Positions 1-42,273 of a stretch of 42,273 nt of DNA are shown one piece after another. A model generated the notes under the pieces. It was given only the letters and a program-made list of their open reading frames with translations. It searched no databases and was not told the origin of the DNA. This stretch comes from Mucilaginibacter sp. (GTDB lineage Bacteria; Bacteroidota; Bacteroidia; Sphingobacteriales; Sphingobacteriaceae), in contig JAQBOP010000390.1 in assembly GCA_028287975.1 (NCBI GenBank), forward strand, positions 1 to 42,273, read 5' to 3'. The translations under genes were made by a program, and so were the position numbers. Positions within the stretch are counted from its first letter, which is position 1, and each line of letters begins with the position of its first letter.

Positions 1-552
1 AAACACGATGAAGAGCTGGATAATATAACTGCTTATGTAAATGAGTTAAGTAAGGCACTGAAAACTAAAGATATATCAGTTAAATTCGACAAGCGCGATA
101 CGCACCGCCCGGGGGCCAAATTCGCGGAATATGAGTTGAAAGGTGTGCCTTTGCGCGTAGCCATCGGCAGCCGCGATATGCAAAACGGAACCGTAGAACT
201 GGCGCGACGTGATACCAAAACCAAGGAAACTGTTAGCCAGGAAGGTTTGGCTGAACATATTGAAAAGCTGTTAGAAGAAATTCAAACAAACATTTACCAA
301 AAGGCCGCTAACTTCCGTACCGAAAATACTACCGAGGTTGACACTTACGAAGAGTTTAAACGTTTATTGGACGAAAAACCGGGATTTCTTTCAGCACACT
401 GGGATGGCACAGCAGAAACCGAACAACAAATAAAAGACGAAACCAAGGCTACTATACGTTGTATCCCGTTAAATAATAAACAGGAAGAGGGGAAATGTAT
501 ATTGACAGGTAAGCCAAGTAGCCAAAGGGTACTATTCGCCAGAGCATACTAA
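1..552 (+). CDS. proS: Prolyl-tRNA synthetase, C-terminal part (5' end outside window)
   Basis: This is the C-terminal part of class II prolyl-tRNA synthetase, which charges tRNA-Pro in the cytoplasm. The reading frame is open from base 1, so the start codon lies before the window; about 183 residues are visible. They cover the end of the anticodon-binding fold (RPGAKFAEYELKGVPLRVAIG, then a segment with ELARRD) and the extra C-terminal domain of the archaeal/eukaryote-like ProRS, ending in a segment with GKCILTGKPS and VLFARAY. That short form without the editing insertion is usual in Bacteroidota. The stop codon is immediately followed by a palindromic G/C-run repeat (553-581). The identification is firm from the C-terminal motifs; the catalytic core cannot be inspected here. 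Confidence 0.93.
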   Translation, partial: KHDEELDNITAYVNELSKALKTKDISVKFDKRDTHRPGAKFAEYELKGVPLRVAIGSRDMQNGTVELARRDTKTKETVSQEGLAEHIEKLLEEIQTNIYQKAANFRTENTTEVDTYEEFKRLLDEKPGFLSAHWDGTAETEQQIKDETKATIRCIPLNNKQEEGKCILTGKPSSQRVLFARAY

Positions 553-641
553 GCCCCCTAACCCCCTAAAGGGGGAATAATGGAGGCTAAAGAAAAAAAA
601 ATATTCACTTTAAGTACCCCCTTTAGGGGGGCGGAGGGGGC
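553..641. repeat. Inverted pair of palindromic G/C-run repeats (copies A and B)
   Basis: Copy A (553-581) starts directly after the proS stop and contains the palindromic core CCCCCTAAAGGGGG preceded by a second C-run. Copy B (617-641) is an inverted, slightly diverged version with core CCCCCTTTAGGGGG, and ends one base before the next start codon at 642. The two copies flank about 35 A-rich bases and could fold into one long hairpin, the layout of REP doublets (REPINs). Copy A is identical over 29 bases to copy C at 1777-1805. No gene lies in the interval. Whether the hairpin also stops or stabilises transcripts is not known. Confidence 0.8.
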
Positions 642-1793
642 ATGAAATTCGCAACAAAAGCAATACACGCAGGGCAAGAGCCCGATCCATCAACCGGCGC
701 GGTAATGACGCCGATATACCAGACATCTACCTACTGGCAAAAATCGCCGGGCGATCACCAGGGGTATGAGTATTCGCGTGGGACGAACCCCACGCGTAAG
801 GCTCTGGAAAATTGCCTGGCAGCTTTAGAGAACGCCAAATTCGGACTTGCTTTTTCAAGCGGTATGGGCGCTACCGATGCCGTAATGAAATTGCTTTTAC
901 CCGGTGACGAGGTAATTACCGGCGATGACTTATACGGCGGCTCGTACCGTATGTTCACCAAGATCTTTGCTAATTACGGTATCAAATTCCATTTTCTTGA
1001 TCTTTCAAACCCCGAGGTCATCCGCGAACATACTAATGCCAATACCAAACTGATCTGGATAGAAACGCCGACAAATCCGACGATGCAGATCGTTGATATA
1101 GCGGCAGTGACCAAAATCGGCAAAGAAAAAGGTTTGCTTACGGTGGTTGACAACACTTTCGCTTCGCCGTACCTGCAAAACCCGATAGACCTGGGGGCTG
1201 ATATTGTGATGCATTCGGTTACCAAATACATTGGCGGCCACTCTGACGTGGTAATGGGCGCCTTAATGATGAACAATGAGGAACTGTATAAACGCCTGTT
1301 CTTCATCTACAATGCCTGCGGCGCTACACCGGGGCCTATGGATAGTTTTTTGGTGCTGCGCGGCATAAAAACGTTGCACCTACGCATGAAAGCCCATTGC
1401 GAGAACGGCCGTAAAATAGCTGAATTCCTGAAGACGCACCCTAAAGTGGATAAGATCTACTGGCCCGGTTTTACCGATCATCCTAATCACGAGATCGCCA
1501 AAAAACAAATGCGCGATTTTGGCGGCATGATCTCTATTACCCTCAAGGATGCCGATCTGAAAGAAACATTCCGCATAGCATCATCATTCAAAGTTTTCAC
1601 ATTAGCCGAATCATTGGGCGGGGTTGAATCATTGATCAATCACCCCGTAACCATGACGCATGCATCTATACCAAAAGAAGCCCGTGAAAAAGTTGGCGTG
1701 GTTGATAACTTACTGCGTTTGAGTGTAGGGGTGGAGGATGTGGATGATTTGCTGGATGATTTAAAACAGGCGTTAAGCCCCCTAACCCCCTAA
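642..1793 (+). CDS. PLP-dependent trans-sulfuration enzyme (cystathionine gamma-synthase / gamma-lyase family)
   Basis: This cytoplasmic Cys/Met-metabolism PLP enzyme of fold type I acts in interconversion of homoserine, cysteine and cystathionine. Its 383 residues match the usual family length. Visible marks are the N-terminal TKAIHAGQ, the phosphate-binding YEYSRGTNPTR, the SSGMGA loop, ETPTNPT, the cofactor aspartate in VVDNTFASP, the PLP lysine K195 in HSVTKYIGGHSD, and AESLGGVESLINHP near the C-terminus. Sequence reading alone does not separate cystathionine gamma-synthase from beta- or gamma-lyase, so no symbol is given. The ATG at 642 abuts repeat copy B. The last residues (SPLTP and stop) are encoded by repeat copy C, so the normal C-terminus has probably been rewritten by a few residues; the catalytic region is intact. 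Confidence 0.92.
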   Translation: MKFATKAIHAGQEPDPSTGAVMTPIYQTSTYWQKSPGDHQGYEYSRGTNPTRKALENCLAALENAKFGLAFSSGMGATDAVMKLLLPGDEVITGDDLYGGSYRMFTKIFANYGIKFHFLDLSNPEVIREHTNANTKLIWIETPTNPTMQIVDIAAVTKIGKEKGLLTVVDNTFASPYLQNPIDLGADIVMHSVTKYIGGHSDVVMGALMMNNEELYKRLFFIYNACGATPGPMDSFLVLRGIKTLHLRMKAHCENGRKIAEFLKTHPKVDKIYWPGFTDHPNHEIAKKQMRDFGGMISITLKDADLKETFRIASSFKVFTLAESLGGVESLINHPVTMTHASIPKEAREKVGVVDNLLRLSVGVEDVDDLLDDLKQALSPLTP

Positions 1794-1859
1794 AGGGGGA
1801 ATAATTATGCAATTTCAACCTGCTAATCAACTCCCCCTTCAGGGGGCTGGGGGGCTTCG
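1777..1859. repeat. Second inverted pair of the same palindromic repeat (copies C and D), overlapping two genes
   Basis: Copy C (1777-1805) is identical over 29 bases to copy A at 553-581 and holds the stop codon (1791-1793) of the trans-sulfuration gene. Copy D (about 1831-1859) is the inverted partner, with CCCCCTTCAGGGGG followed by a further G-run, and lies inside the next reading frame, where it is translated. The pairs A/B and C/D therefore bracket the gene 642-1793. This is the behaviour of a scattered REP/REPIN-like element rather than of a single terminator. Confidence 0.8.
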
Positions 1860-2634
1860 GGGCTCTCTTGACGCCAAAGTAACCCAATACAACCAACCCG
1901 GTTTTATTGCCAATGACCCTATATCCATTCCGCACATGTTCACTAAAAAGCAGGATATCGAGATCATGGGTTTTTGGGCCGCAACACTGGCCTGGGGGCA
2001 GCGTGTTACTATCATCAATAAATGCAAGGAGTTAATTACTTTGATGGATGGCGCTCCTTATGATTTTATCATCAATCACGAAGAGATAGACCTGAAGAAA
2101 CTACTACACTTTAAACACCGCACATTTAATGATATCGATACGCTGTATTTTATAAGTTTCTTCAGGTATCATTATACCAATCATGAATCTTTAGAATCGG
2201 CATTCATACCCGCCACTGGGCATTACTCTGCCGAAACCGGGCTTAACGGCTTTCGTGATTACTTTTTTTCCCTGCCCGATTTTCCGCACCGAACCAAAAA
2301 GCATGTATCGTCGCCATCGCAAAAATCAACCTGCAAGCGCCTGAATATGTTCTTGCGATGGATGGTGCGTAAGGATGATAACGGCGTTGACTTTGGTATC
2401 TGGAACCGGATCAAACCCTCAAACCTCATCATGCCCTGCGATCTGCACGTTGATCGCGTAGCCCGAAAACTTAACCTCATCACCCGTAAACAAACAGACT
2501 GGCAAACTGCTGTCGAGCTAACTGAGCGCCTCCGTGAGTTTGACCCAACTGATCCCGTTAAATATGATTTCGCTTTATTTGGATTGGGGATTGAAGAACG
2601 TTGGGGCGCTAATGAAATTTTGTCGATATTGTAA
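1807..2634 (+). CDS. TIGR02757 (DUF2400) family protein with a repeat-encoded N-terminus
   Basis: This protein of unknown biochemical role belongs, as far as can be judged by eye, to the TIGR02757/DUF2400 family common in Bacteroidota. Supporting segments are YNQPGFIANDPISIPH, the stretch ending FWAATLAWGQR, FKHRTFND, FLRWMVRKDDNGVDFGIW, and the C-terminal LIMPCDLHVDRVARKL followed by FDPTDPVKYDFALFGLGI. The length (275 aa) fits the family. ATG 1807 is the only plausible in-frame ATG before the conserved region. Residues about 9-20 (LPLQGAGGLRG) are a translation of repeat copy D and look unlike family sequence, which appears to begin near LDAKVTQYN. The repeat has thus become part of the gene without breaking the frame. 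Confidence 0.82.
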   Translation: MQFQPANQLPLQGAGGLRGSLDAKVTQYNQPGFIANDPISIPHMFTKKQDIEIMGFWAATLAWGQRVTIINKCKELITLMDGAPYDFIINHEEIDLKKLLHFKHRTFNDIDTLYFISFFRYHYTNHESLESAFIPATGHYSAETGLNGFRDYFFSLPDFPHRTKKHVSSPSQKSTCKRLNMFLRWMVRKDDNGVDFGIWNRIKPSNLIMPCDLHVDRVARKLNLITRKQTDWQTAVELTERLREFDPTDPVKYDFALFGLGIEERWGANEILSIL

Positions 2635-2641
2635 TAGTTAA

Positions 2642-2671
2642 TTGTCATCTCTCACTATCGTTCGATGACAA
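2642..2671. other. Inverted repeat in the gap before the DUF5655-like gene
   Basis: An 8-base perfect inverted repeat, TTGTCATC (2642-2649) and GATGACAA (2664-2671), with a 14-base loop lies 7 bases after the TIGR02757 stop. It is followed by A rather than T residues on the plus strand, so it is a poor terminator for the upstream gene. It may be an RNA hairpin or the remnant of another small repeat. Confidence 0.35.
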
Positions 2672-2683
2672 AAAATTATAGAT

Positions 2684-3043
2684 ATGCAAGACGATAAACG
2701 CCTATCACAATTCCTAACCGGTAAATCAGTACATACGCTTGCGCTCTATAATCATTTTATCAGCGAGTTTGAAAAGATCGGCGATATCAAAGTCGAACCT
2801 ACCAAAACCATGATCGGTATCTCCAACTCGCATAAACGCATTGCCTGGATAACGCAATTAGGTAAAAACTTTATCCACGTGGTTTTTCCGTTCGGGCAGC
2901 CTTATGAAGATAATTTATGTTTTCAAAAAGTAGGGCAGGTGCCGGGCCAGCAGCAGTTTAATCACCACTTAAGGGTATTAACTGCAGATGATATTAATGA
3001 GGAAGTTTTTGGGTTTATGCAAATAGCGTATAACGAGGGCTGA
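2684..3043 (+). CDS. DUF5655-like small protein
   Basis: This is a small soluble protein of 119 residues without signal peptide or membrane segment. The pattern FLTGKSVHTLALYNHFISEF, then IKVEPTKTMIGI and a strand-rich core containing FIHVVFPFGQPYED, resembles DUF5655 domains, which often stand alone or at the C-terminus of DUF4287 proteins. Its function is unknown. It lies 49 bases after the TIGR02757 gene on the same strand and may be co-transcribed, although the hairpin at 2642-2671 separates them. ATG 2684 is the first in frame. The family call rests on motif memory only. Confidence 0.6.
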   Translation: MQDDKRLSQFLTGKSVHTLALYNHFISEFEKIGDIKVEPTKTMIGISNSHKRIAWITQLGKNFIHVVFPFGQPYEDNLCFQKVGQVPGQQQFNHHLRVLTADDINEEVFGFMQIAYNEG

Positions 3044-3080
3044 AACAAATTCAGTGTAGCTAATTATTCTCCGGTTACAG

Positions 3081-3110
3081 TTGTAGATAATTGATTTGAT
3101 TGTATATTTG
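3081..3110 (+). promoter_or_regulatory. Bacteroidota housekeeping promoter for the MG2/plug protein gene
   Basis: A TTG (3081-3083), a 19-base spacer and TATATTTG (3103-3110) match the Bacteroidota sigma-A pattern TTG-N19-TAnnTTTG exactly. Transcription would begin around 3115-3118, shortly before ATG 3132. This excludes the upstream TTG codon at 3096 and supports 3132 as the start. Confidence 0.6.
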
Positions 3111-3131
3111 GTCATGCCTCCTTCTTATCCC

Positions 3132-6100
3132 ATGAAATTTACTTGTCAAATATTACTGTCTGTCTTGTTATCGCTAATACCGGTTGTTGTATTTGCCCAG
3201 TCAGGCTACGATGTATCCGGAATTGTTACCGGTGAAAAAGGAGAACCAGTTAAAAGCGCCACGGTTTTTATCGGCGGATCAGAACGGGTAACTCATACCG
3301 GCGAAGATGGTCGTTTTAAATTTAGCAGCGTGCCCCAGGGGACTTTTCAACTTTCTGTTCAGGTACTTGGCTACAGCCCGTTAACCCGCAATATCATAGT
3401 TAAAGCGGCGCCCGTTAATGTCGACCTGCAGCTAACTGTAAAATCAATAGTGCTTGAAGGCGTACAAATAGGAAAGAAAAGCGCGTGGGAAAGCAATTTC
3501 AAATTGTTCAAAGAGACCTTTTTAGGCGCATCAGCCAACGCAAGGCAATGTGTTATCGTTAATCCTAAAGTTATAAACTTTAGCACTAAAAAAGGACTGC
3601 TGCTGGCAGATGCAGACGACTTTTTAATTATAGAAAACAAGCGACTGGGCTACAGGCTCCGTTACCAGTTGGAAGATTTTGGATATAGCACTGCAGAAGA
3701 TTTAGCTTTGTATCATGGCGAATGTACCTTTGAAGAGCTTGACGGAACAGATGAACAAAAGAAAGAATGGGCAAAAAATCGTTTGGATACTTATAAGGGC
3801 TCATTTACGCACTTTCTGCGGTCGGTATACAGTAACAAAGTTTTAGAAAATGGCTTTATAACAAGGCCTTTATATGGATATGGATCACAGAGAATTAACC
3901 CTGACATCGAGGATCGCGACAAATTGGTAATAAACGACGGCCAGGTAAAGTTTGACTCGCTGGTAGCTTCTATTGATACCAGTTTTAAATCATTTAAGTT
4001 TAAACAATTATACGTCCTATATGATCCCCAAAAGGCGCGAACTTTTTTTGCGAACGCATCTAATAAGCTGAAAACTATAATAATTGATAATAAAGCAACG
4101 GTATTGAAGTTGGCATCAGGCGGCGCCATAATAGACAGAAAAGGAAGTCATACAGATTACCGGGATTTCTTTATTTATGGCAACTGGGCAAAGGCAAGGG
4201 TGGCCGACCAATTACCTGTTGAATATCAACCGCCTTTCGTCCCTTTAGCGCAAAAAGATTATCCTACGGACATGTTGGCCGCCAAACTTCAAAAGTGGAG
4301 GGATAGCATTCCGCAGGAAAAACTGTATCTGCAACTTGATAAGCCTTGTTATGCGCATAGCGATACCATTTGGTTTAAAGGTTACCTTACCATTGGCAGC
4401 AGGCATGAGCGTTCTGCCTTAAGCGGCGCTGTTTACGTAGACCTGATAGGCCAACAGGATGAAGTGATAAATGAACTGAAACTACCGGTTAGCTCAGGAA
4501 TGGTGGCAGGCAACTTTGTACTTGATGATACTCTGAAAGATGGCAGGTACCGCATACGTGCCTTTACCCGGTGGATGCGAAACGCGGGCGAAGACTACTT
4601 TTTTGACCAGGCGTTTAACATTGGCAATCCTGTTAAAGCCGTGAAAGAAAAAGATAATAACAGTAATTTACAACAAACAGACATACAATTTTTCCCGGAG
4701 GGTGGTAGCCTGGTAAACGGCCTTTCTTCAAGAGTAGGCTTTAAGGCGGTAGGTGTGAACGGACTCGGACAAATGATCAGCGGTAAGGTCACTGATAATG
4801 ACCATAAAGAAGTAGCCGATATTATTACCCTACATGCCGGTATAGGCAGTTTTTTATTGAAGCCGTTATCCGGCAAAACCTATACGGCTAATATCAATTT
4901 TACTGACGGAACAACCAAAAGTGTTGCGTTACCGGCAGCTTTGGATCAGGGTTACGTACTTAATGTATATCAGCCCAACCGGGATAGTATATTGGTACGC
5001 GTACGTGCATCTGCCACCCTGCAGTCGTCAACCATTTATCTGGTGGTACACAGCAGCGGCGAGGTTATCTCTGCATTGCCGATAGTATTTAGTGGTGCCG
5101 TGTCATCTGTTTGGCTGGATAAGAGGGCGTTTCCGAGCGGTATAGCCCAATTTACCATTTTCAACACCAATAATGAACCCCTTAATGAGCGTATCGCATT
5201 TATCAAGACCGATGACCAAATGAAACTGACAGTTAAAGCAGCGAAAACCGGTTATAAAGGCAGGGAGCATGTGCAACTAAATTTAGATGCGAATGACAGC
5301 GACGATAAACCAACTTTTGGCAATTTCTCTGTAACGGTGACAGATGAAAGTAAGGTGCCTGTTGACGAAAATACGGAGAGCACCATCTTCTCTAACATTT
5401 TACTAAAATCAGACCTTAAAGGCTATATAGAAAAACCTAATTACTATTTCACGGCCGATACAGACACCATAAATATTGCATTGGACAACCTGATGCTGAC
5501 ACAGGGCTATCGCAGGTTTGAATGGAAGCTGCTGGATAATATGGTGAATATTAAACCGGCTTTCGCTGCCGAAGGCCTGGGATCTGCTATTTCCGGACTG
5601 GTTACCACATTAAGTCATCAACCTTTAGCTAAAGCCAACGTGCTGATCACATCTATCAGGGCCGGATTCAAAAGAGATACTGTTACGGATGTTAACGGCA
5701 GGTTTAAGTTTGATAAAATGTTTATTGGCGACAGCCTTAAATTTGTGGTACAAGCCCGCGATGCCCGGGGTAGCGATAAAGTAATTATTGTTTTAGACAG
5801 CATTTCGCAAATAAAACTTGACGGTAATAGCGGAAAAATCAATAAAATAATGGCCGCGACTGACGCTTATCCAAAAAATGATGATCAGGACAGGCAAACA
5901 ATAGTTAATTTAAAAGGAAACAACTTGTTAAATCAGGTTAACATCAAAACACAGGAGACAAAAAAAGTAGATAAAACTATAGCACCGCAGAGCACCTTTA
6001 AGGTGCCTGAACAAGGAGCGGATCAAACAATTACCATTTCTAACCCGGAAAGTTACCCCACCCTGACGATGGCTTTGGAGGCCATTTTACCGGGAATACG

Positions 6101-6683
6101 CGTTGACATTGACGAAAACGGTTATAATGAATTGGTAAGCGCGCGCCCATCGAATGGGTTGGTTAAAGCAAATAGCAACAAAAATGAAGGTAAAGAAATA
6201 GGCCTGATAGTTAACGGAAGAAAAATAACAAGCAAAAGTGAGGCTGATGAAATATTACAAGGCAGTATCTTACCTGAAGATGTGGCAAAGATAGAGATAG
6301 TAAGATCTAATGTAGCTGTGATGAATTACCTGCACAGCCCTGATGAACCTGGCGGAGGTTACGCCGGTTATGTTTTGCTTTTTACAAAACTTGTATCGTC
6401 AAAAAGGCAGTATAATCCAAGCATTGCTAACATTACGCCTAAAGGCTTCAATACGACACGCACTTTTTATTCTCCACGCTATAACCATCCGGAGGATAGT
6501 AATAACAAACCGGACCAGCGTACTACGATTTACTGGAATCCTTACCTTAATACGGATGCGACAGGAAAGGCAACGTTTGAATTTTATAATGCCGATGGCC
6601 CTGGGAGATATCGTGTTGTGGTAGAAGGCATTAACGCCGCCGGCGAATTAGGCAGAACGGTATATCATTATACATTGGAGTAA
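3132..6683 (+). CDS. Large exported protein with carboxypeptidase-like, MG2-like and TonB-plug domains
   Basis: This protein of about 1183 residues belongs to the Bacteroidota group annotated as carboxypeptidase-regulatory-like/MG2/TonB-plug proteins. ATG 3132 gives a clean signal peptide (MKFTCQ, a hydrophobic run, then VVVFAQ); the frame is also open from a TTG at 3096, but the promoter lies across that site. Domains in order: an Ig-like CarboxypepD_reg domain (about 25-105), a mixed region, an MG2-like segment starting near 395 (KLYLQLDKPCYAHSDTIWFKGY), a second Ig-like domain (about 813-885), a plug-like region (about 970-1090, with LEAILPGIRV and an EIVRS motif), and a C-terminal strand with PYLNTDATGKATFEFYNAD. 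No outer-membrane barrel follows the plug, so it is not a complete TonB receptor. Periplasmic or surface placement is likely; its role is unknown. Confidence 0.8.
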   Translation: MKFTCQILLSVLLSLIPVVVFAQSGYDVSGIVTGEKGEPVKSATVFIGGSERVTHTGEDGRFKFSSVPQGTFQLSVQVLGYSPLTRNIIVKAAPVNVDLQLTVKSIVLEGVQIGKKSAWESNFKLFKETFLGASANARQCVIVNPKVINFSTKKGLLLADADDFLIIENKRLGYRLRYQLEDFGYSTAEDLALYHGECTFEELDGTDEQKKEWAKNRLDTYKGSFTHFLRSVYSNKVLENGFITRPLYGYGSQRINPDIEDRDKLVINDGQVKFDSLVASIDTSFKSFKFKQLYVLYDPQKARTFFANASNKLKTIIIDNKATVLKLASGGAIIDRKGSHTDYRDFFIYGNWAKARVADQLPVEYQPPFVPLAQKDYPTDMLAAKLQKWRDSIPQEKLYLQLDKPCYAHSDTIWFKGYLTIGSRHERSALSGAVYVDLIGQQDEVINELKLPVSSGMVAGNFVLDDTLKDGRYRIRAFTRWMRNAGEDYFFDQAFNIGNPVKAVKEKDNNSNLQQTDIQFFPEGGSLVNGLSSRVGFKAVGVNGLGQMISGKVTDNDHKEVADIITLHAGIGSFLLKPLSGKTYTANINFTDGTTKSVALPAALDQGYVLNVYQPNRDSILVRVRASATLQSSTIYLVVHSSGEVISALPIVFSGAVSSVWLDKRAFPSGIAQFTIFNTNNEPLNERIAFIKTDDQMKLTVKAAKTGYKGREHVQLNLDANDSDDKPTFGNFSVTVTDESKVPVDENTESTIFSNILLKSDLKGYIEKPNYYFTADTDTINIALDNLMLTQGYRRFEWKLLDNMVNIKPAFAAEGLGSAISGLVTTLSHQPLAKANVLITSIRAGFKRDTVTDVNGRFKFDKMFIGDSLKFVVQARDARGSDKVIIVLDSISQIKLDGNSGKINKIMAATDAYPKNDDQDRQTIVNLKGNNLLNQVNIKTQETKKVDKTIAPQSTFKVPEQGADQTITISNPESYPTLTMALEAILPGIRVDIDENGYNELVSARPSNGLVKANSNKNEGKEIGLIVNGRKITSKSEADEILQGSILPEDVAKIEIVRSNVAVMNYLHSPDEPGGGYAGYVLLFTKLVSSKRQYNPSIANITPKGFNTTRTFYSPRYNHPEDSNNKPDQRTTIYWNPYLNTDATGKATFEFYNADGPGRYRVVVEGINAAGELGRTVYHYTLE

Positions 6684-6863
6684 GATTTGAAAAAGGACAG
6701 GGCAAATTGTTGATAGTAAATCGCTGTCCATTTAAATTTCCTTTCTATAATATGTGACGATTTTTTTTCGCTCGTTGTTTTGCCTGAAAAATTCAAAAAT
6801 CACAAGCATCTTATACACAGGTTTTTGTGTCTTTTTTACCTATAAATTTACTGACTTATCCTT

Positions 6864-6969
6864 TGTTTCATTTTGTTTCACTGATTTTTAATAAAGTGTT
6901 TATAAACAGTTAGTTAACCAAAAATCTTGTTTCACTTGTTTCATTTGTTTCACACTTTCGTGAAACAAA
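6864..6969. repeat. Five spaced TGTTTCA repeats ending in a 10-bp hairpin
   Basis: The 292-base gap 6684-6975 holds no gene. It contains TGTTTCA at 6864-6870, 6874-6880, 6928-6934, 6937-6943 and 6946-6952; the last three are spaced exactly 9 bases apart. The final copy forms a perfect 10-bp inverted repeat, TTTGTTTCAC (6944-6953) with GTGAAACAAA (6960-6969), loop 6 bases. No T-tract follows on either strand, so it is not a classical intrinsic terminator. It sits 6 bases beyond the stop of the minus-strand ndpA-like gene. It could be a protein-binding array, an RNA 3'-end structure or a mobile-DNA boundary. Confidence 0.7.
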
Positions 6970-6975
6970 ACAACC

Positions 6976-8028
6976 TTACTGCTCCTCCTTAAAAAACACC
7001 TTGTAGTAATTCATCGCTTTCTCATCATCAAAGCCTTTTTCTATCAACTTGTTATCGCCATGGATATAGATATGGAAGTTCTTATCCAGCTTTAATACGC
7101 TTTTATAAACGCGGGCCTGCTTCTTTACCGCGTTGTTCGAGATCTCGAAAGTGTCGCCAATGCGAGTATCAAACTCGTCCTCGTACTGGCTCTTAAACGT
7201 TTTAAACGACTCGATAGCTTTTGGGTTAGCAATAACCTCGTCAGCAAACTCGTCCATATCGAAAGTTTCCTTTTCCTTAAAATACTTCATCGATCGGTTA
7301 AGCAGGTCTATCTTATCGGTCTTGGTCATGTCAAACTCTTCGTCGATCTTATTGGTAACGAAGTTTTTGTAGATGCCCAGCGCGTTACTGGTTTGGTTAT
7401 AGCTATCGTTACGGATCTTTAGTTGCAGAAAATCATCCTTCCAATAAACAGCGGCATCCTGTCCGCGGCTGGCATTGTCAATCACCACAACCTTATAGCC
7501 GTTCTCTTTTTCGATATTGAAGATCAGGCAGCCTTTATTTATATTATTAATGTTTAATCCTGAATCTAGTTCGATTTCAACTTTATTTGAAGTAAAATTG
7601 GTTTTAATAAATGAATCTTTTGACTCTGATTTAACTATGCAAATTGCGTCAACAACATCATTATCTATAATACATTGACTAAAGTATGAAACATATAATT
7701 CACCCCCTTGAATTTTAGGATGGGTCGATTTTTCATAAAGATGTTGAGCGATATTTTTAGATTTTAAATCGAAGCTATTTATATCAGAAAAAATAGAATT
7801 TGAAAAATTGTAAACGTTATTTAATTCTATTTGTGATTCATGCCAAAAGTTATATGTTTCAAGTTCTTTAAAACCAGAAAGAAAATAATTAGTAACTACA
7901 TCTTTTAATTCATCTGTCAAGTTAACATTGCTAATTTCAGGTGCAAATAGTGGTTCACCTTTTTCTTTATTTCCAACAGAATAAATTGAAAGGTTTACTA
8001 GTCTTGCATTGGAAAAATTTATAGTCAT
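6976..8028 (-). CDS. NdpA/YejK-type 37-kDa nucleoid-associated protein, compositional mosaic
   Basis: This cytoplasmic DNA-associated protein has 350 residues, the usual length of the PF04245 family (E. coli YejK/NdpA). Supporting segments are LYVSYFSQCIIDNDVVDAIC, CLIFNIEKENGYKVVVID, QDAAVYWKDDFLQL, and the C-terminal IYIHGDNKLIEKGFDDEKAM. No signal peptide or membrane segment is present. It is the third gene of a minus-strand operon, starting 8 bases after the membrane-protein gene. Base use is split: bases 7141-7500 (C-terminal half) are about 40-53% G+C per 60-base line, while 7561-7800 fall to 22-32%. The change comes near 7510-7550, around residue 165. This suggests that a resident 3' half was joined to an imported 5' half. 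The family call is fairly confident; a role in defence is inference. Confidence 0.75.
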   Translation of the reverse strand: MTINFSNARLVNLSIYSVGNKEKGEPLFAPEISNVNLTDELKDVVTNYFLSGFKELETYNFWHESQIELNNVYNFSNSIFSDINSFDLKSKNIAQHLYEKSTHPKIQGGELYVSYFSQCIIDNDVVDAICIVKSESKDSFIKTNFTSNKVEIELDSGLNINNINKGCLIFNIEKENGYKVVVIDNASRGQDAAVYWKDDFLQLKIRNDSYNQTSNALGIYKNFVTNKIDEEFDMTKTDKIDLLNRSMKYFKEKETFDMDEFADEVIANPKAIESFKTFKSQYEDEFDTRIGDTFEISNNAVKKQARVYKSVLKLDKNFHIYIHGDNKLIEKGFDDEKAMNYYKVFFKEEQ

Positions 8029-8036
8029 TTCGTTGT

Positions 8037-8657
8037 TTATAATTCTTTATCACGAACCTTCCCAATATTAATAAAATAATGATGAAGTTGACTGAAATTA
8101 AAAATATTTATAACTATCTGTATAACTAATAGAACTGAAATAGTGAACCAAAAAGATAGGAGAATTAATCCGATTATATTAACCGACGAGATGTAACAAT
8201 TTGAAAATTGTAAATTGAGTTTACTATTGCTATTAAAATAGATTATAAAATGATACAAATATGCAAATACAAGTGACACTCCCTGCAAAATCACGTTCAT
8301 TGCAAATTTGGAACTCATTAGTTGATAAAGACTGAAATTGGTATCCTTCGCTGGTTCTGTTATTTTATTAATCATATTACTTTGAACAAAGCCAACAACT
8401 AAAGCATACCCCGCAATAGTAAAACCCAATATACAAGGTAAAAATACAATCATTTGTGATTGTATTTCACAGAGTAAAGCTGCGTTATCAACCTTAAAAA
8501 TTGATGAAACTATTGGTGTCAATATCGAAATAATAATCGAATACCTAGAAACTTTGTATTTCCAAATATCCTTAAAGAACCCAGATATTTTAATTATTCC
8601 TTTTAAACCAACAACAAATGTTTCTTTAATATTTTCAATTGTTTGTTTTGTTTCCAT
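8037..8657 (-). CDS. Four-helix membrane protein of the DUF4747/NdpA operon
   Basis: This 206-residue integral membrane protein is not assigned to a named family. Hydrophobic segments lie at about 39-54, 69-91, 120-141 and 158-185. The first 38 residues are amphipathic and lysine-rich, and a short basic tail follows the last helix. There is no signal peptide and no enzymatic motif. Its start overlaps the end of the DUF4747-like gene by 23 bases, which implies coupled translation, and its stop is 8 bases before the ndpA-like start. Composition is very AT-rich (one counted line, 8101-8160, is 14 G+C of 60). In a three-gene operon of this kind it would be the natural membrane effector or anchor, but that is inference. 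Confidence 0.78.
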   Translation of the reverse strand: METKQTIENIKETFVVGLKGIIKISGFFKDIWKYKVSRYSIIISILTPIVSSIFKVDNAALLCEIQSQMIVFLPCILGFTIAGYALVVGFVQSNMINKITEPAKDTNFSLYQLMSSKFAMNVILQGVSLVFAYLYHFIIYFNSNSKLNLQFSNCYISSVNIIGLILLSFWFTISVLLVIQIVINIFNFSQLHHYFINIGKVRDKEL

Positions 8658-9528
8658 TTGGTCTAAATATTCGCATTACTTTTTCAGCTACTAAATCATT
8701 AAACCTTGTTAAGGTACCATGAATAAATTCTCTTCTTGGAAAATTAGAGGTTTTTATTTTTTGCACTCTATCATTGTCGTCTAATATTGTTGCTTCCGCA
8801 TCTCCATTGCTTACAGATGCTTCTAGTGCACCGGTTAATATTTTACTTTTTTTAATATCGAGTGAGACACCTGGTTTTTGTGATGCCTCAAATTTAAAAC
8901 GACTACCATTTGAATCTTTTAGATCATCTTCAACGAACTTCATGTAATCATCACCAGTATCTAAATTGGAATAATTTATATCGATTATTAATTTTCTTAA
9001 TTCTTTGGCAGAGAAAATAGTTTCGATAGACGTCTTATCTGATTCTACATCCACATGCACAATTTCATCTTCTTTGCACACTTCATTTAAAGCAATTTCT
9101 AAGAATTTTTTTGCAGAATAAGGTGTAATACGTATCTCACTGCTTGACCTGTAACAGAATCGATGTGCGGCTGGAATAAAAACGTATTCTGTAATAACGG
9201 CATCTGGAAATAGGCCATCTGGCACTTTAAATTCATTGTCTAAATCCAAAGATTGCAAATTAAACCACCGCTCATTTTGAATGTAAGTGAATTGAGCTAA
9301 TGTTCCAGATAAATATTCAATATTGTCATGACTATCTTTGTTGTCAAACATAAATCTTATAATACAATGTTTGCTTGTAGAGGATTCTGCGTGTATTTTT
9401 TTATTATATAAATCCTTAAAAAGCCTAATGTAATCCTTTGGTAGTAAGTCTTTTGTAGAGTTTTTCTTTCTAAGTTTTACATTAATAATGTAAAAATAAT
9501 GATAACGGTTTTTTTCAGGTTGGGCCAT
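8635..9528 (-). CDS. DUF4747-like protein, first gene of the AT-rich operon
   Basis: This soluble protein of 297 residues has no signal peptide. The pattern resembles DUF4747: an N-terminal strand YHYFYIINVKL, a helix carrying YIRLFKDLYNKK, then LSGTLAQFTYIQNERWFN, LFPDAVITEYVFIPAAHRFCY, ITPYSAKKFLEIAL, and a C-terminal segment with HGTLTRFNDLVAEKVMRIF. The biochemical role of the family is not known to me. It is first in a minus-strand operon and overlaps the membrane-protein gene. Composition is AT-rich, in contrast to mnmE next door (line 10021-10080 is 38 G+C of 60). The spacing and composition indicate horizontal acquisition. The assignment rests on visual similarity and could be wrong; the reading frame itself is secure. 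Confidence 0.68.
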   Translation of the reverse strand: MAQPEKNRYHYFYIINVKLRKKNSTKDLLPKDYIRLFKDLYNKKIHAESSTSKHCIIRFMFDNKDSHDNIEYLSGTLAQFTYIQNERWFNLQSLDLDNEFKVPDGLFPDAVITEYVFIPAAHRFCYRSSSEIRITPYSAKKFLEIALNEVCKEDEIVHVDVESDKTSIETIFSAKELRKLIIDINYSNLDTGDDYMKFVEDDLKDSNGSRFKFEASQKPGVSLDIKKSKILTGALEASVSNGDAEATILDDNDRVQKIKTSNFPRREFIHGTLTRFNDLVAEKVMRIFRPNGNKTNN

Positions 9529-9671
9529 TATAAAAGGTTTAAGGTAACTGGGTTAATAACGTGTAAGTTAATACACTTTTTTCAAAATGGTGCTTTATAA
9601 TAAAATTAACAAATTAAATTAAGTGAAGATGTCATTAAAAAGCGACTTTTGTCTAATGTCAATAATTTAAT

Positions 9672-11033
9672 ATGACTAATACCGAAGAAACCATTGTTGC
9701 TTTAGCCACCCCGGCAGGAGTAGGAGCTATTGGCGTTATCCGCCTATCCGGCCCGGACGCCATACTTATTGCCAATAGCGTGTTTAGGGGTAAGGACCTG
9801 ACAAAACAGGAATCGCACACTATCCATTTTGGTAATATAGTTGATGGCGATGGGATACTGGATGAGGTATTGGTTTCGCTTTTTATCGCGCCCAAATCAT
9901 ACACCCGCGAAAACGTGGTAGAGATCTCCTGCCATGGGTCTAATTATATCATAGAGTCAATTATCAAACTGCTAATCAAAAAAGGGGCACGGTCTGCCAA
10001 AGCCGGCGAGTTTACCCTACGCGCTTTCCTGAACGGGCAAATGGACCTCTCGCAGGCCGAAGCGGTTGCCGACCTGATCGCATCGAACTCAAAGGCATCA
10101 CAGCAAGTGGCCTTACAGCAGTTACGGGGCGGATTTAGCAGCCAACTGCAAACACTGCGCGAGCAACTGGTTCAGTTTGCTTCATTAATTGAGCTTGAGC
10201 TTGATTTTGCAGAAGAGGATGTGGAGTTTGCCAATCGCGACCAGCTAAAGAAACTGATCTACGAGATCAGTAAGGTTATCGGCGCGCTGATACAATCGTT
10301 CGAATTAGGAAATGCTATTAAGCAGGGCGTAAATACCGTTATTGCCGGCAGGCCAAATGCCGGTAAGTCAACCCTGTTAAATGCCCTGTTAAACGAAGAG
10401 CGTGCGATAGTAAGCCATATCCCCGGTACTACGCGTGATACTATTGAAGAAGTGCTAAACATCAATGGTATTAACTTCAGGCTGATTGATACCGCGGGCA
10501 TCCGTGAGGCCACAGACGCAATTGAAAAGATAGGAGTAGAGCGTACCATGGAAAAGATCGAGCAGTCGGCCCTGCTGGTGTATGTTTATGATGCCGCTCA
10601 GATAACGATAGATGAACTGAACAGCGACCTGGAAAGCCTGCAACGCCCGGGATTAACCATGCTGGCACTAGCCAATAAAGCTGATCTGCTCACACCAAAC
10701 CAATTACATAGTTTAACCCAATCACAAACGCTCACGATCTCCGCAAAGGAAAAGACACATATTGACGAGCTAAAATCGAAAATATACCACTCGGCAGTAA
10801 AAGACCAGTTAGACGGAAACGAAACCCTGGTAACCAACATCCGCCACCTGGAAGCACTTCAAAAAACCGAAGAAGCCCTGGCAAGGGTGTTAAGCGGAAT
10901 AGATACCGTAACATCAGATTTCCTGTCGATGGATATCAAACAGGCCCTGCACTATTTAGGCGAGATAACCGGTGTAGTTACGACGGATGATCTGCTGGAG
11001 AATATATTTAGTAAGTTCTGTATCGGCAAGTAA
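9672..11033 (+). CDS. mnmE: tRNA uridine-5-carboxymethylaminomethyl modification GTPase MnmE
   Basis: MnmE works with MnmG in the cytoplasm to modify the wobble uridine of several tRNAs, using GTP hydrolysis and a folate-derived one-carbon unit. The 453-residue length is typical. The N-terminal folate-binding domain begins TEETIVALATPAGVGAIGVI. The G domain has the P-loop GRPNAGKS at 226-233, followed by PGTTRDT, then DTAG and NKAD. The protein ends in the diagnostic FCIGK, whose cysteine is conserved in MnmE. ATG 9672 gives the standard N-terminus. Codon use is resident-like and G+C-rich, unlike the operon just upstream. The 143-base gap before it is AT-rich with no clear promoter match. Confidence 0.97.
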   Translation: MTNTEETIVALATPAGVGAIGVIRLSGPDAILIANSVFRGKDLTKQESHTIHFGNIVDGDGILDEVLVSLFIAPKSYTRENVVEISCHGSNYIIESIIKLLIKKGARSAKAGEFTLRAFLNGQMDLSQAEAVADLIASNSKASQQVALQQLRGGFSSQLQTLREQLVQFASLIELELDFAEEDVEFANRDQLKKLIYEISKVIGALIQSFELGNAIKQGVNTVIAGRPNAGKSTLLNALLNEERAIVSHIPGTTRDTIEEVLNINGINFRLIDTAGIREATDAIEKIGVERTMEKIEQSALLVYVYDAAQITIDELNSDLESLQRPGLTMLALANKADLLTPNQLHSLTQSQTLTISAKEKTHIDELKSKIYHSAVKDQLDGNETLVTNIRHLEALQKTEEALARVLSGIDTVTSDFLSMDIKQALHYLGEITGVVTTDDLLENIFSKFCIGK

Positions 11034-11121
11034 GTCTTTTGTCCCTGACATCAGGCCGGATCAAATGATAAAACGGCAAGGGGATCAAAATCGGTTGAGC
11101 GGTTAGTATTTTATAGTAGGT

Positions 11122-12351
11122 TTATTTTACGATCTTATAAATAGCGCCTTTAATATCATTCAATAGTGTACCACCATTGGTTATAACATATAATTCGCCG
11201 GATGGGTCTTCGCTCCAGCTGGTGATCTTTAAATTTTCGGGATAGTTTTTTAGCTCAATTTTTCCTCTCTGCCATTCTGCACCCTTTTTTTCGATATAGT
11301 AAATCGGGCCTGTCCAATCCGCGAAAAAATATTTGCCTTTAAGTGCCGGTAGCTGCTTACCGTTATAAACGTAACCGCCAATAATACAGATACCGCTTTT
11401 ATGATCGTATTCGGCAATTGGTTTTATGGTGCCTGTAAAATCGCAATCTTCTTTGGGGTTAAAACAATGATCACCCTCGATCATGCGCCAGCCATAATTG
11501 CCGCCTTTTTCAATAATATCAGTTTCTTCCCATGCGCCCTCGCCAACATCACAGGTAAATAATTGCTTAGTAACCTTGTCAAACGAGAACCGCCAGGGAT
11601 TACGCAACCCATACGCCCAGATCTCAGGCCTGATATCCGCTTTACCGACAAAAGGATTATCCTTGGGTATGGTATAGGTAGAATCGCTGTTAACGTTTAT
11701 GCGTAGTATCTTGCCCAGCAGGGTGTTTTTATTTTGTCCGTTACCGATGGGGCCGTGCTTGTCACCACCGCCACCGCCATCACCCATAGCAATGTATAAG
11801 TAGCCGTCAGGGCCAAACTTCAGGCAACCGCCATTGTCACCTTGTCCGGGTTCATCAGCGGTAAACAAGATCCGTCCGCTGTCGGGGTCAACCCGGGTTG
11901 AGTTATTTGATAATGTATACTCGGCTACTACATCTTTATGATCTGATTTATCAGCAGTGGTAGGTGCGCTATAAAAAACATAGATCTTCCTGTTCAAATT
12001 AAACTTAGGGTGAATGGCAAACCCCAACAAACCCCTTACATCAACAGGCATAGTTTTAACCAGTTTGCTGCCAATGTCCAACAAAGGTGCATCTATTAAT
12101 TTGCCATCTTTTATCAACCTAATCTTGCCGGTTTGTTCAGCTACAAGGATATCACCATTACCCGGGAAAGCCATATCCAAAGGCGATTGCAGATCTGCAA
12201 CAACCTGGCTGGCTTTTAAGGTTAATGTGGGCGCCGGTAAATCGGCACTTGTTGCTTTAGTTTTTCTGAAAACGTACGAAGGGAGTAGCAATATGCTAAC
12301 TCCCCCCATTAAAAGAACAATAAGTAATTTATTACTAAAGTGTTTCGTCAT
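11122..12351 (-). CDS. Glucose/sorbosone dehydrogenase-like protein (second of tandem pair)
   Basis: This predicted PQQ-dependent sugar dehydrogenase has the six-bladed beta-propeller GSDH fold and acts outside the cytoplasm. Its 409 residues start with a hydrophobic export segment (about 9-28, LLIVLLMGGVSILLLPSYVF). The propeller shows LLGFAIHPKF, GDNGGCLKFGPDGYLYIAMG, LLGKILRIN, the PEIWAYGLRNPWRFSFD motif and a late segment GGYVYNGKQLPALKGKY. Its start lies 1 base after the stop of the paralogue upstream, so the two are co-translated. The two proteins are alike over their whole length, indicating tandem duplication. Whether PQQ is actually bound, and the substrate, cannot be read from the sequence; many family members are uncharacterised. 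Confidence 0.85.
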   Translation of the reverse strand: MTKHFSNKLLIVLLMGGVSILLLPSYVFRKTKATSADLPAPTLTLKASQVVADLQSPLDMAFPGNGDILVAEQTGKIRLIKDGKLIDAPLLDIGSKLVKTMPVDVRGLLGFAIHPKFNLNRKIYVFYSAPTTADKSDHKDVVAEYTLSNNSTRVDPDSGRILFTADEPGQGDNGGCLKFGPDGYLYIAMGDGGGGGDKHGPIGNGQNKNTLLGKILRINVNSDSTYTIPKDNPFVGKADIRPEIWAYGLRNPWRFSFDKVTKQLFTCDVGEGAWEETDIIEKGGNYGWRMIEGDHCFNPKEDCDFTGTIKPIAEYDHKSGICIIGGYVYNGKQLPALKGKYFFADWTGPIYYIEKKGAEWQRGKIELKNYPENLKITSWSEDPSGELYVITNGGTLLNDIKGAIYKIVK

Positions 12352-12352
12352 G

Positions 12353-13603
12353 CTAATTTTTTATGATCTTATATATGCTTCCGGTAGTTGCGCCCGCAGG
12401 CCCCGGGCCTGTTTCTGTATTGGTTAAAAAATATAATTCGCCCAATTGATCTTCGCCCCAGCCTGTGATCTTAGCGTTTTCAGGATAATTTTGTATAGTG
12501 ATCTTGCCGCGTAACCATGAATTCCCCGCCTTTTGCAGATACCAAACAGGACCGGTCCAATCGCCAAAAATATATTTGCTTTTTAATGACGTTACTTGTT
12601 GGCCATTGTAAACATACCCGCCAATAACAGATACGCCTTCTTTATGATTATATTCAGTTATTGGTGGGGTAAGGCCTGTAAAGTCGCAGCCTTGGGCAGG
12701 GTTATGGCAGTGATTACCTTCAACTAGTCGCCAGCCATAGTTAGCGCCTTTTTCAAGGATATCAACTTCTTCCCAAGTATCCTGGCCAACTTCGCCGATG
12801 AATAACTTTTTTGATATTTTATCTATCGAGATCCGATATGGGTTACGGAAACCATAAGCCCAGATCTCTGGTTTATTGCCTGCCTTGCCTACAAAAGGAT
12901 TGTCTTTTGGCACAGCATAAGTTGAATCTACATTTATATTAATACGCAATACCTTGCCTAACCAGGTATCCATATTTTGTCCGTTGCCAATTGGGCCATG
13001 TTGATCATGTTGGCCGCCACCGTCACCAAATGTCACATACAAATAGCCATCAGCTCCAAATACAATACCGCTGCCATTGTGATTACCATCGGGTTTATTT
13101 TGCGTTAATATAATACGTTCGCTGTTAGGATCTGCCTGGTCAGAATTAGGGAGCATTTTATATTCGGCAACTACATCGGTATGGTCAAATTTACGATTGT
13201 TTGCAGGGTTTTGAACAGTTGTTGGCCTGCTGTAAAAAACATAAAATTTGCGATTCGTGCTAAATTTTGGATGTAATACCACATTTAACAAACCGCGTTC
13301 TTCATAGCCGGTATTAACCTTTATCATTTTACTTTTAAGGTCAAGCACAACAACCTCTGAAAGCTTGCCATTTTTAAGCAGGCGGATCTTACCGGTTTGC
13401 TCGGTAACCCACGCTTTGCCATTCTCCGGAAAAATCAAAGCAGTAGGGGCCTGTAAACCATCGGTCACTTTTTCTGATTTAATGGTGATCGTTGCAGGAT
13501 CACTGTTCTTTGTAAAGGAGGGCAGTATAAATACAATCGCCAAAACTAATAGCGAGCTTATTGATATGTAAGATATGGTTTTAGCCGGCGTAATTTTCTT
13601 CAT
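12353..13603 (-). CDS. Glucose/sorbosone dehydrogenase-like protein (first of tandem pair)
   Basis: This is the paralogue of the protein encoded at 11122-12351, with the same propeller motifs: LLNVVLHPKF, GDGGGQHDQHGPIGNGQN, WLGKVLRIN, EIWAYGFRNPYRISID and GGYVYNGQQVTSLKSKY. The frame is open from 13651, but the ATG at 13603 gives a proper export segment (MKKITPAK followed by a hydrophobic run), so that start was chosen, giving 416 residues. The gene lies about 118 bases downstream of the isomerase-family gene on the same strand and may belong to that transcript, or may have its own promoter in the AT-rich gap; no good TAnnTTTG was found there. An oxidative step on a released sugar is the likely role (inference). 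Confidence 0.85.
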   Translation of the reverse strand: MKKITPAKTISYISISSLLVLAIVFILPSFTKNSDPATITIKSEKVTDGLQAPTALIFPENGKAWVTEQTGKIRLLKNGKLSEVVVLDLKSKMIKVNTGYEERGLLNVVLHPKFSTNRKFYVFYSRPTTVQNPANNRKFDHTDVVAEYKMLPNSDQADPNSERIILTQNKPDGNHNGSGIVFGADGYLYVTFGDGGGQHDQHGPIGNGQNMDTWLGKVLRININVDSTYAVPKDNPFVGKAGNKPEIWAYGFRNPYRISIDKISKKLFIGEVGQDTWEEVDILEKGANYGWRLVEGNHCHNPAQGCDFTGLTPPITEYNHKEGVSVIGGYVYNGQQVTSLKSKYIFGDWTGPVWYLQKAGNSWLRGKITIQNYPENAKITGWGEDQLGELYFLTNTETGPGPAGATTGSIYKIIKN

Positions 13604-13721
13604 AAAATTAAGGTATGGTAAATTAATGTTTGTTATTGGTATGAACAACAATTTTACAATATATCACTCATATTAAAAGCTAACATACCTATATTTTTAC
13701 GCAAACGATGTCGGAATTTAC

Positions 13722-15167
13722 CTAACACACTTTGATATATTCAAGGCCAAGCAAATTACCCAGCTTCTGTATTTTTGATGCGATATGGCCGTTACCGATA
13801 GCACAATGGTGCGCCGGTCCATGCGAGTTCCAAGCCTCAACAAAACCCCTGGCGCCAATGCTGAATTTATACCTGCTATTGGTGTTACCGATCTCCAGGA
13901 TAGGCCCGGCTACAGATTCGGCTTCGGCTACCAGAAGCATTATTTTACCATCTGCGGTTTCAACAACAGACAACAGGGTTACAGGGCCGTATTTTACCGA
14001 CATCTCTACCGATAAACCTTTACCTACCTTACCATGATAAACCTGTAAAGGCTTAACTTTTATTTTACCTTCGGCGATGGCGGGATGGCATGGGCCGTCG
14101 TGCCCCATTAACACTACATCGTCATTAAAATCCATAGCATAGTACTCGGTGAATGAGCCGCCGGCGCCAAAGCTATCCATGATCTTCATGGCCTGTACGT
14201 TTTTTATCTCGTATTCACCAGCCACGGGTACGCCGTGTCCTGTCAGGAGGGAAGTACCTAAGATCACTGAACTCATAGTATCCTCATTAGCAGGGTTGCC
14301 GGTTCCTTTATGATAGTAAGCGATAGACCCCAAATTATATTTGGCCACCAATTTATCTAAAGCTACCGCGGTTGACGCCGCCCGCTTTACTTCATCTTCA
14401 GAACAATCGCTTTGCACGTCAAACCATTTATTGATGGTTTGGATCTTATCATCTATTTCCGACGCGCTAACTTCATTGCGTAAACCAGATAACTCATCTA
14501 CTTCAATTATTTCGATGTGCCCACCGAAAGTAGCGCACTGTAAAGTCAGGTTTGAATAGATATCAAGCATGCCACCATAGTAGTTACCCATTACACCTAA
14601 AGTATTATTGTACATAGTATGCGCTACTTTAGCTGCCGCCACCCATTCTTCAACCTCTTGCCAAACGTGTGGGTCGCCATTTAGCATACCTGTTATTTGA
14701 TAAAACGGAATATTTGAGCGCTTAAATACATTTGCAATTTCAGGCACCGGGCAAGCCGAACAATAGGCCAGCCACTCACCGGTCATGGTGGTGCGGTTGT
14801 TTAATTTGTTAAAGGTTGAATAATCAATGGCGGCTTCGGGCGCAAGGTTTAAAACAATAACCGGCACCTTGGCTTTTTTCACAACCGGCAGCACAGTTGA
14901 CGACAGGGCATAGGTGGTAACATATAAAAATATCAATTCAACATCCTCGCGTTTAAACTGGCTGCCTGCTTCAAAAGCTTTTTGCGGCGTATCTATCAAA
15001 CCAAGGTTGACAACTTCGGCGCCATAATTGCCCAATTTGTTGCTTACGATATCTATATAGCCCCGCAGCCTTTGTTCTAATCCTTCAAACTGTTCCCAAT
15101 AAGTATCTAAACCGATACCAAATAAACCGATCTTAATTGACTGAGATGTTTTTTGTGCAGATATCAT
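13722..15167 (-). CDS. L-fucose/L-arabinose isomerase family protein
   Basis: This cytoplasmic protein of 481 residues resembles the L-arabinose/L-fucose isomerase superfamily, which interconverts aldoses and ketoses with a divalent metal. Supporting segments include the N-terminal IKIGLFGIGLDTYWEQFEGL, a Rossmann-like first domain with LIFLYVTTYALSS, GEWLAYCSACPVPEIANV, the central LGVMGNYYGGMLD, and C-terminal MDFNDDVVLMGHDGPCHPAI and WNSHGPAHHCAIGNGH, which carry the histidine and acidic residues expected for metal binding. The true sugar substrate is unclear. It starts 13 bases after the GH106-type gene, so the pair is very likely an operon in which a secreted glycosidase frees a sugar that this enzyme then isomerises (inference). 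Confidence 0.8.
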   Translation of the reverse strand: MISAQKTSQSIKIGLFGIGLDTYWEQFEGLEQRLRGYIDIVSNKLGNYGAEVVNLGLIDTPQKAFEAGSQFKREDVELIFLYVTTYALSSTVLPVVKKAKVPVIVLNLAPEAAIDYSTFNKLNNRTTMTGEWLAYCSACPVPEIANVFKRSNIPFYQITGMLNGDPHVWQEVEEWVAAAKVAHTMYNNTLGVMGNYYGGMLDIYSNLTLQCATFGGHIEIIEVDELSGLRNEVSASEIDDKIQTINKWFDVQSDCSEDEVKRAASTAVALDKLVAKYNLGSIAYYHKGTGNPANEDTMSSVILGTSLLTGHGVPVAGEYEIKNVQAMKIMDSFGAGGSFTEYYAMDFNDDVVLMGHDGPCHPAIAEGKIKVKPLQVYHGKVGKGLSVEMSVKYGPVTLLSVVETADGKIMLLVAEAESVAGPILEIGNTNSRYKFSIGARGFVEAWNSHGPAHHCAIGNGHIASKIQKLGNLLGLEYIKVC

Positions 15168-15180
15168 TGTTATGTGTTTA

Positions 15181-18100
15181 TTAATTACTTTTCTGAATAG
15201 TTACCGGCCCTAAAAGCCCTGATTTATATAAAGGTGAGTTTTTATTATAAAAACGATAGGTTGCAAAGGTATATCGCTTACCAGGTCTCGGTGTGCCTTT
15301 TGTCAGCCAATCGGGCCATTGACCGTTCACTATGCCATCATCAGCTATTTTATCATCACCGATCAATCGGTTTGGCCAGCGGTTGGCAATTTCGATTTCG
15401 AGTTTATTCTGCTTTTTCAATGCTGATGCCGGTATTTCAATCCGCCATGGAGCGGTCCATAAAACGCCCAGATCCTTACCATTTAATTTGACCCTTGCCA
15501 GGTCTTTAACTTCGCCGAGATCAATAAAGAACGTAGCTGTTTTATCTGAGCCAATATTTGCCGGAAGATCGAACGTTTTAGTATAGGTGGCTATGCCCGA
15601 GTAATATTTTATACCATCTTCAGGCCTTGAGGTCCAATCGCTTAACTCGTTAAAAGTGATGCTTTTAGGCCCGCCCCATTTTGGATCGAAAGAAACATTC
15701 CATGCGCCGTTTATGGCGGCTACTATTGCTGTGGAGTTGAAGTTTTTATTTTTCGAAGATGCCGCTGGCGGCGTGTCTTTAGCAAAAACGACAAAATAGC
15801 TTTGGTATGCCTCTAATCGGATAGGGATGATAGTGTGTTCACCCTGTATTTTAAATTGAGGCAATGCCCGTGTTTTACCGGTCAACGGATCCCAAAGTTG
15901 CGGTGAGCCTTTAATACTGCGGAACGAAGCATCTGCAATAATAGATTGACCAGACTTGTTCGCGATAAAATAAGCATCCCAATTTGCGTTGGTACGGTGG
16001 GTATAACGTATAGGCCCGTTTGATTCAAAATCCAAACCGATATTCATTTTCTTTAAAATATTGGCCGTTAGCTCATATTTAGGATAAAGATTATCTAACT
16101 GCTTTTCAAGTTCGTCACCCCAAATAACCTTACCTTTTCCGTAAGTGTGAACAGATTGTGTAGTCGCATAAGCATTTGCTCCCCAAACTAACTTAACAAG
16201 GCTTGCGATTTGCGCATCGCAAGCCGGATAATTTGACAACCCCGGAGATTTTAAAGGCGGCGAACCTATGACTGTCGCACCCGCCTTAACCAATTGCGCT
16301 ATTTTTGTTAACAGGGCAGGGGTCATGGTTTTTATTGCCGGCAATACCAATAAGTGATAACTGGCACCGCCGGGGAAAACAATATTGCCATCGATTACAC
16401 TGGCTTTATAAAGCAGACCCGGCGAGCATCCGTCAAAATTATAGCCTTTTCTGTCCGGTATAGTATCGTTGCCTTCCATAGCCGAAAAAGGCGGACGGAA
16501 TACATGTGGCGAACCTTCAGGGTTTAAATATAACACATCAGCCACTGTTCTGCCCTGTTGCAAAATATAGCTGCAACGGGTGATATATTTATGATAATCG
16601 CCAACCATTGGCCACCAGGTTTGGTTACGGTCCCAATGCACCCCGTATGGACCCATGGTCGCACCCGGGCGTAAAGAATCAGGCAGGAACTGGTTCTCGA
16701 ACGTGTGATAAATAAACCGGTTTACACCCGCGGCAAAGGCCCAGTCGCCCTGGTTCTTCATCGAGCCTGGATATTGTTTCCAACCTTCGTCGTTCTGCGC
16801 TGTAAACGATTCGGCAGGTGTTAATGACTTGCCATTAACATGCGCGATAGATGTTGCCTCAACAACACTAAACGAAGAATTAAAACCCAAACCCTTACTC
16901 CAGAATTCGCTCATAGGCACATCAGCTACGGCGCCAAGTTCCAGATCGGCAGTAGGGTTCATATCATAAGGCTCGATAGATAAGTTCATTCCATTTTTAT
17001 GCGCATATTTTTTTACCGCTGCCGCGTGATATTCTAATATGAGTTCCTGCGAGGTCTGGCGCAGGTCCCATAAAAAGCGTTCGCTTATTTCGCGATTGCC
17101 GACTATATTGCCTGCATAAACCGGGTAATAGGGCAGCGGGTCATACCCTCGTCTTTTTATAAATTCGGCACGGAAATGTGGCGTCCAGTTTTGCGAACCC
17201 ATTTCCCAGCTATCCATGTGCAGGCGTTTTAATCCGCCAGTCGATTTGATATCCGGGCTGCCTACTTTACGCAATAGCTTGCCTATATAATTATCCAGGT
17301 GATCATTTAAAGCCACAGTATCAAACTTATCAGATTCAAACCCTAAACCGGGGACAGGGGCAGGCCGTGTTATCGCGCCATTATTACGGCGGCCAAACCG
17401 CATTATCGTCCAGTTGCCCGCAGGCGGGTTCCAGTTTAATGTGCCGTCAGGTTTTAAATATTTTGTCAGGTCGATGATCTTACTTTTATCGATCACCGCT
17501 TGTTTATCAGTCTGCGGATAATCAGCAACCGAGGGCAGGAACTGCTTTACACCCGGCGCAGACGAATAAGGCGCTCGGTAATACAATGCCTTCTCGTCGA
17601 TATCCTTTATATTTTCTGAAACCTCAGGCGTGGGATAAGCCAATACGGCTACATCTTCATAAAAATCGTTCCATTGCTTTTTTAATTCAGGTGTAAAAGC
17701 GCCGTCGCCAAAGTATGGGCTTTTTGGAGGTGGTATTGGTAACACTATTTTATCGGCTTGGCCACCTTTTACATTTGTCGAACTTGAAACCAGGTGTTGC
17801 ATAGATTGCTCGGGCTTCACCCAAGGCCCACCGCTGCCTGTCCAGCCCGGGCCGATGCCTAACGTTATCTCAATGCCCAAACGCTCGCTTTCGCGTACAG
17901 CGTGTTTAAAAAGATCCTGCCATTGGTCGCTTAAAAAATCGACCGGCCCACGTGGAATACCCACGTTAACCTCCAGGAATATCAGGTTACCTATACCGGC
18001 TTTTTTCATCGCCTCTAAATCCTCTGTTATAGATCGCTTATTCATATTACCATCCATAAAATACCAGTAAACACCGGGTTTAGCGGTATTGGGTGGATTT

Positions 18101-18216
18101 ACAAACCCGGATTTTAAAGCAGTAGTTGTAAGGTGGGTAATTTGCTGGTTATAGCTGCAAAAGCAGCAAGTAGATAATATTACGGTTAATAAAACTCTGT
18201 TTTTTACAAGCAACAT
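15181..18216 (-). CDS. Exported glycoside hydrolase, GH106 alpha-L-rhamnosidase-like
   Basis: This large extracytoplasmic glycosidase has 1011 residues, the normal size for GH106. A short signal peptide precedes residue about 24. The catalytic domain has GVYWYFMDGNMNKRSITEDL, GIGNLIFLEVNVGIPRGPVD, ITLGIGPGWTGSGGPWVKPE, MDSWEMGSQNWTPHFRAEF and SIEPYDMNPTADLELGAVAD, the last containing a plausible catalytic glutamate. The C-terminal beta-sandwich (about 860-1005) contains FFIDLGEVKDLARVKLNGKD and LEIEIANRWPNRLIGDD, as in GH106 and GH2-like enzymes. It leads the minus-strand sugar block and is followed 13 bases later by the isomerase-family gene. Alpha-L-rhamnose release from plant or bacterial glycans is the family function; specificity is inferred. 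Confidence 0.85.
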   Translation of the reverse strand: MLLVKNRVLLTVILSTCCFCSYNQQITHLTTTALKSGFVNPPNTAKPGVYWYFMDGNMNKRSITEDLEAMKKAGIGNLIFLEVNVGIPRGPVDFLSDQWQDLFKHAVRESERLGIEITLGIGPGWTGSGGPWVKPEQSMQHLVSSSTNVKGGQADKIVLPIPPPKSPYFGDGAFTPELKKQWNDFYEDVAVLAYPTPEVSENIKDIDEKALYYRAPYSSAPGVKQFLPSVADYPQTDKQAVIDKSKIIDLTKYLKPDGTLNWNPPAGNWTIMRFGRRNNGAITRPAPVPGLGFESDKFDTVALNDHLDNYIGKLLRKVGSPDIKSTGGLKRLHMDSWEMGSQNWTPHFRAEFIKRRGYDPLPYYPVYAGNIVGNREISERFLWDLRQTSQELILEYHAAAVKKYAHKNGMNLSIEPYDMNPTADLELGAVADVPMSEFWSKGLGFNSSFSVVEATSIAHVNGKSLTPAESFTAQNDEGWKQYPGSMKNQGDWAFAAGVNRFIYHTFENQFLPDSLRPGATMGPYGVHWDRNQTWWPMVGDYHKYITRCSYILQQGRTVADVLYLNPEGSPHVFRPPFSAMEGNDTIPDRKGYNFDGCSPGLLYKASVIDGNIVFPGGASYHLLVLPAIKTMTPALLTKIAQLVKAGATVIGSPPLKSPGLSNYPACDAQIASLVKLVWGANAYATTQSVHTYGKGKVIWGDELEKQLDNLYPKYELTANILKKMNIGLDFESNGPIRYTHRTNANWDAYFIANKSGQSIIADASFRSIKGSPQLWDPLTGKTRALPQFKIQGEHTIIPIRLEAYQSYFVVFAKDTPPAASSKNKNFNSTAIVAAINGAWNVSFDPKWGGPKSITFNELSDWTSRPEDGIKYYSGIATYTKTFDLPANIGSDKTATFFIDLGEVKDLARVKLNGKDLGVLWTAPWRIEIPASALKKQNKLEIEIANRWPNRLIGDDKIADDGIVNGQWPDWLTKGTPRPGKRYTFATYRFYNKNSPLYKSGLLGPVTIQKSN

Positions 18217-18248
18217 CAGGAAATTGGTTTATCAGGTATTGGTTGATG

Positions 18249-18256
18249 TAAAGATA
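18249..18256 (-). promoter_or_regulatory. Possible -7 box for the GH106-type gene
   Basis: On the minus strand TATCTTTA lies 33 bases before the start codon at 18216 and resembles TAnnTTTG with one mismatch. The nearest upstream TTG is 16 rather than about 19 bases away, so support is weak. Confidence 0.3.
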
Positions 18257-18384
18257 GCAGGTTGTATTTAAACAACTATCCCTAACAGTCTAACCGGCGC
18301 ACAAGTAATTATTAAATAGCCCGAGCAAAAAAATAATTGGTTAGATATAAGCTATTTAGATAAAATTTGTGATATTTTTGAGTT

Positions 18385-18774
18385 ATGTCAGATATCGTAT
18401 CCAATACAAATGCCAATATAAAAGTCACTGCCAAATCGGGCGATTTGGAGGTAATAGGAAATGGAACCGTAGTGGTTTCGACAGAAAGGCCGCTGTCGCT
18501 TTCGGTAGACGACTTTGAAGTTAAATTTCATTTTGAAAATGACCCGACAGATAAAGCCAGAAGATATTCGGCAGATGTGACGGCAAGCGTTTTAGGTATT
18601 AAGATGATCAATTTTAGAAATCCCTTAGGCGAAGGCATTATGGATCCCTGGAAAATTGGAGTTGCCTATAACCGTGCTTGTTATTTAACATTTTGGGTAT
18701 GGACACCTGATGAGAACGCGGAATCGAGAATTATGAGTTACGCTATATATTTAGGAGAGCCTGCAAATGGGTAA
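18385..18774 (+). CDS. Small soluble beta-rich protein, DUF6864-like, paired with a membrane protein
   Basis: This 129-residue protein has no signal peptide, membrane helix or recognised catalytic motif. The sequence alternates short strands (ANIKVTAKSGDLEVIGNGTV, FEVKFHFEND, CYLTFWVWTPDE), suggesting a beta-sandwich. I have a weak recollection of similar proteins under DUF6864, which I cannot confirm. The stop overlaps the start of the membrane-protein gene by 8 bases, so the two are translationally coupled. A TATTTTTG at 18373-18380, almost touching ATG 18385, and a TAAAATTTG at 18361-18369 are competing promoter candidates; the former would give a leaderless or nearly leaderless mRNA. Confidence 0.65.
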   Translation: MSDIVSNTNANIKVTAKSGDLEVIGNGTVVVSTERPLSLSVDDFEVKFHFENDPTDKARRYSADVTASVLGIKMINFRNPLGEGIMDPWKIGVAYNRACYLTFWVWTPDENAESRIMSYAIYLGEPANG

Positions 18775-19084
18775 ACTTTCAGACATATCATTTGAAGAGA
18801 AAAAGCCTGCCCGCCAACCCCGGTTAAGCAGCGATATAGCAGGTAAGATTACTGAGACATTGGGCACAGGCTCAAATGCCAAAGACTCGATCGTGTATTA
18901 TACTATAAAGTGGGCCTTTATTGCAGGTACGGTAATTTCTGTTTGTGTGATGATCAATTATTGGGGATTCAGAGAGAAAGAAAAAGTACCCGATTTTACA
19001 AATGATATCAAAATGGTTTGGGAAATAGTGATCCCCGTTATTACGTTAGCATTGGGGTATCTTTTTGGTAAATCGCAAAAATAG
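18767..19084 (+). CDS. Two-helix membrane protein coupled to the upstream small protein
   Basis: This 105-residue protein has about 45 polar N-terminal residues followed by two hydrophobic segments at about 47-66 and 83-101, ending in a short lysine tail (FGKSQK). No family is recognised. With its start inside the previous gene, the pair makes a self-contained two-gene unit flanked by genes on the other strand. The combination of a small soluble protein and a small membrane protein is compatible with a toxin/effector module, a stress sensor, or an unrelated membrane complex; nothing in the sequence decides between them. Confidence 0.7.
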   Translation: MGKLSDISFEEKKPARQPRLSSDIAGKITETLGTGSNAKDSIVYYTIKWAFIAGTVISVCVMINYWGFREKEKVPDFTNDIKMVWEIVIPVITLALGYLFGKSQK

Positions 19085-19096
19085 GTAAGATAATTA

Positions 19097-20302
19097 TTAA
19101 GCGTATACCTGTTTTATGCTTGGCCGCCTGTTCATCCTAAACAAAATGCACATCACCACACCCGACAATAATATAAATACCAGGTAACTATAACTCAAGT
19201 TAAGTTCGTCTTTTGCAGGTATAATCGATACCACCACATAGGTTAGCAAAGACAGGATGACGTAAACCATTCCGCCTGTTAACCCGCCGGACATACCCGC
19301 GTTTTTAGGGAACCTGCTCAGGCAATAAGTAAAGTAATTATTATAAGTAAACCCGGCGCCTACGTGTATAATGAACGCAAAAAACACCATGGTATAAATA
19401 TTAGTGATGTAGCTAATGCTGACGATCATCAACAGTACAAATACTAACTGGAATATAATATTTATCGACAATTTGCTAAAAAACGGCCGGCTGATCAACG
19501 CCTTCCCGATAAACCCGCCAACCATCCAGGCTAAACCCAGTATAAGCGAGCAATAACCGGCAACAACGGGTGTAAATTTAAAATGATGCTCAACTATAAA
19601 AGGCCCGGTCATGTTGTACATGATCACCATCGAATAGGCAAAGCTTAACATAAGTATGCCTAAACTAAAGGTTGTGGTCTTTATCATTTCGGCATATAGT
19701 CCGGCAATAGTTTTTAAATGGAAGACCGTTGGTTTTGTTAACGTTTCGCCGCTGTAAATGATCTCAAGGATAGCTATAACCAAAGCTATAGCTGCCAGGA
19801 AGTAAAAGTTTGACTGCCAGCCTAATGTGCTTTGAAAGTAACCGCCAATAAACGGCGCCACAATAGGCCCAGCCGACCAGATGATGGTGAACATACTGAG
19901 GTAGTTTTTTAGCTCGTCACCTTCATACACATCAACAAAATAAGCACGTTTAGCTACTACGATCATAGCGACGGTAATCCCATGAACTATCCGCATAGCA
20001 TAGATCAGGTAAATATTATGGGTAATCGCAATAACAATACTGGCCAGTATAAATACAATCAGCGCGGCTAAACTAAATTTGTAACGGCCATAAGAATCTA
20101 AAATACTGCCCAGGAAAAGCTGCGATGTGCCATAGCTGATCAGGAATAAAGTAAGCGTTAATTGTACTTGAATGCTACTTATGTGCATATCGGCACCCAT
20201 ACTTGGCAGCGAGGGAATATAAATATCAGTAGCGAAACCTGATAATGGTAACAACGCAAAAGCAAGTATAGTAGATATGCGCCGGTTGCTTTCTTTTAGC
20301 AT
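19097..20302 (-). CDS. MFS multidrug efflux transporter, Bcr/CflA type
   Basis: This inner-membrane major-facilitator exporter has about 401 residues and roughly twelve hydrophobic segments. The first-loop motif TDIYIPSLPSM is characteristic of Bcr/CflA drug-resistance transporters, followed by a loop 2-3 signature in GSILDSYGRYKF. The frame is open to 20344, but a minus-strand TAACTTTG lies at 20327-20334 inside that extension, so the ATG at 20302 (MLKESNRR) was chosen. It is transcribed in the same direction as the GAPDH gene but has a separate promoter and is separated from it by a terminator-like hairpin. The substrate is unknown. Confidence 0.88.
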   Translation of the reverse strand: MLKESNRRISTILAFALLPLSGFATDIYIPSLPSMGADMHISSIQVQLTLTLFLISYGTSQLFLGSILDSYGRYKFSLAALIVFILASIVIAITHNIYLIYAMRIVHGITVAMIVVAKRAYFVDVYEGDELKNYLSMFTIIWSAGPIVAPFIGGYFQSTLGWQSNFYFLAAIALVIAILEIIYSGETLTKPTVFHLKTIAGLYAEMIKTTTFSLGILMLSFAYSMVIMYNMTGPFIVEHHFKFTPVVAGYCSLILGLAWMVGGFIGKALISRPFFSKLSINIIFQLVFVLLMIVSISYITNIYTMVFFAFIIHVGAGFTYNNYFTYCLSRFPKNAGMSGGLTGGMVYVILSLLTYVVVSIIPAKDELNLSYSYLVFILLSGVVMCILFRMNRRPSIKQVYA

Positions 20303-20326
20303 ATTGGTAGTAGTATTAAAGTGGCG

Positions 20327-20334
20327 CAAAGTTA
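20327..20334 (-). promoter_or_regulatory. -7 promoter box of the MFS gene
   Basis: The minus strand reads TAACTTTG, a perfect TAnnTTTG, 25 bases ahead of the ATG at 20302. No TTG is found at the usual 19-base distance, so this rests on the -7 element alone. It supports the shorter start of the transporter. Confidence 0.45.
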
Positions 20335-20393
20335 CAAATAGCAAAAACGGCTATTGTTGGCTGGAGGTAAATTATAACTGTAATTCATTAAAA

Positions 20394-20431
20394 TTTTAAG
20401 GGAAGAAACCTGTTGGCGTCTTCCCTTAAAA
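20394..20431. terminator. Terminator-like hairpin after the GAPDH gene
   Basis: A 13-bp perfect stem, TTTTAAGGGAAGA (20394-20406) and TCTTCCCTTAAAA (20419-20431), with a 12-base loop lies between the GAPDH stop and the MFS promoter. U-rich ends on both sides suit termination of the minus-strand GlxA-GAPDH transcript. Confidence 0.7.
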
Positions 20432-20480
20432 AGCGATATAAAATATAAGCAGTACTGCCTTTTTGATTTTGTATGTAGAT

Positions 20481-21458
20481 TTAAATTAGGCTGACCAATT
20501 CGGCAATCCTGTTAGAAATACCTACTTCGTTATCATACCATGCTACAACCTTTACCATTTTTCCGATTGCTTTGGTAAGGTTACCATCAACGATGGAACT
20601 ATGGGTATTACCTAATATATCTGCGGATACATATTGTTCTTCGGTATATTCTAATATCCCTTTTAAAGAATTATCTGCATAATGTTTTAATAACGTATTC
20701 AGGTCTTTAGCTGTAACTTCTTTTTTCAGATTGATTGACAGATCAACGATAGATCCATCGATCACCGGTACCCGATAAGAGAACCCGTCCAGCTTGCCTT
20801 TCAATTCCGGTAATACGTCGCCAATGGCTTTTGCCGCGCCGGTGGTGGTAGGGATGATCGAATGAGGTGCAGACCGCGCCCTTCGCAAGTCTTTATGCGG
20901 TGCATCCTGCAAATTTTGATCCGCTGTAAAAGCATGTACAGTCGCCATATAACCTGATTCAATACCAAACTCTTTATCCAGTATATATAAAACCGGCGCT
21001 ATACTGCCTGTTGTACAGGACGCTGTCGAATAGATATTATCATCGCCGATAAGTTGGTTATTTACACCATGAACAATTGTTTTTATTCCTCCGGTTGCCG
21101 GGGCGGTGATCAGTACCTTTTTAGCACCGGCGTCGATATGCGCTTGTGCAGCCGATCTGTCCGTAAAGCGGCCGGTCGATTCAATCACCGCATCAATGCC
21201 CAGATCTCTCCATGGCAGGTTTTTCGGATCCTTTTCGCTTAGTAGCTGTATTTTGTTGCCGTTAACTATTAAAGCGCCGTCATGCTCATCAACCGTGCCC
21301 GGAAAACGCCCGTGTGTGCTGTCGTATTTAAGCAGATGTACCAATGTTTGCAGATTGGTCAGGTCGTTGATAGCAACAACTTCAATATCCTTTTTATCCT
21401 GTAAAGCCCGTAGCGTCATACGCCCGATACGGCCAAATCCATTAATTGCAATTTTCAT
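20481..21458 (-). CDS. gap: Glyceraldehyde-3-phosphate dehydrogenase, divergent paralogue
   Basis: This cytoplasmic phosphorylating GAPDH of 325 residues converts glyceraldehyde-3-phosphate to 1,3-bisphosphoglycerate. NAD-binding NGFGRIGR is at 6-13 and N31-D32 fits NAD preference. Catalytic C148 and H175 are present, as is PHKDLRRARSA. Several near-invariant positions differ: the active-site segment reads ASCTTGS instead of ASCTTNC, and the C-terminal signature reads WYDNEVGISNR instead of WYDNEWGYSNR. The protein is therefore probably active but is a divergent, likely secondary isozyme. Its start lies 17 bases inside the end of the GlxA-type regulator gene, so the two are coupled. That pairing suggests a condition-specific rather than central-glycolysis role (inference). 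Confidence 0.92.
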   Translation of the reverse strand: MKIAINGFGRIGRMTLRALQDKKDIEVVAINDLTNLQTLVHLLKYDSTHGRFPGTVDEHDGALIVNGNKIQLLSEKDPKNLPWRDLGIDAVIESTGRFTDRSAAQAHIDAGAKKVLITAPATGGIKTIVHGVNNQLIGDDNIYSTASCTTGSIAPVLYILDKEFGIESGYMATVHAFTADQNLQDAPHKDLRRARSAPHSIIPTTTGAAKAIGDVLPELKGKLDGFSYRVPVIDGSIVDLSINLKKEVTAKDLNTLLKHYADNSLKGILEYTEEQYVSADILGNTHSSIVDGNLTKAIGKMVKVVAWYDNEVGISNRIAELVSLI

Positions 21459-22326
21459 ATTTCTGTAGTTTTAAAAATTTTCTATAATCTGATGGGGAAA
21501 CCATAAGGTGCCTTAAAAACAACCGCCTCATGGATACTAATCCGCCTAATCCACAGTGCAAAGCGATCTCTTCCAGCGGTTCATTACTTTGCTCCACATA
21601 AAGGCGGGCCTGCTCTACACGTAGTTTCTCAATAAATTTTGCCGGGGAAATGCCGGTTTGCCGTGTGAAGACACGGGTAAAGTTCCGCGGGCTCATATTC
21701 ATTTTTTCGGCTAAGCGTCCAACATCCAGTTGCTCATGTAACCGCTCTGCCAGCTTTTCTTTTAAAGCTACGGCCAGCGATGAAGTATCAACTAAATTGC
21801 CAAACTGCACCTGGTAAGGTGGCCTGTTCAGATAAAAAAATATGAGCTTGCGTGCTATATCGGCAGCAATACCACGCCCGCAATCTTCTTCCACCATAGC
21901 CAGCGCAAGGTCTATCCCCGAAGACACACCGCCTGAAGTATACAGCTGACCGTCGCGTGTATGAAAAAAATTCCGATCGGAATCTAGTCCCGATTTTTCC
22001 AAAATTGCTGTGCCGACACCAATGACGCCAATCCTTCGGATATGATTATGCGCACCTGCCAGCCAGGTATAAAATTCTTCAAAATTTGCATCAGGGTCAT
22101 TTCCTGTGATCAGCAATGTATCGATATCATCGTCCATATCCTTTAAGCCTGCAAAATCGATCTTAATACCGCCTGTGGCCGTCACTGCCCCTATAACCGG
22201 CGAAATCAATAAGATATCGTAGATGTCGCGAAGTCTGTTTGCATGATGAAAAACATCTGCAGGTCCTGCAAAATCCATTAATATATTGCCGGACATCACC
22301 ACGATAGCTATCTTCTTCTTAAGCAT
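21442..22326 (-). CDS. GlxA-type transcriptional regulator (DJ-1/PfpI plus AraC HTH)
   Basis: This cytoplasmic regulator has about 294 residues. An N-terminal DJ-1/PfpI-like domain (about 1-185: IAIVVMSGNILMDFAGPADV, then GGVSSGIDLALAMVEED) is fused to a C-terminal AraC HTH domain (about 195-290: LAEKMNMSPRNFTRVFTRQ, then IALHCGLGGLVSMRRLF). The nucleophile elbow reads GVGTAI, with glycine where catalytic DJ-1 proteins have cysteine, as expected for a ligand-sensing, non-enzymatic version. ATG 22326 was chosen; the frame extends to a TTG at 22332. The 17-base overlap with the GAPDH gene suggests that it controls its own operon, and perhaps the adjacent MFS exporter. The inducer is unknown. 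Confidence 0.88.
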   Translation of the reverse strand: MLKKKIAIVVMSGNILMDFAGPADVFHHANRLRDIYDILLISPVIGAVTATGGIKIDFAGLKDMDDDIDTLLITGNDPDANFEEFYTWLAGAHNHIRRIGVIGVGTAILEKSGLDSDRNFFHTRDGQLYTSGGVSSGIDLALAMVEEDCGRGIAADIARKLIFFYLNRPPYQVQFGNLVDTSSLAVALKEKLAERLHEQLDVGRLAEKMNMSPRNFTRVFTRQTGISPAKFIEKLRVEQARLYVEQSNEPLEEIALHCGLGGLVSMRRLFLRHLMVSPSDYRKFLKLQKYENCN

Positions 22327-22459
22327 GGCCAAAATTATAGATTAGCAAAACTGTCTCAAAGGACATAAATTATACAATTTACGCCATGTGCCCATTATAG
22401 CGTAATTTAACTGTCAATTTTTAGTGGTTGGTATAAGGGGAATTAAAAGATTTATAAAC

Positions 22460-22501
22460 AACAAAGCGGCAAGAATAAAAATCAATTCCTGCCGCTTTGT
22501 T
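22460..22501. terminator. Hairpin terminator downstream of the GH130 gene
   Basis: A perfect 12-bp stem, AACAAAGCGGCA (22460-22471) and TGCCGCTTTGTT (22490-22501), with an 18-base loop lies 19 bases past the GH130 stop. It is G+C-rich at the loop side and flanked by AT-rich DNA. It most likely closes the PUL transcript on the minus strand. The rest of the gap up to 22326 shows no further gene. Confidence 0.65.
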
Positions 22502-22520
22502 ATTTAATGTAGCGCTAATA

Positions 22521-23681
22521 TTAATTAGATGCAGCACTAACCGGATCAGGCGGTGCCGGTTTCGATGGATCATAAACAGCCACTGCTACTCTTGAGTCAG
22601 CGCAACCATAATATAAGAACCATTTCTTTTTAAAATAAACCATACCCTCAATAAATACGGTACCGTTTACATATTGCCCGCTTTTTTCAAATGGTTTCAT
22701 GGGTCGTAAAAAGGGGAGGTCTAACCGTGTTAAAACTTTTGACGGATCGTTACGGTCAAAAAGGGCTTGCCCGGCGCAATAAGAGTTGGCGTTGAACCTG
22801 GTATCGCGGCCGGCAGCAGGTTTGTTTTTTCCGTTGTAGAATAGGATGATCCCATTTTTTGTCATCAATGTAGGCGGCCCGCATTCGGTAAGGTCGCTGT
22901 CAAAATAGCCATCTCTTGGCGACATCAGTTCTTTCAGTTCACCATTAGCATTAACTACCGGAGCCCAGTTAACAAGATCGGTAGAGGTAGCAGCATAAAC
23001 ATGGTGTTCGCCCCAATACAACCAATATTTTCCGTGAGATTTAACAATAACCTGTTTACGGTTAATAATTTGTGTTAAAATGGAAGCAGATTTACTGGCG
23101 ATGTTAAAAAATTTGCCATTGTATGCCTTTTTAAAAATAGGTCCATACTTTTTCCAGTGGATCAGGTCGGTTGATTTAGCAACGCCTAAGCGCGGAACAT
23201 CGCGGTTCCATTCTGTATAAAAAACAACATAAGTGCCGGTTGATGTAACTGCTACCCTTGGATCTTCGCAGCCACCCGGCCATTCATATTTCTTTGCGAT
23301 ATCATTATCCGGGAACAATACCGGGGTCGGCCTTCTTTTATAATTTATTCCGTCAGCACTTTCGGCATAACCTATCCGCGATGTACGAAAACCTATGCCT
23401 GTACCATAAAGATCCTCAGCACGGTACATTACTACAATTTTACCGTTTTTTATTGCCGCGGCGGGGTTAAAGGTGTCATTAGCCTCCCAGGCAACCTTTT
23501 TCTTACTTACAGGATCAAAAAATCTTGAAGCCGTATCGGGCGAAATAATTGGATCGATATTCTCCGAACGTACAAAACCGCCAAATGCCCACTTGGGTAA
23601 TTTGTTTTCTACTTGCTGCGCTAAACAGTTAACAGAAAATGCCAACAGCAGGCCGGCCAATAATATTCTTGTTTTTGTCAT
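22521..23681 (-). CDS. Exported GH130-like beta-mannoside hydrolase/phosphorylase
   Basis: This predicted extracytoplasmic enzyme has a five-bladed propeller fold. GH130 members cleave beta-1,2- or beta-1,4-mannosides by hydrolysis or phosphorolysis. Supporting segments are ANDTFNPAAAIKNGKIVVMYRAED, WPGGCEDPRV (the GH130 hallmark GxEDPR-like motif), LGVAKSTDLIHWKK and ECGPPTLMTKNGIILFYNGK near the C-terminus. The frame opens at 23711, but ATG 23681 gives a standard signal peptide (MTKTRILLAGLLLAFSVNCLAQ), so that start was used (386 aa); ATG 23684 is equally possible. A signal peptide argues for a hydrolase rather than a cytoplasmic phosphorylase. It is the last gene of the SusCD operon and suggests that the locus targets mannosides. 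Confidence 0.82.
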   Translation of the reverse strand: MTKTRILLAGLLLAFSVNCLAQQVENKLPKWAFGGFVRSENIDPIISPDTASRFFDPVSKKKVAWEANDTFNPAAAIKNGKIVVMYRAEDLYGTGIGFRTSRIGYAESADGINYKRRPTPVLFPDNDIAKKYEWPGGCEDPRVAVTSTGTYVVFYTEWNRDVPRLGVAKSTDLIHWKKYGPIFKKAYNGKFFNIASKSASILTQIINRKQVIVKSHGKYWLYWGEHHVYAATSTDLVNWAPVVNANGELKELMSPRDGYFDSDLTECGPPTLMTKNGIILFYNGKNKPAAGRDTRFNANSYCAGQALFDRNDPSKVLTRLDLPFLRPMKPFEKSGQYVNGTVFIEGMVYFKKKWFLYYGCADSRVAVAVYDPSKPAPPDPVSAASN

Positions 23682-23703
23682 CATGTTATAAATATTAAAA
23701 TAT

Positions 23704-23742
23704 CGGAACATTCTGTGATCTTACAGTTCACAAAATGTTCCG
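23704..23742. other. Intercistronic hairpin between the LamG lipoprotein and GH130 genes
   Basis: CGGAACATT (23704-23712) pairs with AATGTTCCG (23734-23742); an inner CTGT/ACAG stem shortens the loop. A seven-T run follows on the plus strand (23744-23750), but the genes here run on the minus strand, where the stem is followed by GATATTTTAAT. It may weaken transcription into GH130, protect a processed mRNA end, or end a plus-strand antisense transcript. Confidence 0.5.
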
Positions 23743-23748
23743 GTTTTT

Positions 23749-24804
23749 TTAGTCAGTGCTTTCCATGGTGAAAAGCGATTGGATCTCTGTAGTGGTTAAT
23801 GCTTTGTTATAAAGACGAAGATCATCAATCGCGCCCATAAAATAACTTGCTCCATAAAAATAGTTTGGATTTGAAGTATCCGTAAAATTATAGGCAGATT
23901 TTGGCAACTCATTACCAATACAAAGATTTACAATTGTTTTAGGAGCGATAAGGTTGCCTGTTGCATTAACAGTCCTGGTTAATTTACCGTCAATATAAAA
24001 AGTGGCATTGCCGCCGGTCCAGGTTACAATGATATGGTTCCATTTATTTAACGTTACAGCGCCCGGATTATCATCAATATCATGTATCCCGGTATCTGTC
24101 GATACGGTAAGAAAAGGAAAGTTATTACTTTGTAACTGGAACTTATAGCCAAAGTAATGATCTACAGAAAAAATGTAATTACCATTACTTGCGGTTTGCG
24201 TTTTTACCCAAACGCTAATAGTAAAACTGCTCGGATATAAAGATGCGTCATAAGGCACTTCAATATATGCTCCGTTGTTAAAAGTATACGCGCTATTGGC
24301 TGTTCCATAACGGTCGGCGGTTAATACAGGCAAAATACCACCATCAGTAGCCGCAGCTGCTGTTGACCCTACATAATTTGTTTTTAACGTTCCATTATGC
24401 CCATTACCTGATGAGTCGGCGGCATTTCCGGTAAATTTCCAAAATGCAACCAGGTTAGCGGGCGACACTGACTGAACCCGGTTGGTTTGGTATGTATCTA
24501 TAGCACGCCCTAAATTACTCAAAGCATTATTAACCTGTTGTTGTGTAAAAGAACCGGTTACAACACCATTTGCCAGATCTATTGCTGCTTTAAGAGCCGT
24601 TCTGGATGCGGTAGGGTAGTGCCCTTCCTGTTTACCAGCTTTAGTGGTGTCGTACAGTTTGGTCGCCGTGTCTATCTTTAAACTTAACTTTGATTTATCT
24701 GAATTGAGATTTTCAGTATTGTTGTTTTTTTTACAGGACGATATGGTGAATGCGACAGCGATCAAGATGGTGATCATTGCCGCTATTTTATGTATTTGTT
24801 TCAT
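23749..24804 (-). CDS. LamG-domain surface lipoprotein of the PUL
   Basis: This lipoprotein of 351 residues has a lipobox ISSC (C24) followed by KKNNN. Residues about 35-110 form a helical FIVAR-like bundle (a stretch containing YDTTKAGKQEGHYP, and NALSNLGRAIDTYQ). Residues about 118-345 form a concanavalin-like LamG domain (LVAFWKFTGNAADSSGNGHN, FTISVWVKTQ, WNHIIVTWTGGNATFYIDGK, DDLRLYNKALTTTEIQSLF). It starts 19 bases after susD. This position after susC/susD and its composition match the surface glycan-binding proteins of PULs, so it probably captures the polysaccharide outside the cell (inference). No catalytic motif is seen. Confidence 0.83.
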   Translation of the reverse strand: MKQIHKIAAMITILIAVAFTISSCKKNNNTENLNSDKSKLSLKIDTATKLYDTTKAGKQEGHYPTASRTALKAAIDLANGVVTGSFTQQQVNNALSNLGRAIDTYQTNRVQSVSPANLVAFWKFTGNAADSSGNGHNGTLKTNYVGSTAAAATDGGILPVLTADRYGTANSAYTFNNGAYIEVPYDASLYPSSFTISVWVKTQTASNGNYIFSVDHYFGYKFQLQSNNFPFLTVSTDTGIHDIDDNPGAVTLNKWNHIIVTWTGGNATFYIDGKLTRTVNATGNLIAPKTIVNLCIGNELPKSAYNFTDTSNPNYFYGASYFMGAIDDLRLYNKALTTTEIQSLFTMESTD

Positions 24805-24823
24805 TTGCTTTAAATTATAAGAT

Positions 24824-26332
24824 TTATAAGCCTAATTTGGGATTACTGTCCCTTTCGCTTTGCGGGATAGGGAAAAATTTATTGGCGTTATAGTTAAATA
24901 ACGGCACATCAGACAAGGCTGAATTTGCATAAGCCGACCCATAACGGATGATGTCAAAAAACCTATGGAATTCAAGTGCCAGTTCTGAGCGTCTTTCCTT
25001 GCGGATAATATCACGTAATTGCGACTGGTCTGTCGTTGTGATATCAGGCAACAAACCTGCCGGCACAGTGCCATATCCTGTCAAAGTCTTGTCAAACAAA
25101 TAGCTTTCCCTTGCGCGTTTTCTTACCCTGTTAAGCGGCGCCAATGCACCTGAGCTATTGCCTGACTCATTTAAAGCTTCGGCTTCGATCAACAACACCT
25201 CAGCGAACCTGATTGCCTGGTAATTTAGATCGCCGTCACCCTTTATGGTAACCGGTATTTCTGATAACGGCTGGCAATCTTTTTTGCTTAAATAGCCGGT
25301 AGTTGTCCAGGTTGGATCAAACGGACTATCAAAATAAGGGTGGCCGGCACGTGCCATAGTATAATCAAGGCGCGGATCATCTACACCCCCGGCTGATTTT
25401 TCAAAATTATTAACCAGGCTTTGTGTCGGATAAAAGAAACCATATCCATTAATAGAGCGTGGCGCGAACCAAACATTCAGATTGTTTCCTTGGAAGGGCG
25501 TTAAACCTGATTTATGTTGTACAGAAAATACACCTTCGCTATTGTTTTTTGTTGCTGCACTAAAATTATCGGAGAACACAGGTAATAGGGTATAGATGCC
25601 AAGGTTATCAACTGCCTGGGCTGTTGATGCTGCTAACGCCCATTTTTGTTCAAAAAGGTATGTTTTAGCTAACAAGGCAAGTGCTGCACCCTTTGTAACA
25701 CGGCCCAGATCTGCACCTTTCCAGCTTGTTGGTAAACCAGCGGCTGCTTCAGTGCAATCTTTTTCAATTTGCGCATAAATAGCTGCTTGAGGCGAAACCG
25801 GTTTTTGTGCTTCTGTAGGCGTTTCTACTTTTAAATGTATTGGAATATTGCCATAGCAGGTGGTTAATACAAAATAGTAGTAAGCCCTTAAAAACTTTAC
25901 TTGCGCTAAAGATTGCTTTTTTACGGTGTCAGATATACCCTGCGTATTTCCGGATAGCCCGTCAGTAACTACATTGCAGGTAAATACACCCTGGAAATAT
26001 CTTTTCCACACCGCCTCAACAGCAGAATTTGATGGATTGATATTAAAATCGTTCACTAGTTGAAAATCGCTCTGGTCGCCCGCGCTGCCGCCTTTTATCG
26101 CATCATCAGATGCTACATCACCCAATACCCAAATAGCATTTGAAGACGCATCTGTAAAGGTTAAAGAAGTATAAGCAGCATTTACAGCAAGGATAGTGTT
26201 AGCATCATTAGTAAAATAATCGGCATTGGTATATTGCCCGGTTATTGGTTGGTTTAATATCTTTTTACATCCTGTAATCGTAAAAAATACCACGGCCAAC
26301 ATTAATATATAATAGTTGTGTTTTGCTTTCAT
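24824..26332 (-). CDS. SusD/RagB family outer-membrane lipoprotein
   Basis: This SusD-like glycan-binding lipoprotein sits as a lid on the SusC channel. It has 502 residues with lipobox TITGC (C22) followed by KKIL. Family features include the N-terminal YFTNDANTILAVNAAYTSL, VKFLRAYYYFVLTTCYGNIP, the TPR-like segment RVTKGAALALLAKTYLFEQKW, YQAIRFAEVLLIEAEALN, and the C-terminal IRKERRSELALEFHRFFDIIRYG with a final PIPQSERDSNPKL. It begins 20 bases after the susC stop, the standard tandem order, and is followed by the LamG lipoprotein. Confidence 0.95.
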   Translation of the reverse strand: MKAKHNYYILMLAVVFFTITGCKKILNQPITGQYTNADYFTNDANTILAVNAAYTSLTFTDASSNAIWVLGDVASDDAIKGGSAGDQSDFQLVNDFNINPSNSAVEAVWKRYFQGVFTCNVVTDGLSGNTQGISDTVKKQSLAQVKFLRAYYYFVLTTCYGNIPIHLKVETPTEAQKPVSPQAAIYAQIEKDCTEAAAGLPTSWKGADLGRVTKGAALALLAKTYLFEQKWALAASTAQAVDNLGIYTLLPVFSDNFSAATKNNSEGVFSVQHKSGLTPFQGNNLNVWFAPRSINGYGFFYPTQSLVNNFEKSAGGVDDPRLDYTMARAGHPYFDSPFDPTWTTTGYLSKKDCQPLSEIPVTIKGDGDLNYQAIRFAEVLLIEAEALNESGNSSGALAPLNRVRKRARESYLFDKTLTGYGTVPAGLLPDITTTDQSQLRDIIRKERRSELALEFHRFFDIIRYGSAYANSALSDVPLFNYNANKFFPIPQSERDSNPKLGL

Positions 26333-26352
26333 CTTTTTTGTAATTAAAAAGG

Positions 26353-29300
26353 TTAGAAATTTGCGTTAATACCGGCGGTCAATATAAGTGCCGATGGATA
26401 TGTACCCCAATCAATACCTACTGCTTTTACGCCATCACCTCCATTGTTATCGTTTTGATATTGCTCTGGATCAAGGCCTTTATATTTGGTAAAAGTGAGC
26501 AGGTTTTGCCCGCTTACAAATATCCTCACAGATGATAGCCCAAGTGTTTTTAACGCATTTTTACTTAGCTTATAGCCTAACTGCACATTTTTGAGTTTAA
26601 GGTATGAGCCGCTCTCTAAAAAGCGCGTAGAAGCCTGCTTGTTATTGGCAGCGTCAGACCATGATAGCAATGGCCGGGTATTGCTTGTTCCCGGGCCTGT
26701 CCAGCTTTCGGTAGCTGTTGCCTCGGTTATGTTAAACGGACGATAAAAGCCTTCAAGTTCAGTATTTACCTGATCGTAAATCTTATTGCCATAAACTCCC
26801 TGGAAGAACAGACTTAAATCAAAGTTTTGATAACCGACAGTGGCGGTTAACCCATAGGTTAATTTAGGTATTGCACTGCCCGCAAAAGTGCGGTCATTTT
26901 GATCTATGACACCATCGCCATTAACATCTTTGTACATTACATCGCCCGGACGGATGCCAGGCCCCTGGTAGGCGTGTGTAAATACTTGTTGAGTGTTTTG
27001 AAAGATACCTTCTTGCTGTAACAGATAAAATGAACCAATTGGATGGCCTACAGCTGTACGTGTCGCAAAAATATTATTATCGATGCGGCCTGCAACAATA
27101 ACAGGAGCATCAGCCAGTGACACTACGGTATTTTTCTCGGTTGCAAGGTTACCCGCTATGCCGATATTCCAGTCATCGTTTATTTTGGTACGGTAATTTA
27201 TGTCAAGCTCAAAACCCTGATCACGTACTTTGCCGGCATTGATAAAAGGAACTGAAGCCTGGCCTGCACTGCTGGGCATTGGATACGGCAATAATACGTT
27301 ATTGGTATTTTTAATATAATAATCGGCTGTTATTTGCAGCGCACTGTTAAAAAGGCCAATATCTAAACCAATATCCTCTTGCGTGGTTATTTCCCAATGG
27401 ATATTTGGGTTGCCGATTTTGGTTATTGTATAACCCTGGTTGGTAGTCCCGTTAAAAGGATAATAACTATTTCCTGACAGGGTTGATAGGTAAGCATATG
27501 AGTCTAAGGACCGTTCATTACCTAATTGACCAACGTCAACCCTTAACTTAAGATTTGAAATAGGCTTAATGTCTTTCATGAAATCTTCCTGATCAATACG
27601 CCAGCCTAAAGAGCCGGAGTAAACTGATTTAGATCGGTCAGTAGGGTCAAGTACTGATGAGGCATCCCAGCGGTAATTAAAACTTGCCAGGTACTTATTG
27701 TTATATTGGTAATTAACACGACCAAAGACAGACGAAAGGCTGCGTGAACTTTCGCCGCCTCCGTTAAGTAAGCCGGTTAACGCACCGTTATCAAGATATT
27801 GAAAAGGTGGCGTTTGGTTTACATAGTTAGTACGCGAAGCACTAATGCCCTGCTGATCTTGTTTGATGATCTCTGTACCGGCTAAAAACGTAAAATCGTG
27901 TTTGTCAAATTTCAGATCGTAAGTTGCTGTATTAGTCCAGTTATAATTAAGGTTTTGATTATGCGATTGAGCCAATGACGCCGGTGTGTTGAAATGCCGG
28001 TCGGCACCATAAGTTTCATAAAATTGCTTGTAGTCATTCAATATCAAATTTATGCCGATGTCACTCTTAATTCGCAGGTTTTTTATTGGAGTAAGCTCTG
28101 CAAACACATCACCAAGTACAGTATAATTGTAATTATTATTATCTGTCGATGCGGCTAACTGAACCGGATTAACGCCGTCACCTAAAAAATTACCTAAAGT
28201 TGCATCTTGTTTTGGCAGGTCAATAAACTGGCCGTTAGGTCCATACACCGGTGTGCCTGGTGTGCGGAACAACGCGTAACGTACTACACTTGCTGCGGCA
28301 CCCGAATACCCATCGCCGGATGAGCCAACTACCCTGGTCTTTTCATAACTCAAGTTAACGTTGGTTCCAAATTTGAGGTATTTTGTAGGATTGCTATTTA
28401 TTGCAGTACGCAGGTTATAACGTCTGAAAGATGAGTTTTCGATCAAACCATTCTGACTGAAAATATTGCCTGAAACAATATAATTTGACGTTTCGGTGCC
28501 GCCGCTTACTGATAAATTAATATTAGTTACCGGTGCAGGTTTAAGCGTTTCTTTTAACCAGTTTACATCTGAAAGAGTATGAGCCAGGCTGTCAGAAATA
28601 ATCGGCCTGCCGTCATTTGTGGCTGCAGTGTTATAGGCACTTACGTACTGCGCGTTATTTGCCATTTTTATAAGGTGCGTGGCCGATTGTACGCCTGTAT
28701 ACGCATTCAAACTTAATTTAGCTTTGCCTGAGCTGCCATGTTTGGTAGTAATAATAACTACACCACCGGCCGCGCGGGCTCCGTAAATAGCCGCAGATGA
28801 CGCGTCTTTAAGAATATTAATACTTTCTATATCATCCGGTGCTAATTGATTGATACCGTCGGTTACCGGTGTGCCATCAATCACATAAAGCGGGCTAATC
28901 CCATTAATGGTATTAAGGCCGCGTACCTGTACTGATATACCACTTCCGGGCGCCCCGGTATTTTGTGTTACGGTAACGCCTGCCGCTTTACCTTGCATAA
29001 TTTGGTCTATACCACCAACTGGTAAGCCCGCAAGGTCTTTTGTGCTGATAACCGACACGGCACCTGTCAGATCTTTTTTACGCTGTGTGCCATAACCGGT
29101 AACAATAACTTCATTTAAATTACCTGCATCTTCGGTTAGGGTAATGGTGATCTCTGATCTGCCCGCGGTCTCAACTTCCTGAGTTTTATAGCCGACGTAA
29201 GTAATCACTAATATCGTATTATCAGGTACAGTAACATTAAAATTCCCGTTAGCGTCAGCCTGAGCTATCGAACTGCCGTTTTTAATAGCTATGGTTGCAC

Positions 29301-29724
29301 CGGGCAGCGGCTCGCCCTTTGTATCTACGATCTTACCTTTTATGGTAATATCGGCCGTCGGCGGGGCCGATTGCCGGGTTATCACGATGAGGTTATTATT
29401 TAATATTCTGAATGATAAGCCTGTGTTTTTAAAAGCGTTATCCAGAATTTGAGGTACGGTAACATCTTTAACATCGATGCTTACCTTCCTTTGGGCTATG
29501 GCCTGGTTGTTATATAAAAAAGTATAACTGCTTTTCTGTTCGAGCAGCTCAAATAGCCTGTCGAACTTGACGTTTTGTACAGTTAAGTTTAGTTTGTCTT
29601 GTGAGCGTACCGCCGCAGAAACATGCATTAAGGCGATAAGTATAAAGAATGTTGTTAGTTTCACACACAATAGTATTTTTTTGCCAATAGCAGGGTCAAT
29701 GAAATAACTTAAAGTTTTTTTCAT
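26353..29724 (-). CDS. SusC/RagA TonB-linked outer-membrane transporter with STN signalling domain
   Basis: This outer-membrane TonB-dependent transporter for glycan fragments has 1123 residues. The order is a signal peptide (to about 42), an STN domain (about 47-115, VQNVKFDRLFELLEQKSSYT), a CarboxypepD_reg domain (about 127-212, GKIVDTKGEPLPGATIAIKN), a plug domain (about 213-330) with the SusC hallmarks LNEVIVTGYGTQRKKDLTGA and GRSEITITL upstream, and a beta-barrel ending in an aromatic C-terminal strand (LILTAGINANF). The STN domain is expected in transporters that signal through FecR to an ECF sigma factor, both of which are encoded next door. The predicted substrate class is a mannoside, from the GH130 gene in the operon. 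Confidence 0.95.
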   Translation of the reverse strand: MKKTLSYFIDPAIGKKILLCVKLTTFFILIALMHVSAAVRSQDKLNLTVQNVKFDRLFELLEQKSSYTFLYNNQAIAQRKVSIDVKDVTVPQILDNAFKNTGLSFRILNNNLIVITRQSAPPTADITIKGKIVDTKGEPLPGATIAIKNGSSIAQADANGNFNVTVPDNTILVITYVGYKTQEVETAGRSEITITLTEDAGNLNEVIVTGYGTQRKKDLTGAVSVISTKDLAGLPVGGIDQIMQGKAAGVTVTQNTGAPGSGISVQVRGLNTINGISPLYVIDGTPVTDGINQLAPDDIESINILKDASSAAIYGARAAGGVVIITTKHGSSGKAKLSLNAYTGVQSATHLIKMANNAQYVSAYNTAATNDGRPIISDSLAHTLSDVNWLKETLKPAPVTNINLSVSGGTETSNYIVSGNIFSQNGLIENSSFRRYNLRTAINSNPTKYLKFGTNVNLSYEKTRVVGSSGDGYSGAAASVVRYALFRTPGTPVYGPNGQFIDLPKQDATLGNFLGDGVNPVQLAASTDNNNYNYTVLGDVFAELTPIKNLRIKSDIGINLILNDYKQFYETYGADRHFNTPASLAQSHNQNLNYNWTNTATYDLKFDKHDFTFLAGTEIIKQDQQGISASRTNYVNQTPPFQYLDNGALTGLLNGGGESSRSLSSVFGRVNYQYNNKYLASFNYRWDASSVLDPTDRSKSVYSGSLGWRIDQEDFMKDIKPISNLKLRVDVGQLGNERSLDSYAYLSTLSGNSYYPFNGTTNQGYTITKIGNPNIHWEITTQEDIGLDIGLFNSALQITADYYIKNTNNVLLPYPMPSSAGQASVPFINAGKVRDQGFELDINYRTKINDDWNIGIAGNLATEKNTVVSLADAPVIVAGRIDNNIFATRTAVGHPIGSFYLLQQEGIFQNTQQVFTHAYQGPGIRPGDVMYKDVNGDGVIDQNDRTFAGSAIPKLTYGLTATVGYQNFDLSLFFQGVYGNKIYDQVNTELEGFYRPFNITEATATESWTGPGTSNTRPLLSWSDAANNKQASTRFLESGSYLKLKNVQLGYKLSKNALKTLGLSSVRIFVSGQNLLTFTKYKGLDPEQYQNDNNGGDGVKAVGIDWGTYPSALILTAGINANF

Positions 29725-29840
29725 ACTTTTGAATTGTTGAGGTTAATAAAATCTAAAAAAGCCTGGTATCCAGTCAGATATTTGGGTAGCATCGGATAAC
29801 CCCAATAGAGGAAGTGTTCCCGCACTTCCTTGTTTTTTTT
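29724..29840 (+). ncRNA. Predicted antisense small RNA over the susC leader
   Basis: On the plus strand a TACTTTTG box (29724-29731, perfect TAnnTTTG) is followed about 80 bases later by a textbook terminator ending at 29840. No plus-strand gene lies in between or ends there. The predicted transcript of about 100 bases (29738-29840) contains a CTGG-TAT-CCAG hairpin (29763-29773), a TTGGG/CCCAA stem (about 29781-29805) and the terminator stem. It would be antisense to the susC 5' leader and end before fecR. Antisense RNAs at susC starts are known in Bacteroides (DonS), which makes a repressor of susC plausible. No TTG -33 element is seen, so the promoter is only half supported. Confidence 0.45.
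29809..29840 (+). terminator. Plus-strand intrinsic terminator between fecR and susC
   Basis: AGGAAGTG (29809-29816), loop TTCCCG, CACTTCCT (29823-29830), then TGTTTTTTTT (29831-29840). The eight-T tail lies on the plus strand only; on the minus strand, where both flanking genes are transcribed, the stem is preceded by A residues and followed by CTCTATTGG. It therefore ends a plus-strand RNA. Confidence 0.75.
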
Positions 29841-29924
29841 GAGGTTAAAAAGCTGTCGTGAAATAAATTTACGTCATGTGGTTTTTCCTTTCTTCTCCTT
29901 TAAGTTTATGGTTAATATGGCTGG

Positions 29925-31025
29925 TTACCATATATGTATTTGATTGTTTTTTATGCTATAGTGAAATGGCTCGGTAAATTGCAGATCGCGCATTACCTCG
30001 TTAATATCTTCATCTTTAAAAGCCCCGGTAAACTGTTTTGCCGAATAGTTATCGTTGTCAAATTTTATTTCAACATTGTACCAGCGTTCCAGTTGCCTGG
30101 CCAGGTCATTAAAATTCTTTTTTTTAAATATCAGCTTATCGCTTACCCAGGCTGTTTCGGTAATTGCGGCGTCGGGTAATTGGGGTAATAAAGTTGTTTT
30201 GTCAGCAGCTACTGAAAGAGAATCGACCGGCTTATTCTTAACTGCAAGTTTTGTTTTAAATGACACAGTAGCATTAGTGTTGATAGTAACCTTCTCGTTA
30301 GGATATAAGATCACGTTATCGCCGGGCTTATCATTATTTAAAACTTCAACCTTTCCGCGGATAAGCGTGGTTTCCATGTAAGCATCGCCCTGGTAGGCCT
30401 TAACATTAAAAGCTGTACCCAATACCACCACATTTAGCTTGCCTGCATGTACTATAAAAGGATGCTCAGTATCGTGTTTGACGTCAAAATAAGCTTCGCC
30501 ATTTAAGGTCACTTCTCTTTTGCCATCAACCAATAAATTTTCGGCATATTTAATAGTCGAACCCGAGTTGAGCCAAACTGTAGTGCCGTCAGGTAGGGTA
30601 GTATGTATGCGTTTACCATAGCGTGTGGCCAATTGCTGCTGTGTATTTGTCGGCGCAGTTTTAAAACGTTTTAAGATGATTGCACCTGCAGTAAATAATA
30701 CAAGTACAGATGCAGCAACCATCCACAATGTTGGCCGTTTGCTGCTTAATGGCGTAGGTTCATGATTAAAAATATGTCTTTCCATAAACCGGCCTTCATT
30801 GGCTAACGAATAGTCCAGCTTTTTCAACCCTCTTTCAAGTGCACCTCGTTCTTCTATTGAGGCAGCTACCGGCGTGTCCAGCTTTAGCCGTTTTATGTTA
30901 CCATAATCGGCCCTTAATTCAGGCCGGGCAAGAAAAATAAGTTCCAGTTCATCAACTTCCTCCGGTGAAATATCACCCGATACCGACCGCGCACTTAAAA
31001 ACCATACTCTTTCTTCTGATGTCAT
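29925..31025 (-). CDS. FecR family anti-sigma factor with DUF4974
   Basis: This inner-membrane anti-sigma factor holds the ECF sigma factor until the SusC STN domain signals across the periplasm. The frame opens at 31049; ATG 31025 (MTSEERVWFLSARSVSG) gives the normal N-terminus (366 aa). An N-terminal cytoplasmic sigma-binding region is followed by one transmembrane helix (about 100-118, LWMVAASVLVLFTAGAIIL), the FecR domain (GKRIHTTLPDGTTVWLNSGS, NGEAYFDVKHDTEHPFIVHA, VLGTAFNVKAY) and a C-terminal DUF4974 domain (NFNDLARQLERWYNVEIKFD, ending HYSIKNNQIHIW). It is divergent from the sigma gene and upstream of susC, 200 bases apart. Confidence 0.94.
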   Translation of the reverse strand: MTSEERVWFLSARSVSGDISPEEVDELELIFLARPELRADYGNIKRLKLDTPVAASIEERGALERGLKKLDYSLANEGRFMERHIFNHEPTPLSSKRPTLWMVAASVLVLFTAGAIILKRFKTAPTNTQQQLATRYGKRIHTTLPDGTTVWLNSGSTIKYAENLLVDGKREVTLNGEAYFDVKHDTEHPFIVHAGKLNVVVLGTAFNVKAYQGDAYMETTLIRGKVEVLNNDKPGDNVILYPNEKVTINTNATVSFKTKLAVKNKPVDSLSVAADKTTLLPQLPDAAITETAWVSDKLIFKKKNFNDLARQLERWYNVEIKFDNDNYSAKQFTGAFKDEDINEVMRDLQFTEPFHYSIKNNQIHIW

Positions 31026-31097
31026 AATAGTAAGACACAGAAAAGTCAAAATCCCCCCAAAACAAAATATATTTTTTTAAAACGTTTTTTACGCCGA

Positions 31098-31127
31098 TTG
31101 GTTTATTAACTAAATACTATACCTTTA
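31098..31127 (+). promoter_or_regulatory. Promoter of the ECF sigma factor gene
   Basis: TTG (31098-31100), a 19-base spacer and TACCTTTA (31120-31127) fit the Bacteroidota pattern TTG-N19-TAnnTTTG with one mismatch in the last base. Transcription would begin near 31133-31136, about 20 bases before ATG 31155. Confidence 0.5.
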
Positions 31128-31154
31128 TTTTCTTTTATAAACCATGCAGTTCCT

Positions 31155-31706
31155 ATGCAAGTTATCCTTCATGAAGAATTAAGTCATTCTGCGTTGCATG
31201 ATGAACAGGTCTTTAAAGAACTGTATAGGGAGTACTTTGTGAAGTTATATAGGTTTGCAGTCTCGCTCGTACATAGCCGGGAATCAGCCGAAGAAATTGT
31301 ACATGATGTATTAATTAATCTTTGGAAAAAAAGAAGCTCTTTTCAGGAGATAGAAAATTTAAATACCTATCTGTACGTGTCTGTAAAAAACTTGTCGCTT
31401 AACTATTTAAGAAATCAGGGTAACCGGATTTATGTTGATGATGAGGTTCTGTACAATAAAACTGCTTATTGCACCGTCGATCCTGAAAGTGTAATGATCA
31501 GCAAGGAAAAGGTAGAAGCCCTGAATTATTTTATTAATAACCTGCCTTTAAAGTGCAAGCTTATATTTAAGCTTATTAAAGACGATGGTATGAAATATAA
31601 AGAGGTTGCAGCACTTTTAAATATATCGGTAAAAACTGTCGAAAATCAGTTAGTGATAGCTATAAAAAAAATATCCGTAGCTATCAGAAAAAGCGATGCG
31701 CTTTAA
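31155..31706 (+). CDS. ECF RNA polymerase sigma factor of the PUL
   Basis: This cytoplasmic sigma-70 family factor has 183 residues and only regions 2 and 4, typical of FecI-like ECF factors in Bacteroidota. Region 2 shows FKELYREYFVKLYRFA and SAEEIVHDVLINLWKKR, then YLYVSVKNLSLNYLRNQ. Region 4 shows INNLPLKCKLIFKL and the recognition helix in YKEVAALLNISVKTVENQ. It is transcribed away from fecR. The expected circuit is substrate to SusC-STN to FecR to this factor to susC transcription, which agrees with the lack of a housekeeping promoter motif before susC. Confidence 0.95.
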   Translation: MQVILHEELSHSALHDEQVFKELYREYFVKLYRFAVSLVHSRESAEEIVHDVLINLWKKRSSFQEIENLNTYLYVSVKNLSLNYLRNQGNRIYVDDEVLYNKTAYCTVDPESVMISKEKVEALNYFINNLPLKCKLIFKLIKDDGMKYKEVAALLNISVKTVENQLVIAIKKISVAIRKSDAL

Positions 31707-31747
31707 TTAACTGATATAATTCAAAAAGACTTAATGTAATTATTTTA

Positions 31748-31767
31748 ACATTGCAGAGTTGCAATGT
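31748..31767. other. Dyad ACATTGCA-GAGT-TGCAATGT
   Basis: An 8-bp perfect inverted repeat with a 4-base loop lies 41 bases after the sigma-factor stop. No T-run follows it, so it is either a weak 3'-end hairpin or an operator for the receiver-domain gene that begins at 31879. The remaining gap is AT-rich with no clear promoter. Confidence 0.35.
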
Positions 31768-31878
31768 AGGGCTTATTAAATATATTTGAGCCTAAGCTAA
31801 TTGTGGGAAAATTCACTAATGTTGATATTATAATCCAACTAAATGACTAAATATTTCGTTTATTAGCCTAAGTCACAC

Positions 31879-32289
31879 ATGGATAGCTTATCAACTAAAA
31901 AGATTTTGTTTGTACTTGATCATGATGTGATTTTTCACCGCATCCTGACTTTCGCCAACAAAAAAAGTAATTATAAGGGTATCTATTTTTATACGCAGGC
32001 AACTCATTTACTTAGTTATCTAAAAGAACACCGTAGTGATACGGCAAACCTCCCGGATGTATTGTTTTTAGACATTCCACCCTCTAATGACGGCTGGTTA
32101 TTTTTGGACGCTTACGACGAGCTCAGGACAGGTATGAGCAAGAATATTGCTGTTTACATCGTTTCGGCATCGGTACGGCAATATGACAAACAACGTGCCT
32201 TAAGCTATGGCTTTGTCCTGGACTATATCCTCAAGCCGCTTCCTATGGACAAATTCCGTGAAATTGCCGGCGTTTCTACCCAAGCATAG
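31879..32289 (+). CDS. Orphan response-regulator receiver-domain protein
   Basis: This 136-residue cytoplasmic protein is a stand-alone CheY-like receiver with no output domain. Acidic residues D14 and D16 (LDHD), phospho-acceptor D65 (VLFLDIPPSNDGW), S96 in VSAS and K119-P120 match the receiver pattern, so phosphorylation is possible. No histidine kinase lies in the window. Similar single-domain receivers are frequent in Sphingobacteriaceae and may relay phosphate or bind a partner. It follows the sigma gene by 172 bases on the same strand, without evidence of co-transcription. Confidence 0.82.
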   Translation: MDSLSTKKILFVLDHDVIFHRILTFANKKSNYKGIYFYTQATHLLSYLKEHRSDTANLPDVLFLDIPPSNDGWLFLDAYDELRTGMSKNIAVYIVSASVRQYDKQRALSYGFVLDYILKPLPMDKFREIAGVSTQA

Positions 32290-32400
32290 AAAATTATTAG
32301 CTTATTGTGTTAAAAATGCCATGAGTGGTTTTAATTATAAATCACATACCATGTCGTTCTGTTAATTAATCTTATGCGATGCTTTCTTTATACCTTAAAT

Positions 32401-32427
32401 AGCAATAAAGCCGTTTTATTTATTGCT
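32401..32427 (+). terminator. Weak terminator-like hairpin in the 32290-32552 gap
   Basis: AGCAATAAA (32401-32409) pairs with TTTATTGCT (32419-32427) across a 9-base loop. A T-rich stretch with seven consecutive T follows about 12 bases later. The stem is AT-rich, so efficiency is doubtful. It could close the receiver-gene transcript. Confidence 0.35.
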
Positions 32428-32514
32428 TTATGTTATATTTTTTTACCTGTCAGATAAAGATAAATTTCCTGTAACATTTTTGATATCAGGTAGTTACGAT
32501 GAGTTTGCTTTTGG

Positions 32515-32522
32515 TATATTTG
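32515..32522 (+). promoter_or_regulatory. -7 box upstream of the small membrane-protein gene
   Basis: TATATTTG is a perfect TAnnTTTG, 30 bases before ATG 32553. No TTG lies at the expected 19-base distance, so only the -7 element is supported. A frame open at 32423 spans this site and is considered non-coding. Confidence 0.4.
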
Positions 32523-32552
32523 GTTCTGCTTATACCTTGAAACTTTGCGATT

Positions 32553-32945
32553 ATGAAAATTTGGGAAATAACCTTGACCAATTATGTGCCGATGATTACA
32601 TTTGGTTTATTTGGCTTGCTGGCAACTTACCTTTACATCCATCTCAAACATAAGTATAATAATCAATTAGACGGATTAAGCAAAGTTAAATCAGAAAATC
32701 AAATTGCTATTATTCATGCAGAGCTTAACCGGCTGGAGGTCAACATTGATACAGCAAGCTTTACCATTAAGCAAAAATATGACTTGCTGGCAAAAGTACT
32801 TTCGGTTAAAGCGGGCAAATTTTTAACCCTTTCAATCACCTTTACTATCCTGGCAATTATTGCTGTTTTTTTACTTGGTTTGCCGGTATTAAATAAGTTG
32901 CCTGAGGGTAGTTTTCTGAAAACTGTTACTTTAAATTTCATTTAA
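32553..32945 (+). CDS. Small membrane protein with a coiled-coil linker
   Basis: This 130-residue protein has hydrophobic segments at about 10-30 and 90-111, separated by a charged helical stretch (about 35-80, SENQIAIIHAELNRLEVNID) that could form a coiled coil. No family is recognised and no catalytic residues are visible. Codon use is ordinary for the region. It stands alone between the receiver gene and the large gap before the oxidoreductase operon, with its own probable -7 box. Confidence 0.62.
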   Translation: MKIWEITLTNYVPMITFGLFGLLATYLYIHLKHKYNNQLDGLSKVKSENQIAIIHAELNRLEVNIDTASFTIKQKYDLLAKVLSVKAGKFLTLSITFTILAIIAVFLLGLPVLNKLPEGSFLKTVTLNFI

Positions 32946-33012
32946 GGTAAACGTATCCTCCGAGTTTAAATATTAATGCTTGTTAACTTTTTTTAAATTA
33001 ATTTGCATTTGT

Positions 33013-33081
33013 GTGTGCGAACACACTATATTTAGAAAATATATAACAAACTTGTATATAGCATTTAAGTGTACGAACACA
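33013..33081. promoter_or_regulatory. Twin operator-like dyads in the gap before the oxidoreductase operon
   Basis: The 418-base gap 32946-33363 holds no gene. GTGTGCGAACACA at 33013-33025 and GTGTACGAACACA at 33069-33081 differ by one base, are 56 bases apart and are imperfect palindromes around a central CG, as in LacI-type operators. A half-site GAACACA follows at 33123-33129. The first operon gene starts 280 bases further on. No regulator gene that would bind them is in the window. Confidence 0.55.
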
Positions 33082-33363
33082 TAATTCTATATTATCAGTA
33101 AACCAACTAAAATACATTTATTGAACACACATGATTTTGATATAGCCGCTATTGCGCTAAAATTCCAAATACATCAGGCCAAAATATGGAACTGTTAAGG
33201 GTTTATGTACATTTAACAAGCTGTATTTCAAATTAGTTTATTTAAATATATTAGGATACTTTTAATTTATAATTAGCTTAATATTTAATATTAGATGACA
33301 ACAATCCAACTTCCGTCGCACTTTCCATTTAATTAATATGATATTATCTCAAAACCTATAACT

Positions 33364-34644
33364 ATGAGCTCCAAAAAAACGGAAAACCCAAACCCGCGTC
33401 GGGATTTTATAAAAAAATCAGCAATTGGCATAGCCGCCTTCACAATTGTACCACGTTACGTATTGGGTGGGACAGGCTTTACAGCCCCCAGCGATCAGCT
33501 TACCAAAGCCGTGGTTGGGGTTGGTGGTATGGGGCGTAATCATTTTGAGTACGAAGGTACCCGCGTTGTCGCCATTTGTGATGTTGACAAAAAACACCTG
33601 GAAGAGTGTGTACCGATGTTGGATAAAGGTGTTAAAACATTTGGCGATTACAGGGAGCTGCTGCTATTGCCCGAAGTGGATATTGTACATATTGCTACAC
33701 CACCACACTGGCACGGTATCATCAGTGTTGATGCAGCCAATGCAGGGAAGGATGTCTGGTGCGAAAAACCAATGACACACACCATAGGTGAGGGGAAGCG
33801 TGTAATGGAAGCAATGCAGCAACAGGGCCGGATATTCCGTATCAATACATGGTTTCGTTTTAAAGACGCTTTTTATGGGATGGGCACCACCGTGCAGCCG
33901 ATAAAAAAATTAGTTGATAGCGGTTTGCTGGGCTGGCCATTAAAAGTCACCGTAGGCAAGCATACCGGGTACGATTGGAAATTTTACTGGGTAGGGAAGG
34001 ATAATCTTGAACCACAACCAGTACCGCCGGAACTTGATTATGATACCTGGCTTGGCCCTGCGCAGTATAAGCCCTACAACGTCCACAGGGTGCATCAAAC
34101 GTTCCGCGGGTATTGGGATTATGATGGCGGCGGTTTGAGTGATATGGGACAGCATTATATTGACCCTGTTCAATATTTTTTAGGCAAGGATAATACCAGC
34201 CCTATTTCTGTAGAGGTGGATGCCCCGCAACAACATACTGACGCTGTAGGTACATGGCGAACAATTACTTATACTTATGCAGACGGTTGCCAGATCGTAC
34301 TGGATGGCGAAGGGAGAGATACTGATGTTCCATACATACAAGGGCCTAAGGGGAAATTATATCCCGGTTTTAAATCAGACATTCCGGACCTGGAACGTAA
34401 ACTGGCAGCATTCCCCGAACCTGCGCCGCAATTAACTAGTTTTACCGATGCCGTTAAAACAAGGCAAAAATTCGCGCTTAATGAAGCAAATGCTTTCCGT
34501 TCTTGCACAATTGTCAACATGGGGATGATTGCCTTAAAATTAGGCAGGTCTTTAAAATTTGACCCCGAGAAACTGGAATTTATAAATGACGATGCAGCAA
34601 ACAGGATGATCAATCCGGTAATGCGCGCACCTTTTAGTATTTAA
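33364..34644 (+). CDS. Exported Gfo/Idh/MocA family oxidoreductase with Tat signal
   Basis: This NAD(P)-dependent sugar oxidoreductase has 426 residues. The N-terminus has a Tat motif (RRDFIKKSAIG, residues about 13-23) and a hydrophobic run, so it is exported folded with its cofactor. The Rossmann region reads KAVVGVGGMGRNHFEYEG and VVAICDVDKKHLEECV; the catalytic-site EKP is at 134-136 (WCEKPMTHT). A second domain contains GYWDYDGGGLSDMGQHYIDP with the typical histidine. It is the first gene of a three-gene operon, 30 bases before the DUF1080 protein. It probably oxidises the 3-hydroxyl of a glycoside in the periplasm so that the DUF1080 protein can cleave it (inference from the 3-keto-glycoside pathway). 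Confidence 0.88.
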   Translation: MSSKKTENPNPRRDFIKKSAIGIAAFTIVPRYVLGGTGFTAPSDQLTKAVVGVGGMGRNHFEYEGTRVVAICDVDKKHLEECVPMLDKGVKTFGDYRELLLLPEVDIVHIATPPHWHGIISVDAANAGKDVWCEKPMTHTIGEGKRVMEAMQQQGRIFRINTWFRFKDAFYGMGTTVQPIKKLVDSGLLGWPLKVTVGKHTGYDWKFYWVGKDNLEPQPVPPELDYDTWLGPAQYKPYNVHRVHQTFRGYWDYDGGGLSDMGQHYIDPVQYFLGKDNTSPISVEVDAPQQHTDAVGTWRTITYTYADGCQIVLDGEGRDTDVPYIQGPKGKLYPGFKSDIPDLERKLAAFPEPAPQLTSFTDAVKTRQKFALNEANAFRSCTIVNMGMIALKLGRSLKFDPEKLEFINDDAANRMINPVMRAPFSI

Positions 34645-34674
34645 CAGCAGTTCAATTAATATTTCAACATTATT

Positions 34675-37600
34675 ATGATGGTAAAAAAAATATACCTTAT
34701 CGCTTTAGCTGTTGTCTTGCTCCAAAACATGGTTCAGGCGCAGACTACTAAAGACACCAAAATTGCCGCTATACTTGCGCAGATGCCGGCAAATAATGCC
34801 GGGTTTTTTAATAATAATGCAAGCAATGTAGCAAGTCTGGGTGAGGACGGCTACGCGACATTGATAGAAGGCCTTACCGCGCCGGGTAAAGGTAATAATG
34901 CTTCCATTGAATATACTGTTGGCGGTTTTACCGCTTATGTATCACAAACAGGCAAGGAAGATCTGCGTAAAATGAGCGTTAACGCTTATATTAAGGCATT
35001 ACAAAAGCTAACCGATAAACAAAACAAGTCGTTTATCATCAGCCAGTTCGATATTATCGGCAAGGAAGATGCTATCGCGTGTCTACAACCTTATTTAACT
35101 GATAATGAACTTGCTGATCCTGCCGCACGCGCATTGGTCAAGATCAATACACCGGCATCAAAAGCGGCGTTATTAAATGCTTTGCGTAAAGCAAATGGCG
35201 CTGCTAAACTTTTTATTATTGAAGCATTAGGCGATAGTCGCTTTAAAAATGCCGCGGCACCAATTAATACTTTGGCTGCGGGCCATGATGCATCAGTTAC
35301 TAAAGTCGCGTTATATGCGTTGGCTTATATTGCCGCTCCATCGTCAGAGCCGGTAATGGCTGCTGCTGCTCAAAAGAGCGGCTATAAATATGAAAGTACC
35401 AATGCAACCAAATCCTACCTTATCTACGCCGAACAATTGGCAAAAACTGGCAACCCTTTGTTAGCTAAAAAAATTGCTAACAACCTGGCGGCAAAAACAG
35501 CAATTCCTGTAAATGTTCGCGCGAATGCTTTGCAATTACTGGTTAAAACAACCCCATACCCACAACAGTTGCTATTAAATGCCACCGGCGACGCGGACCC
35601 GAAATATCGCGCTGCCGCGCTTAAATTAGCACTTCCATATCTTACGCTTGCAAATACAGGTCTATGGGTTAAAAAGTTGATCAGCTCAAATGATCAGGTA
35701 AAAGTCGATATCTTATATATGTTCAGTCAAAGCACGGCCAAAAGCGCGCTGCCTGCTATCCTTGACCTTGCCAAGAGTAAAGACCCTAAAGTTAAACAGG
35801 CTGCAATCAATGCTGCTGTTAATATCGGACAGGAACAAGTATTAGGCAGTTTCATTAAATTGATGGATCAAGGCGATTCAGATGACATAGATGCTATCAC
35901 GGAAGCGATATCCCACATGAAAGGCGCTACAGTCGCAACACAAGTCGCCGCTGCTATACCGGCTGCCAAACAAAGTGTACAAGTTGCGTTGATAGGTATC
36001 CTTGATACACGCGCTGCAAATTCACAGATCAATACTATTTTCGATCAGCTTAAAAGTAAAAATCCAAGAACCAGCCATGCTGCCTATGCAGCCCTTGCCC
36101 ACGTATCAGTTAAAGAAAATGCACCTCAATTATTCACGCTCCTTAATGAAACTAATGGATTGGATGAAGAAGCTGTACAAGATGCTATCATCGCTGCCTT
36201 AAGCGGCAAGGGTGATCACACGCAAGAGGTTGATCTTACATTGCAACAAATGGCTTCGGCTCCTCAAAATAAGAAACTACTGTTTTATAAAATTCTCGGC
36301 AGCCTTGGCGGTGAGAAAGCCCTAAAAGTGGTAACTGCAGGTTATGATAGTAATGATGCGGAAACTCAAAAAGCTGCATTAGCTGCGTTAGCTGCCTGGC
36401 CTAATGCCGGCGCTGCTGCAGAGTTAATAAAGATAGCACGTGAAACCAAGGACCCGGCTGCTCAAAGCAGTGCTCTTTACGGTTATTTACGCTTGACTGA
36501 ACAAGGCGCAAATCCTGCGGAACAACAATTATTGCTACTACGTAATGCAATAGCCGTAGCGCAAACGCCTGAACAGAAAAAGCAGATACTGAAAGACATG
36601 GCTCAAGTTAAATGTTTTAACACGATTGTTTTTGCCGGCAAATACCTTGATGATCCTGATTTGCAACAACAAGCTGCGCGTACGGTAATGAATGTTACAC
36701 TCGATAGTACGTATGAAGGCGATATCATAAAAACGTTGCTAAACAAAACTATCCAGGTTATTACCGGCAGGGATAGCGGCAAACAAAAAGAGGCCATGCG
36801 CAAGTATATCGCTGATATGAAACCGGGTGAGGGCTTTGTTTCTTTATTTAACGGAACGGATCTTACCGGTTGGAAAGGTTTGGTAGCCGACCCGATCAAA
36901 CGCGCAGCCATGGACGCTAAAACGCTTGCAGCCGGACAGCAAAAAGCTGACGCCGAGGCAAAAGTGGATTGGAAACCGGTCAACGGTGAGCTATTGTTTG
37001 AAGGCAAAGGCTTCCAGAACCTATGCACCGTGAAAAAATACGGCGACTTTGAAATGTATGTCGATTGGAAAATTATTGACGACCATAAAGGCGAGGGTGA
37101 TGCCGGTATTTATCTGCGTGGTTCGCCGCAGGTACAGATCTGGGATACATCACGCAGAAATGCGGGCGCGCAGGTAGGTTCGGGCGGTTTGTATAACAAC
37201 CAGGTAAACGAAAGTAAGCCATTAAAAGTCGCTGACAATAAGTTAGACGAATGGAACACCTTCCACATCATCATGAAAGGCGACAGGGTTACCGTTTACC
37301 TGAATGGCCAACTGGTAACTGACAATATAATACTTGAAAACTATTGGAATAGAAAGATCCCGATCTTTGCGGAAGAACAAATAGAATTGCAGGCTCATGG
37401 TTCGCCTGTGGCTTATCGTGATATCTACGTAAAGGAACTGCCAGCCGTAAAACCTTTCGAATTGAGCGATCAAGAAAAGAAAGAAGGCTTTAAAGTGCTG
37501 TTTGACGGCACAAACATGTTTAACTGGACAGGTAATACGGTTGATTATACCATTGATAGCGGCAACATTGCCATACATCCAAGGCCCGGAAAAGGATCGG

Positions 37601-38076
37601 GCGGTAACTTATATACTAAGGAAGAGTTTAGTGACTTTGAATACCGTTTTGAGTTTAAGTTAACCCATGGCGCAAACAACGGCTTAGGTATCAGGGCGCC
37701 GCTTGAAGGTGATGCCGCCTATGTTGGTATGGAATTGCAGATATTGGATAATGAAGACCCCATGTACAAAGATCTGCATGTCTATCAATATCATGGTTCT
37801 ATTTATGGTACCATTCCGGCCAAAAGGGGTTACCTGAAACCTGTTGGCGAATGGAATTATGAAGATGTAGTTGTTAAAGGCCCTAAAATAAAAGTGATTT
37901 TAAATGGTACTACGATATTAGATGCCGATATTACCGAAGCACGTAAAAATGGCGCTGCCGACGGCAAACCACACCCGGGATTGCAACGCGATAGCGGCCA
38001 TATAGGTTTTCTGGGGCACGGTGACGTAGTATATTTCAAAAATATCAGGGTGAAAGATCTAAGTGAGAAAAAATAA
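34675..38076 (+). CDS. Exported HEAT-repeat protein with two DUF1080 (3-keto-disaccharide hydrolase) domains
   Basis: This 1133-residue protein has a signal peptide (MMVKKIYLIALAVVLLQNMVQAQ region). Residues about 90-700 are alanine-rich helical HEAT-like repeats (examples: AAPINTLAAGHDASVTKVAL, DPKVKQAAINAAVNIGQEQ). Two DUF1080/3-keto-disaccharide-hydrolase domains of concanavalin-like fold follow: the first from about 717 (GFVSLFNGTDLTGWKG) and the second from about 935 (GFKVLFDGTNMFNWTG). Each has the hallmark DGT/NGT-W start and a GDAGIYLRG or NNGLGIRAP-type strand. DUF1080 members include enzymes that cleave 3-keto-glycosides. The tandem arrangement behind a HEAT scaffold is long for the family. 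It sits between two oxidoreductase genes, consistent with an oxidise-then-cleave pathway. Confidence 0.88.
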   Translation: MMVKKIYLIALAVVLLQNMVQAQTTKDTKIAAILAQMPANNAGFFNNNASNVASLGEDGYATLIEGLTAPGKGNNASIEYTVGGFTAYVSQTGKEDLRKMSVNAYIKALQKLTDKQNKSFIISQFDIIGKEDAIACLQPYLTDNELADPAARALVKINTPASKAALLNALRKANGAAKLFIIEALGDSRFKNAAAPINTLAAGHDASVTKVALYALAYIAAPSSEPVMAAAAQKSGYKYESTNATKSYLIYAEQLAKTGNPLLAKKIANNLAAKTAIPVNVRANALQLLVKTTPYPQQLLLNATGDADPKYRAAALKLALPYLTLANTGLWVKKLISSNDQVKVDILYMFSQSTAKSALPAILDLAKSKDPKVKQAAINAAVNIGQEQVLGSFIKLMDQGDSDDIDAITEAISHMKGATVATQVAAAIPAAKQSVQVALIGILDTRAANSQINTIFDQLKSKNPRTSHAAYAALAHVSVKENAPQLFTLLNETNGLDEEAVQDAIIAALSGKGDHTQEVDLTLQQMASAPQNKKLLFYKILGSLGGEKALKVVTAGYDSNDAETQKAALAALAAWPNAGAAAELIKIARETKDPAAQSSALYGYLRLTEQGANPAEQQLLLLRNAIAVAQTPEQKKQILKDMAQVKCFNTIVFAGKYLDDPDLQQQAARTVMNVTLDSTYEGDIIKTLLNKTIQVITGRDSGKQKEAMRKYIADMKPGEGFVSLFNGTDLTGWKGLVADPIKRAAMDAKTLAAGQQKADAEAKVDWKPVNGELLFEGKGFQNLCTVKKYGDFEMYVDWKIIDDHKGEGDAGIYLRGSPQVQIWDTSRRNAGAQVGSGGLYNNQVNESKPLKVADNKLDEWNTFHIIMKGDRVTVYLNGQLVTDNIILENYWNRKIPIFAEEQIELQAHGSPVAYRDIYVKELPAVKPFELSDQEKKEGFKVLFDGTNMFNWTGNTVDYTIDSGNIAIHPRPGKGSGGNLYTKEEFSDFEYRFEFKLTHGANNGLGIRAPLEGDAAYVGMELQILDNEDPMYKDLHVYQYHGSIYGTIPAKRGYLKPVGEWNYEDVVVKGPKIKVILNGTTILDADITEARKNGAADGKPHPGLQRDSGHIGFLGHGDVVYFKNIRVKDLSEKK

Positions 38077-38088
38077 CGGGAAAGAAAG

Positions 38089-39165
38089 ATGTCTGAAAAA
38101 AATATACTGGTATTAGTGGTTGGATGTGGCAATATGGGGGCTTCACATGCAACGGCTTACCATAACCTGGATGGATTTGAGATCTGCGGATTGGTATCTA
38201 CAGGAAATAGCAAGGTTATGCTCAATGAAAAGTTAGGTGGTGGCTATCCTTTGTTTAATGATTATTACGAAGCATTAGAAGCGACAAAGCCTGATGCTGT
38301 TTGTATCTCCACCTATCCTGATACACATGAAGAATTTGCCGTTAAAGCTTTTGAAAACAATTGCCATGTATTTATAGAAAAACCACTTGCTGATACTGTC
38401 GAAGGGGCCATCCGCGTAGCTAAAGCAGCCGAAAACGCAGGTAAGAAACTGGTGGTTGGCTATATATTACGTTATCATCCGTCGTGGGAAAAGTTTATTG
38501 AGATCTCCAGGCAAATGGGTAAGCCGCTGGTTATGCGGATGAACCTCAATCAGCAAAGCCATGGCCCTAAATGGACCGTGCACCGCAACTTAATGAACAG
38601 CCTGAGCCCGATAGTTGATTGCGCGGTGCATTATATTGACGTAATGTGCCAGATGACCCGCTCAAAACCGTTACAGGTAAGCGCGATAGGCGCAAGGCTT
38701 ACCGATGATATACCCGAATGGAATTATAATTACGGGCAATTGCAGATCCGTTTTGAAGATGGCTCGATAGGTTGGTATGAAGCAGGGTGGGGGCCGATGG
38801 TGAGCGAAACAGCCTTTTTTATAAAAGATGTTTTCGGGCCGAAAGGTGCAGTGTCAATAGTTGCCAAAGAAGCAACTAAGGAAGGCAAATCTGATTTGAT
38901 AGACGCGCATACAAAAACCGAATCGTTAAAAGTACATTATGCAGACCTGGATAAAAACGATGAGTTTGTTAAAGCAGACGAATGGATCGATCTGCGTGAT
39001 GAACCCAACCACCAGGAACTCTGTAACCGCGAGCAGCGCTTTTTCCTTAAAGCTATCCGCGAAGACCTTAATTTGGATGATCCCACGGCAGACGCAATTA
39101 ACAGCCTGCGGATAGCATTTGCCTGTGATGAATCGGTAAAGACAGGAAAGGTTGTGGTATTATAG
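38089..39165 (+). CDS. Gfo/Idh/MocA family oxidoreductase (cytoplasmic)
   Basis: This 358-residue oxidoreductase has no signal peptide. The Rossmann fold begins ILVLVVGCGNMGASHATAYH and continues with FEICGLVSTG. The catalytic EKP motif is at 97-99 (VFIEKPLAD), and YILRYHPSWEKFIEI, SPIVDCAVHYIDVMCQ and DGSIGWYEAGWGPM follow in the C-terminal domain. It starts 12 bases after the DUF1080 gene and ends the operon before the terminator at 39216. As the cytoplasmic partner of the exported oxidoreductase it may reduce the 3-keto sugar after uptake, regenerating the normal sugar (inference). Substrate and cofactor preference are unknown. Confidence 0.9.
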   Translation: MSEKNILVLVVGCGNMGASHATAYHNLDGFEICGLVSTGNSKVMLNEKLGGGYPLFNDYYEALEATKPDAVCISTYPDTHEEFAVKAFENNCHVFIEKPLADTVEGAIRVAKAAENAGKKLVVGYILRYHPSWEKFIEISRQMGKPLVMRMNLNQQSHGPKWTVHRNLMNSLSPIVDCAVHYIDVMCQMTRSKPLQVSAIGARLTDDIPEWNYNYGQLQIRFEDGSIGWYEAGWGPMVSETAFFIKDVFGPKGAVSIVAKEATKEGKSDLIDAHTKTESLKVHYADLDKNDEFVKADEWIDLRDEPNHQELCNREQRFFLKAIREDLNLDDPTADAINSLRIAFACDESVKTGKVVVL

Positions 39166-39215
39166 GCTAATTGTCGTGACTTTAAATATAACATTGGCCA
39201 TAGGCTGAAAAAAAG

Positions 39216-39245
39216 AGCCGCCTCATAATTACCTATGAGACGGCT
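39216..39245. terminator. Strong bidirectional terminator between convergent genes
   Basis: A 12-bp stem with one mismatch, AGCCGCCTCATA (39216-39227) and TATGAGACGGCT (39234-39245), loop ATTACC. T-runs flank it on both strands (TTTTT at 39245-39249 on plus; seven A just before the stem, giving U on minus). It serves the oxidoreductase operon and the phospho-sugar mutase gene. Confidence 0.9.
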
Positions 39246-39260
39246 TTTTATTTAGATAGG

Positions 39261-40997
39261 TTAAACCCCCAGGTCTTTGATAATGGAATCTATTTTTTGT
39301 TCCAGTTGCAGATCTGTTTCTTTGTACTTTTCTATACTGCTTAATTTACCATTCACACTGCAATAAAATTTAATTTTAGGTTCGGTGCCAGATGGACGCG
39401 CAGAAATAATGCTGCCATCTTCGGTAATAAATTGTAATACATCTGATTGTGGCAAATCAATTGCTTTGGTGATATTGGCGGTCAGATCGGTTTCCATACG
39501 TCGCTCGTAATCCTTCAGCGTAACCACCTTTGAGCCGCCCAATGTTGCAGGCGGGTTGGTACGGAATTGCTCCATCATGGCTTTAATATCTTCAGCCCCT
39601 GTTTTACCTTTTTTAGTGATCGAGATCAGTTTTTCTTTAAAGAAACCGTATTTAACGTACGTTTCAAGCAAAGCCTCAAACAAACTGCTGCCCTGATCTT
39701 TGTAGTAAGCAGTCATTTCTGCAATAAACGCACTTGATACAACGGCATCTTTATCGCGCACCAGCTCACCTATCAGGTAACCATAGCTTTCTTCGCCGCC
39801 GCCTATAAAGGTTTCTTTGCCTTCCAGCTGGGTCATCAGCTCACCGATATATTTAAAGCCGGTTAAGGTATTGAAACATTTTACATTTTTTGCCGCAGCA
39901 ATCTTATCGATCAGGTTTGAGGTTACAATAGTTTTTACAATGTACTCTTTACCTGTTAATTTGCCCGCTTCTTCCCATGCGCTTAACAGGTAATTGATCA
40001 GCATACTGCCGGTTTGGTTACCATTAAGCAATATAAATTCGTTATCGGTGTTTTTTACGGCAATGCCCACGCGGTCAGCGTCAGGGTCGGTAGCCAGCAC
40101 CAGGTCGGCATCCACCTCCGCAGCTTTTTTCAAAGCAAGCGTTAAAGCTTCTTTCTCTTCGGGGTTTGGATAAACAACGGTTGGGAAATTACCATCCGGT
40201 GTGGTTTGCTCGTCAACCAGGATCACATTTTCAAAACCGAACATCTCTAAGGCTTTTGGCACCAAAGTAATACCCGTACCGTGTATTGGCGAATAAACGA
40301 TCTTCAGGTCTTTCTGATGTTTGATAGCCTCTGTAGATACTGACAAAGCGGTGATCTGCTTCAAATACGACTGGTCGATCTCATCGCCAATCAGTTCGAT
40401 GTTTTTTTCAACCGGCTCAAATTTAACCTCATCAATACTTTTAATCGTAGCCACTTCGTCCATCACCGCTGTATCTTCAGGGTGTACAAACTGGCCGCCG
40501 TCGGCACCGTATGCTTTATAGCCGTTGTATTCTTTTGGGTTATGCGATGCGGTAACCATTACACCGCTTTTGCAACCTAACTGGCGAATAGCAAATGACA
40601 ATTCGGGTGTGGGCCTAAGCTCTTTAAAGAAATAAACATGAATGCCATTGGCCGAAAACACTTCGGCAGTAATGCGGGCAAACAGGTCGGAGTTGTTACG
40701 GCTGTCGTGCGCAATAGCCACGCTGACTTTTTCGCCCGGATATTTCTTTTTAAGGTGATTGGCCAGGCCCTGTGTGGCAGTACCGATAGTATATTTATTG
40801 ACACGATTGGAACCGGGCCCCATGATACCGCGCAAACCGCCTGTACCAAATTCAAGATCGCGGTAAAAAGCGTCCGTCAGCTCGGTGTAAGCACTATCAT
40901 CAAGCTGTTTCTGAATTTGTTGTTTTACATCCGTATCATAGCTTCCCTGAAGCCATACGTTTACTTTCTGGAGGATTATTGGATCTAATGACTGCAT
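39261..40997 (-). CDS. Phospho-sugar mutase (phosphoglucomutase/phosphomannomutase type)
   Basis: This cytoplasmic alpha-D-phosphohexomutase has 578 residues, the usual length of the Bacteroidota/Firmicutes PGM-PMM form. It interconverts hexose-1- and hexose-6-phosphates. The phosphoserine loop TASHNP has S151 as the phosphorylated residue. The metal loop DPDADR holds D304, D306 and D308. The sugar-specificity loop reads GGGEESYG near 395-405, as in glucose-type enzymes, and the phosphate-binding loop reads RPSGTEPKIKFY near the C-terminus. The N-terminus has FGTGGLRGIMG. ATG 40997 is preceded by an AT-rich gap. Confidence 0.95.
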   Translation of the reverse strand: MQSLDPIILQKVNVWLQGSYDTDVKQQIQKQLDDSAYTELTDAFYRDLEFGTGGLRGIMGPGSNRVNKYTIGTATQGLANHLKKKYPGEKVSVAIAHDSRNNSDLFARITAEVFSANGIHVYFFKELRPTPELSFAIRQLGCKSGVMVTASHNPKEYNGYKAYGADGGQFVHPEDTAVMDEVATIKSIDEVKFEPVEKNIELIGDEIDQSYLKQITALSVSTEAIKHQKDLKIVYSPIHGTGITLVPKALEMFGFENVILVDEQTTPDGNFPTVVYPNPEEKEALTLALKKAAEVDADLVLATDPDADRVGIAVKNTDNEFILLNGNQTGSMLINYLLSAWEEAGKLTGKEYIVKTIVTSNLIDKIAAAKNVKCFNTLTGFKYIGELMTQLEGKETFIGGGEESYGYLIGELVRDKDAVVSSAFIAEMTAYYKDQGSSLFEALLETYVKYGFFKEKLISITKKGKTGAEDIKAMMEQFRTNPPATLGGSKVVTLKDYERRMETDLTANITKAIDLPQSDVLQFITEDGSIISARPSGTEPKIKFYCSVNGKLSSIEKYKETDLQLEQKIDSIIKDLGV

Positions 40998-41094
40998 ATT
41001 TAAAAGTGGAAATATTACTGCGGAAATTACAAACTATTGTCTGAATTGTTGTGATAAATAAAATATTTGCAATTATAAACATAACCACTCATAT

Positions 41095-41110
41095 ACGTCA
41101 GCAATGACGT
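41095..41110. promoter_or_regulatory. Dyad ACGTCA-GCAA-TGACGT between divergent genes
   Basis: The 281-base gap 40998-41278 between the mutase gene (minus) and the hydrolase gene (plus) holds no gene. It contains a perfect 6-bp inverted repeat with a 4-base centre at 41095-41110. Its position, about 100 bases from the mutase start, suits a transcription-factor site. No full TTG-N19-TAnnTTTG promoter was seen in either direction. Confidence 0.4.
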
Positions 41111-41278
41111 GGTGAATAGAGGATAGGTATACAGAAGCGTATTGCGACGATAACCCGCTACAGGCGCAAATATCATTTTCGCATCAGTGAAAATTTCGAT
41201 ATTTTTATAACTTAGTGAAATTAAACCATTACCAAAAGCCTAAACGCTTACGTTAACCGTTCTGTACCTCGTCATTGT

Positions 41279-42273
41279 ATGCATAAACAGTTTTACAATT
41301 TTGTCAACTTTCTTTTGGGCCTTACCGCTTTTTGCGCGTTGCTAAATAGTTTGCTGCTAATCTGGCACCCGCTGATAGTGCAAGCCGGCGAATTTACTAC
41401 CTGGTTTGTTGTTACATCCTTAATATCATTAACAACTACTATTTTCCTGCTTCGATATTATTACTATAAGCGCTTTATGCTTGTGTTTGCGGGTGCAATA
41501 ATTTCAGTTCTGGCGCATATAGGCTCTTCCCTGGTAGTTATTATCATATTGGTAAACAGAGAATTAATAGCATATTACATGCCTTCACAAATTATTTACC
41601 TGGGGGTAACTATATTATATACTATTAGCCTGTCGTTTTCGGTTGCAGGGAAACGGTTTTGGTTAAAACTTGCCGGCTTATGTGGGCTGTTAATTGGTCT
41701 TCCGGTAATGTTTATACTGATATATGGGCAGCCTCCGGCTCAATATATCCAACTTTATACAATGGTACGCTGGTTAGCGGTTGCGGCGAGTTTTACGCCG
41801 GTATTGTTTATCATGAACTTTATTGACGAACTGAAAAAACCGGACATCATCAAAACTCCACGAGAAATGGCAGATATTAGCCTGGTGATTTTAGGAGTAG
41901 TAATGTTACTATTTGTGGGATACGCCGGGATTGGAATAAAAACAACCATAAATTGGGGGAACCGAAATTTTGAAAGTGCAGAAAAACTATATCATTTAAT
42001 GGAAGGCAGAACTTTTGTAAATAACAAAGGCGACACCTTGTTTTATAGATTACTGAAACCATTAAACTACGATCCGCATAAAAAATACCCGCTGGTGGTA
42101 AGCCTGCCTTATGGCGGGCAACCGGGCACTGATAAAATAAGACAGACCGAAGGCGCCGTGGCTGCCGAGCTACTCGCGACCGACGAAAACAGGAAAAAGT
42201 ATCCCGCGTTTATTTTAGTGCCTAACTGCCCGGTGGGATCGGGTTGGGGAGGTGTACCTAATTATCCGTCAGT
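41279..42273 (+). CDS. Membrane-anchored alpha/beta hydrolase, N-terminal part (3' end outside window)
   Basis: The frame starts at ATG 41279 and remains open to the last base, giving 331 residues. Residues about 8-220 hold six or seven hydrophobic segments (for example FVVTSLISLTTTIFLL and ISLVILGVVMLLFVGYAGIG). From about 235 a soluble domain begins: FYRLLKPLNYDPHKKYPLVV, a SLPYGGQPGTD loop and AFILVPNCPVGSGWGG. This resembles the start of PHB-depolymerase/predicted-peptidase type alpha/beta hydrolases, where a G-G oxyanion loop follows the second strand. The catalytic serine, aspartate and histidine would lie beyond the window. A multi-helix membrane domain fused in front is unusual. The first 200 residues match no family I recognise. 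Confidence 0.75.
   Translation, partial: MHKQFYNFVNFLLGLTAFCALLNSLLLIWHPLIVQAGEFTTWFVVTSLISLTTTIFLLRYYYYKRFMLVFAGAIISVLAHIGSSLVVIIILVNRELIAYYMPSQIIYLGVTILYTISLSFSVAGKRFWLKLAGLCGLLIGLPVMFILIYGQPPAQYIQLYTMVRWLAVAASFTPVLFIMNFIDELKKPDIIKTPREMADISLVILGVVMLLFVGYAGIGIKTTINWGNRNFESAEKLYHLMEGRTFVNNKGDTLFYRLLKPLNYDPHKKYPLVVSLPYGGQPGTDKIRQTEGAVAAELLATDENRKKYPAFILVPNCPVGSGWGGVPNYPS

Follow-up and report, generated by a model that had tools for sequence, protein, structure and literature searches.

DonS and related RNAs of Bacteroides are PUL-associated cis-antisense RNAs (Cao et al. 2016, as reported in PMC7366714, PMC10994844 and PMC11697453; all PMC sources are cited here from excerpts). The members of this family are 78–128 nt long and antisense to susC homologs (PMC7366714). 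In B. fragilis, DonS acts as a repressor of its PUL (PMC7366714, PMC11697453), by a mechanism described as unknown (PMC11697453). In B. thetaiotaomicron there are 32 PUL-associated antisense RNAs, some of which are anti-correlated and some correlated with the PUL (PMC10994844). PULs for host glycans are typically under the control of an ECF sigma factor and an anti-sigma factor (PMC11697453).

Here, a sigma/FecR-controlled susC locus of Mucilaginibacter sp. (Sphingobacteriaceae) is compared with these systems. The window, i.e. the whole stretch of DNA that was analysed, comprises 42,273 nucleotides; it is a single contig from a draft assembly of 423 contigs. Judged from sequence comparison, the plus strand at 29736–29840 very likely carries the gene for a structured cis-antisense RNA with a length of about 100 nt and its own terminator, most likely lowering the expression of susCD in cis.

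Organization of the locus

The genes surrounding the predicted RNA are the following.

24824–26332, minus strand: susD (Pfam SusD_RagB)
26353–29724, minus strand: susC (SusC/RagA; TIGR04056; Pfam STN with 3.7e-11, Plug and CarbopepD_reg_2)
29925–31049, minus strand: fecR, anti-sigma factor (Pfam FecR and FecR_C)
31155–31706, plus strand: ECF sigma factor, divergent from fecR (Pfam Sigma70_r2/r4_2; TIGR02985)

The gap between fecR and susC has a length of exactly 200 bases. SusC of the window is composed of an N-terminal STN domain, CarbopepD, Plug and the beta-barrel. Downstream of susC, Pfam and NCBIfam profiles identify susD and a GH130 protein. The GH130 protein of the susC operon (22521–23711) scores above the NCBIfam cut-off for the beta-1,2-mannosidase BT3780. 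This match suggests a mannan- or N-glycan-like substrate of the operon.

Terminator and putative promoter box in the fecR-susC gap

The elements of the predicted RNA are all located on the plus strand.

29724–29731, plus strand: TAnnTTTG -7 box, TACTTTTG, opposite to the susC ATG, with which it overlaps
29736–29840, plus strand: predicted antisense RNA of about 101–105 nt, ends predicted from the box and the T run
29735–29745, plus strand: 5' strand of helix P1 (consensus fold of the orthologs, columns 12–22 paired with 80–90; column 17 unpaired)
29797–29807, plus strand: 3' strand of helix P1 (same fold), directly before the terminator
29808–29831, plus strand: stem-loop of the intrinsic terminator (P3), 10 pairs, loop of 4, -12.9 kcal/mol
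29833–29840, plus strand: eight-T tail in the sequence, with one G between stem and tail

The terminator scan of the 200-base gap yielded one terminator on the plus strand and none on the minus strand. Its direction is against both susC and fecR. The plus-strand terminator with an eight-T tail between two minus-strand genes (29808–29840) and the preceding TAnnTTTG box (29724–29731) had been pointed out in a first-pass annotation of this DNA, and both are present. The +1 position was set 12 bases after the box T, with the box taken as -12 to -5 relative to +1 (PMC9723704), and the 3' end of the RNA was placed in the T run. With these predicted ends the RNA is fully complementary to positions of about -12 to -116 of the susC leader. 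The promoter is half supported, since the box is present and a -33 TTG element, sought upstream of the box in 68 loci, was not found.

No plus-strand ORF of at least 80 aa was found between 24000 and 29933. A terminator serving a plus-strand protein gene was rejected, as this region upstream of it contains no such ORF.

Folded as a single sequence, 29724–29840 has an energy of -29.1 kcal/mol (z -2.54), and 2 of 200 shuffles are equally good. In the surrounding 12 kb, 14 terminator-like sites were found with 11.5 expected, which is about chance. As the fold is only moderately unusual and terminator-like sites occur regionally at about chance level, the case rests on conservation.

Orthologs in Mucilaginibacter

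The gap is kept at 75–100% identity over most of its length in 10 of 149 genomes of the genus, including the window genome; this count leaves out shorter, weaker matches in other genomes. TAnnTTTG is kept in all ten orthologs, with variation at the nn positions. Nine of the ten pairs of the terminator stem are identical in 10/10 orthologs, the outermost pair varies, and a T-rich tail follows the stem in every one of them. The terminator stem is nearly invariant in the orthologs and uninformative on the strand. Across the 149 genomes, this combination of stem, loop and tail is present in single copy in the same ten, always at the window locus and nowhere else.

The consensus fold of the ten orthologs has an energy of -19.3 on the antisense strand and -12.7 on the sense strand. 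The conserved internal element is the long-range helix P1, which pairs 29735–29745 with 29797–29807 and in the window starts within 1 nt of the predicted +1. Two further hairpins, giving three hairpins in a row, had been proposed at first pass. This arrangement has to be replaced by P1 and the terminator, with an additional variable hairpin in the paralog group described below; the window itself has only a weak internal hairpin.

When all 11 positions of P1 are counted, 93 of 110 cells are paired on the plus strand and 84 of 110 on the minus strand, with 16 G-U versus 7 A-C cells. Because these are the values with column 17 included, the strand signal of the ortholog group alone is modest. Without column 17, 92/100 cells are paired on the plus strand and 76/100 on the minus strand.

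Survey of fecR-susC gaps

The genome of the window contains 22 FecR-type loci. In the 19 gaps that follow a fecR, an antisense terminator is present 15 times and a sense terminator never (0/19). The next ORF is not susC in one of these 15 gaps (L105).

For the family, 19 Sphingobacteriaceae genomes were sampled from the FecR matches listed, and gaps of at least 60 bases were scored. From 175 loci, 4 without a FecR ORF and 8 more without susC were dropped, followed by 23 that were either duplicated or lacked a usable ATG. Among the remaining 140 loci, 11 had gaps below 60 bases and were left unscored. Antisense terminators are present in 98 of the 129 sampled gaps and sense terminators in none, compared to 3.5 in dinucleotide shuffles; in 31 gaps no terminator passes the threshold. 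At first pass, a lack of conservation of stem and T-tail in related susC loci had been named as refuting the RNA; the comparison did not refute it.

TAnnTTTG occurs 114 times antisense and twice sense in the 129 sampled gap stretches. It is located at the susC start in 77 gaps and missing there in 52. The box overlaps with the context of the start codon, for which the first ATG of susC was used. Its register relative to this ATG is 0 in 40 gaps, +4 in 27 and -1 in 10. A plain start-codon signal is unlikely, because the box is kept while its register relative to the ATG differs. In a control set of 400 other ORF starts, TAnnTTTG was found in 27, a set that is not fully independent because 25 of these 27 come from loci that were retrieved through this element or through FecR. 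The susC profile is matched by 26 of the 27 motif-bearing ORFs, leaving a single clear non-susC.

On the sense strand, a dyad search of the gaps for an ECF promoter motif gave nothing clear. A Shine-Dalgarno-like AAGGAGG upstream of the hairpin was rejected as a sense-strand element: in most of the 30 loci with the motif it forms the last part of the fecR coding region.

Covariation and strand of helix P1

Alignment A3 consists of 26 sequences of the L109 paralog group, taken from 30 loci. L435, L442, L445 and L446 were excluded, since no pair of box and terminator with the required spacing was found in them. In the whole structure 94.5% of the cells are paired, compared to at most 50.7% when the structure is slid along the alignment. 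This value is reached by 0 of 500 shuffles, in a test where related rows can beat such shuffles even without structure. Changes on both sides are observed in 13 of 19 pairs, and in P1 alone in 8 of 11.

P1 begins at the predicted +1 (column 13). Its cells are paired to 94.3% on the antisense strand and to 77.0% on the sense strand, and on the antisense strand there are 52 G-U versus 3 A-C cells. Covariation, mainly that of the paralogs, supports P1 as a putative helix between the predicted 5' end and the segment that precedes the terminator. The 5' strand of P1 (UUUGGGUUAA) is more conserved than the partner strand (A3 columns 15–24 compared to 95–104), as if it were under a second constraint, e.g. 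from pairing in trans or from the part of the sense leader close to the susC start.

The two P1 segments are some 50–75 bases apart. In 68 loci the arms have a pairing energy of -10.9 with their cognate and -7.9 with permuted partners (z -9.8), and permutation within genomes gives z -7.9 (57 loci). The corresponding segments of the sense strand reach z -4.7 (68 loci) and -3.9 (within genomes), and a control segment pair z -4.2. Since the sense segments and the control pair also score, part of the P1 signal is background.

The terminator loops of many paralogs appear by eye to share a UGyUnnnArCA-like core (e.g. UGCUUCCAACA, UGUUGCAGCA) on different stems.

Searches with covariance models

Model R1 was built from the orthologs of the window. 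It matches 15 of the 26 members of the A3 paralog group at E <=1, seven of them below 0.05. Model R2 was built from A3 without the window sequence or its orthologs; the L420 row of A3 is a paralog from the same genome. The sole R2 match in the window is 29724–29840 on the plus strand (E 1.2e-6). In the genome of the window, R2 gives ten matches at E < 0.02, and eight of these are antisense in fecR-susC gaps. Another (C182:1239) is located after a fecR and before a 78-codon ORF that is not susC. The tenth precedes a susC without fecR, which has a protease-like gene upstream. Two weaker matches (E 1.0 and 1.6) are not at a susC start. C332 and C385:5695, two of the four own-genome gaps missed by the terminator scan, were recovered by R2.

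In 60 Sphingobacteriaceae loci outside the genus, R2 gives 30 matches at E <=1 in 29 loci (19 below 0.01), all on the strand opposite to fecR. In seven of the matched loci the terminator scan had found nothing. Rfam contains no family matching the window at gathering scores, and a looser Rfam search of 10 loci gave one match at chance level.

On contig C182 two copies of the RNA are present 4.3 kb apart, L105/L453 (1239–1361) and L455 (1501–1626 on the minus strand, 1626 onward on the plus strand). The 78-codon ORF of this contig begins with MNFYTLFN, like the STN-type susC 4.3 kb further on. The arrangement resembles the outcome of a gene insertion that also duplicated the leader.

Association with STN-type susC and occurrence beyond the family

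From 43 named susC loci, five that are apparently cut at a contig end were left out, and 38 were used as controls and orthologs. A terminator together with a box at the susC start is present in 7/7 orthologs and in 0/31 susC apparently without STN; the latter were judged by their short N-terminus, two of them having an unclear start. R2 likewise matches 7/7 orthologs and 0/31 others. Among the 31 there are one weak terminator 242 bases upstream and four sense terminators. The antisense terminator, the box, the predicted fold of the antisense strand and the place opposite an STN-type susC leader are supported by these comparisons.

The wider set comprised 116 loci, of which 16 were dropped (1 without FecR, 14 without susC, 1 duplicate); 31 of the remaining 100 have gaps below 60 bases. 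Among the sampled loci, antisense terminators are present in 22/28 gaps of Bacteroides (sense 0) and in 7/12 gaps of Phocaeicola (sense 2/12). The sampled gaps of other families have them in 9/12 (f4), 4/7 (f2) and 1/1 (f11), and none was found in f8 (0/3), f13 (0/2), f16 (0/1), f18 (0/2) and f20 (0/1). The P1 arms of 22 Bacteroidaceae loci, with slightly different segment borders, give z -6.6 on the antisense and -1.3 on the sense strand. R2 matches 12 of 69 Bacteroides and Phocaeicola loci at the gap, all antisense and mostly weakly (best E 0.0005). One further Bacteroides match (E 0.53) lies outside the gap. From the gap survey, the permutation and the R2 matches it follows that Sphingobacteriaceae and Bacteroidaceae share the layout and, as a group, P1. 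The sigma/FecR setting had been regarded at first pass as a difference from DonS. Probably it is none, because host-glycan PULs are typically controlled by an ECF sigma and an anti-sigma factor (PMC11697453) and because the layout is shared by the Bacteroides fecR-susC gaps.

A candidate micro-ORF in the susC leader

Upstream of the hairpin on the sense strand, a very short ORF is present.

29869–29877, minus (sense) strand: micro-ORF ATG ACG TAA, a two-codon ORF in 10/10 orthologs

Nine of the ten orthologs have ATG-ACN-stop with a varying third base and one has ATG-AAA-stop; all three stop codons occur. Micro-ORFs of 2–20 codons between the fecR stop codon and the hairpin are found in 63 of 72 gaps of the family (32.0 +- 3.5 in shuffles) and in 23 of 26 gaps of the Bacteroidaceae (10.5 +- 2.1 in shuffles). 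There is no such enrichment in f2/f4 (5/9, 4.5 expected). In the L109 paralog group, a micro-ORF M-x-x-x-L-(R/Q) is present in 17/26.

The candidate micro-ORF may be a DNA motif that just happens to contain an ATG. Tentatively, and with considerable doubt, the antisense RNA and a translated leader micro-ORF could form one switch at STN-type susC across Bacteroidota. Ribosomes on the minigene, just upstream of the region covered by the antisense RNA, would then decide between susC loading and shut-off. If so, an outer-membrane transporter that reports its cargo would be controlled jointly by a sigma factor, an antisense RNA and leader translation.

Proposed mechanism and alternative explanations

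At first pass, the susC leader had been proposed to face a structured antisense RNA of about 100 nt, and this is supported by the terminator enrichment, the box, the covariation, which fits the antisense strand better, and the R2 match. Its putative promoter box would sit on the susC start codon, and transcription would end at the RNA's own terminator before fecR. The 5' nucleotides of the RNA would be closed in P1 against the stretch preceding the terminator. As long as the sigma factor is idle, the antisense RNA would lower the expression of susCD in cis. Possible routes are pairing with the leader next to the ribosome site, marking of the mRNA for cleavage or collision of polymerases. Since the predicted RNA covers the leader to about -12 and not the start codon, it would be compatible with each of them, be it a block of ribosome loading, cleavage of the duplex by an RNase or a collision of polymerases. 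The STN domain of SusC may signal via FecR, leading to release of the sigma factor, and strong susC transcription across the antisense promoter could then override the antisense RNA. Repression is not a given, since some antisense RNAs of B. thetaiotaomicron PULs correlate positively with susC (PMC10994844).

A simpler role would be that of an insulator, in which the terminator merely keeps stray antisense transcription out of fecR, with no function for the RNA in between. The orientation and place of the terminator suit this role, and most antisense start sites of B. thetaiotaomicron lead to short, weak transcripts that are possibly noise (PMC7366714). However, an insulator requires the terminator alone, yet P1 is kept by compensatory changes between distant segments, and the module is associated with the STN type of susC. 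An insulator is therefore quite improbable. The structure might instead belong to the susC mRNA, as a stability hairpin or attenuator in the sense leader, and the T run would be a mere A run in the mRNA. The hairpin is able to form on both strands, the micro-ORF precedes it on the sense strand, and in 7/10 orthologs an A-C cell in one antisense P1 column corresponds to G-U in sense. This is outweighed by the G-U cells of P1 in the paralog group (52 antisense, 3 the other way) and by the consensus fold, which is better on the antisense strand (-19.3 versus -12.7). Furthermore, none of the 129 sampled family gaps has a sense terminator, although 2/12 of Phocaeicola do, and the P1 permutation in Bacteroidaceae is clear on the antisense strand only (z -6.6 versus -1.3). 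A function in the sense leader thus appears very unlikely.

The antisense RNA could also act mainly in trans, on several susC leaders or on other mRNAs. One RNA could pair with several leaders, because in the paralog group the partner strand of P1 is less conserved than the 5' strand (UUUGGGUUAA type); moreover, the FopS RNAs of B. thetaiotaomicron act in trans on susC starts (PMC11697453). On the other hand, 9/10 of the best own-genome matches lie opposite a susC leader, and the conservation of the 5' strand could be due simply to its complementary site on the sense strand close to the start codon. Action mainly in trans is thus considered unlikely. Similar stems are present at many own-genome loci and one leader copy on C182 precedes a non-susC ORF, as might be the case for a dispersed repeat or mobile element. 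Against such an origin, 9/10 strong model matches are located before susC starts, and the stems differ in sequence while pairing is kept. A dispersed repeat was ruled out, as the pattern of the window locus occurs once per genome, and the probability of a repeat or mobile element is close to nil.

With the cis-antisense RNA as the preferred reading, the antisense RNAs known from Bacteroides would become an apparently standard part of sigma/FecR-controlled susC operons, at least in Sphingobacteriaceae and Bacteroidaceae. The proposed fold and the models R1 and R2 find members in the genus and the family, and weakly in Bacteroides. The RNA is predicted to be carried by transporters with an STN signalling domain. 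This would offer a testable mechanism for the silencing of unused importers in bacteria with dozens of glycan importers.

Comparison with known systems

In IstR-1/tisB and Sok/hok, an antisense RNA is directed against a leader that also bears a small ORF or a ribosome loading site. Both systems control toxins. The operon of the window encodes a transporter, and the likeness is one of layout only.

FopS and GibS of B. thetaiotaomicron are small RNAs directed at translation starts, which in the case of FopS are those of susC (PMC11697453). They are trans-acting and about 65–70 nt long, with a single-stranded 5' seed followed by a terminator, whereas the 5' end of the window RNA is predicted to be closed in P1. 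The literature search, which left most subscription papers outside (Cao et al. 2016 included), yielded neither a description of a comparable RNA from Sphingobacteriaceae nor one of a micro-ORF in a susC leader.

The closest likeness is to DonS, which is compared here by its description in the excerpts and belongs to a different order than the window RNA (Sphingobacteriales). Like the DonS-like RNAs, the window RNA is both divergent to and antisense of the leader of a PUL susC. Its predicted length of 101–105 nt, based on the predicted ends, lies within the range of 78–128 nt (PMC7366714). A DonS-like RNA would be expected to have its own promoter and intrinsic terminator; the window RNA has the terminator and the -7 box, and a -33 element was not found. 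Additionally, the antisense terminator is present in fecR-susC gaps of Bacteroides, frequently accompanied by the box, and P1 is supported for them as a group. The predicted RNA is of the DonS kind and probably represses susC.
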